Below are positions 1 to 64,000 of a DNA stretch of 64,000 bases, piece after piece. The first letter of the stretch is position 1, and every line of letters begins with the position of its first letter. The notes beneath the pieces were generated by a model. That model saw only the letters and a program-made list of their open reading frames with translations, did not search any database and had not been told where the DNA came from. This stretch comes from Candidatus Sulfidibacterium hydrothermale (GTDB lineage Bacteria > Bacteroidota > Bacteroidia > Bacteroidales > F082): the NCBI RefSeq assembly GCF_020149915.1, contig NZ_CP083760.1, positions 1,116,001 through 1,180,000 of the forward strand, written 5' to 3'. The position numbers and the translations under genes were made by a program.

Positions 1-1
1 G

Positions 2-2407
2 AACGATGCTGTGCAGGCAGGACAACGGGTTTCGGTACAGTTTGGTCCGCGAAAAGTGTATGCGGGGCTGATTGTAAAAATTCATCAGCAGCCACCGCAA
101 AAAGGAATTCCCAAATATATCCTTTCGGTTTTGGACAGCCGGCCGGTGGTAAACGATTTCCAGCTTCGCTTTTGGCAGTGGATAGCCGGTTATTACATGA
201 GTACGCTGGGCGAAGTGATGGCAGCGGCTTTGCCGTCGGCTTTTAAACTGAGCAGCGAGTCGAAAGTGGTTTTATCCCCCGATTTTGTTCCCGATACGGA
301 AACCCTCAGCGAACCGGAATACCGGCTGACAGAGGCGCTGTTGCAAAAGAAAAAGCTGACCGTTCACGAAGTTTCCCGGATTGTGGGATACCAGAAAGTG
401 CTGCCTTTGCTGAAAACCATGATTGAAAGGCGGCTTATTATGATGGAAGAAGAGCTGGTACAGCAGTATAAGCCTAAGAAAACCAAAATGATAAAGCTTT
501 CGGAAGCTTTTCTTGACGAGCGTGCATTGCAGCAACTGATGGATCAATTGTCTAAACGGGCACACAAGCAACTGGAATTGTTGATGGGATTTCTTACCCT
601 GTCGGGATTCCCTTTGAAAAAAGATTTTTCGGTTTCCAAAAGCGATTTGTTACATAAAACACAGGCATCCGAAAATGCGTTAAAAGCACTTACGGATAAG
701 GGGGTTTTTGTGCAGGAAGAGGTGGTGATCAGCCGTTTTACCGGTGAAAACAACGAAACGGAAAAGACTTTTTCGTTGAGTGCCGAGCAGCAAAAAGCGT
801 TTCACTCTTTGAAAGAACAGATGCAGGAACACCGGGTGGTTTTGTTGCACGGCGTCACTTCGAGCGGAAAAACCGAACTCTACATCAAATTGATGGAAGA
901 AGCGTTGGCCGAAGGAAAACAGGTGCTTTATTTATTGCCTGAAATTGCATTAACAACACAGATTATCAATCGGTTGCGGAAACATTTTGGCGATGAAGTA
1001 GGCGTGTATCATTCGCGGTACAACCAAAACGAGCGGGCCGAAGTATGGGAAAATGTGGCCGGTATCCAGTCGGCCGAAGTGCATAAACCTTACCGGATCA
1101 TTCTCGGGCCGCGCTCGGCGATGTTTCTGCCGTTCGACCGGCTGGGACTGGTCATTGTGGATGAAGAACATGATTCGTCGTACAAGCAGTTCGACCCGGC
1201 ACCGCGCTACAATGCCCGCGACGCCGTGATTTATCTTGCCGGTTTGCATGATGCCCGCGTGGTTCTGGGCTCGGCTACCCCGGCTGTCGAAACGTATTTT
1301 AATGCACAAAACGGAAAATACGGACTGGTGGAACTGAGTGAACGATTCGGCGGGGTGAAAATGCCCGAGATCATTGTGGTAAACATGAAAGAAGAAAAAC
1401 GCCGCCGGATGCTGAAGTCACATTTTTCATCCGTTTTGTTGCATCATATTCAGGCGGCGCTGGACGATAAAAAACAGGTGATTTTGTTTCAAAACCGGCG
1501 CGGTTTTTCCACCCGCATTGAGTGCGAGCAGTGTAACTGGGTTCCCGAATGCAAGTACTGCGATGTGACCATGACCTATCACAAAAAAAGCCAGTTGTTA
1601 AAATGCCATTACTGTGGTTACTCGCGGCCGGTGCCGGCTGTTTGCGAGCATTGCGGCAGCCCGAATCTGGTGATGCAGGGGTTTGGTACCGAAAAAGTGG
1701 AAGAAGAACTGGCCATGATATTGCCTGATGCCAAGATCGACCGGATGGATTTGGATACCACCCGGGCGAAAAATGCTTTTCAGCGTATCATTTATGATTT
1801 TGAAAACCGTAAAACCGATATCCTTACCGGAACCCAGATGGTAACCAAAGGACTTGATTTTGAAAATGTGCAGGTGGTAGGTATTCTGAGTGCGGACAAT
1901 ATGCTGAGTTTCCCTGATTTCAGGGCACACGAACGCAGTTTTCAGATGATGGAACAGGTGAGTGGGCGTGCCGGACGCAAAGATAAACAGGGGATCGTGA
2001 TTATTCAGACCTGGCAACCGAAACATCCGGTCATTCAGGATGTGGTGCAGCATGATTACCAAAGCATGTACAACCGGCAGCTGGCCGAGCGGTGGCGTTT
2101 CCGGTATCCGCCTTATTACCGGCTGGTGATGGTCAAACTGAAACACAAAAAGCCTGAGTTGCTCAACGAAGCGGCAGCGGTGCTGGCCCGCGATATGAAA
2201 GCCCGTTTCGGAAATCTTGTTTACGGACCGGAATATCCGATGGTCTCTCGTGTGAAAAACTGGTATATCAAGCAGATTATGCTGAAGATCAAACGGAATG
2301 AACAACTGTCTGACCGGAAAAAAGAATTACAGGAAGCCATCAGCGAGTTCAAAAAACAAACGCCCTATAAATCGGTGCGCGTTCAAATTGATGTGGATCC
2401 GCAATAA
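2..2407 (+). CDS. priA: Primosomal replication helicase PriA (5' end outside the window)
   Basis: PriA is a superfamily 2 DNA helicase that reloads the replisome at stalled forks. The reading frame is open to the first bases, and the leading residues align to the interior of the N-terminal DNA-binding domain rather than a start, so the true start lies upstream. Counting from the GTG at 11, the Walker A motif GVTSSGKTE is at about residue 281 and the Walker B DEEH at 384-387. A paired zinc-binding region with CEQC, CKYC, CHYC and CEHC follows at about 505-550. The C-terminal half has the helicase motifs GTQMVTKGLDF and SGRAGR. A bidirectional terminator separates it from the convergent peroxiredoxin gene. 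Identification is firm. Confidence 0.96.
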   Translation, partial: NDAVQAGQRVSVQFGPRKVYAGLIVKIHQQPPQKGIPKYILSVLDSRPVVNDFQLRFWQWIAGYYMSTLGEVMAAALPSAFKLSSESKVVLSPDFVPDTETLSEPEYRLTEALLQKKKLTVHEVSRIVGYQKVLPLLKTMIERRLIMMEEELVQQYKPKKTKMIKLSEAFLDERALQQLMDQLSKRAHKQLELLMGFLTLSGFPLKKDFSVSKSDLLHKTQASENALKALTDKGVFVQEEVVISRFTGENNETEKTFSLSAEQQKAFHSLKEQMQEHRVVLLHGVTSSGKTELYIKLMEEALAEGKQVLYLLPEIALTTQIINRLRKHFGDEVGVYHSRYNQNERAEVWENVAGIQSAEVHKPYRIILGPRSAMFLPFDRLGLVIVDEEHDSSYKQFDPAPRYNARDAVIYLAGLHDARVVLGSATPAVETYFNAQNGKYGLVELSERFGGVKMPEIIVVNMKEEKRRRMLKSHFSSVLLHHIQAALDDKKQVILFQNRRGFSTRIECEQCNWVPECKYCDVTMTYHKKSQLLKCHYCGYSRPVPAVCEHCGSPNLVMQGFGTEKVEEELAMILPDAKIDRMDLDTTRAKNAFQRIIYDFENRKTDILTGTQMVTKGLDFENVQVVGILSADNMLSFPDFRAHERSFQMMEQVSGRAGRKDKQGIVIIQTWQPKHPVIQDVVQHDYQSMYNRQLAERWRFRYPPYYRLVMVKLKHKKPELLNEAAAVLARDMKARFGNLVYGPEYPMVSRVKNWYIKQIMLKIKRNEQLSDRKKELQEAISEFKKQTPYKSVRVQIDVDPQ

Positions 2408-2440
2408 AAAACCCCGATGATTTCAATCACCGGGGTTTTT
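2405..2440. terminator. Bidirectional terminator between priA and peroxiredoxin
   Basis: AAAAAACCCCG and CGGGGTTTTT form a stem that continues with TGAT/ATCA around a short loop. The A-run on one side and T-run on the other allow it to serve both convergent genes. Confidence 0.85.
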
Positions 2441-2460
2441 AGTGCAAAATATATATCGGG

Positions 2461-3084
2461 TTACGACATAATTTCTTCGATGGTAATGTAGTCGCCGACT
2501 CTTCCGGTCAAAGCTTCCACGTCGGTATTTACCGGAAGGGTTTTCTTTCCGGGACGCCATCCTGCCGGGCAAACTTCGCCGGTTTTGTGTGCGTGCTGGT
2601 GGGCTTCAATCTGGCGGATAAATTCTTTTACGCTACGGCCTACCGGCGGTGCCTGTACTTCTTGTGCCATGACAATACCGTCAGGGTTAACCAGGAAACG
2701 TCCGCGAAGGGCAATGCCGAGGTCTTCAATCAGCACGCCGAATTTGCGGGAAACTTCGCCTGTCGGATCGGAAGCAATGGTCAGCTTCAGGTCTTTCAGC
2801 AACGGTTCGGTTTCCACAAAACGTTTGTGGCTGAATTTGGTGTCGGTGGATACGGCCAGTACTTCGCAACCAAGCCGGTCGTGAATTTCATTCATGCTGG
2901 CATTCATGGCTGCAATTTCTGTCGGGCATACGAAGGTAAAGTCGGCCGGATAAAAGCAGATAACGGTCCATTTTCCTTTATAATTTTCCGAACTGACTTC
3001 GGTATAATGCCCACTGGCTGCATCGTAAGCTTCCATTTTAAATTCGGGCATGGGTTTTAATACTAATACGCCGTTTTGTTCCAT
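2461..3084 (-). CDS. Typical 2-Cys peroxiredoxin (AhpC/Prx1 family)
   Basis: This 207-residue cytosolic peroxidase reduces hydrogen peroxide, organic peroxides and often peroxynitrite. The peroxidatic cysteine is C53 in the motif FTFVCPTE, and the resolving cysteine is C172 in VCPAGW, which defines a typical 2-Cys enzyme. The length fits AhpC-type proteins. No ahpF gene is adjacent, so the electron donor is not shown by context. The upstream DNA is A/T-rich without a Shine-Dalgarno sequence, as usual in Bacteroidota. Its neighbour on the same strand is the nitric oxide reductase gene, but a terminator-like hairpin lies between them, so separate transcription is likely. Confidence 0.95.
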   Translation of the reverse strand: MEQNGVLVLKPMPEFKMEAYDAASGHYTEVSSENYKGKWTVICFYPADFTFVCPTEIAAMNASMNEIHDRLGCEVLAVSTDTKFSHKRFVETEPLLKDLKLTIASDPTGEVSRKFGVLIEDLGIALRGRFLVNPDGIVMAQEVQAPPVGRSVKEFIRQIEAHQHAHKTGEVCPAGWRPGKKTLPVNTDVEALTGRVGDYITIEEIMS

Positions 3085-3246
3085 TTTTTTATTCTTTTTT
3101 TATGGTTAAAAATTTGATTTATTTTGTTTTATTCGTTTTAAATAAGCAATTACAAAAATACGGAAAAAGTTCTCAAGTATTTGGTTTTTAATAAATTTTA
3201 AGAATACTTTAAGAATGTTTTACCCCGGCTTTTTTTGTAGAGAAAC

Positions 3247-3280
3247 AAAAAGCGGAACTTTAAATTATGTCCCGCTTTTT
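3247..3280 (-). terminator. Terminator downstream of nitric oxide reductase
   Basis: AAAAAGCGG and CCGCTTTTT form a 9-bp inverted repeat just after the stop codon of the nitric oxide reductase gene. Reading on the minus strand, the stem ends in a T-run. Confidence 0.7.
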
Positions 3281-3292
3281 GCTTTTAACAGA

Positions 3293-5545
3293 TTATTCTT
3301 CGACAGCCGCAGCGGCCGGTTTTCCGAGAAATGTTTTCTTAAACAAATCGATAAAGATAATGATGCCACCCAGGATCATCATGCTGTCCGGAAGAATTCT
3401 GAACCACATCCAGCCTTTCATGGTTTCCACGGCTTCGCGGGTACGGGCATAATAATAGCCCAGTTCGGCAGCCAGTTTGGTCTGGTGGGCACCAATAATA
3501 ATGGTAGGCAGTGCAAACAGCAGCACGCCGATGGTGAGCAGCCAGAACCCCCATTTGCTGAGTTTGTCGTTCCATTCCCATCCGTTGGCCATGGCGTTGG
3601 CACGCGAAGTCATGTACAGGAAGGCAATGGAAATGTAACCGAAAGCACCGAGCAATGCCACATGTCCGTGAGGCATAATCAGATAGGTTCCGTGTGAATA
3701 GTAACTGATGGTGGGGGTGTTAATGACCATACCGAAAAATCCGGCCCCAATCCAGTTCAGTACAGCCGAACCGGCAATCCACATAAACGGGGTGGAAAAT
3801 TTGAAATCTTTGCCACTGTATTCACCGTCGCGTTTGTTTTTCCAAGCTTCTACAATCATCAGTGCCAGCGGTAACGGTTCGAGGGATGAGAAAATTCCAC
3901 CAATGGCAATCCAGTATTCGTCCAGTCCCTGCCACCAGTAGTGGTGTCCTACGCCAAGCGTTCCCGACATCATGATGAGGAACAGCTCAAAGAACATCAC
4001 TTTCTCAGCGGTTTTTTGCGAAATCAATCCGAGTGCTACGGTAAAGTAGGCAATAACACCGGCGGCAAACAGCTCAAAGGTCAGTTCTACCCAAAGATGG
4101 ATAACCCACCAGCGGTAATAATCGTCCAGCGTAAAGTTGGGCATGATTTTGGTCAGCGGCATCATCCCGGCAATGTAAAGCGTGGCAATGGCAAATGCCG
4201 ACCAAATGATGGTGCCTACCAGCGGATTGTTGGTGGCAGCTTTCCGGATGAGCGAGATAATCAGCAGGAACCAGAAAACCAGTCCGACTACCAGTCCGAT
4301 ATCCCAGGCGCGACCCAGGTTGATCAGCTCGCGGCCTTCATTGCCAAACCAGAACCATACATGACGCAGGTCGCCCATGGCGCCCAGATACAATCCGATA
4401 ACCGAACCTACGGCTACAATAACCAGTGCTGCCCACAAAACATCCACCAGCCAGGGGAATTTATGGTCTTTGTTGGCTACCCACGGGGCAATCAGCAAAC
4501 CGCCCACCAGCCAGCCTACAGCTACCCATAAAATGGCCAGCTGGGTGTGTACCGACCGCAAAACGTTAAAAGGAAATACCGATTGTGAGATGATGAAATT
4601 GTTGGTCGGATCGGTGTACAGGTGGGCCAGGTAGCCGCCGAGGAAAAGCTGTACCACAAACAACAGCGAAACAATGGGAATGTATTTCAGCAGTTTTTTC
4701 TGCGAAGGGAAGAGTTTGGTAATTTTAATGGCCGGCTGCAGATCTTCTTTCCGGTCTTTTTTAAACAGATATTCGTACGAAAGGAAGATGACAAGAATGG
4801 TCAGCGTCCACAAAATCAGAAATTCCCACAGCGAAACCCAATGGCTGTTGAAACCGGTGTTTTGATCCACCAGCGGCTCGTGTGGCCAGTTGTTCGACCA
4901 GGTTCTCTGGTTCACTGTTCCTTCGGTTCCCGGCCGGATGGAAGAGGCTACCAGCTGAGACCAGTCGATAAAACAGGCAATTTTTTCGGCTTCGGCTTTG
5001 GTGATGATGCCCCCCGGGAAAGCCCGTTGCGGATCGCCGTTTACCAACAGATTGGTGATGTATTTCACATTGGCATGAAAAGCCTGTGCCGAAGCATCGG
5101 TATAAGTTACCCCTTCTTTACGCAGTTTGGTTTTGTTGTGAAAATCGTTTTTCACCATGGCCTTGATGTATCCTTTTTCTTCGGGGGTAAGCTCAGATGC
5201 TTTTTTTCCGTAAACCTTTTGTCCGTAAAAGTTGTAGAGGTATTCGGCCCGGTTATGGAAAAAGTCGGTGGTAAAATCGGGACCCATGTAAGCGCCCATG
5301 CCGAGCAGTGTGCCCCAGTCCATCAGGTCGAATTCCTGAAAATAGCCTTTTCCTTCCACCACATCATTGTAGGTGTAAAGTACTTCGCCGCTTTCCGATT
5401 TTACCTGTTTCGGAATGGGCGGTACTTCACGCTGAAGGGTAGCCGTGTAGTAAATCAGGATGGTTACCATAAAAATGGCAATGATCCAAAAGCCGGTGTA
5501 TAACCCTTTTTTGGTCATGAACTTGTCCAGTAACGATTGTTTCAT
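3293..5545 (-). CDS. norZ: Quinol-dependent nitric oxide reductase (qNOR)
   Basis: This 750-residue integral membrane enzyme reduces two NO to N2O using quinol. It has one N-terminal membrane helix, then a periplasmic domain of about 200 residues that resembles the NorC-like part of qNOR but has no CxxCH haem c motif, then a NorB-like helical bundle. Expected metal ligands are visible: HTQLAILW in the early bundle, IHLWVELTFE at about 480-490, GVGHHYWWQ at about 533, and the late HGTYLIMPHGH segment. The lack of a haem c motif separates it from cytochrome c-dependent NOR. An Rrf2 regulator gene lies 97 bp upstream on the same strand, so NO-responsive expression is likely. No nitrite or nitrous oxide reductase is seen nearby, which fits NO detoxification or a partial denitrification role (inference). 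Confidence 0.95.
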   Translation of the reverse strand: MKQSLLDKFMTKKGLYTGFWIIAIFMVTILIYYTATLQREVPPIPKQVKSESGEVLYTYNDVVEGKGYFQEFDLMDWGTLLGMGAYMGPDFTTDFFHNRAEYLYNFYGQKVYGKKASELTPEEKGYIKAMVKNDFHNKTKLRKEGVTYTDASAQAFHANVKYITNLLVNGDPQRAFPGGIITKAEAEKIACFIDWSQLVASSIRPGTEGTVNQRTWSNNWPHEPLVDQNTGFNSHWVSLWEFLILWTLTILVIFLSYEYLFKKDRKEDLQPAIKITKLFPSQKKLLKYIPIVSLLFVVQLFLGGYLAHLYTDPTNNFIISQSVFPFNVLRSVHTQLAILWVAVGWLVGGLLIAPWVANKDHKFPWLVDVLWAALVIVAVGSVIGLYLGAMGDLRHVWFWFGNEGRELINLGRAWDIGLVVGLVFWFLLIISLIRKAATNNPLVGTIIWSAFAIATLYIAGMMPLTKIMPNFTLDDYYRWWVIHLWVELTFELFAAGVIAYFTVALGLISQKTAEKVMFFELFLIMMSGTLGVGHHYWWQGLDEYWIAIGGIFSSLEPLPLALMIVEAWKNKRDGEYSGKDFKFSTPFMWIAGSAVLNWIGAGFFGMVINTPTISYYSHGTYLIMPHGHVALLGAFGYISIAFLYMTSRANAMANGWEWNDKLSKWGFWLLTIGVLLFALPTIIIGAHQTKLAAELGYYYARTREAVETMKGWMWFRILPDSMMILGGIIIFIDLFKKTFLGKPAAAAVEE

Positions 5546-5614
5546 AGATGTAATTTTTTAATGAACAATAATTGATTTTATTTATTTAGGTAATTAAATT
5601 CTTTATTTGGGGCT

Positions 5615-5630
5615 TGAAAATTTGTTTTCA
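5615..5630. promoter_or_regulatory. Candidate operator between rrf2 and norZ
   Basis: TGAAAA-TTTG-TTTTCA is a perfect 6-bp inverted repeat about 70 bp upstream of the norZ start. It resembles sites bound by CRP/FNR-family or Rrf2-type NO regulators, but no consensus for this organism is available. This is a candidate only. Confidence 0.35.
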
Positions 5631-5642
5631 TACATGTAGGGG

Positions 5643-6056
5643 TTAGAACTTTTTAATTTTTTTGCTTTTCAGGTCGGCAATGGTCATGGTGTTCAGTAGG
5701 TTGAGCATTTGTTCGCGGATGGGGGCGTAGGCTTCGTGTAAGCTGCACGGATTTTCATCGCTGCAATCCTGAAATCCGAGCAGACAGCCGGTGTATTTGT
5801 CCATGCCTTCTACTGCATCAATAATTTCGGACAGGTGGATGGCGTTGGCATTTTTGCCGAAAACATATCCGCCTTCGCGCCCCTGGATACTTTTAATAAA
5901 ACCTTTCTTGGCCATGTCGGTCATTAAGCGGCGCAGGTATTTGTCAGGAATGTGTAACTGCTCGGCAAGGTAACGGGCAGAGAAAACCTGCATTTCCGAG
6001 TTTATCATGAAACTCAGGATGCGCAACGCATATTCCGCTGTTTTAGAAAGTCTCAT
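5643..6056 (-). CDS. Rrf2-family transcriptional regulator, NsrR/IscR-like
   Basis: This 137-residue protein has the Rrf2 winged-helix start (MRLSKTAEYALRIL), the recognition region and the GREGGY wing. Three cysteines, C91, C98 and C104, match the iron-sulfur cluster ligands of NsrR and IscR in position, although the first spacing is six residues instead of the usual five. It is directly upstream of, and co-directional with, the nitric oxide reductase gene. The simplest reading is an Fe-S regulator that loses its cluster on contact with NO and so derepresses norZ. The NsrR-like role is inferred from context; sequence alone does not exclude an IscR-type function. Confidence 0.88.
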   Translation of the reverse strand: MRLSKTAEYALRILSFMINSEMQVFSARYLAEQLHIPDKYLRRLMTDMAKKGFIKSIQGREGGYVFGKNANAIHLSEIIDAVEGMDKYTGCLLGFQDCSDENPCSLHEAYAPIREQMLNLLNTMTIADLKSKKIKKF

Positions 6057-6180
6057 TTAAATACTATATTCAAGTAGCAATTGCAAATATATAATTTTTT
6101 TAAATTATCGCATGTTGATAGAAAATTTTTTTAATCAACAGTAGTTAAATTAGTTTGGTGATTGTTGTTTTTGTATTTAA

Positions 6181-6202
6181 AATACTACTAAAATATAGTA
6201 TT
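6181..6202. promoter_or_regulatory. Candidate Rrf2 operator upstream of the regulator gene
   Basis: AATACTA and TAGTATT form a perfect 7-bp inverted repeat with an 8-bp spacer. A related half, AATACTA, also lies next to the rrf2 start (6060-6066). The 190-bp A/T-rich gap between rrf2 and the TonB receptor is where the rrf2-norZ promoter must lie. Assignment as an operator is inference. Confidence 0.35.
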
Positions 6203-6248
6203 AAAATTTGAAAATAAAGATGCCGGATCGATAAGAAGGGCATCCGGT

Positions 6249-8669
6249 TTAAAACCGGATGCCTATGCCACATCGAACATTAAACGGATTGCCGGGGGTG
6301 TAATGCAGTTCGTCCACCGGTTTCTTTTCCCATTTCATCCGGCTTTCGGTGTCAAACTGGGCTTCATTCCATTCGGTGTTCAGCAGGTTTTCGATGGTAA
6401 CTGAGAAGGTGTATTTTTTCAGATGGTAAGAGGCCCCGAAATTGACAAGGGTGTAGCCGAGTGCTCTTACGGTGTTGTCTTCGTTGGCCGGCCGGCTTCC
6501 GATATGGATGGTACGCAGCGACACGTCGAAGCCGTGAAAATTCATCATGGTCAGTCCGCCGGTCAGGGTAAAATTGGGTGCCAGCGGGATATAGTTTTTG
6601 CCTTCCGGAAGATCGTTGATTCTGCCGCGCGAAAGGGTAAGGTCGGCATCGGCCCACAGCCACGGGGTTAATTTTAGCCTTCCTTCGAAATCGAGTCCCA
6701 TCCGCTGTGTGGGATTGCTCAACTCAGAATATCCGCCGTCGCCGGCATAGACAAATTCTTTGTCGAGATACATGTACCACAGGGCAATGCCGATATTTAG
6801 TTTTCTGAACAGTTCGGCACGTAAACCGGTTTCGGCGCCGTAAGCTCTTGGCATGGTGCCGGTAAATTGCTGTTGCGGGTCGAAATTGTGTTTTATCAGC
6901 CATTCGGATATTTCCTGTTCGGAATATCCTTCGCGAAGTTTTACCTGCTCGATTTCTTTGGCCTTTTGGGTGAAAATAACATTTCGGGCGTCGTTGGAAT
7001 GAAATCCTGTTCCGGCATTCAGATAAATATCCACCTGTGCCGACGGGCTATATACCACGTTGAACTTTGGATTCAACATCGCCTGCTGGGCGTATCCCGA
7101 CGCATGCGGCAAGCCGTTTGACAGCGTGTCGTTGGCATTGCCGAGGTGGTCGTCCACATCGTAGGTGATGTAATCGCCGCGCAGCCCCACTTCAATTCGC
7201 CAGTGAATGTTGAAAATGATTTTACTTTGCGCCCAGACAAACAGGTTGGTCTGATTGATGGTGGCGTTGGATAATGCGTTCATCCGAATCCGGTTCGGGC
7301 TGTGCCACAGGGCGGTTTGAATGGCGTCGTTTCGGAAGCCGGCACCGAAAACCGGAAGAACGATGATGTTGTTGATTTTTTTGTGAATCTGATAAGTGGC
7401 TTTCATTCCGCTGAGCCAGCGGTTTTCGTTTTGTTCAATCATATCGCCGTTGACGGTGTCTTGCAGGTAATAAGTGAAATCGGAAAAGAGTTTAAACACG
7501 TAACGTGTCAAATAGGTTTGCAACCGGAATTGGTGATCGTCCTGTTTGTGCCGGTAAACAATGGAAAAGTCCTGCCGGGTGGTGGTGCCGCCTTCCATGG
7601 GATCCAGCGCCCCGAAACGATCGATAATACCGGCTTTTACCACGCGGTCGGGAATCTGTCCGGATGCATTCCAGGCCGAATTGAAAGCGTTAACCTTAAA
7701 AGTAAGCCGGCTGACGCGGTTCAGGTTGATAAAATATTTTCCAAAAACGTTGAGTCGTTTTAAGTCCTGCGGATTGTCGAAAGGCCCGTCGGTAGTGTAA
7801 TACTGGGCGGCAAAAATACCGTTTTGCATGGCGTTGCCTTTTCCGGTTTGCAACAGTAGAGTGGTTTTCAGGGTGTTGAATTGTCCTACTTCGAGATGAA
7901 AACTGTTGCTTTTCAGAATGTCTTTGGTGGTAAATGCAATGGCGCCTGCCGTGGCAAAATCACCGAATTGTGCAAAATAAGGACCTTTGTAAACCGACAG
8001 TTTCCCGACCAGTTCCGGAATCAAAAAGTGTAAATCGGCATAGCCCTGGCCGTGCGCATGGCTGACCATGTTAACCGGAATGCCGTCCACCGAAATGTTC
8101 ACATCGGTTCCGTGGTCGCAGTCGAAGCCGCGCAGAAAAATCTGTTCGGCTTTTCCGCCGCCGGCATGTTGGGCAATGATGAGTCCCGGTACCAGTTTTA
8201 ACAAATCCTGTGATGATTTTACCGGCCGCAGTTGCAAGTCGATGCTGCGAATGGCCTGCGACGATGCAATGGAAAACGGACGCCGGGCGGTAATATTCAG
8301 GTCGGACATGTTAAAAGATGTCGGTTGCATTTTTATCAGCAGGGTAGTGGTTTGCCGGTTGCGGATGCGGATGTTTTTTTTAAAAGTTTTGTATCCGAGA
8401 TGCGAAACCACCAACACATAATCACCGGCTTCGATACCGCGAATCTGAAATTTACCGTGCAAATCACTGGTGGTGCCTATCAGGCTTTTTTCGATGATGA
8501 TGTTGGCAAAGGAAATTTCCTTTCCCGTTTTTGCATCCAGAATGGTGCCGGACAACGTTCCGTACTGATGGGCAAATGCCGACTGAAAAAACAAAATAAA
8601 AAGAAAACATGCTGTCCACCGGGTGAACTGATGAAACCGAAATCGCGAAACAGGTGTTACTTTTTTCAT
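6249..8669 (-). CDS. TonB-dependent outer-membrane receptor, probably for nickel or cobalt
   Basis: This 806-residue protein has a signal peptide, an N-terminal carboxypeptidase-regulatory-like domain (about residues 36-115), a plug domain and a 22-strand-type barrel ending in an aromatic residue (F). The plug holds a histidine-rich stretch (FDCDHGTDV followed by SHAHGQGYADLHF) of the kind seen in receptors that handle transition metals. The gene starts 27 bp after nikR on the same strand, so the two are almost certainly co-transcribed. The Ni/Co importer genes cbiMNQ-cbiO lie just beyond divIC. A nickel or cobalt (possibly chelated) substrate is inferred from this context; zinc or another metal cannot be excluded. 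Confidence 0.88.
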   Translation of the reverse strand: MKKVTPVSRFRFHQFTRWTACFLFILFFQSAFAHQYGTLSGTILDAKTGKEISFANIIIEKSLIGTTSDLHGKFQIRGIEAGDYVLVVSHLGYKTFKKNIRIRNRQTTTLLIKMQPTSFNMSDLNITARRPFSIASSQAIRSIDLQLRPVKSSQDLLKLVPGLIIAQHAGGGKAEQIFLRGFDCDHGTDVNISVDGIPVNMVSHAHGQGYADLHFLIPELVGKLSVYKGPYFAQFGDFATAGAIAFTTKDILKSNSFHLEVGQFNTLKTTLLLQTGKGNAMQNGIFAAQYYTTDGPFDNPQDLKRLNVFGKYFINLNRVSRLTFKVNAFNSAWNASGQIPDRVVKAGIIDRFGALDPMEGGTTTRQDFSIVYRHKQDDHQFRLQTYLTRYVFKLFSDFTYYLQDTVNGDMIEQNENRWLSGMKATYQIHKKINNIIVLPVFGAGFRNDAIQTALWHSPNRIRMNALSNATINQTNLFVWAQSKIIFNIHWRIEVGLRGDYITYDVDDHLGNANDTLSNGLPHASGYAQQAMLNPKFNVVYSPSAQVDIYLNAGTGFHSNDARNVIFTQKAKEIEQVKLREGYSEQEISEWLIKHNFDPQQQFTGTMPRAYGAETGLRAELFRKLNIGIALWYMYLDKEFVYAGDGGYSELSNPTQRMGLDFEGRLKLTPWLWADADLTLSRGRINDLPEGKNYIPLAPNFTLTGGLTMMNFHGFDVSLRTIHIGSRPANEDNTVRALGYTLVNFGASYHLKKYTFSVTIENLLNTEWNEAQFDTESRMKWEKKPVDELHYTPGNPFNVRCGIGIRF

Positions 8670-8696
8670 ATTCGTAATACTTTTTGGTTAAAAAAA

Positions 8697-9098
8697 TTAC
8701 AGGCTGCCGGTAATTGCCAGCGTGCCGTATTGAATTCCTTTTAATGAAATTAATGAATGGGCGAGCTTATCCAGCTCATCGGCTTTTCCTTTTACTGCAA
8801 TGGTTTCCAGGCAGTTGTTGTGGTCTAAGTGTACGTGTTGAACCGATAAAATCAGATGATGGAACTGGTGCTGGATATCCGTGGAATGTGCCTGCAAATC
8901 CCTTTGGTGGTGGTTGTAAATAAGAATTACCGCCCCGGCCATCACTTTGTTCTCGGCATGGCTTTTTTGAACTGAGGCTTTCTGTATTAAGTGCCGGATG
9001 GTGCGGGAACGATTCGGAAAATTTAAACCCGTGGTGATGTCGTCGAGTTTGTCCAACAATTCCTTTTCTACGGAAATACTAAATCTTGAAACATGCAT
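8697..9098 (-). CDS. nikR: Nickel-responsive regulator NikR
   Basis: NikR is a tetrameric ribbon-helix-helix repressor that binds Ni(II) through an ACT-like domain. The N-terminal RHH segment begins VSRFSISVEKELLDKLD. The high-affinity nickel ligands are in place: H77, H88, H90 and C96, the last three within HVHLDHNNC, one residue later than in E. coli NikR (H76, H87, H89, C95). Length (133 residues) is typical. It heads a two-gene unit with the TonB receptor and lies about 800 bp from the cbiMNQ-cbiO importer, so it probably controls both. A clean palindrome lies about 90 bp upstream of its start. Confidence 0.95.
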   Translation of the reverse strand: MHVSRFSISVEKELLDKLDDITTGLNFPNRSRTIRHLIQKASVQKSHAENKVMAGAVILIYNHHQRDLQAHSTDIQHQFHHLILSVQHVHLDHNNCLETIAVKGKADELDKLAHSLISLKGIQYGTLAITGSL

Positions 9099-9186
9099 AT
9101 TTTTCTGTTTTATGATTCATTCTGATAAGGAACCGGAAAAACAATCTGTTTTTTGGGTTCCGTTTTCGGGGCAAAAATAGAAATAT

Positions 9187-9202
9187 TGTGAAACGCTTCA
9201 CA
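9187..9202. promoter_or_regulatory. Candidate operator upstream of nikR
   Basis: TGTGAA-ACGC-TTCACA is a perfect inverted repeat in the otherwise A/T-rich region ahead of nikR. It could be a NikR autoregulatory site or bind a CRP-like protein. Its half-sites do not match the E. coli NikR half-site GTATGA. Confidence 0.4.
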
Positions 9203-9270
9203 GTAAAACAGAAAAAGTTTTGTTAATTTATTAACAATTTAAATAATATGCTTATGTAATTCTGTATAAG

Positions 9271-9350
9271 GATACTGATTAAAAATCAAAATGCGCTTTT
9301 GGTTCATTGCAATCCCAAAAAGCGCTTTGATTTAATATCGGCATTTACCA
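9271..9350. repeat. Dispersed palindromic repeat, copy A
   Basis: An imperfect stem-loop with arms AATCAAAATGCGCTTTTGG and CCAAAAAGCGCTTTGATT separated by TTCATTGCAATC. The same core occurs at 46099-46192 and, inverted, at 54601-54665. The conserved right flank includes GGCATTTACCATT, which is shared with copy B. It lies between the end of divIC and the start of nikR. Confidence 0.8.
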
Positions 9351-9356
9351 TTGTAG

Positions 9357-9389
9357 ATTTTAAAATGCCCTTTTAGCGCATTTTAAAAT
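9357..9389. repeat. A/T-rich hairpin next to palindrome copy A
   Basis: ATTTTAAAATGC and GCATTTTAAAAT are perfect 12-bp inverted arms around a 9-nt loop. Copy B lacks most of this hairpin: its flank goes directly from ACCATT into TTAAAATACAG. On the minus strand this hairpin follows divIC by about 35 bp and could help terminate it. Confidence 0.6.
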
Positions 9390-9423
9390 ACAATAAGATG
9401 GAAATGTTTAAAAAGAAGCGGGG

Positions 9424-9723
9424 TTATTTTGCCGGTTTGCGGATGATCACGTACACGTCTTCGTTGTCTTTTTTCATGAAATATTTTTCGCGTGCGTATT
9501 TTTCCAGTTGAACCGTATCGTATTTCAGGGCTTTCAGGGCGCTTTTGTTTTTTTCGATTTCGGTTTTATAAAACTGTTCTTTCTGCTGCAGCTGATCGAT
9601 TTTTTTTGAAAGGCGCATCTGTTCCCTGAAGTTATCATTATCGAAAAAAAACATCCAGATAATGAAAGCCAGGGCGGTATAGAAATAGCGGTTGTTAATG
9701 TATTTTTTAAAAAAATCTTTCAT
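9424..9723 (-). CDS. Septum formation initiator, DivIC/FtsB family
   Basis: This 99-residue bitopic membrane protein has a short cytoplasmic N-terminus, one membrane helix (about residues 13-28) and a periplasmic coiled coil rich in K, E and Q, ending with the FtsB-type segment YAREKYFMKKDNEDVYVI. Proteins of this family join FtsQ and FtsL homologues in the divisome. In Bacteroidota the gene is often called divIC or ftsB, and sequence does not separate the two names. It is flanked by metal-uptake genes without any evident functional link. Confidence 0.88.
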   Translation of the reverse strand: MKDFFKKYINNRYFYTALAFIIWMFFFDNDNFREQMRLSKKIDQLQQKEQFYKTEIEKNKSALKALKYDTVQLEKYAREKYFMKKDNEDVYVIIRKPAK

Positions 9724-9764
9724 TGCAAGTACAAAAATAGGTCAAATGCACTTCCGTACGGCTG

Positions 9765-9784
9765 GTGCGAAAAAATTTTTGCAC
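9765..9784. promoter_or_regulatory. Near-palindrome between divIC and cbiM
   Basis: GTGC and GCAC flank a 12-bp A-run/T-run core (GAAAAAATTTTT), making a 20-bp near-palindrome in the divergent divIC/cbiMNQ intergenic region. It may be an operator for NikR or another metal regulator, since the importer lies 115 bp downstream. No consensus is available to confirm it. Confidence 0.3.
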
Positions 9785-9862
9785 GCTGTTTTGTTAACAA
9801 GCCTTTTGTGCTATAAAAAAGTAAATTCTTTTTCCGGATTTTAATTGTTAAAAGAAAAACAG

Positions 9863-9870
9863 TAAATTTG
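9863..9870 (+). promoter_or_regulatory. -7 element of the cbiMNQ promoter
   Basis: TAAATTTG matches the Bacteroidota -7 box TAnnTTTG. The -33 region is weak, with only a TTG at 9845. The predicted transcript would start about 20-25 nt before the cbiM start codon. Confidence 0.55.
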
Positions 9871-9899
9871 GCGGGTCAAATAAAAAAGAGAGCCGGTTT

Positions 9900-11396
9900 A
9901 TGCATATTCCTGACGGATACGTTTCCCCCAAAGTTTTTATCCCATTCTATTTGTTGTTTGTTCCTTTGTTTTTGAAGGGGATAAGAAAATTACGTCGCGA
10001 ATTGAATCGTGATGTGTTGCCTTTGTTGTCGTCTTTAACGGCTTTGTCGTTTATTTTTATGATGTTTAACATTCCCATACCGGGGGGCACCAGCGGTCAT
10101 GCGTTGGGCACGGCACTGATAGCCATTATTTTCGGTCCGTGGGCCGGATTTATTGCCGTGAGCTTTGTTTTGTTGTTACAGGCATTGCTGTTTGGCGACG
10201 GGGGAATTACAACGTATGCCATCAATGCCATTTCCATGGGATATGTGGCTTCTTTTACCGGCTATTATACTTTTCAGTTTTTGAAAAACCGGGTTTCCGA
10301 AAAAGTAAGTTATTTCCTTTCGGGATGGACCAGTATTGTCATGGCTTCGTTGGTGGTAGCGGTGGTGCTGGGTATCGAACCTTCGGTGGCCAGCAGTGCG
10401 GCCGGAGTGCCGCTTTACTTTCCTTACGGACTGAAAATTACGCTGCCGGCCGTTGTGGGTTCGCATATGTTGTTTTTCGGTGTGGTCGAAGGTATTTTTA
10501 CCTTGTTCGGGGTTTCCTATTTTAAACGATACGTGCACGAAGATGCCGGATTCCGTCCGGTAGCGATTAAAAAAAGCCGGCAGGATACCTTTTTGTTTTT
10601 CCTGATTATTGTGGTGGTGTTGCTGTTGGTTCCGTTGGGGCTGATTACCGAAAATCCGGCCTGGGGCGAGTGGGATTTGGGCTTTTTTCACGATAAGCTC
10701 GGATTTATTCCGGCCGGAATCAAACATTTCTCGGCGTTGTATTCGGCCCCGTTGCCCGATTATACTTTGCCGGGCATGGGAAAAATAACCTCTTATTATC
10801 TGTCGGCCGTATTGGCGCTGTTTGTAACCACTTTTGTGTTTTATCTTTTTTCGCGCAGGCGGAATGTCCTTTTTGACAAACTGTTTTTTATTAATTATCT
10901 GCTCGTTATTTTTTCGGTGGTCATTTCGTCTGACCCGTACTTTATTTTGGCATTGTTGGTTGTGGCTTTTCTGCTTTCCGGAAAAGATATCCTCAGGCTG
11001 ACCGGGCGGGCACTGGCAGCTATTCTGGTTTTTAATCTGCTGTCGTCGGTGTATTTTATTACCACGAAGAATTATAGCGGATTGCTGGTTTTTAATTTGC
11101 GTACGTTCACGTTGCTTTATTTTACCCTGTTGGCAGGAAAAAAACTGAACCTGTTTGCCGTTTTCAGCTTTTCGCCGTTTGTGAGTTATACGCTGACACT
11201 GGCGTACAGTCAGATAATCAATTATCAGATAACTTATGAGCAGATGAAACAGGCGCTGGCCAGTCGTACGATACAGAAAATACCCTTGTTGCATTCGTAC
11301 CGGATTTTGGGGTATCAGATAAACCTGTTTATTAAAAAATCCATTGAGAATTCGAAAGAAATTATGCAGGCTGTTCATTCAAGAAGTGTGTTATGA
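9900..11396 (+). CDS. Fused ECF nickel/cobalt transporter membrane protein CbiM-CbiN-CbiQ
   Basis: This 498-residue protein joins three parts that are usually separate. Residues 1-215 are the S component CbiM/NikM, with the diagnostic start MHIPDGYVSP in which the N-terminal amine and His2 bind the metal. Residues about 225-320 are a CbiN/PDGLE-type domain, recognisable from AWGEW and PLPDYTLPG. Residues about 325-498 are a shortened CbiQ/EcfT-like region. The last part has two EcfT-like coupling motifs, ALASRT and AVHSRS, which would contact the ATPase. Its stop overlaps the start of cbiO by 4 bp, so both are co-translated. The complete transporter would need only these two proteins. Nickel is favoured over cobalt because nikR is nearby, but sequence does not decide. 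Confidence 0.9.
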   Translation: MHIPDGYVSPKVFIPFYLLFVPLFLKGIRKLRRELNRDVLPLLSSLTALSFIFMMFNIPIPGGTSGHALGTALIAIIFGPWAGFIAVSFVLLLQALLFGDGGITTYAINAISMGYVASFTGYYTFQFLKNRVSEKVSYFLSGWTSIVMASLVVAVVLGIEPSVASSAAGVPLYFPYGLKITLPAVVGSHMLFFGVVEGIFTLFGVSYFKRYVHEDAGFRPVAIKKSRQDTFLFFLIIVVVLLLVPLGLITENPAWGEWDLGFFHDKLGFIPAGIKHFSALYSAPLPDYTLPGMGKITSYYLSAVLALFVTTFVFYLFSRRRNVLFDKLFFINYLLVIFSVVISSDPYFILALLVVAFLLSGKDILRLTGRALAAILVFNLLSSVYFITTKNYSGLLVFNLRTFTLLYFTLLAGKKLNLFAVFSFSPFVSYTLTLAYSQIINYQITYEQMKQALASRTIQKIPLLHSYRILGYQINLFIKKSIENSKEIMQAVHSRSVL

Positions 11397-12142
11397 TCGA
11401 AGTAAAACATCTATATTTTAAATACGACAAAACGTATGTTGTAAAAGATGCCGATTTTACCGTGGCAAAGGGTGAGAAAATTGCTTTGTTCGGGGTAAAC
11501 GGCAGCGGGAAATCATCGTTGCTCAAGCTGATGAACGGATTGATTTTTCCGCAAAAAGGCACGGTGTTGTTCGACGGGGCACCGCTGACACGGAAAAATT
11601 TGAAAAATAAAGATTTCAGAAAGAAATTCAGAACGTCGTCCGGACTGCTATTTCAAAATCCGGATGTGATGCTTTTCAATCCGAGCGTTTATGAAGAGCT
11701 GGCATTCGGACTGAAACAGTTGCAGTGTGACGATATTGATGAGAAAGTACAATATTGGGCAGAAAAACTGCACCTGACGGCACTTCTTGATAAGTCACCC
11801 GTCAAGCTGAGCGGGGGCGAAAAACAACGGACAGCACTGGCTTCTATTTTAATTTTGGAACCGGACTTTTTGCTTTTGGATGAGCCGTTTTCGTCGTTGG
11901 ACCCGAAAGCTACCGGCTGGCTGATCGACTTTTTGCATACCCTGGATTCGGCTTTTGTTGTAGCCCTTCATAATATGGAACTGGCCAAAGAAATCGCTGA
12001 CCGGGTGATTGTGCTTTCCGAAAACCACGAAATCATTTATGACGGCAATATCCATGATTTTTTTAATGACCGTGAAAAACTGGTGCAGGCCGGATTATGG
12101 CATGAACATTCGGGGAAAGGCCCCCATTCGCATAATTTTTAA
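11393..12142 (+). CDS. cbiO: ECF transporter ATPase CbiO (nickel/cobalt)
   Basis: This 249-residue ABC ATPase energises the CbiMNQ fusion protein encoded immediately upstream. Walker A is GVNGSGKSS (residues 34-42), the signature is LSGGEKQR, Walker B is FLLLDEPFSSLDP, and the H-loop is in VVALHN. The C-terminal tail has the histidine-rich end HEHSGKGPHSHNF, which may bind metal. Its start overlaps the fusion gene stop by 4 bp. A single ATPase gene implies a homodimer, as in CbiMNQO systems. It ends 3 bp from the convergent TPR gene, leaving no room for a separate terminator. Confidence 0.94.
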   Translation: MIEVKHLYFKYDKTYVVKDADFTVAKGEKIALFGVNGSGKSSLLKLMNGLIFPQKGTVLFDGAPLTRKNLKNKDFRKKFRTSSGLLFQNPDVMLFNPSVYEELAFGLKQLQCDDIDEKVQYWAEKLHLTALLDKSPVKLSGGEKQRTALASILILEPDFLLLDEPFSSLDPKATGWLIDFLHTLDSAFVVALHNMELAKEIADRVIVLSENHEIIYDGNIHDFFNDREKLVQAGLWHEHSGKGPHSHNF

Positions 12143-12145
12143 GTT

Positions 12146-14164
12146 TTAAGGATTGCGAGTGCAATAGCGTTTAATGACGCTGTAAGCATCCGGAATACCT
12201 AATTCGCCGGCTTTACTCAGGTCTTTACAGGCGAGTTTGTTTTCTTTTAAGTAAAGAAGAATCAAAGCGCGGTTGTAGTAAGCCTCGGCCATTTTGGGCT
12301 CCAGTTGTATGGCCTTGGAATAATCATCAATAGCCCGCTGGTATTTCTTCAGTTTCAGTTTTAAATTTCCCCGGTTGTAATAGACAAATGCCAGGTTGGG
12401 ATTATATTGCAAAACTTTGTCGTAATCTTCAAAACTTTTCTTGTAATTGGGTGGCGGAATGGATTTAAAAGCATGGCGGGTGTTGAAGTTGCTCATGCTG
12501 ATTCCGATACGGCCCTGATATAATTTTTCGGCATATATTGCGTCGTCCCATTCGGCCTGGGTAGCTGCCCGGTTAAACCAGGCATAAATAATGGCGGAAT
12601 CACTTCGGATACAACTGTCGTAATCAGCAATGGCATTGGCATAGTGCTTTAACATGCCTTCGATAATTCCACGGATAAAAAAGACATTGGCTTTTTCGCT
12701 AAGTAGCTGGCCGTTTTCCTTGATAAACCTTTCTTTTTTCAGGGCATCCTGTTTTTTTACCGGCCATCTTTTGGTTGTAAATAATAGTTTGATTCCCAGC
12801 TGATTAGTGTTGTTGAAAATAGCAATGTTTTTATCGGTATAAATGCCTTCCTGGTATTGGCTGTAAATGGAAGGAGGAAGATCGAAAGCATAAATCAGGA
12901 AAAAGTCGGGTTTCGGCTCGATATTGATTTTCCGGAACTGAACCCGTCCTTTTCGCATTTCGCCATTGAGAAAATCGGCTTCAAAAGCCATAATCTTATT
13001 AAAATAAGCCGAGTCGCCGTATTGTTTATAGAGTTGTCTTGAAACTCTTCCTCCACCCCGTGCCCGGGCAATAATCCGGGTAGCCGAATCGTGGTCGGCC
13101 ATCGCTCCTTTTTTGTCTCCCAGTTGTTGCCGGGCATACGACCGGTTGATGTATGCTCCTACAAATCCCGGAAAGATTTCCAGTGCTTTGGTATAGTCGG
13201 CTTCGGCTTTCCTGGGTTCGTGCATTTGTAACTCAACGACACCACGGTTGTAATAGGCATATACGTTATGCGGATTAATTTCGATGACTTTTCCGTAATC
13301 GGCCAGCGCATCTTTGTAATCTTTTTGCATCGATTCAATCAAAGCCCGGTTATAGTAAGTGAGCGCATTATTCGGATCCAGTTTTAATACTTTATCGTAG
13401 TCCTGTAAAACTTTGGCCGTATCGCCCAGTTTTAAGTAAGTCAGTGCTCTTTGGAAATAGGTGTAAGGATAATCGGGTTTCAGTGAAACCGCATGATTAT
13501 AGTCCTGAAGGGCTTTGTGCAGACTGTCCATTTCATACCGGATCATTCCCCTTTTTATCCAGGCATCCACATTAAAGTAATCCAATTGTATGGCTTTGTT
13601 CACATCACGAATGGCCAGACTGTCTTTTTTCTGCAGGTGATAAGCAATTCCGCGATTCAGGAAGGCGTCGCTCTTTTTGGGATCAAGCTGAATGGCTTTG
13701 GTATAGTCCTGAATGGCGCCGGCAAAATTGTTCATGTGCATTTTTACGTTACCGCGGGCAACATAGATCTCCGGATTAAACGGGTCCAGTTCCAGGGCTT
13801 TGGCAAAATCTTTTAACGCTTTGGAGAAATCATTTAGCCGGTCGTAACAAATTCCACGGTATTGATAAGCCCGGGTGTAAAGCGGATGGATTTGGACCGT
13901 CCGGGTAAAATCGTTGGCAGCACCTTTAAAGTCACCAAGACTGTATTTGGCAATGCCACGTAAAAAATAAGCTTCAAAACCATTGGGTTTGGAGCGCAAA
14001 GCGGTGTTAAAATCGTAAATGGCCTGTGTGAAATTGCTCCGGGAAAGCTCTGACTGGCCAGCCCATAAAAAATGTTGATAATCCACTTGAGCCTGTGCTC
14101 CGGAAGATAACAGACCGAATAACAGGGAAAAAAACAGTGTGATGTATTGAATGCGATTTTTCAA
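12146..14164 (-). CDS. Secreted or periplasmic TPR-repeat protein
   Basis: This 672-residue protein has a signal peptide (MKNRIQYITLFFSLLFGLLSSGAQA). About ten tandem tetratricopeptide repeats follow in residues 30-360, with the motif pattern A-x-x-D-Y/F-x-K-A-I-x-L-x-P. A non-repeat segment of about 130 residues comes next, and three or four more repeats lie near the C-terminus. TPR arrays mediate protein binding; no enzyme motif is seen. It follows the Omp85-like gene by 34 bp on the same strand, so it may help in outer-membrane assembly or envelope protein complexes. Its exact role is unknown. Confidence 0.88.
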   Translation of the reverse strand: MKNRIQYITLFFSLLFGLLSSGAQAQVDYQHFLWAGQSELSRSNFTQAIYDFNTALRSKPNGFEAYFLRGIAKYSLGDFKGAANDFTRTVQIHPLYTRAYQYRGICYDRLNDFSKALKDFAKALELDPFNPEIYVARGNVKMHMNNFAGAIQDYTKAIQLDPKKSDAFLNRGIAYHLQKKDSLAIRDVNKAIQLDYFNVDAWIKRGMIRYEMDSLHKALQDYNHAVSLKPDYPYTYFQRALTYLKLGDTAKVLQDYDKVLKLDPNNALTYYNRALIESMQKDYKDALADYGKVIEINPHNVYAYYNRGVVELQMHEPRKAEADYTKALEIFPGFVGAYINRSYARQQLGDKKGAMADHDSATRIIARARGGGRVSRQLYKQYGDSAYFNKIMAFEADFLNGEMRKGRVQFRKINIEPKPDFFLIYAFDLPPSIYSQYQEGIYTDKNIAIFNNTNQLGIKLLFTTKRWPVKKQDALKKERFIKENGQLLSEKANVFFIRGIIEGMLKHYANAIADYDSCIRSDSAIIYAWFNRAATQAEWDDAIYAEKLYQGRIGISMSNFNTRHAFKSIPPPNYKKSFEDYDKVLQYNPNLAFVYYNRGNLKLKLKKYQRAIDDYSKAIQLEPKMAEAYYNRALILLYLKENKLACKDLSKAGELGIPDAYSVIKRYCTRNP

Positions 14165-14198
14165 AAGTAGTGTTTTGGTGCTTTATTTGTAATTCCGG

Positions 14199-15617
14199 TT
14201 AAATAGGTGCTACAAAACTAATAAAAAAGTGTTGTTCATGATTACGATTGATAACATACTCTGCCCGGAGTACCATATCGTAAAAGGTTACAAAATCAAG
14301 TCCGACTCCGGTTCCGTATAAGAAATTGTTATTTAGGAAACTGCCATCTGCATGAGGGGTCCGGCTGGCTACATAGGCACCGTCGAAAAACAGATTGGCG
14401 TACAGGCCGAATAAAAACCGGTTGAACTTTTCGGTTTTGATAAAACTTAAGAAGTAGGTCTTCTTGGGAAGAATGGCAAATTTGATGTTGGAACGAAACT
14501 GTCCGGTCCAGTCGCCGCGAACCACGTAAAGTTGATATCCGCGGATCGCCATGGGGTAATAACCCAAACCGTTTTCGATGAAATAGGGCTGGTACTTATT
14601 GGGGATGATTTGTGCTGCCAGCGAATAAGCAAAGTACCATCTTTTGGAAATCGGAATATATTGGTCAAATACCAAAAAGAGCCGGAAAAGACTGACATCT
14701 TTCGACAGAATTCCCAATCCTTCCTGTTTAACATCGGCTTCGGCATAGAATCCTTTTAAGGGATAAGGTGCATAGTCGCGGAAGTCGTATTTGAAATTGT
14801 ATTCCAGCGATAAAAAGGAAAAGATAAAGTGGGAATAAGCAAAGTCCGGATTGAGTTTGAACAGGGTATCAGCATAATTGTAATGGTCGAAACCCAAAGT
14901 GAAACGGTGTGTAAAGTAATATCTCGGACGATAGGTAGCCGTAATGCTTCCGGCATACCATTTTTTGGTGTAGGCTTTGTCTTCATGGTAGAAAACCGGG
15001 ACGTTTTTATCCAGAATATAATCGGTTTCGTGGTTGTAGGTCATTCCGGCTGCCAGTTCCAATCCCCATTTTTGTTCTTTGTTGATGTACGGGATTTTCC
15101 AGTCGAGCCTTAACATTTTATCGTATCCGCCCTGTAAGATAATGTTCAGGGTTTCCATTCGCCCCCGGAAATTAAAGATGTTGAGATTCACCCCGTAGTT
15201 CACTCGCGAGAAATCCTTGCTTTCCCACCAGACATTGAAATTCCGGTCGGCATAAGTAAAGATGGGGAACGGCCAGATGTACCAGCGTTCGGTAACCGTG
15301 ACGTACAAATCTACTTTGTTGTAATCATGTCGTTTAGGGGTAATTTCTACGGTGTTGAACAACGAGCGGTTAATCAGGTTTTGCCGGCTTTTTTGTATTT
15401 TCCGCAAAAGCGGATGCAAGGTTACGGTATCTCCTTTTTTCAGCTCGATCTCCCGTAAGATGATGTTGTTTTTGGTGTGTTTGTTTCCTGAAATATGGAT
15501 ATTGTCAATGACAAAAGTGGTGTCACTGGGAATAAAAGTGTATTGGGCATGGAGTCGTGTAGAAACGGCAGTGAGAAGAAAGAAAAATACTATAAAAAAA
15601 GCTTTTCGGTTATACAT
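14199..15617 (-). CDS. Omp85/BamA-family outer-membrane protein with a single POTRA-like domain
   Basis: This 472-residue protein has a signal peptide and one POTRA-like segment (about residues 34-110: IDNIHISGNKHTKNNIILREIELKKGD). A barrel rich in alternating aromatic strands follows, ending in FISFVAPI. The domain order matches the bacterial surface antigen (Omp85) family, but it is shorter than BamA, which carries five POTRA domains, so it is not the main BamA. Its start overlaps the upstream CBS-domain gene by 8 bp and the TPR gene follows, giving a three-gene unit. It probably inserts or exports a subset of outer-membrane proteins or lipids (inference). Confidence 0.85.
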   Translation of the reverse strand: MYNRKAFFIVFFFLLTAVSTRLHAQYTFIPSDTTFVIDNIHISGNKHTKNNIILREIELKKGDTVTLHPLLRKIQKSRQNLINRSLFNTVEITPKRHDYNKVDLYVTVTERWYIWPFPIFTYADRNFNVWWESKDFSRVNYGVNLNIFNFRGRMETLNIILQGGYDKMLRLDWKIPYINKEQKWGLELAAGMTYNHETDYILDKNVPVFYHEDKAYTKKWYAGSITATYRPRYYFTHRFTLGFDHYNYADTLFKLNPDFAYSHFIFSFLSLEYNFKYDFRDYAPYPLKGFYAEADVKQEGLGILSKDVSLFRLFLVFDQYIPISKRWYFAYSLAAQIIPNKYQPYFIENGLGYYPMAIRGYQLYVVRGDWTGQFRSNIKFAILPKKTYFLSFIKTEKFNRFLFGLYANLFFDGAYVASRTPHADGSFLNNNFLYGTGVGLDFVTFYDMVLRAEYVINRNHEQHFFISFVAPI

Positions 15618-16272
15618 TCAGATAATTCATTAGTGAATTATAACGTTCTCTCAGGTCGTCTAAGTCTTCTTCGTGTCCGTAAGATGCTTTTACAAAATAG
15701 TCGTAACGTTCAAATGTTTTTACAATGGACGCAATTTCAACCGTGTTGAGTTTCAGGAAAACATCCAGGCGTGTGGAATCTTCATGATTAAACAAAAAAG
15801 TGCTGAGAATTTTGGCATCATTTTCTTCCACGATTTTGGATATCTCTGTCAGGCTGTAATTGTTGTAGCTCATTTCCAGAACAATGATACTGCCCGGGTT
15901 GTCCACTGAAAGTGCACGGGCAAAGTGTTTTACCAGGCTTTGCAGGCTGATGCTGCCCAAATAAGTTCCTTTTTCGCTCAGTACAGGAACCAGGCTTAAA
16001 TTTTGTTCGTTAATCAGCTTGAGTACATCGTAAATGTGTTGCGACTCAAAAACATACGGGTTATTGAGAGAAAGTTTATGGTTTCCAAGTGGTTCGTCAA
16101 AATTATTCAGATCGTAAATATCCAGTTCGGATATCAGACCAAGAAATTCCTGATTGTTCACGATGGGCAGATGAGAAACTTTGTATTCTTCCATCCAACT
16201 CAGGGCGGTTTTTCCCGTGTCAGAAGTTTTTAGGGGCATAATGCCATCGGAAATCAGGTTCTTGGCAATCAT
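15610..16272 (-). CDS. CBS-domain pair protein with C-terminal ACT-like region
   Basis: This 220-residue cytosolic protein has two CBS motifs (about residues 1-60 and 75-125), which usually bind adenosyl nucleotides. An ACT-like C-terminal half follows (about residues 135-205: IIVLEMSYNNYSLTEISKIVEENDAKI). No catalytic domain is attached. The gene overlaps the Omp85-like gene and leads the three-gene unit 16272 to 12146. In Bacteroidota such genes sit next to Omp85-type and NAD kinase genes, but the function is not established. It is a likely energy or nucleotide sensor (inference). Confidence 0.82.
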   Translation of the reverse strand: MIAKNLISDGIMPLKTSDTGKTALSWMEEYKVSHLPIVNNQEFLGLISELDIYDLNNFDEPLGNHKLSLNNPYVFESQHIYDVLKLINEQNLSLVPVLSEKGTYLGSISLQSLVKHFARALSVDNPGSIIVLEMSYNNYSLTEISKIVEENDAKILSTFLFNHEDSTRLDVFLKLNTVEIASIVKTFERYDYFVKASYGHEEDLDDLRERYNSLMNYLNV

Positions 16273-16368
16273 TTTGATCGTATTTCAGATTCGATTGGAC
16301 AAAGATAACAGAATGGATAAAAGGAGAATAAAAAGTTTAGAATTTTTATGAAAAGCAGATGAAAACAG

Positions 16369-16393
16369 AAAAAGGCGCTTACCGCGCCTTTTT
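16369..16393 (-). terminator. Terminator downstream of the tRNA genes
   Basis: AAAAAGGCGC and GCGCCTTTTT form a 10-bp perfect stem with a 5-nt loop, placed just after the 3' end of tRNA-Leu on the minus strand. Confidence 0.85.
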
Positions 16394-16395
16394 CG

Positions 16396-16480
16396 TACCT
16401 GAGGCGGGACTTGAACCCGCACGGCCGCAATGGCCATTGGATTTTAAGTCCAACGTGTCTACCAATTCCACCACTCAGGC
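16396..16480 (-). tRNA. tRNA-Leu (anticodon TAA)
   Basis: On the minus strand the acceptor GCCTGAG pairs with CTCAGGT. The gene has a D-arm with GGTGGAATTGGTAGAC, an anticodon loop ACTTAAAAT with anticodon TAA, a long class II variable arm, and a TPsiC arm GGTTCAAGTCC. Length is 85 nt. CCA is not encoded. Confidence 0.95.
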
Positions 16481-16531
16481 ATTCGTTTCAAAGAAAAAAT
16501 CCCGTCCCGAATATCACGGGTCCGGGATTCC

Positions 16532-16607
<76 letters not shown>

Positions 16608-16792
16608 GCTTCATTTGGGACTGCAAATGTAAAACTTTTTTTATTTTACAAACAGGGTTTGAGAAAATTTTTGAAATTTTTTTAGAGAAAAGTGCTGTCA
16701 ATCGCCCGTGTCATAATGACTAATGCTAAGTGGTTGATTATGCATGTGATATTGAAATTGCCCGCCGTATATGCCGGATGTGTTGTCTTTTT

Positions 16793-19402
16793 TTATGAGA
16801 TGTTTTTGAGCAATTTCTTGATCTCATTTAATTTCATCAGGGCCTCCACCGGAGTAAGCGTGTCAATATCGGTATTCAGAATATCTTGTTTTATTTGCTG
16901 CAGCAGCGGGTCATCCAGCTGGATAAAACTCAATTGAAAATCTTGTGTTGCCGGAGCCTGATTGAGTTTTTCTTCCAGCTCCTGATGCGAGTGCGTTTTT
17001 TCCAGAACCTGAAGCAGTTCTTTGGCCCGTTTCAGCACTTTTTGCGGCATTCCAGCCATTTCTGCAACATGAATCCCAAAGCTGTGTTCACTGCCGCCTT
17101 TTTTTAGCTTCCGCAGAAAAATAACCTTGTTGCCGGTTTCTTTTACCGAAATATGAAAGTTTCTGATTCGCGGCAGTCCTGCGGCCATTTCGTTGAGCTC
17201 GTGGTAGTGGGTGGCAAAAAGCACTTTGGCCCGGTAAGCCGGATGATTGTGCAGATATTCCACAATGGACCAGGCAATGGAAATTCCGTCATACGTGCTG
17301 GTTCCCCGTCCGATTTCATCGAGTAAAATCAGGCTCCGGTTCGAAATGTTATTTAAGATACTGGCGGTTTCGTTCATCTCCACCATAAAAGTAGATTCTC
17401 CCGACGAAATATTATCAGAAGCTCCTACCCGGGTGAAAATTTTGTCGGTGATTCCGATAACGGCTTTCTCTGCCGGAACATAGCATCCGGCCTGAGCCAT
17501 GAGAACAATCAGGGCTGTTTGTCGCAATAAGGCCGATTTCCCGGACATGTTCGGACCGGTGAGAATAATAATTTGCTGCTTGTTATTGTCAAGATAGATA
17601 TCATTGGCTACATACGGTTCGTCATGGGGGAGGTTCTTTTCAATGACCGGATGACGACCGGCATGTATGTCAAGGACATAATCATTGGTGATTTGCGGCT
17701 TCCGGTAATTGTTTTCCACCGATACGGAAGCAAAAGAAACCAGACAGTCCAGTGTAGCTGTAAGGCTGGCATCGAGCTGAACGGGATGAATAAAGGTAGA
17801 TGCATATTGTACCAGCTCGTCAAAAAGCTGTTGTTCCAGTATCTGGATTTTATCTTCGGCACCCAGGATCTTTTGTTCGTATTCTTTCAGCTCTTCGGTA
17901 ATATATCGTTCCGAATTGGTCAGCGTTTGTTTGCGATGCCATTCGGGCGGTACTTTTTCTTTGTGGGTATTGGTTACTTCGAGATAATATCCGAAGACAT
18001 TGTTGTATCCGATTTTTAAGGAAGGAATTCCGGTGCGTTCGCTTTCCCGTTGCTGGATTTGAACCAGATAATCTTTTCCGGAAAAAGCAATTTTGCGTAA
18101 TTCATCCAGTTCGGAGGAAACACCATCGGCAATCACACTGCCCTTGTTTACCGAAACAGCAGGATCTTCCTGTAAAGATGTCGTCAGTTTGTTGGTAAGC
18201 AGGCTGCATGGGTTGAGTTGTTCGGCGATTTTTTCCAAAACCGGATGGTGGCTCTCCTGGCAAATGGTTTGAATTTGCGCTACGCTCTGCAAGGCTCTTC
18301 CCAGTTGTTTTAACTCGCGTGGATTAATACGTCGGGTGGCTACTTTGGAAATTAACCGTTCCAGATCGCCCAATTTCTTGAATTCGGGCCGTATTTGCTC
18401 TGTAATCTCAGGGTGGTTAATGAAGAATTCCACCACGTTGAGCCGTTCGTCAATGGCTTGTTTCTCTTTCAGCGGAAGCGTAATCCAGCGCCGGATGAGC
18501 CGGGCCCCCATGGGCGTGTCGGTTTTGTCCAGTACATCCAATAAAGCGGTTCCTCCCGGGAAAAGGGGATGGATAAGCTCCAGGTTGCGGATGGTGAAAC
18601 GGTCGAGCCAGACATATTTACCTTCGTCAATCCGCCGGATCTTGGTGATATGATCCAGCTTGTCGTGATGTGTTTCGTAAAGGTAATGGATGGCTGCGCC
18701 GGCAGCAATGATGCCTTCGGTTAATTCTTCTATCCCAAAGCCTTTTAAAGAGGCGGTTTTAAAATGACGCAGTAAAATGTCGCGTCCAAACTCTTCACGA
18801 AATACCCAATCATCAAAGAAAGTCAGATAAAACCGGTCGCCGAACGTTTCTAGGAACGATTGTTTTTTTTGCCGTTGGATGATGACTTCGCTGGGGGCAA
18901 ACCCTTGAAGCAGTTTGTCGATGTAATCTTTGTTTCCCCGGGCGGCAAAAAATTCGCCGGTGGAAATATCTAAAAGAGAAATCCCGGAAATCCCTTCGGT
19001 AAAATGAACGGCGGCCAGGAAGTTATTTTCTTTTTGCTCAAGTACATTGTCGTTAAGAGAAACGCCGGGGGTAACCAGTTCGGTAACCCCGCGTTTTACG
19101 ATCTTTTTCGTTAGTTTGGGATCTTCCAGTTGGTCGCAGATGGCTACCCGGTAGCCGGCACGAACCAGCTTGGGCAGGTAAGTGTCGATAGAATGATGCG
19201 GAAATCCGGCCAGCTCAACAAACGAAGCCGATCCGTTTCTTCTTTTGGTAAGCACAATACCCAAAACCTGTGCTGTTTGTATGGCATCTTCCCCAAAGGT
19301 TTCATAAAAGTCTCCTACCCGGAAAAGCAACAGAGCATCCGGATATTTGGCTTTGATGCTGTAATATTGTTTCATCAGGGGAGTTTCCACATATTTTGCC
19401 AT
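16793..19402 (-). CDS. mutS: DNA mismatch repair protein MutS
   Basis: MutS recognises mismatches and small loops and recruits MutL. The 869-residue length is typical of MutS1. The N-terminal mismatch-binding motif GDFYETF (F-Y-E) is present near residue 35. The ATPase domain has Walker [10 protein letters not shown] at about 615-623, the STFMVEM segment, Walker [17 protein letters not shown], and ATHYHEL. The C-terminal tail carries the conserved [13 protein letters not shown]. The start at 19402 is favoured by the conserved N-terminus and a -7 box 30 bp upstream. It appears to be a single-gene unit. Confidence 0.97.
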
Positions 19403-19431
19403 ACTTTTTGCCTGTTTTTAATTTGAATGTA

Positions 19432-19439
19432 CAAAAGTA
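19432..19439 (-). promoter_or_regulatory. -7 element of the mutS promoter
   Basis: On the minus strand TACTTTTG fits TAnnTTTG, about 30 nt upstream of the mutS start codon. The -33 side shows only a T-run. Confidence 0.45.
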
Positions 19440-19577
19440 ATAATTGCATTGTTTTATGAAAATGAAGGCAAGTTTGTGTTTGGATATTGGTACATCTTTG
19501 TGTATGGCCGCAGGAAGCAAGGAGAGATGATCTTTAAACGGATTGTTTATGGGGCTTTCTATAAATGCGTAAAGCAG

Positions 19578-21845
19578 CTATCTCGTGAAGATCACCTTTT
19601 TCCCGTAAAGGTGATTTCCTGACTTTAACTCAATGAGATACATCCCTTTTTTTGCCGGGTGCCAGGGGAAAAGATGGAAACCTGCTTCCAGCATCCCTGA
19701 GAACAAGACTTCTCTGTTTTTCCCGCTGATGTCTGCCACTGAAAGCACAATCCGTTCCGCTTTCTTTAATACAAATGAGATATTGGTTTTTTCCTGTGCG
19801 GGATTGGGAAAACAATTGAACAGCAGGTCTCCGGATTTTTCGGTTGATGTATTCCAGATGATGCTTCCTGTGAAAGGCCGGTGATTAAAAGCCGTAATGG
19901 TGAGGGTTGCTTTTTTTTCGGGCGGCAGTGTCGGAACTGTAAGCCGGGCATTGCCAAAAGCATCGGTCAGCGTTGATGCATAAAGGCTGTCTCCGGCCAT
20001 CAGGGTGACACAGCCGTTTTTTACCGATGTAAACAGGTTAATTTGCCGGCAGGTGTCACAAAGAACAGGCGTATAATCGGCCCGGATGGCCACCGGTGTT
20101 TTTGTCCGGATGGTTAATGACGGGTCGCCAAAAAGAATCCAGCTGTCGGTGGTTTCGTAACCTTCTGTACCAAACTCGTCATTCATTTTTAAGCAACCGG
20201 CGATACAAATCATTCCAAATGTCCGGGGAGCATTTGCCGAATCGGGCAAAGTAAGCAGCCGGTTCATTTCTTGTTGGGCACACATGGGCGGAGCCCAGCT
20301 TTGGGCTGCCGAAGGCATGAGTACAGCTACTGCTCCGGCCGGTTTGTCTTCGTATGCTGCCCGCAGCCAGCTTTCGGCAAAACAATCGTGATGTACAAAA
20401 TCACCGGTGGCACAGGAAACCGAAAAAATTACCGGCCAGCTGTCGGTATTGGTAAGCGCATTGATTTGCGGGTTGCCAAAATGAGTGGTCGTCCAGCCCA
20501 GTACACTCCCGTGCCCGCAATAATTGATCAGTCCGGTTCCCTTTTCGATGGCCTGCAAAAGATCTTCGGCATCCGGGTCGCCGGGAGCATCATTTGGGCC
20601 GTATGTTCCGTCAAATAATTCGGTTACCGACGTATAACCATCCGGTTGTAGAAATACGGAGTCAATCCAGCGGATATGTTGGGCATCGGTGAGCTGGTGG
20701 TAACCCGGCCCTTCTTCAGAAGCAATGCCAATGGCACGGGTGTACCATCCGGTATCTTTTGAAAGTGCTTTTTCATAGGAAAGGGTTCGTTGCAGCATGA
20801 TGCGGAGTTGTTCTTCGGTTTCTGCCGGAAACCGGCCGACAATCACATCCGGATAATGGTCATTCCCGTCCACATAAGCATAAAACAGATCCGAAGTGTT
20901 TCCGGCCATTATTCCGGACGGAATCTGCTGGGCATCTCCCACCAGCAAAACATATTCGATTGCTTTTTCCAGGTATTGGGTGCGAATGTAATCTTTGATG
21001 CTTTGCGCATCTGTAAAACGGGATCCATCGGTTACCGTAACTTCAAATCCTGTTTGTCGTTTCCAGTGAATAAAATCTTTTAACAGCGGAATAAATTGGC
21101 CGTCACTGATAATGAGCATTCGACGAAGAGCTGCCGGTTGTTGCTGGTTTTTGAAAGAGGATGTTTCCGGATTGATAAAAGAGGGACGAAAAAATGTTTT
21201 TGTTTCGGTAGGCAGAAGAAATGCTTTGTTCTCCTTTTTTTTAAGAAAAGTGATTTCAAAAGTAATTTCATGGTAAATCCGAAGAACTTTTTTTACCGGA
21301 TTGTATTGTAGCGGAAAAACCAACAAAGATTGTCCTTTTTCGTGCCGGATAACATAAGGCTGATCTGTTTTCCAGCATGTTGCCGGATAAAATGTATCGA
21401 GTTGGTATTCTTTTCCAAAAGATACGGTAAGGCTGTCCGCCGGCGATGTCCGTGGGATTTCTCCCCGTGACGGTGCCAGCAGGATGTTTTTCAGCGTTGA
21501 GAACCGGCTCGAAAGAATTTTTACCTGCATGCTGCTGTCACTTGTGGGAATCCTGACCGGAACCGCATATTGCCAGACCACCGGAGCTCCGTTTTTCAAA
21601 ACGGCGTGTCCGCCCTGATCTGAAAACGGAATCCAGGCTGTTCCCCGTGAAGTTTGGGTTTCGGAAAAATGGATACTGTCAGCCTGAAAACGAATGATCA
21701 CTTTATCCGGTGCATTTTTCAGCAATAAAAAGGGCTTGTTTTGGGCCAGCAGCGCAGGCTGTACGAAAGGGAAAATAAAGAAAAACAGGACAACCAAAAG
21801 ATGTTGTGCTCCCTGTTTTCCTTTATTTTTTATCCCTGTTTTCAT
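19578..21845 (-). CDS. Gingipain-family (C25) cysteine protease with type IX sorting domain
   Basis: This 755-residue secreted protease has a signal sequence ending near residue 35, a propeptide region to about 235, and a peptidase C25 domain at about 240-580. The catalytic histidine is in NYCGHGSVLGW (about 443) and the catalytic cysteine in VSCATGDF (about 475). An Ig-like segment follows, then a type A C-terminal sorting domain (NCFPNPAQEKTNISF ... GMYLIEL). The sorting domain indicates export through the type IX system to the cell surface or medium. It is shorter than PorU, so a secreted protease rather than the sortase is favoured, though the PorU family is related. It lies 28 bp after the LolC/E permease gene on the same strand. 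Confidence 0.9.
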   Translation of the reverse strand: MKTGIKNKGKQGAQHLLVVLFFFIFPFVQPALLAQNKPFLLLKNAPDKVIIRFQADSIHFSETQTSRGTAWIPFSDQGGHAVLKNGAPVVWQYAVPVRIPTSDSSMQVKILSSRFSTLKNILLAPSRGEIPRTSPADSLTVSFGKEYQLDTFYPATCWKTDQPYVIRHEKGQSLLVFPLQYNPVKKVLRIYHEITFEITFLKKKENKAFLLPTETKTFFRPSFINPETSSFKNQQQPAALRRMLIISDGQFIPLLKDFIHWKRQTGFEVTVTDGSRFTDAQSIKDYIRTQYLEKAIEYVLLVGDAQQIPSGIMAGNTSDLFYAYVDGNDHYPDVIVGRFPAETEEQLRIMLQRTLSYEKALSKDTGWYTRAIGIASEEGPGYHQLTDAQHIRWIDSVFLQPDGYTSVTELFDGTYGPNDAPGDPDAEDLLQAIEKGTGLINYCGHGSVLGWTTTHFGNPQINALTNTDSWPVIFSVSCATGDFVHHDCFAESWLRAAYEDKPAGAVAVLMPSAAQSWAPPMCAQQEMNRLLTLPDSANAPRTFGMICIAGCLKMNDEFGTEGYETTDSWILFGDPSLTIRTKTPVAIRADYTPVLCDTCRQINLFTSVKNGCVTLMAGDSLYASTLTDAFGNARLTVPTLPPEKKATLTITAFNHRPFTGSIIWNTSTEKSGDLLFNCFPNPAQEKTNISFVLKKAERIVLSVADISGKNREVLFSGMLEAGFHLFPWHPAKKGMYLIELKSGNHLYGKKVIFTR

Positions 21846-21873
21846 GCATCTGTTTATTCGTTTTTTGAAAAAA

Positions 21874-23106
21874 CTATGCCAGTTTTATTTTTTGTTCTTT
21901 TTTCAGCAGAAAGTGCACCGGATACCACGAAGCTCCCCATCCGATCAGGAAAACGGTAATAAACACGTAAAAAAAGTCGGAAAACCGCATTTGTACCGGG
22001 TAAGCATTGATGATAAATCCACCGTTTCCGGATCCCAGCTTGATAAAACCATACTGTTGTTGAAGCCACAAGATGATAAAACCGATAAACAATCCGGAAA
22101 AGGCACTCAGCAGGCTGATCAGAATTCCCTGCCGCAGAAAAATAGTCCGCATCGTTTTCATGTCAACACCCAGGGTTCTTAATACGGCAATGTCCTTTAC
22201 TTTTTCTACAATGAACATGGCTACCGAACCAATCATACTAAACGACGACAAAATAAGAATAAAAACCAAAATCAGGAAGACTGCCATCTTCTCCGATTTC
22301 ATGATTTTGTAAAGTGTTTCGTTTTGTTCGAAACGATTTTTTACCACAAAGTTTTTCCCGGCAAGGGTTTCTATTTCTTTTTGAATTTTTTTTGCAGAGA
22401 CGCCTTTCTTGATGTAAACATGCAGTGATGTAACCTGGTTGGTGTAGTTTAAGAGGTCGCGGGCAAAGCGCAGCGGCACCAGTACATACTTTTCATCAAA
22501 ATCCTGTTGGACAGAAAATATTCCGGATACCGGAAGTACGCCGCTGTTAAAAGCATTCCGGAAATTAAATGAAGAAGCATTTCCCCGGCGGGGAATGAAT
22601 ACCGTTAACAACTGACGGGTGTCCCGTACATTGATTCCCAAAAACCAGGCTACTCCGGCTCCGGCAACCGCAAAATCAGCTTTTCCTGTTTGCAATACAA
22701 AGTCTCCGGCCTGCATCATGGTATCCAGCCGGCTTACTTTCATAAAGTTGGGAGAAAGTCCCATGATCTTCCCGATAGTTTGCCGGTCGCCGTATTTAAA
22801 CAGCGCATCTTCCTCCACCACCTGAACTACTTCCGAAATACCGTGCAGCTGCTTTATCTTTTCCATGGGGAAACCGGATGTTTGAAATGTTTTTCCCTGC
22901 ACGGCTGTAATGGTAAAATCGGGATCGAAAGAGTTGTATAAAGAAGAGATAACCTGCTCAAATCCGTTAAATACCGAAAGAACAATAATCAATGCTGCTG
23001 TACCAATGGCCAATCCGATCATGGAAACCCACGAAATGATATGGATCAGGTTGTGCGATTTCTTGGAAAAAAGATACCGCCGGGCCATGTAAAACGAAAA
23101 TCGCAT
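21874..23106 (-). CDS. Lipoprotein-releasing ABC permease, LolC/LolE (FtsX) family
   Basis: This inner-membrane permease of about 410 residues likely extracts lipoproteins for transport to the outer membrane. The N-terminus MRFSFYMARRYLFSKKSHNL and first helix (IISWVSMIGLAIGTAALIIVLSVFNGFE) match LolC/E. A MacB-type periplasmic domain follows, then the FtsX core with three helices. I chose the start at 23106 because the 63 residues before it in the longer frame have no family similarity and are cysteine- and arginine-rich. No LolD ATPase is adjacent. LolC and LolE cannot be told apart, and Bacteroidota often use a single LolF-type permease. Confidence 0.87.
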   Translation of the reverse strand: MRFSFYMARRYLFSKKSHNLIHIISWVSMIGLAIGTAALIIVLSVFNGFEQVISSLYNSFDPDFTITAVQGKTFQTSGFPMEKIKQLHGISEVVQVVEEDALFKYGDRQTIGKIMGLSPNFMKVSRLDTMMQAGDFVLQTGKADFAVAGAGVAWFLGINVRDTRQLLTVFIPRRGNASSFNFRNAFNSGVLPVSGIFSVQQDFDEKYVLVPLRFARDLLNYTNQVTSLHVYIKKGVSAKKIQKEIETLAGKNFVVKNRFEQNETLYKIMKSEKMAVFLILVFILILSSFSMIGSVAMFIVEKVKDIAVLRTLGVDMKTMRTIFLRQGILISLLSAFSGLFIGFIILWLQQQYGFIKLGSGNGGFIINAYPVQMRFSDFFYVFITVFLIGWGASWYPVHFLLKKEQKIKLA

Positions 23107-23286
23107 TGCTTTTGTTTTTCGAACTTTGTGCAAATATCCGATAAATCCCCGAACAAAAGAAACGACGAATAGGACATTGTTTTGTAAATAACTCCGCGGC
23201 TGACACACGAATTTTAATGCAGTATCTGTCGTTTTCCGGCAGAGTGGGAAGAAGCATTCGTTTCGGTGCGTCTTCTTTGGTTCCCT

Positions 23287-23329
23287 GCCCGACAATGGTC
23301 AGGCGGGCTTTCTTGACGAGACAAGAAAG
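23287..23329. repeat. Paired short hairpins in the LolC/E-tatC gap
   Basis: GCCCGAC-AATG-GTCAGGC forms a near-perfect 7-bp stem, followed directly by CTTTCTTG-ACGAGA-CAAGAAAG, a perfect 8-bp stem. The rest of the 23107-23645 gap is A/T-rich and I see no gene in it. This looks like a small intergenic repeat unit, but no second copy exists in the window. Confidence 0.5.
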
Positions 23330-23645
23330 GAACAGAAAAACACTTTGTAAAAAGCAATTTTACCGGAATTAGTAGTGTGTCATTAAAAAATAAAATGATT
23401 ACGGCAACATTTGAATGATAGAGTTATCAGTAGGTTGCATTTATTAAACTTAGTAAATATTTTTATTGAAGTAATTTATAGTAATCTGTGTTTTTTATGC
23501 ACAACCCTGTAAATTTCTATCATTGCATTTTCTTTTGAATTTTAAATAACTTTATTTTTAACTGGTTATAAAGCTTGTGAAAGTTAAATTAATAAAAAGT
23601 CCCGTCGTTGATAAGGTTTTTTTATTTTTGGACTTTCGTTTTTCC

Positions 23646-24485
23646 ATGGAACAACATACCACAAAAAATAATGCACCGGAAGAGGAAAAGGTGATGTCTT
23701 TTTGGGACCACCTTGAAGAGTTACGCGGACATATTTTCCGCTCTCTCATTGCTGTGGTAATTCTTGCCGGAGTAGCTTTTGCCAACCGGCATGTTATTTT
23801 TGACTGGATTATCCTGGCGCCCAGTAGCTCTCATTTTATCACCTATCGTCTGTTGTGCCGGCTGGGGCATTTTTTGCATGCCCAGTCGTTGTGTATTACC
23901 AACATGCATCTGAAAATTATCAACATCAAGATGTCGGGGCAATTCCTTACCCACATGTATATTTCCATCGTAGCGGGTTTTATTGTGGCTTTTCCGTATG
24001 TGTTGTGGGAAATCTGGCGGTTTGTCAGACCGGCTTTGCACGAGAACGAAAAGAAATATTCCCGGGGCGGATTGCTTGTCAGTACCTCTCTTTTTCTGTT
24101 AGGTGTTGTTTTTAGCTATTTTCTCATCGTTCCGTTAACGGTCAATTTTCTGGGCACTTATTCGGTCAGTAGCGATGTAGTTAACCAAATCTCATTGACT
24201 TCCTACATCAGCACGGTGGTTTCGGTTACTTTTGCCGTGGGCATTGTTTTCGAACTCCCGATACTGGTTTATTTTCTTACCCGTATTGGTTTGATTACTC
24301 CCATGATGATGAAAAAGAACCGGAAATACATGTTTGTTATTTTGCTTACCATTTCTGCCATCATCACTCCTCCGGATGTATTTAGCCAAATGATGGTAAT
24401 GATTCCGCTTTGGCTTTTGTACGAAGCCAGTATCATTGTTTCCAAAAGAGTGTATAAAAGGTTATTACGTGAAGCTGCAGCCTGA
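23646..24485 (+). CDS. tatC: Twin-arginine translocase subunit TatC
   Basis: TatC is the six-helix receptor of the Tat pathway, which exports folded proteins across the inner membrane. The 279-residue product has the conserved start MSFWDHLEELRGHIFRS, the first-loop motif around FVRPALHENEKKY, and the ITPPDVFSQ motif before the last helices. The ATG at 23646 follows TATTTTTG at 23624-23631, a good -7 match. The loop between helices 1 and 2 is longer than in E. coli TatC, as common in Bacteroidota. TatA/B genes are not in the window. Confidence 0.95.
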   Translation: MEQHTTKNNAPEEEKVMSFWDHLEELRGHIFRSLIAVVILAGVAFANRHVIFDWIILAPSSSHFITYRLLCRLGHFLHAQSLCITNMHLKIINIKMSGQFLTHMYISIVAGFIVAFPYVLWEIWRFVRPALHENEKKYSRGGLLVSTSLFLLGVVFSYFLIVPLTVNFLGTYSVSSDVVNQISLTSYISTVVSVTFAVGIVFELPILVYFLTRIGLITPMMMKKNRKYMFVILLTISAIITPPDVFSQMMVMIPLWLLYEASIIVSKRVYKRLLREAAA

Positions 24486-24522
24486 TGATTTTTGGGCGGC
24501 TTAACGGGTTGTTCGCTGTAGT

Positions 24523-24631
24523 CCCGGCAGCAGAAGCGGTGTATTGCCACAGCCGGCTGCGAGCTTCCTTCGGTCGCTGCAGCCGGGCCATCCCCGGTTT
24601 CAACAGGCGCTAATCCGCTTCTGCTGCCGGG
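24523..24631. repeat. Large GC-rich palindromic element at the tatC/btuG-like convergence
   Basis: CCCGGCAGCAGAAGCGG and CCGCTTCTGCTGCCGGG are perfect 17-bp inverted arms about 75 bp apart. A nested hairpin, CCGGCTGC (24553-24560) with GCAGCCGG (24579-24586), lies inside. The composition is far richer in G/C than the flanks. It may terminate both convergent genes or be a REP-like mobile palindrome. Confidence 0.75.
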
Positions 24632-24719
24632 CGCTGCCGCTACCACCCCGGCCGCAAGTTTTCTCCATTAATATCCTGACCAGACCAACGGGTTCCGGTT
24701 GTTTCACCCGGTCCGGGAG

Positions 24720-25952
24720 TTATTTAAAACAAAAACTGCCCGGAATAATTCCTGCCTGTAAGCTGTCGAGCAGCTGGCCGCGTGGCGAATAAATATAAAC
24801 TTCACCCCGGCTCATGTAATCACGGGCATCCGAAACATAAATATTCCCGTTCTCAGGGCGGATTCCCAGGCCGTAAAACTGATGATTTCCCTGCGAAATA
24901 AGCGGAACGTCAGGAAGTCGGGAAGCATTTACCGGAAAAGCATAAACGCCTGCATGATTCACTATTCCTCCCGAAAGGCTGTTGTACAGAAAATAAAGGG
25001 TATCGCCTGCTTTGTTACAACACAGCCGGGTGGGAGATGCTGCTAAATCAGTAAACCGGAACACCTTTTCAATTTTTCGGGTTTCCGGATTAATGCAGGT
25101 TAATGCAGCCGTATCCTGACCGTAGCCACTGCCGCGAAAACCACCGTCCGAAAGGACCCACAACCTTTGCCGGGCATCTAACACCATGCTGTTGGGCTGT
25201 TTAACTACCTGGATAGAATCAACCAGTTTGTCATCTAACAAGTTTATCACTAATATCTTGTCGTCATACGACCAGCTGTTTACAAAAGCATATTTTCCCC
25301 AAAAGACCATCTGTTCCGATGAATGCTGATAAAATTGGGGATTGTGATTGTCAATGGAAATCGATCCGGTAATTTGCAAGGTTGTCGGGTTTACAATGTA
25401 AATTTTCTTTGCATATAAATCGGTTACATAAGCTTTTGTCCGGCTTAAAATGTAAATATTGCGGGGCGAAACCAGTCCGGTAATTTTTCCGGTATACCGA
25501 AAGGTGTTCACATTCATTACATAGATCTTACCGGAGTTGTTAATGACGATAAATCCCAGCGAATCCATAATGCGCATCGAATTGGCTACATCGCCCAGCG
25601 GCAGGGCGTTGGTTTGGTAAAAGATGTCGTTTAATACTTTGTTGCTGTCAGGATTGTAATAGGTGAGCGAGGCGTTTCCATACATAAAATTGCCTTCGTT
25701 GACAATAAAAACCGCTTTTCCTTTTTCATCCGCATCAAGCCGCTGAAAATTGTATATGCTGTCGTCTTTCATGCAGCCGGAAAAGAATAACAAAAGCCAA
25801 GAAAGAAAAAGCCAGCTTATCCAACTCGTCCGCGTTTGCAATGCGGATGTGTTTAACTTTAACTTTTTATCTCGTCCGCGTTTATAACGCGGACGCATGG
25901 CTGTTTCATCCTGCATCTGCCGTCTCAATGTTATTGGTCTTGGTTTTTTCAT
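24720..25952 (-). CDS. Surface lipoprotein beta-propeller, BtuG-like (vitamin B12 capture)
   Basis: This 410-residue protein has a late lipobox (LLLFFSGC, cysteine near residue 60) followed by a YncE-type beta-propeller with repeated blade motifs such as GKAVFIVNEGNFMYGNASL and NGNIYVSDARDY. In Bacteroides, BtuG proteins of this type sit on BtuB and bind cobalamin with very high affinity. Here the gene follows the BtuB-like receptor with a 4-bp overlap and is under a cobalamin riboswitch. The stretch before the hydrophobic signal core is unusually long (about 40 residues) and arginine-rich because it is encoded partly by two palindromic repeats at 25827-25895. A start closer to the signal core is not visible as ATG, so 25952 is kept. 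Confidence 0.82.
   Translation of the reverse strand: MKKPRPITLRRQMQDETAMRPRYKRGRDKKLKLNTSALQTRTSWISWLFLSWLLLFFSGCMKDDSIYNFQRLDADEKGKAVFIVNEGNFMYGNASLTYYNPDSNKVLNDIFYQTNALPLGDVANSMRIMDSLGFIVINNSGKIYVMNVNTFRYTGKITGLVSPRNIYILSRTKAYVTDLYAKKIYIVNPTTLQITGSISIDNHNPQFYQHSSEQMVFWGKYAFVNSWSYDDKILVINLLDDKLVDSIQVVKQPNSMVLDARQRLWVLSDGGFRGSGYGQDTAALTCINPETRKIEKVFRFTDLAASPTRLCCNKAGDTLYFLYNSLSGGIVNHAGVYAFPVNASRLPDVPLISQGNHQFYGLGIRPENGNIYVSDARDYMSRGEVYIYSPRGQLLDSLQAGIIPGSFCFK
25827..25895. repeat. Two tandem palindromes inside the BtuG-like coding start
   Basis: CGTCCGCGTT-TAT-AACGCGGACG (25873-25895) is a perfect palindrome. CGTCCGCGTTTGCAATGCGGATG (25827-25849) is a degenerate second copy, 46 bp away in the same orientation. 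Both lie in frame within the N-terminal region of the lipoprotein gene. Confidence 0.75.
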
Positions 25953-27931
25953 GGTTTAAAAGTCAACATCAGCAGATAATTCCTTCCCGGCATGGGGCGT
26001 CCCAAAACAGACCGGTAATCTTCATTAAATAAATTATAAACCTTTAACTGGAGTCCGATTTCCCCGGATTTCAATTTAAAAGTTTTTCCGGCATATACAT
26101 CGTTCATAAAATATGGATAAAGTCTGTCCCGCAAAGTCAGATCTTCGGATGATGTAGTATATCGCTCAGAGTAACTGGTATTTACCCAGGTAATAAAAAA
26201 GTGGTGCCATTGTACTTCTCCTGTGAAATTTCCGGAATGTACCGGTACATAAGGAATTTGTTTTCCGATGGAAGCATCTCCCCATTTTTCGTGGTTTCCT
26301 TCGTTGGTGCTTTTGGTGTAGGCGTAACCTGCCCGGATAAAGAACCGGAAATCGCGGTAAGAAAAATTAAGATGAAGTTGTATTTCAACCCCGCGCGAGA
26401 TGACGTGTTCGATGTTTTCGGGCGACCAGTATCCCAGCGGGCTGGGTGTCCATAAAATCCAGTCGGTGATATCGTTGTAAAACAAAGAAAGATGTGTTTT
26501 CCAGGTTATGTTTTTTATTTGGGGTTCCCAAACCAACCCCAACGCTGATGATATTCCTTTTTCAGGACGTAAGTCCGGATTACCTCCCGGCTGCCAGTAT
26601 AGATCATTAAGCGAAGGATAATGGTAATTCCGGGTGATATTGCCTTGTATCAGCCATTGTTGCTGGCGACCGGAAACCCAGTTGAAACCAAAATAAGGAA
26701 TGAGAGGCAGCGCGTTTTGTTGTATCCATTCTTTACGTAAAAAAACCATGGAAGAAAAATGTTTTCCCACCATCTGTTGCCACGAAAAGATTAAATCGTG
26801 GGTCGCTCTGTTTTTACAATAACCGGTACGGCTTACACTGTCGCGCGTGTTGACGTGTTCATAATTGAACTGATATCCGGCTTTTAAGAGAGTCTTTTTG
26901 CTTTTGTTCCAGGTATAAGTTACTTTGTTGTAACTGCCGGTGGTTTTCGAAACGGAATAAACCGCATCATAATATCCCATACCGCCAATCTGGTTTTGTA
27001 CTTCATAAGTCATGTTCTGGGCCTGAAATCCGATATGAACATCTGTCCGGCCGCTTTTGCCAAAGGATGTGAAATGAATGGTCGCCCGGTGTGTCGGCTG
27101 CTGTTCCCGGCTCAGGTTGGCATGATCGTCTCCCTCATAAGTGTTCAGGCGCGGAAGGGCCCGTGTTGAATATTGATACCAGTAATTCAGGTTGAGCAGG
27201 TATTTCTTCTTAAAATGGAAAACAAACTCCTGAAGCCATCCGTCCAAAAGATAGTCTGCATGTTCGTTTCTTTGTTTCGGGTAAATGTATTCTCCGGTTT
27301 TCGGATCAATATCCGCAATGTTTTTGTTGTAAAACGGAAAATCATTTTTTGACCGGTTGTAATACAACCGGGTTGCTGTTTGAAAATGGCGGTTCCCGTT
27401 TTGAATACACAGGTAGTTATTGAATGTAAGATAACTTCCTGCCGAAAGCGTTCCGCTTATTTTCCAGTGGTTAACCGGCGTTGAAAAACTGGTTAAATCA
27501 ATACTGCCTCCCAGGCCACCACTTCCGTCTGTCACCGACGACGCTCCGGGATGCAAAACAATCCGGTCAAGTAAAAATATTGGGATTTGTGATAGATCGG
27601 TTTGTCCCAGCATGGGCGACTGAATACTCATGCCGTTCCAGTACACCCGGGTGTGCGAGGCATCTGTTCCTCTGAATGACACGGTAGCCAAAGCGCCTCT
27701 TCCTTCGCTTTTGATAAATAATGCCGTGTGGGCTGCCAGTAAATCAGATAAAGAAGCACCGGCTTCCCTTTTTATGGTCAATGAATCGATTGTTTGTCCG
27801 GTAATTCCGGCACCGGAAACTTTAAACTTTGAATGAACCTGAATCTCCGGAATAGAGAGAGTATCAGGCAGCATTTGTGCCGTAAGCTGCAGCGACAAAA
27901 ACAAAATCGCAACCGTGGCCAATGCCTTCAT
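25949..27931 (-). CDS. BtuB-like TonB-dependent cobalamin receptor
   Basis: This 660-residue outer-membrane receptor has a signal peptide, a plug domain (about 45-150, with the motif RGTDASHTRVYWNGM) and a barrel ending in LLMLTFKP. It lacks the N-terminal carboxypeptidase-like domain of the metal receptor at 6249, as do BtuB/CirA-type receptors. It is the third gene of the operon led by the cobalamin riboswitch, and it overlaps the BtuG-like gene by 4 bp. Cobalamin or a related corrinoid is the likely cargo. The identification rests on both sequence class and riboswitch context. Confidence 0.9.
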   Translation of the reverse strand: MKALATVAILFLSLQLTAQMLPDTLSIPEIQVHSKFKVSGAGITGQTIDSLTIKREAGASLSDLLAAHTALFIKSEGRGALATVSFRGTDASHTRVYWNGMSIQSPMLGQTDLSQIPIFLLDRIVLHPGASSVTDGSGGLGGSIDLTSFSTPVNHWKISGTLSAGSYLTFNNYLCIQNGNRHFQTATRLYYNRSKNDFPFYNKNIADIDPKTGEYIYPKQRNEHADYLLDGWLQEFVFHFKKKYLLNLNYWYQYSTRALPRLNTYEGDDHANLSREQQPTHRATIHFTSFGKSGRTDVHIGFQAQNMTYEVQNQIGGMGYYDAVYSVSKTTGSYNKVTYTWNKSKKTLLKAGYQFNYEHVNTRDSVSRTGYCKNRATHDLIFSWQQMVGKHFSSMVFLRKEWIQQNALPLIPYFGFNWVSGRQQQWLIQGNITRNYHYPSLNDLYWQPGGNPDLRPEKGISSALGLVWEPQIKNITWKTHLSLFYNDITDWILWTPSPLGYWSPENIEHVISRGVEIQLHLNFSYRDFRFFIRAGYAYTKSTNEGNHEKWGDASIGKQIPYVPVHSGNFTGEVQWHHFFITWVNTSYSERYTTSSEDLTLRDRLYPYFMNDVYAGKTFKLKSGEIGLQLKVYNLFNEDYRSVLGRPMPGRNYLLMLTFKP

Positions 27932-27943
27932 TTTTTGTTGGTT

Positions 27944-28978
27944 TTAGTGCCTGATAATAATTTTCTTGATAATCAGCGTTTTTCCTTGTTGTATCTTTAC
28001 TACATAAAACCCATTGGGCCAGCTGGATACTGATAAATGCAGCTCGTTTCCGTTGAATTCCTGATCCGCCATTTTTGTTCCGTCCGCCGCAAATACCGTT
28101 GCAATAAAAGGAGTTGCTTTTATACTTTGTAAGATCAACACATTTTGCGCCGGATTGGGAAAAAGTTTAATCCATTTTTCTTTGTTAATGTATTTTGTCC
28201 CGGTTACCTGTTTCTCATGTATAACCCCCACGCCGGCCAAATCGAAACCACCGGTCCAGAAAGGTGTCGGCCAGGGATCGTTGATGATGTGCCCCTGACT
28301 GTCGTACCGGGCATAAGCCGGATGAATATCTCCCACCACGTCCACAATACGGATATAGTTGATGCTGTCAATGTCAACGCCGGTACTGTCGGCAATATCC
28401 TGTAAATCGAAAGGGGTTCCGTAATCGGTTACATATTTTCCGGCCAGGTTGTGGATCTTTTCCGGATTCAATTGTCCGAAACCGTCAATTTGCGCGGTGT
28501 CCTGGGTAAGAGAAACCGCAGGAAACCGGACAAATCGTTTTCCATCGGTACTGACTTCCACGAAAGCCAGTTCGAGATAATATTCAAACGGGGCTGCCTG
28601 CGACTGAAAACCATTTTCGAAAACAGCAAAATCAGGCCCGGGCCCGTTGGTTATGGGATGAGCAAAGGTTAAAACCGCATTGCCGCCATCGCCCAGACTA
28701 ACCACCTCCAAAGCTCCTTCCGGTTTTCCTACAGCATTTTCCGGTGTGCCAAAAAATGCGCGGTTTGACGTAGTGTCTCCTTCGGTATAGGTTTCGGTTG
28801 TGTCTTCAATATTGATAAAACCCCGGTTGACTTTACAAGAAACAGCCCAGCTTACAAAAGCTGAGCTGTCTTTATTTATGGCCGTGGTTCCTGCCTGTCC
28901 TGCTGCCGGGGCAAACTGAGCCTGTAGTCCGGAGGGCAGAACAAACAGGAAAAAGAAAAACAGATTACGGCCATTCAT
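27944..28978 (-). CDS. Type IX-sorted cell-surface protein of the cobalamin operon
   Basis: This 344-residue protein has a signal peptide and a single globular domain of about 240 residues with motifs LGDGGNAVLTF, GPDFAVFENGF and DLAGVGVI. A type A sorting domain forms the end (LFPNPAQNVLILQSI ... GFYVVKI). The globular domain resembles proteins found next to BtuB in other Bacteroidota, but I do not know its function. Location between the DUF4465 protein and the BtuB-like receptor suggests surface binding or processing of corrinoids (inference). The gap to the upstream gene is 22 bp. Confidence 0.75.
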   Translation of the reverse strand: MNGRNLFFFFLFVLPSGLQAQFAPAAGQAGTTAINKDSSAFVSWAVSCKVNRGFINIEDTTETYTEGDTTSNRAFFGTPENAVGKPEGALEVVSLGDGGNAVLTFAHPITNGPGPDFAVFENGFQSQAAPFEYYLELAFVEVSTDGKRFVRFPAVSLTQDTAQIDGFGQLNPEKIHNLAGKYVTDYGTPFDLQDIADSTGVDIDSINYIRIVDVVGDIHPAYARYDSQGHIINDPWPTPFWTGGFDLAGVGVIHEKQVTGTKYINKEKWIKLFPNPAQNVLILQSIKATPFIATVFAADGTKMADQEFNGNELHLSVSSWPNGFYVVKIQQGKTLIIKKIIIRH

Positions 28979-29000
28979 TGTTTAAAAATTTATGGGATTC

Positions 29001-30638
29001 CTATTTTTTGATAAACTTTTTGGTTGTCACAGCCTGTCCTTTTTGAATCCGGATCAGGTAAATTCCCTGATGGTAAGTTGAAACATTCAACCGGATATTT
29101 TCCGAATGGCTGGTTTCTTCCCATACTTTCCGGCCGCTGATGTCATAAACAGCAATTTGTGCATCTTTCACCCCGGAAATTGAAAGCGTATGAACGGCCG
29201 GATTGGGGTAGAGTTTTACGCGAATCGTTTGGGTACTTCCCGGGATGACCGGAACCGCGTTGGTGACATCGTTCAGGTTGTCCAGACAGAAATAAGCCGG
29301 TGTATTCATACCGTAGGTTCCTACATCGCTGGAGTGTAATTCAAAAGTCAGACTGTCTACCGTGCCCAGTGGTTGCAAATCAATCCATGCCCATGATTTC
29401 AGAATATAGTCGTTGTCCGGATTGTCTGACCGGTAATCGGCCAGGTAAAAATTGACAGAGTCGGTATAAGCTCCTTTGTCGTATCCTTTGATGGTTAATA
29501 AAAACCAATCGGGATCGGTTCCGTCGGCTCCGCCGAATTTTTTTGCATAAGCATCGCCATATTCCATGGAAAGCGCGGCATAGGTTGAGTTGGTTACAAA
29601 TACTCCTTTCAATACCGTTCCGGCTAATGCGGTATCCAGTTTCACGCTTACCGGCATAGGAGCATAAGCTACTCCATAAGCCTGTGAACCGTTTACTCCG
29701 CCGGCTGTGATGGCACTGTATTGATTGGTGTATCCGGCTGTTGTATCGTCTTTCATGTTGGAATAGGCAAATCCGCTCCAGCTGCTCCAGGCCTGATTAT
29801 AAGCATTGTAAAAATAGGCCTGACCGCTGGTAAATCCGCCGGCCAAATCAGCACCGTTCCAATAGGCATTTTTCGGGTCAAGACTTACATCGTCGAAAGT
29901 AGAAACAGAAGTGTGCTGGTAAGTCGTGTCATTGAAATTATCCAAACAGAAATAAGCCGGTGTATTCATACCGTAGGTTCCTACATCGCTGGAATGTAAC
30001 TCGAAAGTCAGGCTGTCCACGGCCCCAAGTTGCTGTAAATTTACCCATTTCCAGGTTTTTACAATGTAGTCGCTGTCCGATGAAGCAAAACGGTAATCCG
30101 CCAAATAGAAATTCACAGAGTCTGTAAATTCTCCTTTGTCATAGCCTTTAATGGTTAACAAAAACCAGTCGGGATCGGTTCCGTCTGCTCCGCCGAATTT
30201 TTTGGCATAGGCATCGCCGTATTCCATAGAAAGGGCAGCGTAGGTAGAATTGGTTACATACAAGCCCTTTAAAACAGAGCCGGCCAGCTCTCCGGTTAAT
30301 TTTAAACTCACTGGCGAATAGGCATAAGCCACAGCGTATTTGGATGAGTTGAAAACGCCGGAAGCCGGTATGGCAGCATACTGGTTGGAAAATCCGGCAG
30401 TGGTATCATTTTTCACATTGGAATACGCAAAACCTGACCAACTTCCGTAGGTTAGGTTGTATTCGTTGAAGAAATAGGCCGAGCCGCTTTGAAACCCTCC
30501 CGATGTGTCGGAACCGTTCCAGTAGGCATTGGTTGAATCCAGCTTCAGATCATCAAAAGTGGAGATCTGGGCCTGCAAAAAAACAGGCAGCAACAGCCCT
30601 GCAGTCAGCAGAACTGCCCAAAAGTAATTTTTTTTCAT
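29001..30638 (-). CDS. Tandem DUF4465 protein with type IX sorting domain
   Basis: This 545-residue secreted protein consists of a signal peptide, two DUF4465 repeats (about residues 25-245 and 246-462) and a type A sorting domain (VKLYPNPAVHTLSI ... GIYLIRI). The repeats are highly similar: both carry LKGVFVTNSTYAALSMEYGD-type and YGMNTPAYFCLDN segments. It is the first gene after the cobalamin riboswitch, so it is expected to rise when B12 is scarce. DUF4465 proteins are common in Bacteroidota B12 loci; a surface corrinoid-binding role is likely but unproven here. Confidence 0.82.
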   Translation of the reverse strand: MKKNYFWAVLLTAGLLLPVFLQAQISTFDDLKLDSTNAYWNGSDTSGGFQSGSAYFFNEYNLTYGSWSGFAYSNVKNDTTAGFSNQYAAIPASGVFNSSKYAVAYAYSPVSLKLTGELAGSVLKGLYVTNSTYAALSMEYGDAYAKKFGGADGTDPDWFLLTIKGYDKGEFTDSVNFYLADYRFASSDSDYIVKTWKWVNLQQLGAVDSLTFELHSSDVGTYGMNTPAYFCLDNFNDTTYQHTSVSTFDDVSLDPKNAYWNGADLAGGFTSGQAYFYNAYNQAWSSWSGFAYSNMKDDTTAGYTNQYSAITAGGVNGSQAYGVAYAPMPVSVKLDTALAGTVLKGVFVTNSTYAALSMEYGDAYAKKFGGADGTDPDWFLLTIKGYDKGAYTDSVNFYLADYRSDNPDNDYILKSWAWIDLQPLGTVDSLTFELHSSDVGTYGMNTPAYFCLDNLNDVTNAVPVIPGSTQTIRVKLYPNPAVHTLSISGVKDAQIAVYDISGRKVWEETSHSENIRLNVSTYHQGIYLIRIQKGQAVTTKKFIKK

Positions 30639-30762
30639 TTGAAAATCATTTAGTTAAACATTACAAAAATTAAAACTTAATTTTCGTAAGCTAACCGGAA
30701 ATAAAAAGGGGAAGAAATAAGAATCCTCCTGCTTTTCCACCGAAAGCTTCGAAAACGATAAA

Positions 30763-30905
30763 GGCAGGTCTTCCGGCTTGTCGCATTTTTGGCGGCCTTC
30801 CCATCACGCCGGGGCGGACAGTGGCACAAGGTAGCCAAAAACTGTTACTACGACTTACGGCTGCGGGGACAGCTCCTGATTCTCACAGGATTCCCTTAAC
30901 CATTA
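30763..30905 (-). promoter_or_regulatory. Cobalamin (B12) riboswitch
   Basis: On the minus strand the conserved elements appear in order: GGTTAAGGGAA, GAGCTGTCCCCGCAGCCG, GTAAG, the B12-box-type region GCCACTGTCCGCC, then GATGGGAAGGC and GACAAGCCGGAAGACCTGCC. It ends about 125 nt upstream of the DUF4465 gene and probably shuts off the four-gene operon when adenosylcobalamin binds. Confidence 0.95.
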
Positions 30906-31006
30906 TCTTTGGCAAAGGTAAGATTATTTTCGAAATGTTTTGAAATGTAATGAGGGTAAAACAGAAGGAGACAAAACTTTAAAACGACTTTTTTTCAAAA
31001 AACGAC

Positions 31007-31058
31007 AAAAAACTCGCCACTTTTTTTACCCAATTGAAAAAATTCTCGCGAGTTTTTT
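31007..31058 (-). terminator. Terminator downstream of the alpha/beta hydrolase gene
   Basis: AAAAAACTCGC and GCGAGTTTTTT form an 11-bp perfect inverted repeat with a 30-nt loop, about 95 bp after the hydrolase stop. It separates that unit from the riboswitch region. Confidence 0.6.
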
Positions 31059-31149
31059 ATCCAAAACCACTCTTCTGTCCGCATTTTTTATAACACAGAC
31101 GATTTTTTCTTCCCATTAATTCCTCATGAAGTCGTTTGGAATAGTTCTT

Positions 31150-32085
31150 TTATTCTTTAATAAACTTCACCAGCTCTGTCACCAACTTTTTATTCAGCGG
31201 TAAATCGGGTTCATTATAGGTTTTGATATTTTCCTGTCGGTCGGCCGGGGCATCTTTTAAAATGTGATTCATCCCACTGATGATCAACAATTGGGCAGAA
31301 GGATCGGCTTTTTTGAGCTTTCCGGCATCCGACAGCGAAACCTGAATGTCGGTGGTTCCCTGTACAATAAGCACCGGTTTGTGCAGTTTGGCTATTTCTT
31401 TTTGAGGATGGTACCGAAACCAGGAAATCATGTAAGGCTGAATGGATGGGCGAAACAACGTGTATAACCATGCCGGTACATTTTTTACCTGTTTTCCGGC
31501 CTCTAAAGAATCCAAAATAGCAAAGGCTGGTTTTTTCACCTGCTCCGGCTGACTTTGTAACTGTCGCCGTAAAACCACATTGATGGGGTCGCCGGCGCCT
31601 TCGAGCGAAACAAATTTGCTCACCGCTTTATCCTGCGCAACCACCATCCCGATGAGGGAACCCTGACTGTGCCCGATAACCACAATTGAACTGAATTTTT
31701 TGTTTTGCTTCAGAAAATCAACCCAACCTCTGGCATCGGCGATATACTGCTCAAAGCGGATGTTGCTTTCTGAAAAACCGGGTACTTTGCTGGCTCCGAC
31801 GCCTCTTTTGTCGTAACGCAGCGAAGCGATGCCGTTTTGATAAAGTGCCTCTGCCAGCATTTTTAACGCATTGTTTTTCATCATCGGGTTGTTGCCGTTG
31901 CGGTCGGTAGGGCCGGAACCCGGAATCAGCAGGGCAACAGGAATTTTCCCTTTAACATGCGGAATCAGCAATGTTCCCTGAATGTTGCCTGTTGGTGTGT
32001 GTAAAGTAACATTTTCTCCCTGCTGCGCCATCAAACTTTGGGCTGGTAGGAAAATCCAGAAAAGAAAAATGGCGAAATATTTCAT
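31150..32085 (-). CDS. Secreted alpha/beta hydrolase (S33-like family)
   Basis: This 311-residue protein has a signal peptide (ending AQSLMAQ) and an alpha/beta-hydrolase fold. The oxyanion region is LLIPGSGPTDRNGN, the nucleophile elbow is GHSQGS, and a late acid and histidine lie in the TDIQ and GMNHILK segments. The motif PGSGPTDRNGN is typical of a family of small secreted esterases or peptidases of unknown substrate. It is followed by a terminator-like hairpin. The gene upstream on the same strand is the ribbon-helix-helix gene, 44 bp away. Substrate cannot be deduced. Confidence 0.85.
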   Translation of the reverse strand: MKYFAIFLFWIFLPAQSLMAQQGENVTLHTPTGNIQGTLLIPHVKGKIPVALLIPGSGPTDRNGNNPMMKNNALKMLAEALYQNGIASLRYDKRGVGASKVPGFSESNIRFEQYIADARGWVDFLKQNKKFSSIVVIGHSQGSLIGMVVAQDKAVSKFVSLEGAGDPINVVLRRQLQSQPEQVKKPAFAILDSLEAGKQVKNVPAWLYTLFRPSIQPYMISWFRYHPQKEIAKLHKPVLIVQGTTDIQVSLSDAGKLKKADPSAQLLIISGMNHILKDAPADRQENIKTYNEPDLPLNKKLVTELVKFIKE

Positions 32086-32129
32086 TTGTTAAAAAATTAT
32101 AGACCTCACTTTGTTACAAGAATTTTTTA

Positions 32130-32318
32130 TTAATCCTTGTCGTTTTTTTCCTGCCCGGATGGGGGCTTTTTCCATCGGCCGGCTTTTTTCAGGCTCTCGC
32201 TCAGTATCCACTCAATCTGTCCGTTGATACTTCGAAAATCATCGGCAGCCCATTTTTCAATGGCTTTCATCATTTCCGGCTGCAGCCGGAGTACAAACGG
32301 TTTCTTCTTTTTAGTCAT
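32130..32318 (-). CDS. Small Arc-type ribbon-helix-helix protein
   Basis: This 62-residue basic protein has the Arc/MetJ-like pattern KPFVLRLQPEMMKAIEKWAADDFRSINGQIEWIL, which fits a beta-strand followed by two helices and suggests a DNA-binding dimer. It overlaps the PH-like gene upstream by 8 bp, so it is likely the third gene of the SPFH-PH-RHH unit. In such units a small RHH protein may regulate the operon. No target site is obvious. Confidence 0.75.
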   Translation of the reverse strand: MTKKKKPFVLRLQPEMMKAIEKWAADDFRSINGQIEWILSESLKKAGRWKKPPSGQEKNDKD

Positions 32319-32883
32319 CGTCCCTGTCGTTTTCCTCCATTAATTTTTTCATGGCCCGGTTGATGGCATCGGGTCGCCGGGTGCCAATCAGCATTTTCCG
32401 GCCGTCGGCAAAGTAAAGTTGCAAGCCAATTTTCCCGCTGACGTTCAGTGCTATGCCATTTCTTCGTGCCCGTATCCGCGGCCGGCGGCGATATCCCCAG
32501 CCGCCATATTCCAGAATCGGTGAATATTTACGCACTTCGTAACGGGCAATTTGTTCTTTTTTAATGGTTCGCCATTTCCGGATAAAAAGCGGAAACCGGT
32601 AATGAATTCCTTCGGCATCAATGGTTACCTGAAGTTTTGATAAAGAAAAAGCAATCCAAAGCCCGGTCATGAGCAAAAAAACGAAAACAAAAGTCAAAAT
32701 AAGCCCTTCGTTGGAAGAGGGATGATCACCCCACGGTTTTCCCAGTACCAGTTGCTGATAAAGTCCGTAAGCCAACGGCCCGACACTGATGGCAAAGATG
32801 ACCGGCATAATCCATTTTATCGGGCTGCCGGAAAAGCGTTGTTCCTCGCGAAAATAGGGCTTGTATTGCTTCTTGCTCTCCAT
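32311..32883 (-). CDS. Membrane protein with a PH-like domain
   Basis: This 190-residue protein has two membrane helices (about 24-44 and 62-82) and a cytoplasmic beta-rich domain (about 88-175) with LQVTIDAEGIHYRFPLF and LQLYFADGRKMLIGTRRP, the pattern of bacterial PH-like domains. It lies 12 bp downstream of the SPFH gene and overlaps the RHH gene. It probably works with the SPFH protein at the membrane. No enzymatic motif is present. Confidence 0.75.
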   Translation of the reverse strand: MESKKQYKPYFREEQRFSGSPIKWIMPVIFAISVGPLAYGLYQQLVLGKPWGDHPSSNEGLILTFVFVFLLMTGLWIAFSLSKLQVTIDAEGIHYRFPLFIRKWRTIKKEQIARYEVRKYSPILEYGGWGYRRRPRIRARRNGIALNVSGKIGLQLYFADGRKMLIGTRRPDAINRAMKKLMEENDRDDD

Positions 32884-32895
32884 CTTTTTAACGAT

Positions 32896-33750
32896 TTACT
32901 GGTAAAGCGTTCCTGTATTCACCACCGGCGAAATATCCTTGTCGGAAGTAAGTACGACCATCAAATTGCTGACCATAGCTGCTTTTTTCTCTTCATCCAG
33001 TTCAATAATCTGTTTTTTCGATAATTCATCCAAAGCCATTTCCACCATACCTACAGCGCCTTCCACAATTTTGGTACGGGCAGCCACAATAGCCGAAGCT
33101 TGTTGCCGTTTCAGCATGGCACCGGCAATTTCTTTGGCATAAGCCAGATAATTAATGCGTGCTTCCATTACTTCGATACCGGCAATGGCCAGCCGTTCGG
33201 TAATTTCCTGTTCCAGCATTTCGTTTACTTCGTCGCTGCTGCTGCGCAATGTCAGATGGGCATTTTCATCTTCCAGGTTGTCGTAAGGATAACGTCCGGC
33301 CAGCTTACGGATAGCCGCTTCGTTTTGAATATCCACAAACATGGTGTAATCATCTACATCAAAAGCCGCTTTGTAGGTATCTTTTACCCGCCACACCATC
33401 ACTACGCCAATCATCACCGGATTACCCAGTTTGTCGTTTACCTTAATAGGCTCGCTATCCAGGTTGCGGGCGCGCAAAGAAATCCCCTTTTTTACAAAAA
33501 ACGGATTAGTCCACCAGAATCCATTGTCTTTAATGGTGCCTTTGTAAGCCCCAAAAAGGGTTAGAACTTTCGATTCGTTAGGGTTGACTACCGTAAATCC
33601 GGGGAGCAGAAACAAACCAATGATCCCCAGTAAAATGGTCCATAACATTTGGCCAGTGGCCACCGCCCAAACGGGTATCCCGATTAAAACGAGAACAATA
33701 ACAAGGGCTAAATAGCCCGATACAGGTTTAAATAATTTTTCTTCTTTCAT
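32896..33750 (-). CDS. SPFH/band 7 domain membrane protein
   Basis: This 284-residue protein has an N-terminal membrane hairpin (about 10-50) and an SPFH domain beginning FTVVNPNESKVLTLFGAYKGT. A helical coiled segment (YAKEIAGAMLKRQQASAIVAARTKIVEGAVGMVE) follows. Such proteins form oligomeric membrane microdomain scaffolds. The start at 33750 is preferred over upstream non-ATG starts because the MKEEKLF start directly precedes the membrane segment and a promoter ends 36 bp upstream. It leads the SPFH-PH-RHH unit. Confidence 0.88.
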   Translation of the reverse strand: MKEEKLFKPVSGYLALVIVLVLIGIPVWAVATGQMLWTILLGIIGLFLLPGFTVVNPNESKVLTLFGAYKGTIKDNGFWWTNPFFVKKGISLRARNLDSEPIKVNDKLGNPVMIGVVMVWRVKDTYKAAFDVDDYTMFVDIQNEAAIRKLAGRYPYDNLEDENAHLTLRSSSDEVNEMLEQEITERLAIAGIEVMEARINYLAYAKEIAGAMLKRQQASAIVAARTKIVEGAVGMVEMALDELSKKQIIELDEEKKAAMVSNLMVVLTSDKDISPVVNTGTLYQ

Positions 33751-33785
33751 GGTTAATATATTTTTAATATTATTTTGATATTGCA

Positions 33786-33814
33786 ATAATACAACATTTT
33801 GAGCTGTTTGTCAA
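33786..33814 (-). promoter_or_regulatory. Promoter of the SPFH operon
   Basis: On the minus strand TTGACA and TATTAT are separated by 17 nt. The -7 side also reads TATTATTG, close to TAnnTTTG. It lies 36 bp upstream of the ATG at 33750. Confidence 0.55.
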
Positions 33815-34085
33815 GTTTTTGTTTTTTTAAAACCCCGGATTCTTGTATTGTTTGTAACCGGTTTAAATTTTGTAAAAGAAAAACCCGCAGTCCGTATTTT
33901 CTTATTTTTGTAAAGGTGATGAGGTTCACCGTAAATGTCCTGTTTAGGGCTGATGACCTCTGCTTAATGTGCTCTTTGGCCGGGTAGGAGGTTTTCGGTT
34001 TTTCTTTTACGACTTCTTTTGTGGCTGGGGAAACAGGTGTTGAAAACGAAAAGCGGGATTCCGGAATGTGTATGAACGAAAAATT

Positions 34086-34093
34086 TAACTTTG
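34086..34093 (+). promoter_or_regulatory. -7 element upstream of the YbfF-like gene
   Basis: TAACTTTG fits TAnnTTTG and ends 16 bp before the GTG start at 34109. The -33 region has only TGTG at 34067. Confidence 0.5.
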
Positions 34094-34108
34094 CCCTAAA
34101 CAATTGAT

Positions 34109-34933
34109 GTGGAACTTTTTTACAGGAAATTCGGTAACGAAGGCGACCAGCCGTTAATCATTCTTCATGGTTTGTTTGGCCTTTCTGATAATTGGGTGAG
34201 TTTTGCCCGGCGGATTGCCTTGGAAGGGTTTCAGGTATTTGTTCCCGACCAGCGGAATCACGGATTATCCCCGCATAGTGGGAATTTTAATTATCTGGCA
34301 CTGACCGATGATCTTTTTGAATTCATTGATGAACACCATATTGAAAAACCCATGCTGATTGGCCATTCCATGGGCGGAAAGGTAGCCATGCGTTTTGCAC
34401 TGGAAAATCCGGAAATGGTGGAGAAATTGGTGGTGGTGGATATCGGACTGAAAGCTTATCCTCCGCGTGTTCAGCATAAAAAGATTATCGAAGCCATACG
34501 GAACATTCATCCGGAAACCTTGAAAAACCGGCGGCAGGCTGAAGAACTGCTGGAAAAATGGATTCCGGAGAAGCGTATCCGGCTTTTTATTCTCAAAAAT
34601 CTTCATCGGACCAGTCAGGGAAATTTTGAATGGAAACCCAACATCGACGGAATAGAAACCAATCTTGATGACATGTTTGATGCCATTCAGACAGCGGAAC
34701 GATTTGAAAAACCGGCCTTGTTTATCAAGGGCGGAGCGTCTGATTATATTTTGCAGGAAGATTTTGATACTATCCGGCAGCATTTTCCTCATGCCGAAAT
34801 CATTACTATTGCCGGAGCCTCGCACTGGGTACATGTGGAAGTACCGGAACGCTTTTATCAATTAACGTACGGTTTTCTTTCCGGAAGCCCCAGTTGGTAC
34901 GAAGAGCTAAAAAAAAGGCAACTTCAAAATTAA
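34109..34933 (+). CDS. Alpha/beta-fold esterase, YbfF-like
   Basis: This 274-residue cytosolic hydrolase starts with GTG; the only nearby ATG (34107) is out of frame. It has the oxyanion HGLFGLSDNW, PDQRNHGLS, the nucleophile elbow GHSMGGKVAM, and the late histidine in GASHWVHVE. This pattern matches YbfF-type thioesterases/esterases. It is followed after 6 bp by the dynamin-like GTPase gene, so the two are likely co-transcribed. Substrate is unknown. Confidence 0.88.
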   Translation: MELFYRKFGNEGDQPLIILHGLFGLSDNWVSFARRIALEGFQVFVPDQRNHGLSPHSGNFNYLALTDDLFEFIDEHHIEKPMLIGHSMGGKVAMRFALENPEMVEKLVVVDIGLKAYPPRVQHKKIIEAIRNIHPETLKNRRQAEELLEKWIPEKRIRLFILKNLHRTSQGNFEWKPNIDGIETNLDDMFDAIQTAERFEKPALFIKGGASDYILQEDFDTIRQHFPHAEIITIAGASHWVHVEVPERFYQLTYGFLSGSPSWYEELKKRQLQN

Positions 34934-34939
34934 TGCTTT

Positions 34940-36571
34940 ATGCAGGATTTGTTGACAACCATACAACATATTGCACGCGAGCAGGATTTCCGGAATATCC
35001 TGCGCGAAGCAGATGACCTGAAAAACTTTAGCCAGTCGAGTCAGTGGCTGGATGTTGTGATCTTAGGTCAGTTTAAAGCGGGGAAAAGTTCGCTGATCAA
35101 CAGTTTTCTGCAGCGCGATATTCTTCCGATGGGAGTTTTGCCGGTGACGGCGATTATTACACGGCTGACGTATGCGCCCAAAGACCGGGTCGTTATTACG
35201 CGGCTGGACGGTTCAAAATTTGAAATTGCTCCGGAAGAGTTGGATGATTATGTTACCGAAAAGAAAAATCCGGAGAATAAAAAAGAAGTTTATCTGGTAG
35301 ATATCGAACTTCCCGAGTTAAAAGATTTTGAAAAGCTGCGTTTGATTGATACGCCGGGGCTTGGCAGTGCTTTTAAGCACAACACCACCGTTACCGAAAA
35401 CTGGTTTAACCGTATCGGTGCAGCTTTTGTGGTCATCAGTGCAGCCCAGCCGTTATCCGAGAATGATCTGGAAGTGATTAAAACGGCAGCCGAACAAAGT
35501 CCGGAGGTGTATCTTGTCCTGAGCAAAACCGATCTGTTAAGTGAATCGGAAGTGGATGAAGTAATGGCTTTTCTGGAAACCAAAACGCAGGAAGCGGTAA
35601 ACAGAAAATTCCGGATTTTTCCTTATACCATTAAAGATACCACCGGCCGGTTCAGACACCAAATTCAAACCACAGTTCTTGATCATTTGTCCAGCCACCT
35701 TGCCGAAACCCAGCAAAGTATTTATAATCATAAGTTGGAACACCTGCGCCGGTTAACTAAAAGTTATCTTGAAATCAGATTGAATCTGGCCAGTAAAGCT
35801 GAAAATGAACGGTTGGCACTGAAGAATAAAATTCTGGATGAGCAGATGAAACTGAATTTTATCCGGAAAGAGTTGCGCTACATCGCCCAAAGTTATCAGG
35901 AAAATACCCGTAATGAACTGGAAAAACGGTTGCTCGGACAACATCTTGACGTATTGGAAAAGTGGCTGGTTAAAGAATTTCAGGAGCAATATGATCAGTG
36001 GAAAGGAAATCTTAATAAAGTATCCAGAAAATATGAGCAATGGCTAAAAGATCACATGGCTAAGGCCTTGGATCGTATTGAAAAAGAAGAACATCCTTTT
36101 GCCAATGCGCTGTTGTCTGATGCGCAAAACCATCTGAACAATTACATTACCCATTTTCGCGAAAGATTAAATCACCGCATAAACGAAGTGTTGCATGTGC
36201 AACTGCCGGAGGAAGATTTTCAGGTTACGGTAGAACCACTCGAAAAACCCGATATCATCACTTCGTGGGCTTTTGAAAGCCATATTGATATGTTGTGGTT
36301 TTTGATTCCCATGCGTTTTTTCAGAAATACATTCCGTAACGTTTTTGCCCGTCGTTTGCCGGATGAAGCCGAAAAAAACCTGCGACGGCTTATCTCCATC
36401 CTTACCCAAAATATCAATGCAGCCATCAAAAAATCGCACGACGAAGCCCTGCACTACATCACCGAAAAGCTGGAAAGCATCGAACATTTGCTGGCCGAAC
36501 AGCACTCGGGCGAAACAGAAATCCGTGCTTATATTGAGCAACTCACTGCTTTTGCTCCGGAAAAGGAGTAA
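34940..36571 (+). CDS. Dynamin-like GTPase
   Basis: This 543-residue protein has the dynamin-type GTPase motifs G1 GQFKAGKSS (residues 43-51), G2 in PVTAIITR, G3 DTPGLGS and G4 LSKTDLL. A long helical region follows (about 240-460) with coiled-coil character and a short hydrophobic segment near residue 455 (LWFLIPMRFFR), which could be a membrane paddle. Bacterial dynamin-like proteins remodel or repair membranes. Only one GTPase is encoded here, rather than the tandem pair of some systems. It ends 6 bp before the first flanking repeat of the ATPase cassette. Confidence 0.87.
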   Translation: MQDLLTTIQHIAREQDFRNILREADDLKNFSQSSQWLDVVILGQFKAGKSSLINSFLQRDILPMGVLPVTAIITRLTYAPKDRVVITRLDGSKFEIAPEELDDYVTEKKNPENKKEVYLVDIELPELKDFEKLRLIDTPGLGSAFKHNTTVTENWFNRIGAAFVVISAAQPLSENDLEVIKTAAEQSPEVYLVLSKTDLLSESEVDEVMAFLETKTQEAVNRKFRIFPYTIKDTTGRFRHQIQTTVLDHLSSHLAETQQSIYNHKLEHLRRLTKSYLEIRLNLASKAENERLALKNKILDEQMKLNFIRKELRYIAQSYQENTRNELEKRLLGQHLDVLEKWLVKEFQEQYDQWKGNLNKVSRKYEQWLKDHMAKALDRIEKEEHPFANALLSDAQNHLNNYITHFRERLNHRINEVLHVQLPEEDFQVTVEPLEKPDIITSWAFESHIDMLWFLIPMRFFRNTFRNVFARRLPDEAEKNLRRLISILTQNINAAIKKSHDEALHYITEKLESIEHLLAEQHSGETEIRAYIEQLTAFAPEKE

Positions 36572-36576
36572 CAACT

Positions 36577-36692
36577 ACTCACTTTTCAAGTCGAACAGGA
36601 CTTGAAAAGTGGAAACGACAGATTAAGCAACAGAAAAAATGGATATAGCTGGTTTTCTCCATCTTTCAGGCCTGGTCCGACCTGAAAGATGA
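36577..36692. repeat. Direct repeat, left copy (116 bp)
   Basis: The unit carries a perfect hairpin CACTTTTCAAGTC / GACTTGAAAAGTG and a second hairpin CATCTTTCAGG / CCTGAAAGATG. It matches 38049-38164 over 116 bp with three differences, in the same orientation. Together the copies bracket the DUF4143 ATPase gene. Confidence 0.92.
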
Positions 36693-36833
36693 AAGATATT
36701 CCCGGATAAAGCGTATTTCTTATGGAAAGTGTGATGCTGGTTTTTAGTAGTTCAGTATGTTTATAGAAATTTTTACGAGAAGCATTGAGTATTTTTACGC
36801 AATGTATTGAGTAAATTGTTATATTTGCAAATT

Positions 36834-38021
36834 ATGGAATACAAAAGAGCTTATTTTCAAATAGTTAAAAAACGCATGAGCGGGGAGAGAAAGTTTATTC
36901 AAGTGATAACAGGGCCCCGTCAAGTGGGGAAAACCACCCTTATTAGGCAGCTTTGCAACGAAACGGACATTCCTTTTACCTATGTAACTGCAGACGATGT
37001 TCCGAATGCATCCAGTGTTTGGATTGAACAACAGTGGGAAACTGCCCGTATTCGGTTGAACTCCTCGGAAAGGGATGAATTTTTACTGATAATTGATGAA
37101 GTACAAAAGATAAATAATTGGAGTGAAACGGTAAAAAAGTTATGGGATACCGACACTTTTAACAAGATCAACTTAAAAGTTATCTTGTTGGGCTCATCGG
37201 GTTTAATGTTACAGCAAGGTTTAACCGAATCGTTGGCAGGCCGCTTTGAATTAATAAAAATCCCGCATTGGAGTTTTCGGGAAATGAAAGAATGTTTCGG
37301 CATAAATGCAGAACAGTATGCGTGGTTCGGTGGATATCCCGGCACAGCACCGTTGATTGACGACGAAAACCGGTGGAAAGAATATGTACGGAATGCATTA
37401 ATAGAAACCACTATTTCAAAAGATATTTTGTTTCTGACGAAAATTGGTAAACCGGCGTTAATGCGACAGGTTTTTGAATTGGGGGTTATGTATTCCTCAC
37501 AAATATTGTCTTTTAATAAAATGTTGGGACAACTGCAAGATGCAGGTAATACAACTACTGTATCACACTATTTACATTTGCTTGATACGGCGGGGTTACT
37601 TGCCGGAATCTCAAAATATTATACTGAAAAGTACAGGCAAAGAACTTCATCGCCTAAATGGCAAGTAAAAAATACTGCATTGTTTTCCGCTTTGTCAAAT
37701 GATGATTTTTCCACCGTCAGACAAAACTTTGTAAAATGGGGACAAATTATAGAATCTGCTGTTGGAGCCCATTTGGTAAATAAAGCGGGAGAAGGAAAAT
37801 ATCAGTTGTTTTACTGGCGACACAGAAATGAAGAAGTGGATTTTGTTCTTAAAAAAGAGGATAAATTAATAGGGATAGAGGTGAAAAGCGGAAAAACAAA
37901 ACCAACAAAAGGAATGGAAACTTTCAAAAAGAAATACCAGCCTGCAAAAGTTTTGTTGGTTGGAACTTCGGGTCTTACCTGGCAGGAGTTCCTGGAAATT
38001 GAACCCGAAACGCTGTTTTAG
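36834..38021 (+). CDS. AAA/DUF4143 ATPase in a repeat-bracketed cassette
   Basis: This 395-residue protein has an AAA_14-type ATPase domain with Walker A GPRQVGKTT and Walker B LLIIDEVQK. A DUF4143 C-terminal region (about 190-395) ends with the nuclease-like segment EEVDFVLKKEDKLIGIEVKSG. Start 36834 (ATG) is used because TATATTTG at 36820-36827, a -7 match, overlaps the alternative TTG start. Function of this family is not established; members are widespread, sporadic and mobile. The composition is slightly more A/T-rich than neighbours, and the gene sits between two nearly identical 116-bp repeats, which suggests recent insertion or expansion by recombination (inference). Confidence 0.88.
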   Translation: MEYKRAYFQIVKKRMSGERKFIQVITGPRQVGKTTLIRQLCNETDIPFTYVTADDVPNASSVWIEQQWETARIRLNSSERDEFLLIIDEVQKINNWSETVKKLWDTDTFNKINLKVILLGSSGLMLQQGLTESLAGRFELIKIPHWSFREMKECFGINAEQYAWFGGYPGTAPLIDDENRWKEYVRNALIETTISKDILFLTKIGKPALMRQVFELGVMYSSQILSFNKMLGQLQDAGNTTTVSHYLHLLDTAGLLAGISKYYTEKYRQRTSSPKWQVKNTALFSALSNDDFSTVRQNFVKWGQIIESAVGAHLVNKAGEGKYQLFYWRHRNEEVDFVLKKEDKLIGIEVKSGKTKPTKGMETFKKKYQPAKVLLVGTSGLTWQEFLEIEPETLF

Positions 38022-38048
38022 ATTTTCACCTGGTAAAATCGAGGAACC

Positions 38049-38164
38049 ACTCACTTTTCAAGTCGAACAGGACTTGAAAAGTGGAAACGACAGATTAAGC
38101 AACAGAAAAAATGGATATAGCTGGTTTTCTCCACCTTTCAGGTCTGGTCCGGCCTGAAAGATGA
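38049..38164. repeat. Direct repeat, right copy (116 bp)
   Basis: This is the second copy of the repeat at 36577-36692, with the same two hairpins. A degenerate third piece (AGTCGAACAAGATTTGAAAAGTG) occurs at about 38312-38334. Confidence 0.92.
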
Positions 38165-38185
38165 TTTTATTCTCTCTTTCCGGTT

Positions 38186-38280
38186 TGTCCTCCTGAACGG
38201 AGTATAGCGTAGTGAAGGAACTCAAAAACAATTATAGTAGTGACGCTTCGCGTTGCTCTTTATAGGCATCCTACGGACAG
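38186..38280. repeat. GTCCTGAACG-type palindromic repeat, copy 1
   Basis: It starts TGTCCTCCTGAACGGAG, has a central GTGAAGGAACTCAAAA, and ends GCTTCGCGTTGCTC ... CCTACGGACAG. The two ends can pair imperfectly. Related copies lie at 48159, 60324 and 60528. The gap 38165-38411 otherwise shows nothing coding. Confidence 0.7.
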
Positions 38281-38411
38281 TAAATAAAAAACAAGCGTCT
38301 CCCTCTTTTTTAGTCGAACAAGATTTGAAAAGTGAAAACGTATAAGTTACAGTGAAAGATGGAAAAACAGTATCCATTGTAAATTATACTTTTTGGACGG
38401 CATCGGCTTTA

Positions 38412-38439
38412 TTGAAATATGGAAAAAACTCTATCTTTG
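38412..38439 (+). promoter_or_regulatory. Promoter of the thioredoxin-rnz cluster
   Basis: TTG at 38412-38414 and TATCTTTG at 38432-38439 are spaced 17 nt apart, matching the Bacteroidota promoter. The ATG is only 8 nt further, so the mRNA may be nearly leaderless. Confidence 0.6.
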
Positions 38440-38447
38440 CCTCCGCT

Positions 38448-38771
38448 ATGGAAAACGGCTTTGTAAACATTCATTTTATGAATTGGGAAAACCATTTAAA
38501 ACGTGGTTTGTGGCTGGTGGACTTTTGGGCCGAATGGTGCAGTGCCTGTATTGCCCAGGACAAAATTTATCATGAGCTGGCAAAACGGTTTGGGGATAAA
38601 CTTCATATTGGAAAAATTAATGTAAGTGATAACCGGTTGCTGGCTGACCGTTTTGGAGTCCGTAATATCCCGTTTCTGTTGTTGATGAAAAACGGCGAAA
38701 TTGTATTGCAAATGCCTGGCATCCAAAGTAAAGAATATTTAATTAATCAAATTAAACGGCATTTATCATGA
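38448..38771 (+). CDS. Thioredoxin-like protein with CSAC site
   Basis: This 107-residue protein has a thioredoxin fold with active site DFWAEWCSAC (C31, C34) and the cis-proline segment RNIPFLLL. The CSAC pair differs from the usual CGPC and may alter redox potential. The start at 38448 keeps the first beta-strand (FVNIHF); longer upstream frames lack family similarity. It overlaps the second thioredoxin gene by 4 bp. The role is probably cytosolic disulfide reduction, with partner unknown. Confidence 0.82.
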   Translation: MENGFVNIHFMNWENHLKRGLWLVDFWAEWCSACIAQDKIYHELAKRFGDKLHIGKINVSDNRLLADRFGVRNIPFLLLMKNGEIVLQMPGIQSKEYLINQIKRHLS

Positions 38772-39196
38772 ATACTTATTTCTGGATTATTTTCGGCATT
38801 TTGTTTGCCGCACTTATCTTTTCGTTTTACCGCCGCTATAAGCTGGTGGCTTCCATGTCGAAAGTGCCGCCAAGTGATAAGTTGATTATTCTTACCGATG
38901 CCACTTTTAAAAAACAGATTGCCAAAGGGGTGGCGCTGGTGGATTTTTGGGCGGAGTGGTGCACGCCGTGTAAGATTCAGGGGCCGGTAGTCAGCGAAAT
39001 AGCGGAAGAAATCAGTGACCAGGCCAAAATATGCAAACTGGATGTGCAACATAATCAGCGTACGGCTACCCAGCTTGGCATCCGTAATATCCCCACCATT
39101 ATTATTTTTAAAGACGGCAAACCGTTTAAAAAATTTGTAGGTGTAAAAACCAAATCGGTTTTGATGAAAGCGGTGAATGCGGCATTGAAAGCCTAA
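38768..39196 (+). CDS. Membrane-anchored thioredoxin-like protein with CTPC site
   Basis: This 142-residue protein has an N-terminal membrane anchor (about residues 4-22, YFWIIFGILFAALIFSFY) and a thioredoxin domain with WAEWCTPC (C65, C68) and RNIPTIII. By the positive-inside rule, the YRRYK cluster after the anchor would place the thioredoxin domain in the cytoplasm, although a periplasmic side cannot be excluded. It overlaps the upstream thioredoxin gene by 4 bp, and rnz follows 3 bp later. The tandem arrangement suggests they act together. Confidence 0.85.
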   Translation: MNTYFWIIFGILFAALIFSFYRRYKLVASMSKVPPSDKLIILTDATFKKQIAKGVALVDFWAEWCTPCKIQGPVVSEIAEEISDQAKICKLDVQHNQRTATQLGIRNIPTIIIFKDGKPFKKFVGVKTKSVLMKAVNAALKA

Positions 39197-39199
39197 ATC

Positions 39200-40114
39200 A
39201 TGTCCGATTTTGAAATAACCATCCTGGGAAACGGCTCGGCGGTGCCTACGTCGTGGCAGAATCCGACAGCACAAATGGTGCGCTACGGGCGTCAGCGGTT
39301 TTTGGTCGATTGCGGGGAAGGAACACAAATGCAAATGATCCGGTACAACATTTCGTACCGGAATCTTTCTCATGTTTTTATCAGCCATTTACATGGCGAT
39401 CATTACTTCGGTTTGGTAGGGTTGATTTCTACACTGCATTTATACGGACGTCAGGTTCCTTTGCATGTTTATGGTCCGGAGCCGTTGGAGGAAATTATCC
39501 GGATGCAGCTTGATATTTCCGGAACACACCTGCATTTTCCGTTGGTTTTTCATGTTTTGTCGCATGCCGCTTTGCTTTATGAAGACCGGTTGCTTGAAGT
39601 ACACAGTTTTCCGTTGAAACATTCTTTGCCGACATGGGGTTTTCTGTTTAAGGAAAAGCAGAAAGAGCGGAACCTGAATAAAGATTTTGTTTCCCGTTTT
39701 CATCCGGGAGTGGAGCAAATGCACCGGATAAAACAGGGAGCCGATTATGAGTTGCCTGACGGGAAAGTGTTACCCAATCGGGAAATAACCCATGATCCGT
39801 TTCCTTCGCGAAGCTATGCGTATTGTTCGGATACGGCTTATGACGAAGACATTATTCCGTTTATTCAGGGCGCCGATTTATTATATCATGAAGCTACTTT
39901 TGATGATTCGATGGCGGGACAGGCCGCTGAAAAACGCCATTCAACAGCCCGGCAAGCGGCTACTATTGCTGCCAAAGCCAAAGTAAAGAAATTATTGCTG
40001 GGTCATTTCTCGGCCCGGTTTCGCGATCCGGAGCATTTGCTTCACGAAGCCCGGCAGGTGTTTCCTGATACATTTTTATCCCGGCAGGGCGAAAAATATA
40101 TTCCCGGAGTCTGA
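39200..40114 (+). CDS. rnz: Ribonuclease Z
   Basis: RNase Z removes the 3' trailer of tRNA precursors lacking encoded CCA, such as the tRNA-Leu in this window. The metallo-beta-lactamase motif is HLHGDH (residues 63-68), with further ligands in the SDTAYDE segment and the late LLLGHFSAR. The family motif NGSAVPT is near the start. Length (304) matches short-form RNase Z. It is the last gene of the thioredoxin unit. Confidence 0.95.
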   Translation: MSDFEITILGNGSAVPTSWQNPTAQMVRYGRQRFLVDCGEGTQMQMIRYNISYRNLSHVFISHLHGDHYFGLVGLISTLHLYGRQVPLHVYGPEPLEEIIRMQLDISGTHLHFPLVFHVLSHAALLYEDRLLEVHSFPLKHSLPTWGFLFKEKQKERNLNKDFVSRFHPGVEQMHRIKQGADYELPDGKVLPNREITHDPFPSRSYAYCSDTAYDEDIIPFIQGADLLYHEATFDDSMAGQAAEKRHSTARQAATIAAKAKVKKLLLGHFSARFRDPEHLLHEARQVFPDTFLSRQGEKYIPGV

Positions 40115-40119
40115 TCGAA

Positions 40120-40902
40120 TCAATATTTATTGAATCGTTTTCCGAGTGAGAAAGTCAGATAAAGCGTAGGATAGAAAACGGTGTTGCTTTGTCCGGACAT
40201 AATGATGATTCCGCCCGGAATAATATCAATGTTTGCCCCGACTTCCAGCGATTTTACACGGGTTTGAACTTTCCCAAACTCAAAGTTCAGGGCAATTTTT
40301 CCGTAAATCCCCGGATGGAAAGTAATTTCTCCAAACCCTTTGGTAAAAGGTGCCCGACCGTAAATATCATCCCATGAGTTATTGGCCGGGTCGAATTTTT
40401 CTGTTCGCGTTTCGTAGGTGTATTGTCCCGGACTGATTTCATGGTAATAAATTACATACAAATAATAGGGCTTGGCAAGGCCAAGGCTGAAACCACCGCC
40501 ATAAGCCAGCCGTACTTCCACTCCGCCGGAGTAAGGTTTCTGATTGAGCAGTTTTTTCCATGACAGGCCGGCCCGCAGGAAGAAAACATCGTTCAGTTTG
40601 CCGTAAACATATTTTTTGGCATAAGCATAATACGGGTTAAGCAGCCGGACCTGTTTATACGAATACATGTACACGCCTTCAAATTCCCACATGCGGGTTT
40701 TGAAATAAGAAAGTCGTTTTCCGGTTTTGTACCGGATACCATAACCCAGGTTGGTTGCCGTAATGCCGAACGTGCGAATACGGCTGTAGAGAATTTTGTT
40801 GACCACACTGTCCGGAACCGTTTCTGTATCAAACTGACTGAATGCTGGTGTAAACCAGAATATCAGCAGCAAAAAAAGAAGATATTTTATCCGGTGTGTC
40901 AT
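40120..40902 (-). CDS. Predicted outer-membrane beta-barrel protein of unknown function
   Basis: This 260-residue protein has a signal peptide (MTHRIKYLLFLLLIFWFTPAFS). The rest alternates charged and aromatic residues in beta-strand patterns and ends in TLYLTFSLGKRFNKY. No known catalytic motif is present. Start 40902 is chosen because the signal peptide begins there; the longer frame adds 31 basic residues. It converges with rnz (5-bp gap) and is upstream of no obvious partner. Function unknown. Confidence 0.7.
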   Translation of the reverse strand: MTHRIKYLLFLLLIFWFTPAFSQFDTETVPDSVVNKILYSRIRTFGITATNLGYGIRYKTGKRLSYFKTRMWEFEGVYMYSYKQVRLLNPYYAYAKKYVYGKLNDVFFLRAGLSWKKLLNQKPYSGGVEVRLAYGGGFSLGLAKPYYLYVIYYHEISPGQYTYETRTEKFDPANNSWDDIYGRAPFTKGFGEITFHPGIYGKIALNFEFGKVQTRVKSLEVGANIDIIPGGIIIMSGQSNTVFYPTLYLTFSLGKRFNKY

Positions 40903-40961
40903 CAATGGTTGTCTCTGTTTTTGATGATTCAAATGTACATCAAATTTTTTTTCTGCAAAGA

Positions 40962-42038
40962 CTACTTTTCTCCGAAAAGGTATTCTACCCGGCAAGGGCC
41001 TTCTTCGGCATGCATACAGGTGTCGAGAGCCTGGACCGGATGGCAGTCTTTTCTGAAGTGTTTACATGCCTGTGGTTTTTTGTTTCCGCTTATGATTTCA
41101 CCACAAATGCATCCTTCGGCAATTGCCGGATCGGGAAGCTGAACATCAAAAAACACCTTTTCTGCATCAAACATCCGGTATTCATTTTTGATGCGGAATG
41201 TGGAATCTTTTACTGTTCCCAGGCCTGTGCAGTCACCAGCTGTAATTTCAAAAACTTCATCGAGTAATTGATGTGATTTGATGTTTCCTTTTTCCGAAAC
41301 TGCTTCGGGAAAGAAATTTTCAATTTCGGTGGTTTGTCGGTTGATTTGTTTTACCAGCGAGAGAATGGCCTGAAGTAAAATTTCAGGTTCGTAGGAGCTG
41401 ATAACCTGAGGAATCTGGTAATTTTGGGAAAGGGAAGAAAAATAATGACTCCCCATACTGGCAGCTACCCTTGCCGAAGTGAGGACTCCGTGAACAGGGA
41501 AATCCTTTTTTTGAAGAATTTTTTCCATACAGGCTGGTAGTCTCCGGTGTCCGGTTAAAACCTGAAAATTAAAAATACCGGCTACTTTGGCTTGCAAAAT
41601 AGCTGCTGCTGTGGATGATGCTGCCGATTCAAATCCGATGGCCGGAAAAACAATCCGCTTGCGCCGGTTTTTTTTAGCCAGCAGCAGCATATCCCAGATG
41701 TTGGAAACCACACGGATATCAGCACCGGCTGTGCGGGCTTTTTCGAGCGATGCCTGACTCCCCGGAATTCCTAATAAATCGTTATAAGTGGCAATGATGA
41801 CATTATTTCGTTGGCTGTAGGCAATCAGCTTGTCGATAAAATCAGGCCCCAGGAGACAAGCAGGGCAACCTGTTGCATGATGAATCCGGAGAAGTTCCGG
41901 CAGGAGGGGCTCCAGCCCGTATTTTTGTAAAGTCACCTGATAACCGCTACACGCACTAAGCAGATGTACCGGTTGGGTAACTTCTTGTTCTATTTTTTTT
42001 ACCAGATGGACAATTTCTGTTTCCTGATTTTCGCTCAT
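40962..42038 (-). CDS. Divergent HypD-family protein
   Basis: HypD, with HypC, assembles the Fe(CN)2CO unit of NiFe hydrogenases. This 358-residue homologue keeps the overall fold, the cysteine pair GCPAC (C58, C61) and the C-terminal 4Fe-4S cysteines (GCICG ... CKHF ... DC ... CMHAEEGPC). The usual GTHTH after the first cysteine is SGYQV here, with C30 retained. GPGCPVC has become ATGCPAC, and PGHV is missing. No hydrogenase or other hyp genes lie in the window. It overlaps the fused oxidase gene by 4 bp. It may be a paralogue with a changed role (inference). Confidence 0.85.
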   Translation of the reverse strand: MSENQETEIVHLVKKIEQEVTQPVHLLSACSGYQVTLQKYGLEPLLPELLRIHHATGCPACLLGPDFIDKLIAYSQRNNVIIATYNDLLGIPGSQASLEKARTAGADIRVVSNIWDMLLLAKKNRRKRIVFPAIGFESAASSTAAAILQAKVAGIFNFQVLTGHRRLPACMEKILQKKDFPVHGVLTSARVAASMGSHYFSSLSQNYQIPQVISSYEPEILLQAILSLVKQINRQTTEIENFFPEAVSEKGNIKSHQLLDEVFEITAGDCTGLGTVKDSTFRIKNEYRMFDAEKVFFDVQLPDPAIAEGCICGEIISGNKKPQACKHFRKDCHPVQALDTCMHAEEGPCRVEYLFGEK

Positions 42039-45010
42039 AAGCTCTGTTTTAGTTTTTCTGTTTCTTTCAGGGCATCATATAAAATTTCAACCGGGTGCAG
42101 TGCTGTACGCTGGGTACCGTCTTTGATTTGGTGGCGGCAGGAAGTTCCCGGGGCAGCAATCAGCGTTTCTTTGCTGCTGTTTCGTACGGCCGGAAACAAA
42201 ACCAGTTCGCCCACTTTCATGGAGAGCTCATAATGTTCTTTTTCGTAGCCAAAAGCTCCGGCCATGCCGCAACAGCCGCTGGGAATCTCTTCCACGGTAT
42301 AATTCTTCGGAAATCCCAGTACAAACAAGGTGGGTTTTGTGGAAGCCAGCGATTTCTGATGGCAGTGGCCGTGTAATTTAATGTGACGGCGGGTTTCGGT
42401 AAAACGGTCTTTGGAAATTTTACCGGCTTTCATTTCCCGTTCAAGGAATTCGTCAATCATCAGGGAATTTTTGGCAAGTTTTTCCGCTTCTGTTCGCAGA
42501 TTGCTGTCGGCCAGGTCGATGTATTCATCCCGGAAAGTTAAAATCGCCGAAGGCTCTATCCCCACGAGGGGAGTGTCCTCGGTTATCAGGTCTTTTAACA
42601 TCCGGATATTGGTATTGGCAATTTGCTTGGCTTTTTTTACCAGTCCTTTGGAAAGATAAGTACGGGCACTTTCAAGATGCTTTGGAAGCACAACCTGATA
42701 GCCCAGTTTTGTGAGTAACAGAATGGCTTTAATTCCCACATCGGTGTCGTTGAACCGGGTAAATTCATCATTGAAAAGATATACTTTCCCATTAGGAAAT
42801 TGTTGACTGTCCCACTGTTTCCGGTTTTTTCGCACCCATTTGTCCAGTGGAATTTTAGAAATCAGCGGAAACTGCCGCTGGGGAGCAAAACCGAAAAAGT
42901 TAGCACTCAGCTGTGAAAGGAATTTGTTGCGTTGAAAAAAGTTGTAAAGACCAGGAAAATAACTTCCCAGTTTATTGACCTTGGCAATGTTGGCAATCAG
43001 CCGTGAACGCAACGGAACGCCGTGGGCTTCGTAATAGTGCTGTAAAAATTCGGCTTTCAGTTTGGTCATGTCCACACTGGACGGACATTCCGATTTACAG
43101 CCCTTACACATCAGGCAGAGATCGAGTGCCCGGTAAATTTCTTCGTGGTCAAACGGATTTTTCTGGTTGGGTTTGCTAATAAATTCGCGCAGGATGTTGG
43201 CTCGTGCCCGGGTTGTCTTGTCTTCATCGCGGGTAGCCATGTAACTGGGACACATGGTGCCGCCAATGGCGGCTGATTTCCGGCAAAGTCCGGTGCCGTT
43301 ACATTTTTCGGCAGCCCTGACAATGCCTAAATCTTTGGAAAAATCGAAATAGGTTTTGATCTCGGGAGTTTCCTGTCCGGGTTTGTACCGCAGGAAAGTG
43401 TTCATCTTCGGGGTATCGGTAATTTTTCCCGGGTTGAAAATGTGGTTAGGATCCCAGGTGTTTTTTATCTCTTTAAAAAGATTATAGATTTTGTCGCCCA
43501 CCATGAGCGGGATAAACTCACCCCGCAGACGTCCGTCGCCGTGTTCGCCGCTAAGTGATCCGCGGTATTTTTTTACCAGCAGGGCTGTTTCTTTTCCGAT
43601 TTTGTAAAAGAGCTCCACATCTTTCGGGTCTTTCAGGTTGAGTACCGGACGGATATGCAGCTCTCCGGTGGAGATATGGGCGTAATAGACTACTTCTTTG
43701 CCGTATTTGTGCAGAATGGTTTTTTCGAATTCGGCAATGTAATCGGGAAGCATTTCGGGCAGGACGGCTGTGTCTTCGGTAACCGGAACCGGCTTGCTGT
43801 CGCCGGGCATGTTGCCAAGAATTCCCAGTCCGGCTTTACGTAAATCCCAAACCCGGTCGATTTTGTCGCCGGTAACCACCGGAAAATGGTAACCCAGTCC
43901 GGCTTGCCGCATGGCTTTTTCCATGGCTTCCGCTTTTTGCCGGATGGTTTCCTCATTTTCTTCGGCAAATTCCACAATGAGAATAGCTCCCGGATTTCCT
44001 TTTACGAAAAAACGGTTCTTTCGTTGTTCGATATTTTCGCGGGTGAGTTCCAGAATAACCTGGTCCATCAATTCAATGGAGTAGGGATGAAATTTCAGGG
44101 CAATGAGATTGGCTTTTAGCGATTCGGCTACGGTGTCCAAGTGAACGCAAACCAATGCTTTGTTTTTGGGGGGAAGCGGTACCAGGTTGAGCTTGATTTC
44201 GGTGGTGAAAGCCAGGGTGCCTTCTGATCCGGCCAAAAGGCGCGAAAAATTAAAGGGAACGCCGTTTTGTATAAAAGGATCGGTTTGCATCAGCAAATCG
44301 ATGGCATAACCGGTATTTCTGCGTTTGAGTTCCGGAACCGGAAACTGGGTCTCAATTTCTTTGCGGATAGCTTCGTCCTGAAGCATATCGCGAATTTTAC
44401 GGTAGAGATTTCCTTCCAGGTTTTGTTGCTTACATTTTTCATGAAAAGCTGCTGTGGAAAGCGGGCCGAACACAGCTTCGCTGCCATCGCTCAGTAATGT
44501 TTTTACTTCGATGGTATGGTCGCGGGTGCTGCCGTACACCAGTGCATGGGCACCACAGGAATTGTTTCCCAGCATTCCGGCCATCATACACCGGCTGGAA
44601 GTGGAGGTTTCCGGAGCAAAAAACAAACCGGTGGGTGCCAGTATTTTGTTCAGTTCGTCCAGTACCACGCCGGGCTGTACCCTTACCCAGTGTTCTTTTT
44701 TGTTGATTTCCAGTATTTTGTTGAAATGTTTGGAAACATCTACCACAATGCCGTTTCCCACCACTTGTCCGGCCAAAGATGTTCCTGCGGTTCGCGGAAT
44801 CAGAGCGGTGTGATTCTCGTTGGCAAAGCGGATAAGTTTTTTAATATCGCTGTTGTTTTTAGGATAGGTTACGGCAAGCGGAACTTCCCGGTATGCCGAA
44901 GCATCTGTAGCGTACATCAGCCGTATGGCATCATCGGCCAGAATTTCGCCTTCAAAATCCATTTGAAAGGCGGCCAGTTTCCTTAAAATTTGTTCTTCTT
45001 TTTCCTTCAT
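42035..45010 (-). CDS. Fused FAD-linked oxidase and Fe-S reductase (D-lactate/glycolate dehydrogenase type)
   Basis: This 991-residue protein joins a GlcD-like flavoprotein and a GlcF-like Fe-S subunit. An FAD_binding_4 domain (about 45-185, PRTAGTSLAGQVVG) is followed by an FAD-oxidase C domain (about 230-510). Next come two ferredoxin-type clusters (CNGTGLC ... CPSY; CLMCKGCKSECP) and CCG-domain cysteines (GHCHQKS; GCCGMAG). Such proteins oxidise D-2-hydroxy acids and pass electrons to quinone or ferredoxin. The start at 45010 is preferred because the longer form overlaps lplA and adds basic residues only. Substrate is inferred, not shown. Confidence 0.9.
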   Translation of the reverse strand: MKEKEEQILRKLAAFQMDFEGEILADDAIRLMYATDASAYREVPLAVTYPKNNSDIKKLIRFANENHTALIPRTAGTSLAGQVVGNGIVVDVSKHFNKILEINKKEHWVRVQPGVVLDELNKILAPTGLFFAPETSTSSRCMMAGMLGNNSCGAHALVYGSTRDHTIEVKTLLSDGSEAVFGPLSTAAFHEKCKQQNLEGNLYRKIRDMLQDEAIRKEIETQFPVPELKRRNTGYAIDLLMQTDPFIQNGVPFNFSRLLAGSEGTLAFTTEIKLNLVPLPPKNKALVCVHLDTVAESLKANLIALKFHPYSIELMDQVILELTRENIEQRKNRFFVKGNPGAILIVEFAEENEETIRQKAEAMEKAMRQAGLGYHFPVVTGDKIDRVWDLRKAGLGILGNMPGDSKPVPVTEDTAVLPEMLPDYIAEFEKTILHKYGKEVVYYAHISTGELHIRPVLNLKDPKDVELFYKIGKETALLVKKYRGSLSGEHGDGRLRGEFIPLMVGDKIYNLFKEIKNTWDPNHIFNPGKITDTPKMNTFLRYKPGQETPEIKTYFDFSKDLGIVRAAEKCNGTGLCRKSAAIGGTMCPSYMATRDEDKTTRARANILREFISKPNQKNPFDHEEIYRALDLCLMCKGCKSECPSSVDMTKLKAEFLQHYYEAHGVPLRSRLIANIAKVNKLGSYFPGLYNFFQRNKFLSQLSANFFGFAPQRQFPLISKIPLDKWVRKNRKQWDSQQFPNGKVYLFNDEFTRFNDTDVGIKAILLLTKLGYQVVLPKHLESARTYLSKGLVKKAKQIANTNIRMLKDLITEDTPLVGIEPSAILTFRDEYIDLADSNLRTEAEKLAKNSLMIDEFLEREMKAGKISKDRFTETRRHIKLHGHCHQKSLASTKPTLFVLGFPKNYTVEEIPSGCCGMAGAFGYEKEHYELSMKVGELVLFPAVRNSSKETLIAAPGTSCRHQIKDGTQRTALHPVEILYDALKETEKLKQSL

Positions 45011-45011
45011 T

Positions 45012-45971
45012 TTAAAAAAGCGTCTCAATAATAGTTTCTGAAAAACGGTTTCCTTTTAACAACGGGAGTAAGGTTTCTTTCGAATGTCTTTTTCCCAAAA
45101 GTTTTTGTTCAATTTTTTCCAGCCTTTTGTTTTCGAAAAGCAATGTAATTTGCCGGATCAATCCGTCGTTTACCTCTAAATCTACCTGAAAAGTACCATA
45201 CACCGTTTGGTATTGTTGCCGGATGCGGTATCGGGGAGAGTAACCAAAAGTCCATTGCCAGTTTTTGTATTTTTCGGTGGCCAGTTTCTCAATCGCTTGC
45301 TCTTCTGCTTTGGAGAGCGGCCTTTCTGTGTGAATGGAATAATGTCTTTTAAGGAATTGTTTTAAATCTTCCCGAAACCGGTCGGTTGATGGCGGATGAG
45401 AGAGAAAGTCGGCAATATTCGTTACGTGGGCCCGGATGGATTTGATGGATTTATCAGCGATGTTCTTGCTGTTCGGGCGGGTTACTTTCTCCAGTTTTTC
45501 CAGGTCGGTTTGATACAGCAGGGTGCCATGATGTAACACATTATTTTTGAATACATGGGCTGAATTGCCCGAAAATTTTTTACCGTTGATGGTCAGGTTG
45601 TTTTTCCCTTCAAAAGCTGTTTTCAGTTCGAATTGGTGAAGAAAATCCCTGATGGGCCGGGTAAATGATTTAAAATCAATAAGGTTTTTGTTTTTGGAAA
45701 CGGTTGTCATCAGGCTGATATTGATATTTCCCTGATCGTGATATACCGTACCGCCGCCGGAAATGCGCCGGATAACGGCGATGTGGTTTTCGCGGGCATA
45801 GTCGATGTTGACTTCGGCCAAAGTGTTTTGATGTTTCCCTACGATTACTGACGGGTGGCTTTGCCACAACATGAGGATGTCGTCTGTTTTGTTTTTCAAC
45901 AAAAACTCTTCGGCGGCCAGATTAAAAAACGGGTCGGTTTGCGGACGACAGATAAAGATCATATTTTGCAC
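45012..45971 (-). CDS. lplA: Lipoate-protein ligase LplA
   Basis: This 319-residue enzyme activates lipoate with ATP and attaches it to the E2 and GcvH lysines. It has the catalytic-domain motifs RRISGGGTVYHDQGN, KKFSGNSA and HHGTLLYQTDL, and a C-terminal accessory domain (about 245-319). It is the first gene of the lplA-oxidase-hypD unit, and the oxidase starts right after its stop. A scavenging rather than de novo route for lipoate is suggested. Confidence 0.93.
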   Translation of the reverse strand: MQNMIFICRPQTDPFFNLAAEEFLLKNKTDDILMLWQSHPSVIVGKHQNTLAEVNIDYARENHIAVIRRISGGGTVYHDQGNINISLMTTVSKNKNLIDFKSFTRPIRDFLHQFELKTAFEGKNNLTINGKKFSGNSAHVFKNNVLHHGTLLYQTDLEKLEKVTRPNSKNIADKSIKSIRAHVTNIADFLSHPPSTDRFREDLKQFLKRHYSIHTERPLSKAEEQAIEKLATEKYKNWQWTFGYSPRYRIRQQYQTVYGTFQVDLEVNDGLIRQITLLFENKRLEKIEQKLLGKRHSKETLLPLLKGNRFSETIIETLF

Positions 45972-46098
45972 AAAAACTTATCAACAGGACAAAGGTAGAA
46001 GATTTGCGAAAATAGTTTTGTTGCCAGCAAGATGGCGTTATATATTTTACAGAAAAAGTGGGGATTGTTAAAAATTGGACGTCGCAAAAATCCCTGTC

Positions 46099-46192
46099 GT
46101 ATCGGTTACAAATCAAAATGTGTTTTTGCTCATTTCATCCCCAAAGCACTTTGATTGAGTATCAGCATTTACCATTTTAAAATACAGTATCA
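46099..46192. repeat. Dispersed palindromic repeat, copy B
   Basis: The copy reads AATCAAAATGTG ... CACTTTGATT with a degraded central part (GTTTTTGCTCATTTCATCCCCAAAG read in two pieces) and keeps the flank AGCATTTACCATTTTAAAATAC of copy A. It ends exactly where the promoter of the leader peptide begins. Confidence 0.78.
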
Positions 46193-46222
46193 TTTGCAAA
46201 CGCCGGAAAAGTTTTATCTTTG
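46193..46222 (+). promoter_or_regulatory. Promoter of the cysteine-rich leader and desulfurase gene
   Basis: TTTG (46193-46196) and TATCTTTG (46215-46222) are separated by 18 nt. Both boxes match the Bacteroidota consensus exactly. Transcription should start about 46228, giving a short leader before the ATG at 46245. Confidence 0.85.
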
Positions 46223-46244
46223 CAGCAACATAAAAATTATAAAC

Positions 46245-46313
46245 ATGAATCATTGTTGTTGTACCGGTTTTTGTTGTTGTCAGGCTTGTTGTCTGAAAGC
46301 AGAACCATATTAA
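46245..46313 (+). CDS. Cysteine-rich leader peptide (22 residues), candidate attenuator
   Basis: The ATG at 46245 opens 22 codons ending TAA at 46311. Eight of 22 are cysteine (all TGT), in blocks CCC, CCC and CC. A perfect promoter precedes it, and its stop codon overlaps the left arm of a rho-independent terminator. The next gene encodes a cysteine desulfurase-type enzyme. This is the arrangement of a translation-coupled attenuator that reads Cys-tRNA supply. The peptide could instead be a small metal-binding product, but its position and codon pattern favour a leader. It has no separate Shine-Dalgarno sequence, as usual here. Confidence 0.8.
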   Translation: MNHCCCTGFCCCQACCLKAEPY

Positions 46314-46348
46314 AAAACAGTCTATTCGTTTGAAAGACTGTTTTTTTT
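46312..46348 (+). terminator. Terminator at the end of the cysteine-rich leader
   Basis: AAAAAACAGTCT pairs with AGACTG followed by eight T residues, with an inner TTC-GTTT-GAA helix and a single bulged A. The left arm overlaps the leader stop codon. It lies 35 bp before the desulfurase start. Confidence 0.85.
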
Positions 46349-46382
46349 ATGCCTGTACAAGAGCAATTAAAGCATAAAAGCC

Positions 46383-47852
46383 ATGCAAGATCTGGAAAAG
46401 CATTTTGAGAAATTCAGAAAGAATACCATTGGGAACGAACAATATTTTGAAACCCCGTATGGGCGGAAAAAGATGATTTATGCCGATTGGGTGGCCAGTG
46501 GCCGGTTATATGCTCCCATCGAAGAGAAGATGGCCAAAGTAATCGGTCCGTATGTGGGCAATACGCATACCGAAACCTCGGAAACCGGTACGTTGATGAC
46601 CAAAGCGTATCATTATGCCCACAAAAAAATTAAAGAGCACGTTCATGCCGGACCGGATGATGTGATCATTACGGCGGGTTTTGGAATGACGGAAGTGGTG
46701 AATAAATTACAGCGCATTTTGGGTTTTAAAAATTGTGCGGTTTGGGATAATGGCGAATGTACACCGAAAGAAGAACGTCCGGTGGTGTTTATTACACACA
46801 TGGAGCACCATTCCAATCAGACTTCGTGGTTGGAGACTATTGCGGAAGTGGTGCTGTTGCAGCCTGATGAAAATAATCTGGTCAATCCGGATGAGCTGCG
46901 CAGGCAACTGAAAAAATATGAAAACCGGAAGATGAAAATCGGTTCTTTCTCTGCTTGTTCAAATGTAACCGGTGTGGAACCGCCGTATCATACTTTGGCC
47001 GGCATTATGCATGAACATGGCGGGCTGGCTTTTGTTGATTTTGCCGGTTCGGCACCTTATGTGGATATTGATATGCATCCGGAAAATGAAAAAGAGTATC
47101 TGGATGCGATTTTCTTTTCGCCGCATAAATTCTTAGGCGGCCCTGGCGGACCGGGTGTGTTGATTTTTAATAAGAAAATGTATAATCGCCGGGTGCCGGA
47201 TCAGCCGGGTGGCGGTACGGTAGAATGGACCAATCCGTGGGGTGAACACATGTATTTTGATGATATTGAATTGCGCGAAGACGGCGGAACTCCCGGATTC
47301 TTGCAAGCCATGCGGGCCGCTTTAGCCATTGAAGTGAAGGAGCAGATGGATACCCAGCTTATCCGGGAACGGGAACATCAACTGGTGGAAAAAGCGTTTG
47401 AAGGATTTAAAGATATTCCGGGGGTGCATGTTTTAGCGGATAACGTGCATGAACGACTGGGGATCTTTTCGTTTTATATGGATAAAGTGCATTACAATCT
47501 GGTGGTGCGTATTTTGAACGACCGTTTTGGCGTTCAGGTACGGGGCGGTTGTGCCTGTGCCGGCACTTATGGTCATATTTTACTGGGTATCGGACCGGAA
47601 GAATCACATCGTATTACGGAGATGATTAACCGGGGCGATCATTCAAAAAAACCGGGTTTTGTGCGCGTTTCGTTACATCCTACCATGACCGATGAAGAAC
47701 TGGATATCATTATTGATGCGGTAAAACAAATAGCGGCACATCATGAAGAATGGTCGCGTGATTATCGTTACGACCCGGTATCCAATGAGTTTTACCATGT
47801 AAAAGATAAAAACCGGGATGCCCTGATTGCTTCGTGGTTTACGCTGGACTGA
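46383..47852 (+). CDS. Cysteine desulfurase-type aminotransferase (class V)
   Basis: This 489-residue PLP enzyme has the class V fold. The likely PLP lysine is in SPHKFLGGPGGPG (about residue 255) and the catalytic cysteine in RGGCACAGTYG (about 383). Residues YADWVASGRLYAPIE and HMEHHSNQTSW are typical of SufS/Csd relatives. It would release sulfur from cysteine, or a related substrate, as a persulfide. A long C-terminal extension (about 440-489) is not in SufS. No suf genes adjoin it. A cysteine-codon leader and terminator lie 35-140 bp upstream, which supports a link to cysteine. The exact acceptor is unknown. Confidence 0.88.
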   Translation: MQDLEKHFEKFRKNTIGNEQYFETPYGRKKMIYADWVASGRLYAPIEEKMAKVIGPYVGNTHTETSETGTLMTKAYHYAHKKIKEHVHAGPDDVIITAGFGMTEVVNKLQRILGFKNCAVWDNGECTPKEERPVVFITHMEHHSNQTSWLETIAEVVLLQPDENNLVNPDELRRQLKKYENRKMKIGSFSACSNVTGVEPPYHTLAGIMHEHGGLAFVDFAGSAPYVDIDMHPENEKEYLDAIFFSPHKFLGGPGGPGVLIFNKKMYNRRVPDQPGGGTVEWTNPWGEHMYFDDIELREDGGTPGFLQAMRAALAIEVKEQMDTQLIREREHQLVEKAFEGFKDIPGVHVLADNVHERLGIFSFYMDKVHYNLVVRILNDRFGVQVRGGCACAGTYGHILLGIGPEESHRITEMINRGDHSKKPGFVRVSLHPTMTDEELDIIIDAVKQIAAHHEEWSRDYRYDPVSNEFYHVKDKNRDALIASWFTLD

Positions 47853-47858
47853 TTTCGG

Positions 47859-48085
47859 ATGTAGGGATGCTTGGAGGTAGGATGTGAAGATGTGGAGATG
47901 GAAGGATGTGAGGATGGAAGATTTTTGATGTGAAGATGTGGGATGTTTATGCTTTAGCGGGAAATGGGGACATTGGTCACTGGTCATTGGGAAGGATGAA
48001 CGATAAGTGTAGAACGATGAGTGTTAGTGGTTGATTATCAGTTGTTTAGTGTCTGTATTTTGCGTTTGGGCGTTTGAGATTTTTT
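47859..48085. repeat. Intergenic block repeat, copy 1
   Basis: The block is rich in GATGTGAAGATGTGG words, then has GGGACATTGGTCACTGGTCA and GGTTGATTATCAGTTGTTTA, and ends CTGTATTTTGCGTTTGGG. The same order recurs at about 60009-60230. It directly follows the desulfurase gene and shows no coding signal. Confidence 0.8.
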
Positions 48086-48158
48086 TGTGATTTCAAACTT
48101 TGGTCATTAGTTATTGACTATTAGTTGATTTCCTGTGATTTACCTGTGTTTTTTGCTG

Positions 48159-48286
48159 TCGTCCTGAACGAAGCGCAGCGGAGTGAAGGATCTCAAAAAT
48201 AATCATGGTATTAAAAAGATGCTTCGCGTTGTTCTTCATAGGAGTCTGCCGAAGGCATCAGTTTGTGACTACGGACAGCAGGACAA
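48159..48286. repeat. GTCCTGAACG-type palindromic repeat, copy 2
   Basis: It begins GTCGTCCTGAACGAAGC, carries GTGAAGGATCTCAAAA and GATGCTTCGCGTTG, and ends ACGGACAGCAGGACA. It lies in the 47853-48779 gap. Confidence 0.75.
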
Positions 48287-48299
48287 ACCGATTGATTTT

Positions 48300-48660
48300 T
48301 GTGATTTGGGATTTCGTTTGTGATTTGATTTTTTGCTTTTTGGGATTTCCTTTGAGTTTTGTTTCTTACCTTTTAAAATTTTACACGCATATTCTTCAAC
48401 CAAAAAACTGCGGCAACCAATCCCGAAAGGATTGAACACCGGCCTCTGAATAAATTCAGAGTCAATGGTGGTAAGTCGTCCCTCCGGGACTCCTCCAATA
48501 CAATTACATTTCATCGTATTTGACGCAGATGAGTCCGGGAAATTATTGTTCGAGCGGATGCTCAAACGATGAATAAGTAGTGATTATCAATGGTTTATTA
48601 TTTGAAATTTGGGTATTTGGGATTTCGTTTGTGATTTGATTTTTTGCTTTTTGGGATTTC
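48300..48660. repeat. Short-word and palindrome cluster
   Basis: The word TTTGTGATTTGATTTTTTGC followed by TTTTTGGGATTTC occurs twice (48307-48350 and about 48619-48660) and three more times near 60230-60670. Between them are the palindromes CAATCC/GGATTG (48418-48434) and CTCTGAAT-AA-ATTCAGAG (48444-48461). I see no coding region here. Confidence 0.65.
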
Positions 48661-48779
48661 ACTTTAGGCACTTTAAATTTTAGGCATTTTAAGTACTTGT
48701 AATACTTGGTTTGATGATAAGTGAAGAATGATCAACAGGGTAACGACCTGCAAGATGCACAACCTTGTCGTTTTCGGAT

Positions 48780-48914
48780 TTAATATTTGACTTCTTTCTG
48801 GTATTTTTTGACATTGTTGTAGGCTGCACAGCCTGCATTGTTGGTGGATGCACATGAGGTGAACAGCATGGCAACAAATAAAAGGACGGAAATCAGAATC
48901 GCTATTTTTTTCAT
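48780..48914 (-). CDS. Small lipoprotein (44 residues)
   Basis: This ORF is too short for the usual gene cut-offs. The product starts MKKIAILISVLLFVAMLFTSC, a clear lipoprotein signal with lipobox LFTSC (cysteine 21), and has a mature tail of 24 residues containing a second cysteine and a lysine-rich end (KKYQKEVKY). A -7 match TAAATTTG on the minus strand lies at 48926-48933, just upstream. It is divergent from ung. Function unknown; small lipoproteins of this kind are common and often missed in Bacteroidota. Confidence 0.75.
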   Translation of the reverse strand: MKKIAILISVLLFVAMLFTSCASTNNAGCAAYNNVKKYQKEVKY

Positions 48915-49010
48915 AACTTGCAACACAAATTTAGAAGTCGGTACAAAGAAAGACACATTTTATCAGAATAACAAGAATTTGCCGATTTTATTGTTTAAAA
49001 GAGAGAAACC

Positions 49011-49736
49011 ATGGCAAAATCGTTACCGGATATTGAAGAGAGCTGGCAGGTAGCCCTCCGGGAGGAGTTTGAAGCAGAATATTTTGAAAATTTAAAACAA
49101 TTTTTGCGGGAAGAAGTCAGGCAACACACGGTATATCCGCCGGGGAAACTGATTTTTTCGGCTTTTAACCTGACTCCGCTAACGGCGGTACGGGTGGTGA
49201 TCCTTGGTCAGGACCCGTATCATGGAGCCGGACAGGCCCAGGGGTTGGCGTTTTCGGTGCCTGACGGAATACGGATCCCTCCTTCGTTACAAAACATTTA
49301 TAAAGAGTTGCACGACGATTTGGGAATTCCTATTCCGGCTACCGGTAATCTGGAAAAATGGGCTCGGCAAGGGGTGATGTTGCTGAATGCCACCCTTACA
49401 GTGCGGGCCAGCCAGGCCGGATCGCATCAGGGAAAAGGATGGGAACGTTTTACCGATGAAGTGATACGGACCATTTCCGATTTGCGTGCCGGTATTGTGT
49501 TTTTGCTTTGGGGGCGTTTTGCCCAGGAAAAGGAAACCTTAATTGATACTTCCAAGCATTTTGTGCTGAAAGCGGCACATCCTTCGCCCTTTTCGGCACA
49601 CAAAGGTTTTTTTGGATGTCGTCATTTCTCGAAAACCAATGCTATTTTACGGGCAAATGGTATGGGCGAAATTGACTGGAACCCGGTAGGGCCAATACAA
49701 ATCCCCGGCTCCGGAGAAGAGAAAACAACCCGTTAA
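49011..49736 (+). CDS. ung: Uracil-DNA glycosylase (family 1)
   Basis: Ung removes uracil from DNA to start base-excision repair. The catalytic loop is GQDPYHGAGQAQGLAFSV (D68, H71), the uracil-recognition residue is in LLNATLTV, and the DNA-intercalation loop is HPSPFSAHKGFFG. Length (241) is slightly longer than usual because of a C-terminal tail. It is convergent with the KAS III gene. Confidence 0.97.
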   Translation: MAKSLPDIEESWQVALREEFEAEYFENLKQFLREEVRQHTVYPPGKLIFSAFNLTPLTAVRVVILGQDPYHGAGQAQGLAFSVPDGIRIPPSLQNIYKELHDDLGIPIPATGNLEKWARQGVMLLNATLTVRASQAGSHQGKGWERFTDEVIRTISDLRAGIVFLLWGRFAQEKETLIDTSKHFVLKAAHPSPFSAHKGFFGCRHFSKTNAILRANGMGEIDWNPVGPIQIPGSGEEKTTR

Positions 49737-49764
49737 TATTTTTCTGTTCCGTACGAATCAGATT

Positions 49765-50850
49765 TTATTCTTCAGGAAAGCGGTACACGATGGAATTAAT
49801 ATTGAGTCCGGCACCTACAGAGGCAAAAACAATTTGATCGCCTGCTGAAAGATGCTGCCCTTCCATTTCGTTTTTCAGGATGATATCCAGTAGTGTGGGT
49901 ACTGTAGCTACCGAACTGTTCCCCAGCCAGGAGATGGACATGGGAACCAGCTCTTTGGGATACGATTTCATGCCGTAAAGCCGGAAAAGCCGGGTAATGA
50001 TGGCTTCGTCCATTTTTTCGTTGGCCTGATGAATGAGAATTTTGTTGATGTCATGAATATCCAGGCCGGCTTTTTCGATACTTTCTTTTACGGTAGACGG
50101 CACATTGGTTAAGGCGTAGTTGTAAAGTTTCCGCCCATACATTTTCAGGTAAACTTCGTTGCCGGTATATTTTGGATCGTACGATTTGTCCATCCAGAGT
50201 TCAAAAGCATGTTCGAGCGTGTCGGAACGGGTAACGTGCGAAAGGATACCCACCGGCTGATCGCTTTCGATGGCTTCGATGATGGTAGCTCCGGCTCCGT
50301 CTGCATAAATCATGCTGTCGCGGTCGTGCGGGTCGCAGATACGCGAGAGCGTGTCGGCACCGATGATCAGTGCGCGGGAGGCATCTCCCGAACGGATAAA
50401 ATAGTTGGCCTGAATCATGCCCTGTACCCAGCCCGGACAACCAAAAGGCAAATCAAAAGCAACTGTTCGCGGGTTGACAATACCCAGCTTGTGTTTTACC
50501 CGTGATGCCAATGCCGGTACCAGATCAGTGTGGCGGTTGTGTGCCGGAACATCTCCGAAATTGTGGGCAAAAATGATGTAATCAAGGCTCTCAGGATCGA
50601 TTCCTGACGATTCGATGGCATCTTTGGCAGCAAAATAGCCGATGTCGGAAGCGACCAGGTCATCCGTAACATAACGGCGTTCTTTGATTCCCGTAATGTT
50701 GACAAATTTTTCGACGATCTCGCGGGTATCGGTTTCAAATTTCTCCCCTTTCTCGTCGTAAAATTTGTGATTTAAAAAATCTTCATTACGGACAACTTGT
50801 GTGGGAATGTATTTCCCGGTTCCCCGGATAACGGAATAACGTTTTTTCAT
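49765..50850 (-). CDS. 3-Oxoacyl-ACP synthase III family protein
   Basis: This 361-residue thiolase-fold enzyme has the KAS III triad: cysteine C138 in FGCPGW, histidine H274 in HQANEK and asparagine N311 in GNSSVAT. It joins an acyl-CoA starter to malonyl-ACP or makes a related condensation. Relative to FabH it has longer N-terminal loops, so it may be a second, specialised KAS III such as those in Bacteroidota secondary lipid pathways. No fatty-acid gene cluster is adjacent, so fabH is not assigned. Confidence 0.87.
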   Translation of the reverse strand: MKKRYSVIRGTGKYIPTQVVRNEDFLNHKFYDEKGEKFETDTREIVEKFVNITGIKERRYVTDDLVASDIGYFAAKDAIESSGIDPESLDYIIFAHNFGDVPAHNRHTDLVPALASRVKHKLGIVNPRTVAFDLPFGCPGWVQGMIQANYFIRSGDASRALIIGADTLSRICDPHDRDSMIYADGAGATIIEAIESDQPVGILSHVTRSDTLEHAFELWMDKSYDPKYTGNEVYLKMYGRKLYNYALTNVPSTVKESIEKAGLDIHDINKILIHQANEKMDEAIITRLFRLYGMKSYPKELVPMSISWLGNSSVATVPTLLDIILKNEMEGQHLSAGDQIVFASVGAGLNINSIVYRFPEE

Positions 50851-51122
50851 GATTTTGACTCTTGTTTACCGGAAGGCAAATAAAAGAAAATTTTAAAACC
50901 AAGGCAAAAAAGCACGGAATGATTTTATGAACACCGGGGCCGGTTTTGGAATCGCAGTCTCTTCCGTTCCCTTTTCAGCATTGCATCAGAGACGTTAGCA
51001 AGTTTTTTTACAGAAGCCGAAAAAGCCGATTATAGACGTCGTTTTTTCACGGACTTTGAATAAAAAGCAGGCGGAATAAGAAAAAAACAGCGTACAATAT
51101 ACCATTCCGTGTTTTTTTTCGT

Positions 51123-51152
51123 TTTGTACTTCAATAAATTGTTATAATTTTG
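51123..51152 (+). promoter_or_regulatory. Promoter of the bamD-coaBC operon
   Basis: TTTG (51123-51126) and TAATTTTG (51145-51152) are separated by 18 nt, the same spacing as at 46193. The ATG of bamD follows after only 4 nt, so this transcript may be leaderless. The remainder of the 50851-51122 gap is A/T-rich with no recognised element. Confidence 0.65.
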
Positions 51153-51156
51153 CCGC

Positions 51157-51951
51157 ATGCTAAAAAAGGCTTGGATTTTTTTGTTAATTACTGGTTATAT
51201 AGTAGTTAGCAGTGGATGTCACGATTATTCAAAGATTTTAAAGAGTCCGGATAATACGTTGAAGTATGAAACGGGGGTAGACCTGTATGAAAATGGTGAT
51301 TTTAAAAAGGCGCTGGAGTTCTTTGATATGCTACGAACCTTTTATCAGGGAACGGAGAAAGGGGAGAAGTTGACGTACTATACGGCCAACTGTTATTTTC
51401 AGATGAAAGACTACCAGCTGGCCAGTTATTATTTTCACCAGTACCAACAGATGTATCCGAAAGGTAAGCATGCTGAAGAGTCGGCTTATTTGCAGGCGTA
51501 CTGTACTTATCTGACTTCGCCCCGCCCTGAGCTGGACCAAACCAATACGTACAAAGCATTGCAGGAGCTGCAGGCTTTTATTAACCGGTATCCTAACAGT
51601 CCCAGGGTAGGAAAAGCAACGCAGTTGATGGATAATCTGCATAAAAAGCTGGAGATTAAAGAGTTTAAAACGGCTTATCTCTATTACCGGATGGAAAGTT
51701 ACCAAGCCGCAATTACTTCGTTCAAGAACCTGCTGAATGATTATCCAAACAGCGACAGCAGAGAGTTATACATGTACTACATTGCCAAGGCTTATTATGA
51801 ATATGCCAGCAAAAGTGTTGTGGAAAAACAAAAGGAACGTTATGAAAAAATGGTGGAAGCTTACAACAATCTGTTGTTTCTCTTCCCCAAAAGCAAATAT
51901 TTACCGGAGTTGAAACCGTTAAGTGAAAAAGCAAAACTACATTTAAAATAA
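51157..51951 (+). CDS. bamD: Outer-membrane assembly lipoprotein BamD
   Basis: BamD is an essential TPR lipoprotein that binds BamA. The product (264 residues) has a signal with lipobox VVSSGC (cysteine 21), then TPR-like helices with repeated YPNS and YPKG turn motifs (about 30-260). The start is fixed by the lipoprotein signal. It begins the bamD-omega-coaBC-porD block, a gene order familiar in Bacteroidota. Confidence 0.9.
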   Translation: MLKKAWIFLLITGYIVVSSGCHDYSKILKSPDNTLKYETGVDLYENGDFKKALEFFDMLRTFYQGTEKGEKLTYYTANCYFQMKDYQLASYYFHQYQQMYPKGKHAEESAYLQAYCTYLTSPRPELDQTNTYKALQELQAFINRYPNSPRVGKATQLMDNLHKKLEIKEFKTAYLYYRMESYQAAITSFKNLLNDYPNSDSRELYMYYIAKAYYEYASKSVVEKQKERYEKMVEAYNNLLFLFPKSKYLPELKPLSEKAKLHLK

Positions 51952-51961
51952 ATAAACAATC

Positions 51962-52297
51962 ATGGACTACAAAAAAGTGAAAACAGAAACCACAGCCGTT
52001 ACGCGTCATAAAGAGAAATTTTATGAGCAAACCGGAAACATTTACGAAACAGTGGTGGTTTTGTCGAAACGTGCCAACCAGATTGCTCAGGAACTAAAAC
52101 AGGAATTGGATAAGAAAATTTCCGAATTTGCTTCGGCCAACGACAATCTGGAAGAAGTTTTTGAAAACCGGGAACAGATCGAGATTGCCAAATATTACGA
52201 AAGACTTCCCAAGCCCACTTTGTTGGCTATTCATGAATTTTTGAACGGAGAAATTTATATCCGAAATCCACATAAAGAAAAAGCACTCGACTTTTAG
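51962..52297 (+). CDS. RNA polymerase omega-like (Rpb6 family) subunit
   Basis: This 111-residue protein has the omega/Rpb6 core: IYETVVVLSKRANQIAQELKQELDKKISEFA. It follows bamD by 10 bp and precedes coaBC by 31 bp. In Bacteroidota a divergent omega subunit is encoded here and helps RNA polymerase assembly. It is longer than E. coli RpoZ at the C-terminus, where the segment KPTLLAIHEFLNGEIYIRNP is typical of the phylum. Confidence 0.85.
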   Translation: MDYKKVKTETTAVTRHKEKFYEQTGNIYETVVVLSKRANQIAQELKQELDKKISEFASANDNLEEVFENREQIEIAKYYERLPKPTLLAIHEFLNGEIYIRNPHKEKALDF

Positions 52298-52328
52298 TTT
52301 GAAAGCCGTGGAATAAAAGAAAACCGGC

Positions 52329-53531
52329 ATGCTCAAAGGAAAAAAAATTATTGTAGGCATTACGGGAGGCATTGCCGCCTACAAAATTCCTTTGCTTATC
52401 CGGTTGTTGAAAAAAGAAGGCGCCGAAGTTCAGGTGATCATGACGCCTTTTGCCAAAGAGTTTGTTACACCACTTACTTTATCGGTAGTATCTGAAAAGC
52501 CGGTACTTTCTGACTATTATGTAAAAGACGACGGAAGCTGGCACAGTCATGTGGAGCTGGGGTTGTGGGCCGATGCTTTTTTGCTGGCTCCGCTTACCGC
52601 GAATACCATGGCTAAAATGGCTGCCGGTATTGCCGACAATTTTTTACTTACTGTGGTGCTTTCGGCACGCTGTCCGGTGTTTTTTGCTCCTACCATGGAT
52701 TTGGACATGTTTCAGCATCCCACGGTACAGCAAAATATTCAACAATTGATCCGTTTGGGCTATCATTATATCGAACCTGCAGAGGGTGAACTGGCCAGCG
52801 GATTGAAAGGCAAGGGACGGATGAAAGAGCCGGAAGTCCTTTTAGAAGCGTTAACCCGGTTTTTTTCTGGTGAAAGAGCTTTTGCCGGGAAAAAAGTGAT
52901 GGTTACCGCAGGTCCTACTCATGAACCGATTGATCCGGTTCGGTTTATTGGAAACAGTAGTTCCGGAAAAATGGGATGGGCTATTGCCCGGGCATTTGCC
53001 CGCCAGGGAGCTGATGTCCGGCTGATTATGGGACCGACGGATATTCAAACCGATTTTCCGGGAATTCAAACCCTTTCTGTTACTACGGCAGCAGAGATGG
53101 AAAAAGCCTGTAAACAGGTTTTCCCGGAAACAGATATTGCGGTAATGGCAGCAGCTGTAGCTGATTTTACACCGGCAGAAACTGCTTCGGAGAAAATAAA
53201 AAAAGCTAACGGTCCTGATGTTATACACCTGAAGCCAACGGCCGATATTCTGGCCGGACTGGGAAAAATGAAAAGAAAAGATCAGATTCTGGCCGGTTTT
53301 GCATTGGAAACCGAACAGGAACTGGAACATGCCAAAGAAAAACTGAAAAAGAAAAACCTGGATTTGATCGTTTTGAATTCTTTGAGAGACAAAGGAGCCG
53401 GGTTTGGAACCGATACCAACAAGATTACCGTGATTACCGCTGACGAAATGGTAAAAACATATCCCTTGAAAACAAAAGATGCTGTAGCTGAAGATATTCT
53501 TTCCGTGATAAAAAATTTGATGGAGAAATAA
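52329..53531 (+). CDS. coaBC: Bifunctional CoaBC (phosphopantothenoylcysteine synthetase/decarboxylase)
   Basis: CoaBC catalyses two steps of coenzyme A synthesis. The N-terminal flavin decarboxylase part (about 1-185) has GITGGIAAYK, the histidine of WHSHVELG, and APLTANTMAKMAAGIADN. The C-terminal synthetase (about 190-400) has TAGPTHEPIDPVRFIGNSSSGKMG and the KxKKxN segment (KIKKAN). The substitution TAN for the usual SAN is common in Bacteroidota. It lies in the bamD operon and is 1 bp from the PorD-like gene. Confidence 0.96.
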   Translation: MLKGKKIIVGITGGIAAYKIPLLIRLLKKEGAEVQVIMTPFAKEFVTPLTLSVVSEKPVLSDYYVKDDGSWHSHVELGLWADAFLLAPLTANTMAKMAAGIADNFLLTVVLSARCPVFFAPTMDLDMFQHPTVQQNIQQLIRLGYHYIEPAEGELASGLKGKGRMKEPEVLLEALTRFFSGERAFAGKKVMVTAGPTHEPIDPVRFIGNSSSGKMGWAIARAFARQGADVRLIMGPTDIQTDFPGIQTLSVTTAAEMEKACKQVFPETDIAVMAAAVADFTPAETASEKIKKANGPDVIHLKPTADILAGLGKMKRKDQILAGFALETEQELEHAKEKLKKKNLDLIVLNSLRDKGAGFGTDTNKITVITADEMVKTYPLKTKDAVAEDILSVIKNLMEK

Positions 53532-53532
53532 A

Positions 53533-54435
53533 ATGAAGCATGCCGGTCTGTTGCTTGTTCTGTTGATACTGACTGTTTCCGGTGCCCTGGCACAGGAATT
53601 CAACTGTAAAGTACAAATTAATACCCAGCAGGTTCAAGGTTTTGACCGGAGTGTGGTCAGCGATCTGAAAACGGCCATGACGGAGTTTATCAATAACCGG
53701 AAATGGTCGGATTATCATTTTGCTCCGGAAGAGAAAATCGAATGTACCTTACTTTTTACGGTTACCCGGATTGCCAATAATGAAGATTTTACCGGAACGT
53801 TCAGTATTATTTTGCAACGTCCGGTTTTCAACAGCAATTACAACTCGCCGCTTTTGAATATGATTGATAAAAACATCCGGTTTAAATATCAACCATCACA
53901 GGCTATGAATTTTTCGGAAAATACTTTTTCGGATAATCTCACTTCGTTACTGGCTTTTTATGCCAATATGATGTTGGGGATTTATTTCGACTCTTTTGCC
54001 CTTGATGGCGGTACGGTGTTTTACAATCATGCCATGACAGTGGTTCAAACGGCCCAGAATTCAGGTTATACCGGATGGCAGTCGTTTGAAAGTGAAAAAA
54101 ACCGGTATCATTTTGTTGAACAGTATCTGAACAAAGCTTATGAGCCGTTGCGTATTTTTTTGTACCGGTATCATCGTAAAGGGATGGATGTAATGTATAA
54201 TGATGTGGCCGGAGGCCGGAAAGTCATCCTGTCCTCGCTTTCTTTGCTGAAAAAGGTATATGACAAACGTCCCGGACTTTATGCGATGCAGTTGCTGTTA
54301 GATGCCAAAAGAAATGAAATTATTCAGATCTTTTCCAAAGCAACGCCTGCCGAGAAAAACCAAATGGTTGCTTTGATGAGTCAGATTGATGCGCCTAACG
54401 GGATGCGCTATCGCGAAGTATTACAACAACGATAA
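53533..54435 (+). CDS. PorD-like (DUF4835) protein, type IX secretion-associated
   Basis: This 300-residue protein has a signal peptide (ending SGALAQ) and a DUF4835 domain throughout, with VQGFDRSVVSDLKTAMTEFINNRKW and a C-terminal NGMRYREVL. DUF4835 proteins are annotated as PorD of the type IX secretion system. The conserved position after coaBC supports this. It is probably periplasmic; its molecular role is not defined. Confidence 0.85.
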   Translation: MKHAGLLLVLLILTVSGALAQEFNCKVQINTQQVQGFDRSVVSDLKTAMTEFINNRKWSDYHFAPEEKIECTLLFTVTRIANNEDFTGTFSIILQRPVFNSNYNSPLLNMIDKNIRFKYQPSQAMNFSENTFSDNLTSLLAFYANMMLGIYFDSFALDGGTVFYNHAMTVVQTAQNSGYTGWQSFESEKNRYHFVEQYLNKAYEPLRIFLYRYHRKGMDVMYNDVAGGRKVILSSLSLLKKVYDKRPGLYAMQLLLDAKRNEIIQIFSKATPAEKNQMVALMSQIDAPNGMRYREVLQQR

Positions 54436-54600
54436 AAAAGAGAAAGCCCAAAAAGCCATTCTTCCGGTTTCCGGTCGGGAGAGAAGGAATCCTGCAAAAT
54501 CGTATCATTGATTATTAAAAGATTACTTTGTTCCCCTTGAATGACTGTTCAGCCTTTCTCTTTTGTCAATATAAGTTTTTTGTGCGATAAACCTTATGCG

Positions 54601-54665
54601 ATACTAAATCAAAGCGCTTTTGGGATTGATATGAACCAAAAGCGCTTTGATTGGCAAACAGTATT
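54601..54665. repeat. Dispersed palindromic repeat, copy C (cleanest copy)
   Basis: AATCAAAGCGCTTTTGG (54607-54623) and CCAAAAGCGCTTTGATT (54636-54652) are perfect 17-bp inverted arms around a 12-nt loop. It is in the opposite orientation to copies A and B. It lies between convergent genes and may also act as a terminator. Confidence 0.88.
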
Positions 54666-57090
54666 AGAATTTTAAATTAATGCCGGCCATAAAGTTAAAC
54701 TCAGCCTGCGGGAAATATCCGTTCATTTCTGATTCCACACCGTTGTAAACATAGCGGTAAACCCAGGCATTGGTTTCGTATTTTTCACTGAATATATTGT
54801 TTAGATGCACCACCATCGACAACGATTTGATTCCTTTTAAGTAAAGGGTATAATCCAGTTTTATATTGTTTACCCAGTAAGGATCAAGGCTCCGCTCTTT
54901 GGATGATGTATTGTCAATATATTGCCGGGATACATATTTTGAGATCCAGGCGATATGAAAGTTTTTAGCCGCCGTCCAGGTGAGGATGCTTCCGGCTACC
55001 AAATCGGGGGAAAAGGAAATGTCGGTAGTGCCGAGATATTTTTCGTATTGGAGAGGCTGATGTGCCGGATCATCCCAATAGTTCCAATTATCGATGTATT
55101 CGGTAAAGTCTTTGATTTTATTTTGGCTGAGGCTCATGTTGGCATTCCACACGAGTGTTTTAGACCATTTCCACACCGTGGATATCTCAATTCCTGCCCG
55201 ATAACTTTTGGGTACGTTGGTCATAATGGCTGTTCCCACATTATTTATTTTTCCGGTCATTACCAGTTGGTCTTTGTAGTCCATGTAGTAAATATTGGTT
55301 TTTAAAGCAATGTTATTTCCCGAAAGTTCATATCCAAGTTCATAATCAATAAGCCGTTCAGCCCGGATGTCTTGTCCCGGATCGGCATCACGGTAAACAG
55401 AGCGGTTGGGCTCGCGATGAGAAACCCCCAACGAAAAATAGAAACTGTTTTTGGGGTTTAAGGCATACGAAATACCGGCTTTCGGATTAAAAAAGTGGAA
55501 AAAATGTTCCTGGGTTAAATCCCGCAGGTCGTCGTGGGTTCCTTTGATGCTGTAGTCGATATAGCGGTATTGCGCATCGGCCATGGTACTCCATTTTTCC
55601 GTGAAACGATAATGCCACCGGGCAAAAATGTTCACGTCGGTTTTTTCTCCTGTGTTGAAGTACCAGTTCCGGTCGTAATCTCCCAAACGGGCTACCTGTG
55701 CCCAGACAATTTTTCCGTAGTGGTCGCCATCGTAGTAGTTCCAGCCTCCGCCGAAAGAGAGTGTACTCCGGATGGTCTTGTAATTCCCGGTGAGATTAAT
55801 ACCGTAAAACCAGTTGTCGAGCCACTTTTGGCGAATCAGGTTGGTACGGGAGATGGTATCGTTTCCGATAATGGTATCATTCATTCCATATTTAGAAAAC
55901 TTTTGTTGGTTCTTGTAAGAGTTATAATATCCAAAACCACGGGTCAGGAAAAGTGCAGCTGCCAGATCAAGTTTTTGGTTAAACTGGTGTGCATAATGAA
56001 GTTGATAGTAATTCTGGGTGTAATTATCGGTTTGATCGTCGTAATATCCCAGAAATTTGCCGTTTGCATCGTAAATGGCTCCGGCCGGATTGTAGGTGCG
56101 GTTTGTTTTCAGGCTGTCTTTAGGAACGCCGTACCATGCCTGATAGGTTTTTTCGTGTCCCATCATCACAATGGCTTTTACCACATCTTTTTTACCGTAA
56201 TAACCGCCCGAAAGGTATCCTGAACGCAGTTTTGAAAATGCCCTGTCGATGTAACCGTCTGAGCGGATATCCGAAAAACGCCCATTAAAAACCCAGTGTT
56301 TGTTCAGGAGTCCTGTACCCAGCAATGCGGTGTTTTTAAAAGTATTAAACGACCCGGCAAAACTGCTGACTTCGGCATAGGCATCCGGATTAAAATGATC
56401 GGTTTTGATGTTGATGCTGGCACCGAAAGCTGCCGAACCGTTACCGGAAGTACCAACTCCCCGCTGTATTTGAATGTTATCGACCGAGGACGCCAGATCG
56501 GGTAAATCGACAAAATAAACGCCTTGCGATTCGGCATCGTTTACCGGAACGCCGTTTAACGTGACGTTGATTCCGGTCAGATCCACCCCGCGAATTCGCA
56601 TTCCGGTATATCCCACGCCGGCACCGGCATCAGAGGTTACGACCATGGAAGGCGTCATCTGCAACAAAAAGGGCAGATCTTGTCCTGAATTGTTTTTGTT
56701 CAGGGTTTTCCCGTTAATGTTTTCATGGGTAGTGGGAGAAGCTGCTGTTGCCCGGGTAGCGGAGATGATCACCTCGTCACTCATGTAGCTCAACGGCTGA
56801 AGGGGAATATCCAGCTGTTTGTTTTTTTGAAGATGTACTTTGATGGTTTTGGTGTGATACCCCACAAAGCTTACTTTTAAGAGGTAATCGCCGGGTTTAA
56901 GATGTGTAAACGAAAAATTTCCGTTACTGTTGGTGGCTACAGCCATGAAACCGTTTCCCAGAATGACGTTGGCTCCGGCAAGCGGTTGATGATCGTTGCT
57001 GTCATAAACTTTACCCGAAAGGGTATTTTGCGCCTGTAAAACAAAAGGAAACAGGAGCAAAATCATGAAAATTGTTTTTAAATAACGCAT
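54664..57090 (-). CDS. TonB-dependent receptor under a TPP riboswitch (thiamine-type)
   Basis: This 808-residue receptor has a signal peptide, an N-terminal carboxypeptidase-like domain (about 22-105), a plug (about 110-225) and a large barrel ending MAGINLKF. Because a TPP riboswitch precedes the gene, the substrate is expected to be thiamine, a precursor, or a thiamine phosphate. No thi genes are adjacent. The receptor is a single-gene unit in this window. The link to thiamine comes from the riboswitch, not from the protein itself. Confidence 0.88.
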   Translation of the reverse strand: MRYLKTIFMILLLFPFVLQAQNTLSGKVYDSNDHQPLAGANVILGNGFMAVATNSNGNFSFTHLKPGDYLLKVSFVGYHTKTIKVHLQKNKQLDIPLQPLSYMSDEVIISATRATAASPTTHENINGKTLNKNNSGQDLPFLLQMTPSMVVTSDAGAGVGYTGMRIRGVDLTGINVTLNGVPVNDAESQGVYFVDLPDLASSVDNIQIQRGVGTSGNGSAAFGASINIKTDHFNPDAYAEVSSFAGSFNTFKNTALLGTGLLNKHWVFNGRFSDIRSDGYIDRAFSKLRSGYLSGGYYGKKDVVKAIVMMGHEKTYQAWYGVPKDSLKTNRTYNPAGAIYDANGKFLGYYDDQTDNYTQNYYQLHYAHQFNQKLDLAAALFLTRGFGYYNSYKNQQKFSKYGMNDTIIGNDTISRTNLIRQKWLDNWFYGINLTGNYKTIRSTLSFGGGWNYYDGDHYGKIVWAQVARLGDYDRNWYFNTGEKTDVNIFARWHYRFTEKWSTMADAQYRYIDYSIKGTHDDLRDLTQEHFFHFFNPKAGISYALNPKNSFYFSLGVSHREPNRSVYRDADPGQDIRAERLIDYELGYELSGNNIALKTNIYYMDYKDQLVMTGKINNVGTAIMTNVPKSYRAGIEISTVWKWSKTLVWNANMSLSQNKIKDFTEYIDNWNYWDDPAHQPLQYEKYLGTTDISFSPDLVAGSILTWTAAKNFHIAWISKYVSRQYIDNTSSKERSLDPYWVNNIKLDYTLYLKGIKSLSMVVHLNNIFSEKYETNAWVYRYVYNGVESEMNGYFPQAEFNFMAGINLKF

Positions 57091-57152
57091 AGCTCAATTG
57101 ATTTAAGTGAATTAAATCAACAGAGGTTCGCCTGAATGGGTTGTGTAATTTC

Positions 57153-57226
57153 TCTTTCCTACGGCGGCATTACCCGCATCAGGTTCAGAGGGTTTGATCT
57201 CAGCCCGTGTATTAAGGCACCCCTAT
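57153..57226 (-). promoter_or_regulatory. TPP (thi-box) riboswitch
   Basis: On the minus strand the sequence has AGGGGTGCC, CGGGCTGAGA, ACCCTCTGAACCTGATG, CGGGTAATGCCGCCGTAGGAAA, all in order as in TPP riboswitches. It ends about 60 nt before the receptor start. Confidence 0.94.
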
Positions 57227-57338
57227 TGGTTGATGGGGCAAAAGTAAATATTTTTTTAAGCGAAAGAAAATGAGATGTGTTTTTTCCGGAAAAAGTTGGC
57301 TCCGGAGTTTGATTTTGCCTGAAATAAACAGTTGGTAA

Positions 57339-58382
57339 TCAGATTTTATTTTTTAAAATAGCCTGATTGATTCTTTTGGCAATGCATGGTCCTTCGTAAA
57401 TAAATCCGGTATAAACCTGGATCAGATCAGCACCGGCACGGAACATCTCCAGTGCGTCCTGTGGCGTGAAAATACCTCCGACACCGATGAGGGGAAATGC
57501 TTTTCCTGATTTTTCCGAAAGATACCGGACCACCTCCAAAGCTCTTTTTTGCAAAGGTTTTCCGCTGAGCCCGCCCCGGCCAATGGAGTTTATTTTTTCG
57601 GAAGAGGACTTCAGTCCTTTTCGTTCGGTTGTGGTGTTTACCGCAACAACGCCGGCAATGTTTGTTTCGCGGATCAGCTGAATTACCTCGTCCAGCTGGT
57701 GGTTGTTCAGGTCGGGAGAAACTTTTAAAAAGATGGGTTTGGCGTGTTTTTTCTTTTGGTTTATCTGCTGCAGGCGGGTTAAAATATCCCGCAGCATTTT
57801 GGCATCCTGTAGTTCACGCAGGTCGGTTACATTGGGACAACTGACATTGACCACGAAATAATCGCCGGTATCAAATAACTGCTCAAAAAGCTGGACATAG
57901 TCATTTACTGCTTGATCATTAGACGTTTGGGTATTTTTTCCCAGGTTGATCCCAACAATCAACGATTGGTTTTTCCTTTTTCTCAGCCGTTGCCTGATGA
58001 TTTCCACTCCGGGATTATTAAATCCCATCCGGTTGATAAGCGCCTGATCGACAGGCAGGCGAAATAAACGGGGTTTTTCATTTCCGGGTTGTGCCACCGG
58101 TGTTACAGCCCCGACTTCTACAAAACCAAAACCAAAATTTCCCAGAGCATCAAACAAATTTCCATCTTTGTCAAAACCGGCAGCAATACCTACCGGATTT
58201 GAAAAATGCAATCCGGCAATGCTGCGTTCCAGTGTTGGATGGTTTACAGAGAAAAAATAACGGACTGCCCCGGCAATACCCGGAATGCTGAAGGCAAATC
58301 GTAAAGTAAAACCCACAAAATGATGAACCTTTTCAGGATCAAAGCGAAAAAGCAACGGCCTGACAAAGGTTTTGTACACCAT
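57339..58382 (-). CDS. pyrD: Dihydroorotate dehydrogenase, quinone-dependent (class 2-like)
   Basis: PyrD oxidises dihydroorotate to orotate in pyrimidine synthesis. The 347-residue sequence has the class 2 N-terminal membrane-binding helices (about 1-45) and core motifs NPVGIAAGFDKDG, NRMGFNNPG, NTTTERKG and QVYTGFIYEGP. The catalytic position, usually serine in class 2, is C182 here (NVSCPN), which is the class 1 residue. The rest of the sequence is class 2. It follows the DUF5606 gene by 2 bp. Confidence 0.94.
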   Translation of the reverse strand: MVYKTFVRPLLFRFDPEKVHHFVGFTLRFAFSIPGIAGAVRYFFSVNHPTLERSIAGLHFSNPVGIAAGFDKDGNLFDALGNFGFGFVEVGAVTPVAQPGNEKPRLFRLPVDQALINRMGFNNPGVEIIRQRLRKRKNQSLIVGINLGKNTQTSNDQAVNDYVQLFEQLFDTGDYFVVNVSCPNVTDLRELQDAKMLRDILTRLQQINQKKKHAKPIFLKVSPDLNNHQLDEVIQLIRETNIAGVVAVNTTTERKGLKSSSEKINSIGRGGLSGKPLQKRALEVVRYLSEKSGKAFPLIGVGGIFTPQDALEMFRAGADLIQVYTGFIYEGPCIAKRINQAILKNKI

Positions 58383-58384
58383 TT

Positions 58385-58873
58385 TTATTTTTTATCTTCA
58401 GAAGATGTTTTTTCGTTTTCTTCTGTTGTTTTCTGGTCTTCCTGCTCTTTCTTGTTGTTTTCTTCGTTATCGCTTTCTTCTTCTTCGCTAAAGTCGAGTA
58501 ACCCTTTTTCGAGTAAAAGATTGTACCAGGTAAACACCTTTTTCATGTCAGAAACATATACACTGTCTTTATCGTAATCGGGTATAGCTTTTTCAAAAAG
58601 CGATTTCAATTGATTGGAAGACAGTTTTTTGGGATTTTCCACCGGTTGTCCGCCTGTACTGTCAAAGATCATTTTCAACGCATCGTGAAGCGGTAAATCT
58701 TCTCCTGTTGTATAAATACTGATTTCCTGTAACGAACTAATGCGTTCATGGGCAAAAGCCGGCATCCGCTTACCGTCGGTAAGCGATTCGACAACCAGGT
58801 TGTTTTTTGCTTCGCCGGCCAGTTTATATAAACCGGGCTTGCCTGCAATTGACAAAATCTTGCTTAAATCCAT
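58385..58873 (-). CDS. DUF5606-type protein with an acidic tail
   Basis: This 162-residue protein starts MDLSKILSIAGKPGLYKLAGEAKNNLVVESL, typical of the conserved DUF5606 family in Bacteroidota. Residues about 1-65 form a compact beta domain and the last 35 residues are almost all E, D, K, N and S. The acidic tail may be disordered. Function is unknown. It is co-directional with pyrD and 2 bp apart. Confidence 0.78.
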   Translation of the reverse strand: MDLSKILSIAGKPGLYKLAGEAKNNLVVESLTDGKRMPAFAHERISSLQEISIYTTGEDLPLHDALKMIFDSTGGQPVENPKKLSSNQLKSLFEKAIPDYDKDSVYVSDMKKVFTWYNLLLEKGLLDFSEEEESDNEENNKKEQEDQKTTEENEKTSSEDKK

Positions 58874-59113
58874 AGATCAAAAAAATTTTTTACAAAAATA
58901 AACTTTTCTTTATCGCTGCCTGCTTTTAAAAATCGTTAAATTTTTTTTTGATGAGAAAAAACTGCTGTTCATGGAACAAAGAAAACAGGAACAGCGGTTT
59001 ATACCGGGGAACATATATTTTTCGCGGATTCATTGCTTTAGACTGTTTGCTTTTAAGGCAGAAAACCATCCCGAAAATAATTCTATTTTTGCCCCTTAAA
59101 AAAAAGGGATTGC

Positions 59114-60013
59114 ATGAAAATACTTAAAGGATTGATGGTGGTAGCGGTGTTGGTTACCGTATTTACTTTTCAGGTGGATGCCAAAGGCAGGGATAAAGCC
59201 ATGGCGGCTTTTAAAAAGGGAGATTATCAGACGGCCCTTGCACTGTGGAGCAAAACCATTGCCAAATACGAAAAACGGAATAAAGGAACCCAGTGTACGG
59301 TATATGATGATGCGGCACAGGCTGCGTTGAAACTGGGAAAAGATGACCTGGCCCGGCAGCTGCTGGAAAAAGCAACTTATTCGGCGTCGGCAACTCCGGA
59401 AGCTTTTGTAGAACTGGCCAAACTCTATCGTAAAATCGATAACCTTTCACTCGAAATCACCACCTTGGAAAGGTATGTGAAGAAATACCCCCACGATAAA
59501 AATATTGTTCCCATGCAGGAACGGCTTTTTGAAACTTACATCGAAAGTGAAAATTGGCAGGAAGCACTTGATTTATGGAAAAAATTACCTGCATCATTTC
59601 AAACAGACACTTCTCATCTTGCCGAGTTGCTTAAAGCCAATATTGCCTTGAACCGGGAAAAAGCAGCGGATACCCTGGCTCCGATGCTCTTAAAAAAGGA
59701 TCCGAAAAATACAGTGGCGTTGGATTATGAAGCAAAAAAATATTTTTGGCGGGCTGAAAACCGGTATCAGGCAGAAATGAAAGCTTACAGCAAAAACAAA
59801 ACCCGCAGTCAGTATGCCCATTTATTAAACGCATTTAAAATAGTAACGGTCGATTTTAAAAAGTCATTGACCTATTTTCGCCGGCTTTATGTCTTGCAGC
59901 CTACATCGGAAAATGCCCGTTATCTCGGAAACATTTATGCCCGGCTTGATGACCGTTCCAAAGCAAAATACTATCAGCATCTGGCCGATAAGCTGAAGAA
60001 GGAAGGGAAGTGA
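59114..60013 (+). CDS. Secreted or periplasmic TPR protein
   Basis: This 299-residue protein has a signal peptide (ending FQVDAKG) and TPR-like helix pairs through most of its length (for example YQTALALWSKTIAKYEKRN and LAELLKANIALNREKAAD). No catalytic motif is visible. A -7 element TATTTTTG (59084-59091) lies 22 bp upstream, and the short inverted repeat CCCTT/AAGGG sits next to the start. It is followed by the long repeat block. Role unknown. Confidence 0.8.
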   Translation: MKILKGLMVVAVLVTVFTFQVDAKGRDKAMAAFKKGDYQTALALWSKTIAKYEKRNKGTQCTVYDDAAQAALKLGKDDLARQLLEKATYSASATPEAFVELAKLYRKIDNLSLEITTLERYVKKYPHDKNIVPMQERLFETYIESENWQEALDLWKKLPASFQTDTSHLAELLKANIALNREKAADTLAPMLLKKDPKNTVALDYEAKKYFWRAENRYQAEMKAYSKNKTRSQYAHLLNAFKIVTVDFKKSLTYFRRLYVLQPTSENARYLGNIYARLDDRSKAKYYQHLADKLKKEGK

Positions 60014-60230
60014 TGAAGGATGTTTGGATGTGGAGATGGAAGGATGTGAGGATGGGAGATTTTTGATGTGGGATGTGAAGATGTGGGATGTTTTAGTTTA
60101 GTATGCCTTAGCGGGAAAAAGGGGACATTGGTCACTGGTCATTGGGAAAAGATGAACGATAAGAGTAAAACGATGAGTTGGTAGTGGTTGATTATCAGTT
60201 GTTTAGTGTTCTGTATTTTGCGTTTGGGAT
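60014..60230. repeat. Intergenic block repeat, copy 2
   Basis: This matches 47859-48085 in order and wording, including GGACATTGGTCACTGGTCAT and GGTTGATTATCAGTTGTTTA, with small insertions. It directly follows the TPR gene, as copy 1 follows the desulfurase gene. Confidence 0.8.
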
Positions 60231-60266
60231 TTTTTGTGATTTGATTTTTTGCTTTTTGGGATTTCT

Positions 60267-60672
60267 AACTGGTCATTGGTCACTGGTGATTGGTTGATTT
60301 TCAATGCTTTATTCGCATTTCCATTGTCGTCCTGAACGGAGTGAAGCGAAGTGAAGGATCTCAAAAGACTGGCAGTAGTTAAAATAGATTCTTCGCGTTG
60401 CTCAGAAGGACAAAAGAAGTTGATTTTTGGGATTTTTTTGTGATTTGCTTTTTTGCTTTTTGGAATTTCAAACTGGTCATTGGTCACTGGTGGTTGGTTG
60501 ATTTTCAATACTTTATTCGCATTTCCATTGTCGTCCTGAACGGAGCGAAGCGAAGTGAAGGATCTCAAAAGACTGGCAGTAGTTAAAATAGATTCTTCGC
60601 GTTGCTCAGAAGGACAAAAGAAGTTGATTTTTGGAATTTTTTTGTGATTTGATTTTTTGTTTTTTGGGATTT
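60267..60672. repeat. 204-bp tandem duplication with palindromic copies 3 and 4
   Basis: Units start at 60267 and 60471 (AACTGGTCATTGGTCACTGG). Each contains a GTCCTGAACG-type palindrome (60324-60413 and 60528-60617). The unit length is divisible by three, which makes an artificial minus-strand open frame. The units differ by only a few bases. Confidence 0.88.
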
Positions 60673-60763
60673 CCCACTTCAGGCACTTCAAACTTTAGGC
60701 ATTTTAAGTCCTTAGATGTCTAATGTTCTGAAGGAACGATTTTTTTAGCTTCGGGTAGAAAAT

Positions 60764-62515
60764 TTATTGTCCGGCTTTTTTTCTTCCGTATTTTCTTTTA
60801 CGCCATACCGTAAATGCAAAAGCAAAAAGGAGAATCATCAGTAACGGACCTGCCACGTTGATCAATTGCCATTGCAATGCCTGATTGTTGACTTTGGTTT
60901 TGTCGAGCAGGCGTAATTTGAATTCACGTGTACGCAAAGCGATCAGGCCGGGGCCGTCGGTAAGTTCATTCAGCGCATTTAGAATAAAATCTTTATTTCC
61001 GTAAGTCTGCCGGGTAAACTGATTGTATCCTAAAGGCAGAGAATAACCATCGGGGATTTTAAGCTGGCTGAGTAAAACGTCACCGTCCGAAACCACGATC
61101 ATTTGTGTAGGTACACTTTGTTTTTTAAACGGAAATAGCTTGCTTTTTAAGCCGGAAACCAACCGGTTTTGAAAATCGGAAGGGAATTTCCCGCTGAGCA
61201 GCACAGCTACAAAACGTGCAGGACCTCTAAAAAACTGCGGAGAGGGCTTGGCGCGCAGAATAGCCAGGCTGATGATGCCCGGAACTTTTTCTACGCCGCA
61301 ATAAGGCGATGTTTTTAACAGAACGGTTTTCTTTATTCCTTTTACTGAAAGCGTGTCGATACTGCTGGCAAAGTCCATTTCAATGCTGTTTAAATTGCGT
61401 ACGACCGGATTTTTTGAGCGAGGCGTAACCAGTAAATAATAATACCACGGAAGAAGCTGAACCTGAGCCTGCCCGCCAATTTCTCCGGTTCGCACGGGAA
61501 TGGGTACCGCATTTAAATCCAACAACAGGTCTTTGTTAAGCCGTACGCCGTAAGTAAATAACATTTCCTGCAATCCAAGGTTCAGGTCGATAGAAACCGT
61601 TGTTTCCGCCATTTTGATGCTGTCCATGCTGGCTAAAACCGGGTCGATCAGCCAAAGTACTTTCCCGCCGTACATGATGTATTGGTCGATCATTAGTTTT
61701 TCTTTTTCGGAGAAAGGCTTTTGCGGTTTGGCTATGATCAAAGCCCGGTAACGGGGGAGAATACTGCCTTTTCGTTTTTGCAACAAAGCATTGGGAATTG
61801 TGTCAATGCGGACAAACTTCAGGTCATAATTTTCATGAAGTGTGTTCATGATGTCGGTTACTCTTTTTCCACGGGGTTCACCCTGTCCGATGAGATAAGC
61901 TACGGCTGGTTTTTTTATTTGTTCCAGTTGGTGAATGGCGTTGACAAAAACAAATTCCAGATTTTCGATGGAGTGGTTGAGTACCTGGTCCGGAGGAATA
62001 TTTCGTTCATTACTCAGTAAGGACACCGCAATTTCCCGGTCGTGATATTGAAGAAGGGCTCCGGGGAAAATGGTTTGTTGTTCCATTCCGTTTTTGGTTT
62101 TTACCTGTAAGTTGGTGGGAATAAGTCCTTTGTCCATGAGTTGACGGTAAAAAGCCACTCTTTTTTTAGGATCGGAAGATTTCGACGGATTGACAAAACG
62201 GAAACGCACCTGGCGCTGATAAGCCTGTAGTTCTTCCAGCATTTCGCGTGTTTCCACGGCAAGACGCTGAAATCCGGGGGGGAATTTTCCTTTCAGATAA
62301 ACAGTAATGGTAAGCGGGTCATCCAGTTTTTTTAAAATCTGTTTTGAAACATCGGCAAGCGTAAAACGTTTGTCGGTGGTAAGGTCAATTCGTGTAAAAT
62401 AGAAAGATCCCAGCCAGTTGGCCGCAATGATCAGGATGATGACCCATAGAAACCGCCGGCGGTACCGGCGTTCAATCTTTTTACCGGGAAGTTGGACCTT
62501 TTTTTTCATTTCCAT
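60764..62515 (-). CDS. gldG: Gliding-associated ABC transporter component GldG
   Basis: This 583-residue protein has an N-terminal membrane helix (about 25-45), a GldG/ABC-auxiliary domain in the periplasm (about 50-540, with DLTTDKRFTLADVSKQILKKLDDPLTITVYLKG), and a C-terminal helix (about 555-575). It overlaps gldF by 10 bp. GldF/G and the ATPase GldA form an ABC complex needed for gliding in Flavobacterium, but GldF/G also occur in non-gliding species. gldA is not seen here. Confidence 0.9.
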   Translation of the reverse strand: MEMKKKVQLPGKKIERRYRRRFLWVIILIIAANWLGSFYFTRIDLTTDKRFTLADVSKQILKKLDDPLTITVYLKGKFPPGFQRLAVETREMLEELQAYQRQVRFRFVNPSKSSDPKKRVAFYRQLMDKGLIPTNLQVKTKNGMEQQTIFPGALLQYHDREIAVSLLSNERNIPPDQVLNHSIENLEFVFVNAIHQLEQIKKPAVAYLIGQGEPRGKRVTDIMNTLHENYDLKFVRIDTIPNALLQKRKGSILPRYRALIIAKPQKPFSEKEKLMIDQYIMYGGKVLWLIDPVLASMDSIKMAETTVSIDLNLGLQEMLFTYGVRLNKDLLLDLNAVPIPVRTGEIGGQAQVQLLPWYYYLLVTPRSKNPVVRNLNSIEMDFASSIDTLSVKGIKKTVLLKTSPYCGVEKVPGIISLAILRAKPSPQFFRGPARFVAVLLSGKFPSDFQNRLVSGLKSKLFPFKKQSVPTQMIVVSDGDVLLSQLKIPDGYSLPLGYNQFTRQTYGNKDFILNALNELTDGPGLIALRTREFKLRLLDKTKVNNQALQWQLINVAGPLLMILLFAFAFTVWRKRKYGRKKAGQ

Positions 62516-63237
62516 TTCCTCCTTCCCAAAAGATAAATGCTGCTGTAAAGAAAAAGAATATCCAGGCTGAGGAAGTAGATCACATCGCGGGTGTCAATCA
62601 CACCGCGGCTCATGGAGGCGTAGTGTGCGCTGATTCCCAGTTGTTGGATAAAAAGCGCATTACGGCCAAAAAAAGGAGCGATAAAATCAAATCCCATGTA
62701 CATAAAAGCGCTGATGACGACTGCCGTTAAAAAGGCGATAACCGGATTGCGCGAAAGTGCGGAAGCAAAAATTCCTGTTGTTGTAAAAGCTGCTCCAAGA
62801 AAAAGCAACCCGATGAAGGAGCCCCAAAATCCGCCGGAGTCAATATCGCCTTTCGGAAAACCCAGCTGCCAGACCGAGAAGTAATAAATCAGGGTGGGGA
62901 GGAGCGCAAAAACCACCAGTGTGAAAGCCGCAAAAAATTTGGCTGTGATAATCCGGCTGTCACTGACAGGGCGTACCAACAGTAACTCGATGGTGCCACT
63001 GCGCTGTTCTTCAGCAATGCTGTTCATGGTAACAGCCGGTACAAGAAAAAGAAAAACAAACGGGGCCAGAGAAAAGAGTCCGTATAAATTGGCATAACCG
63101 TTTTCCAGTACGTTCATCTGGCCAGGAAGCACCCACAAAAACAAACCGGTGACTGTTAAAAAAACAGCAATTACAATCCACCCTGTCAGGTTTCCAAGAA
63201 ATCCGAGAATTTCTTTTTTGTACAATGCACCCATCAC
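62506..63237 (-). CDS. gldF: Gliding-associated ABC permease GldF
   Basis: This 243-residue permease has about six membrane helices and the ABC-2 type motif MNSIAEEQRSGTIELLLVRPVSDSRIITAKF, diagnostic for GldF. It overlaps gldG by 10 bp, giving a coupled pair. It would form the membrane channel of the complex. The gap between it and the divergent sigma gene (63238-63403) likely holds both promoters. Confidence 0.92.
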   Translation of the reverse strand: MMGALYKKEILGFLGNLTGWIVIAVFLTVTGLFLWVLPGQMNVLENGYANLYGLFSLAPFVFLFLVPAVTMNSIAEEQRSGTIELLLVRPVSDSRIITAKFFAAFTLVVFALLPTLIYYFSVWQLGFPKGDIDSGGFWGSFIGLLFLGAAFTTTGIFASALSRNPVIAFLTAVVISAFMYMGFDFIAPFFGRNALFIQQLGISAHYASMSRGVIDTRDVIYFLSLDILFLYSSIYLLGRRKWK

Positions 63238-63388
63238 TGCGGTTTTTTAGAAAACGCAAAAATACGGTTTTTCGCACCTGCCGGAAAAAATTCTTTTCCT
63301 GTTGTTTCTGGCGGTTTATTTTCTTTAAATCCGGTTTGGTATTTTTTTTGTCGTACTGTTTTTAGCTTAAAATTATCATTGACAAAGA

Positions 63389-63395
63389 AAGGAGG
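63389..63395 (+). promoter_or_regulatory. Strong Shine-Dalgarno sequence
   Basis: AAGGAGG lies 8 nt before the ATG at 63404. Such a complete sequence is unusual next to the other starts in this window, which have only A-rich leaders, and it fixes the start of the sigma-like gene. Confidence 0.7.
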
Positions 63396-63403
63396 AAGAA
63401 AAA

Positions 63404-64000
63404 ATGACAGTTCAAATGCAAAATACAAAAGAAAAATTAAACGAACTGAATACACATAAAGCGGCAGGAAACCAGGCTGCATTCAACAAGATACTGTTTG
63501 AATTTATGCCCCATTTCCGGAAAGTAATTCATCATAAAATCCGGCAAATGGAATTCCGGGGTGAATTGCCGAAAAACATGTATTCGGCACAGGGACTTGT
63601 GGATGAAGTTTACCTGAGAATTTTCCGGGAACAAAACCGGGAACCTTATGACGAAAATTATCTGAAAGCGCGCATGTTTGGCATTGCCAAAAAGATATTG
63701 AATGAGTGGAAAGAAAAAGAATCGGGTGAACGTGCCCGGATTTCCACAGAAACGCTTTGGGAAAACGAGATGAAAGCGTTGGATGAGCAATATGTGGTGG
63801 ATGCCGAAGGAGAGCTGGTGCTACTCGAAGAGCTGGATGACATCTCTTACCATCAGGATGAATATGGAGAAAACCTGATCCTGATTGAAGAAGACCAGAT
63901 TGAAGAGATTGCCCAGGCGTTGGCTTTGAAAGATAACGATGAGCCACTGACCGAAACAGAGAAAAAACGGTTAGGAAAAGCTTATTCTGATTTGCCCGAG
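63404..64000 (+). CDS. Sigma-70-like factor, 3' end outside the window
   Basis: The 199 visible residues include a sigma region 2-like helix set (about 20-105: AAFNKILFEFMPHFRKVIHHKI ... ENYLKARMFGIAKKILNEWKEKE). A long acidic linker follows (about 125-175), and then the start of a region 4-like part (LTETEKKRLGKAYSDLPE) at the window end. The linker is longer and more acidic than in usual ECF factors. The gene is not complete here, so region 4 cannot be checked. It is divergent from gldF. Confidence 0.72.
   Translation, partial: MTVQMQNTKEKLNELNTHKAAGNQAAFNKILFEFMPHFRKVIHHKIRQMEFRGELPKNMYSAQGLVDEVYLRIFREQNREPYDENYLKARMFGIAKKILNEWKEKESGERARISTETLWENEMKALDEQYVVDAEGELVLLEELDDISYHQDEYGENLILIEEDQIEEIAQALALKDNDEPLTETEKKRLGKAYSDLPE

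Follow-up and report, generated by a model that had tools for sequence, protein, structure and literature searches.

In a single Bacteroidota genus, a cysteine-codon leader ending beside a predicted terminator precedes the gene of a SufS-like desulfurase

Introduction

Canestrari et al. reportedly described, in 2020, mycobacterial leaderless short open reading frames (ORFs) encoding polycysteine, which lie upstream of cysteine-metabolism genes and act on translation. In the cys leader peptides of Actinobacteria, the Cys runs lie close to the stop codon, and a conserved terminator hairpin is absent (PMC1262725). In Rhodobacterales, uORFC-8-2 is located upstream of cysS and combines tandem Cys codons with a terminator bearing a U tract, an arrangement for which ribosome-mediated attenuation has been proposed; its Cys codons are usually codons 14–15, placed in a structured two-stem motif, and cysS would be ON under starvation (PMC8632094).

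The trp, phe and his attenuators of enterobacteria combine a short leader ORF, in which codons for the pathway's amino acid follow one another, with an intrinsic terminator downstream. In pyrBI of Escherichia coli, the leader ORF (pyrL) overlaps or abuts the terminator, translation prevents the formation of the stem, and UTP is sensed through RNA polymerase pausing at U-rich sites. According to one study, pacing by the pause sites is strict in pyrBI; the same study found that, in E. coli, the arriving ribosome represses almost entirely a terminator located a few bases 3' of a stop codon and that termination efficiency is maximal beyond ~27–30 nt from the stop codon, a rule that depends on sequence, with termination at 0.12 versus 0.8 in two series at 17–18 nt (PMC4824070).

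Attenuation leaders are not new to Bacteroidota. In Flavobacterium psychrophilum, "strong clues" that amino-acid operons are preceded by attenuating leader peptides have been reported (PMC9723704), and leader-like short ORFs have been reported in Bacteroides thetaiotaomicron (PMC7366714). Among the titles and abstract openings covered, we found no Cys leader in front of a cysteine desulfurase gene, and none in Bacteroidota, which is weak evidence of absence, most subscription journals lying outside that literature. In this work, we analyze a Cys-rich leader ORF in a stretch of 64,000 nucleotides of Candidatus Sulfidibacterium hydrothermale, hereafter the window. A preliminary description of this DNA held that polycysteine leaders are known from other phyla and are not known to have been described in this setting. 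The latter has to be narrowed by the terminator-bearing Cys leader already predicted at cysS of Rhodobacterales (PMC8632094). What is new here is the proposed logic, the target gene and the phylum.

Results and Discussion

The Locus in the Window

The leader ORF (46245–46313; this and all other features are on the forward strand) has its ATG at 46245 and its stop codon, TAA, at 46311–46313, and encodes MNHCCCTGFCCCQACCLKAEPY in 22 codons. Eight of them are TGT, arranged in blocks of 3 + 3 + 2 as the preliminary description had announced: codons 4–6, TGT TGT TGT (46254–46262), codons 10–12 (46272–46280) and codons 15–16 (46287–46292). The first block is present in all eight leaders that we found in the genus (see below). 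Among the ATG ORFs of 10–40 codons in the 64-kb window, a single one has at least eight Cys residues and a single one has CCC within residues 3–8, the leader being both. The peptide has no match in NCBIfam or Pfam, and a search of positions 45950–46450 against Rfam (4227 families) gave no match at gathering score, the best of the eight matches listed reaching 22 bits where 40 are required.

A Bacteroidota-type promoter with a putative start site (46193–46222) is made up of TTTG (46193–46196), an 18-nt spacer and TATCTTTG (46215–46222). The latter is an exact match to the -7 element TAnnTTTG of the Bacteroidota consensus TAnnTTTG/TTTG, as given in PMC7366714, and this element begins 26–30 nt 5' of the leader ATG in all eight leaders. 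The '-33' half is weak, since TTTG occurs near the expected distance in only two of the eight (18 nt in G000 and 17 nt in G003); the promoter, at first called exact, is thus exact in its -7 element. The leader ATG is located 22 nt after this element in the window, and 18–22 nt after it across the eight leaders; a leaderless start for the Cys leader seems unlikely.

The predicted intrinsic terminator (46312–46348) has a stem of 15 pairs at 46312–46346, with −13.4 kcal/mol, and a U tract extending to 46348. The first base of the stem lies inside the leader stop codon, which bears out the overlap claimed earlier. This terminator was absent from the output of a simple terminator scan, and one in 200 shuffles of the 125-nt leader folds equally well or better. 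Directly 3' of the second Cys block, folding predicts a small hairpin, UCAGGC-UUGUU-GUCUGA (46280–46296), which is also predicted in the same place in G002, G004 and G011, and in G003 in the free fold only. It might, speculatively, act as an RNA polymerase pause hairpin.

The gene downstream (46383–47852) has its ATG 36 nt 3' of the terminator stem and encodes a putative SufS-like PLP-dependent cysteine desulfurase of 489 aa. The product matches Aminotran_5 of Pfam (E 6.9e-46), and its closest solved structures in the PDB are chains of SufS-type cysteine desulfurases (E down to 2.8e-29). Judging by these alignments, it has a class V aminotransferase fold with an aligned Cys and Lys, which we take to be the catalytic Cys and the PLP Lys. 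The best NCBIfam model is SufS, with a score of 136.6, and since this is under the curated cut-off of 475.1, cysteine desulfurase is a designation at the level of the family, the exact subfamily and the activity being putative. The "class V cysteine desulfurase" initially proposed stands as a class V PLP enzyme that resembles SufS and misses the SufS cut-off.

Conservation of the Leader Within the Genus

We searched a sample of 12 genomes of the genus with the enzyme sequence, taking as orthologues the matches with E 1e-60 or better. Orthologues were found in ten genomes; at this cut-off none was found in G005 (87% complete) or G006 (94% complete). Upstream of the gene, eight of the ten (G000, G001, G002, G003, G004, G007, G008 and G011) share the same layout, that is, a -7 box, a short 5' UTR, an ATG, an early CCC, a stop codon and a terminator. 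We regard this as the decisive point: since the layout recurs in eight of the ten congeners with the gene, the leader is confirmed as a real feature and, as far as the compared sequences go, as a conserved and clade-specific cysteine-codon leader.

The eight leader peptides are MNHCCCTGFCCCQACCLKAEPY, MKFCCCSSCYKNI, MNHCCCNGICCCQISSFDT, MNHCCCNGVRCCHICCLIRELYKKTAFLL, MNHCCCNGTCCCQISFFDT, MKHCCCHKMLNCTQSNCCN, MNGFCCCNCLNCCCAICFAHH and MNLCCCNGTCCCQSFSLTPDI. They have 13–29 codons, 4–8 of them for Cys, with variable tails and variable non-Cys residues. The Cys-Cys-Cys block corresponds to codons 4–6 in seven leaders and to codons 5–7 in G008. In all eight, the distance from the stop codon to the terminator is between −26 and +13 nt, and the desulfurase gene lies downstream, 13–43 bp from the stem. 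Between the leader stop codon and the gene, no TAnnTTTG was found in seven of the eight, and the single match in G008 overlaps the terminator loop.

The layout is absent upstream of the orthologues of G009 and G010. In G010 there are upstream ORFs with Cys pairs, one of which (MSDPFCC...) is located 57 nt behind a TATCTTTG box, without the leader layout. In a quick tree of the enzyme (32 rows), a branch with support 77 has all eight leader-bearing genomes on the same side, which agrees with a single origin of the polycysteine leader in the genus.

What is kept in these leaders is the Cys codons, as indicated by an excess of in-frame TGY triplets, spacers in multiples of three and a drifting tail. 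Downstream of the first Cys block, TGY triplets number 27 in the reading frame of the leader, 3 in one of the other two frames and 2 in the remaining one. The first block is separated from the ATG by 9 nt in G008 and by 6 nt in the other seven leaders; a second block exists in six leaders, at a distance from the first of 12 nt in G003 and G008 and of 9 nt in the remaining four. Moreover, the tail RNA is similar in G011 and in G002 and G004, yet it is read in different frames. Such a pattern points to conservation of codons beyond a mere TGT repeat, and the sensing of codons is well supported by the comparison. One observation speaks for the nucleotide sequence itself: the Cys codons of the leaders are all TGT (51/51), against 59/98 in the 37 genes of at least 200 aa in the window, which may reflect either a preference for a single codon or an additional constraint at the RNA level.

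Stop Codon, Terminator and a Proposed Mechanism

The gap between the stop codon and the stem is −2 nt in G000, −26 in G003, 11 in G002 and G004, 3 in G011, 9 in G008, 5 in G001 and 13 in G007, whereas the corresponding values in E. coli are 42 for trpL, 60 for hisL, 46 for pheL and −47 for pyrL. As in pyrBI, where the leader ORF overlaps or abuts the terminator and its translation prevents the stem, the ORF ends in or beside the terminator in all eight leaders; in contrast to pyrL, it spans the terminator's left arm in G003 alone. Another difference is that the variable proposed here is the speed of the ribosome at the Cys codons and not UTP-dependent pausing.

Based on the short gaps and on the proximity rule of E. 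coli, prompt translation would most likely lead to read-through, and delay at the Cys codons to termination. With moderate confidence, we favor a ribosome-mediated attenuator that would read Cys-tRNA through the UGU run, with a pyrBI-like logic, and control the cysteine desulfurase. The transcript would start just 3' of TATCTTTG, and the ribosome would reach Cys-Cys-Cys at codons 4–6. With ample charged tRNA-Cys, it would pace the RNA polymerase and sit at or near the stop codon, beside the folding stem, so that the hairpin would be hindered and the polymerase would read into the desulfurase gene. With scarce charged tRNA-Cys, the ribosome would lag at codons 4–6, leaving the terminator without a competitor, and the transcript would end near 46348. 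Translation would suppress the terminator as in E. coli pyrBI, the signal being an amino acid and the sign the reverse of that in trp, his and phe. Read-through under ample cysteine would suit an enzyme that consumes cysteine.

The reach of the ribosome was modeled with a ribosome on the stop codon and a mask of 14 nt downstream of it. The predicted stem is abolished in G000, G003 and G011, P(terminator) is 0.63 in G001 and 0.81 in G008, and the stem is untouched in G002, G004 and G007 (0.95–0.98). The idea advanced in the preliminary description, that a ribosome finishing the leader would cover the terminator's left arm, thus applies fully to three leaders and partly to two, but not within 14 nt to the remaining three, and G002, G004 and G007 would need a longer ribosome reach, such as that seen in E. 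coli.

If this reading is true, one promoter, one ORF and one hairpin would make up a minimal attenuator, whose sign of control would depend solely on how far the stop codon lies from the terminator, and the sensing of cysteine codons would be extended to Bacteroidota and to a consuming enzyme. The scheme assumes ribosome–polymerase coupling in Bacteroidota. Since it works only with a ribosome coupled to the polymerase, the attenuator would offer a direct test of how close the two run in this phylum.

Comparison With Other Cysteine Leaders

Like the mycobacterial polycysteine short ORFs and the leaders of PMC1262725, the ORF described here is a short polycysteine frame upstream of a cysteine-metabolism gene. 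It differs from them in its early Cys codons, its 5' UTR and its intrinsic terminator, and so falls outside the leaderless class. It also falls outside uORFC-8-2, with CCC at codons 4–6 and a desulfurase as target.

Alternative Readings

A trp-type attenuator, in which stalling at the Cys codons would favor an antiterminator and turn the gene ON when Cys-tRNA is scarce, would be built from the same classical kit, a leader ORF with regulatory codons and an intrinsic terminator; in fact, clustered regulatory codons and an intrinsic terminator are present in all eight leaders, and the sign would be that of the cysteine attenuator predicted at cysS of Rhodobacterales (PMC8632094). We looked for an antiterminator in two ways. 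Masking the ribosome footprint at each codon of each of the eight leaders, we computed the probability of the terminator, which is 0.93–0.98 in all of them with the ribosome A site in the first Cys block. We also ended the transcript at the left arm and compared the pairing of this arm with the upstream RNA to that in shuffles; it amounts to 0.01–0.23 and is under the shuffle mean in the eight leaders. Some pairing is present in G003, in which the minimum-energy fold of the left-arm-ended transcript pairs the left arm upstream, with −4.3 kcal/mol and a probability of 0.20.

Controls from E. coli K-12 indicated that the folding test is moderately sensitive. The antiterminator of pheL was clear, with a pairing of 0.83 for a ribosome stalled at codons 6 or 10, 1% of the shuffles as high and P(terminator) at 0.00–0.03. 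The signal of trpL was weak (0.62, with 14–20% of the shuffles equal or higher and P(terminator) of 0.95 at full length), hisL was missed (0.12–0.44, no better than shuffles), and pyrL, for which no antiterminator is expected, gave 0.34 at codon 8, with 17% of the shuffles as high. Hence, no antiterminator is predicted in the eight leaders by a test that was clear for one of the three classical controls, no leader rising above the shuffle mean and P(terminator) remaining unchanged within this limited sensitivity; given that hisL was missed and trpL was weak, an antiterminator could go unnoticed if weak or kinetic, and the small hairpin 5' of the terminator in several leaders may be counted in favor of such a structure.

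The limited power of this test gives more weight to the distance argument. The gaps of −26 to +13 nt, against 42–60 nt in the three classical attenuators, leave an antiterminator little RNA between ORF and terminator, and we consider trp-type control unlikely. The reverse-of-trp logic put forward earlier agrees with the predicted absence of an antiterminator in the eight leaders and with the pyrL-like gaps, and its sign is the one we infer from them. The leaders resemble the trp, phe and his attenuators in the codon run and in the terminator that follows it, and differ from them in the predicted lack of an antiterminator (with the limited test), in the gap and in the expected sign. The leader would combine the action of pyrBI with the sensing of trp, and would probably not share every defining feature of either.

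Clustered Cys residues are able to coordinate metals or Fe-S species, and the gene resembles those of Fe-S and sulfur enzymes. A nascent CCCxxxCCC chain could bind a metal, or react with a redox or sulfur signal, and arrest the ribosome, in which case tRNA-Cys would not be the signal and the remaining layout would be identical. Arrest peptides usually require exact residues, whereas the spacing of Cys, their number (4–8), the length and the tails of the leaders are all variable; in addition, CCC begins only three codons after the start. A sensor of this kind is quite improbable in our view.

The succession of promoter, ORF and terminator is also what a tiny independent gene would look like, and the Cys-rich product could be a small protein, with the desulfurase expressed through leaky termination or from another promoter, for which the TAnnTTTG match overlapping the terminator loop of G008 might be a candidate. 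A protein of 13–29 codons with a C-terminus that is not conserved, and even read in different frames from similar tail RNA in G011 and in G002 and G004, speaks against it, as does the position of all eight leaders 13–43 bp (stem to gene) before the desulfurase, with no -7 motif in that interval in seven. We judge this very unlikely.

Finally, it is highly improbable that the ORF is incidental and that the conserved feature is a motif at the nucleotide level, GUUGUUGU, which resembles the GTTGTC of sister genera and would be bound by a protein or a small RNA, the stretch TGTTGTTGT mattering as RNA apart from its Cys codons. The exclusive use of TGT, the presence of GTTGTC in six of the eight leaders (at the second block in five and at the first in G007) and its recurrence upstream of other orthologues (12/80) fit such a motif, but TGY triplets after the first block are in frame in 27 cases and out of frame in 5, the spacer lengths are all divisible by three, every one of the eight leaders retains an ATG followed by an open frame, and GTTGTC is missing from G008 and G001.

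Beyond the Locus and the Genus

The pattern TTTG-ATG-Cys3 was matched in 12 of the 12 congeners, and we inspected eight apparently in-frame sites among the matches listed, none of which came from G010, G005 or G008. A regulon was not supported, six of the eight sites being apparent background or overlapping long frames. Of the remaining two, which we do not claim, MNANCCCSNF in front of rpsA in G007 is preceded by a good -7 box, but in the eight other congeners read no poly-Cys ORF stands behind a -7 box at rpsA; MNCCCPVCFLCVCQNDS, in front of trxB in G002, shares its position with an open frame of the opposite strand. In the window's own genome, a looser pattern gave 27 matches at up to two mismatches, against 22 for a reversed control.

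In a sample of 393 genomes of the order, only five of them from the family of the window, a stricter pattern, which misses a 9-nt spacing such as that of G008, was matched in 63 genomes, including that of the window; the reversed control was matched in many as well. We scanned 70 loci with 75 pattern sites (G422:C5, G047:C401 and G069:C87 were left out) and kept sites whose ORF has up to 45 codons and is not inside a long frame. Twelve sites passed, namely the window, three that stop within two codons and eight others; by eye, none of these eight combines a -7 box, several Cys blocks and an adjacent terminator.

Outside the genus, the loci read comprised 21 from the 30 best matches to the enzyme and the remainder of 80 named loci, and the layout was absent in all of them. 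A few loci have other Cys-containing upstream ORFs, the most suggestive in G021 (L012), MESDCVTNCRVEGCC..., without TAnnTTTG. The check first suggested for this leader, a search for Cys-rich ORFs upstream of homologous desulfurases, was thus positive within the genus, in eight of ten genomes, and revealed no such leader in the loci read outside it. GTTGTC was found at −70 to −20 in 12 of the 80 named loci, against one of at most 80 control windows further upstream, and nine of these relatives' loci had no Rfam match at gathering score. We conjecture that the polycysteine leader replaced, or grew over, the GTTGTC element in one clade. Tentatively, and with slightly less than even confidence, the whole may be read as a polycysteine leader that abuts a terminator, lacks an antiterminator, would be ON at abundant charged tRNA-Cys and arose once, in a single genus, while the gene of its relatives has a different 5' element, GTTGTC. 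Such a history would suggest the swap of one 5' control element for another in front of the same gene among close relatives. In the sister genera, the same gene often carries GTTGTC, sometimes with RCATYC before it, ~30–56 nt before the start codon.

Regions upstream of desulfurase genes

Among desulfurase orthologues that do not have the poly-Cys leader, a GTTGTC element recurs approximately 30-56 nt 5' of the start codon. We found it upstream of the desulfurase gene at L013, L016, L017, L018, L019/L046, L022, L023/L049, L025, L027 and L028/L056, and further at L042, L045, L052, L053, L057, L058, L076, L088 and L122. Counted between positions -70 and -20, GTTGTC occurred in 12 of the 80 named orthologue loci, against a single occurrence in the control windows (at most 80) placed further upstream. 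At some loci the element is preceded on its 5' side by RCATYC and a weak hairpin, and an Rfam search with nine GTTGTC loci returned no match reaching the gathering score.

Cysteine-containing reading frames were also present upstream of a few desulfurase genes. In G021 (locus L012), which belongs to the genus's sister branch, an ORF beginning with MESDCVTNCRVEGCCRLRGG, read on the reverse strand, lies about 170 nt 5' of the desulfurase start and contains a GC-rich hairpin and a T-rich stretch, and no TAnnTTTG box was seen for it. This ORF may be a relative of the leader that has diverged, or may have arisen by chance. Another Bacteroidales MAG (L053) has a 13-codon ORF, MHLFVACWLSCCN, with three Cys codons, 69 nt 5' of the desulfurase start.

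Within the genus, one leader (G008, L008) has a TAnnTTTG match overlapping the terminator loop, and it could serve as a second desulfurase promoter in that species. G007 has a second desulfurase, partial and divergent (59% identical; L121, C56:2-1189), which the enzyme tree placed outside the genus clade.

Codon choice and other cysteine-rich frames

All 51 Cys codons of the leader in the window (46245-46310) and its relatives are TGT, compared with 59 of 98 in the genes of the window.

Two further short ORFs lie 5' of other genes. In G007, MNANCCCSNF (L158:732-764, C51) follows a TATCTTTG box immediately 5' of rpsA, the gene for ribosomal protein S1; a similar short ORF behind a -7 box was not found upstream of rpsA in eight other congeners, and its occurrence in G007 is perhaps due to chance. 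In G002, the candidate MNCCCPVCFLCVCQNDS (L159:284-337, C52) is located 5' of the gene for a thioredoxin reductase and overlaps a reading frame that is open on the opposite strand.
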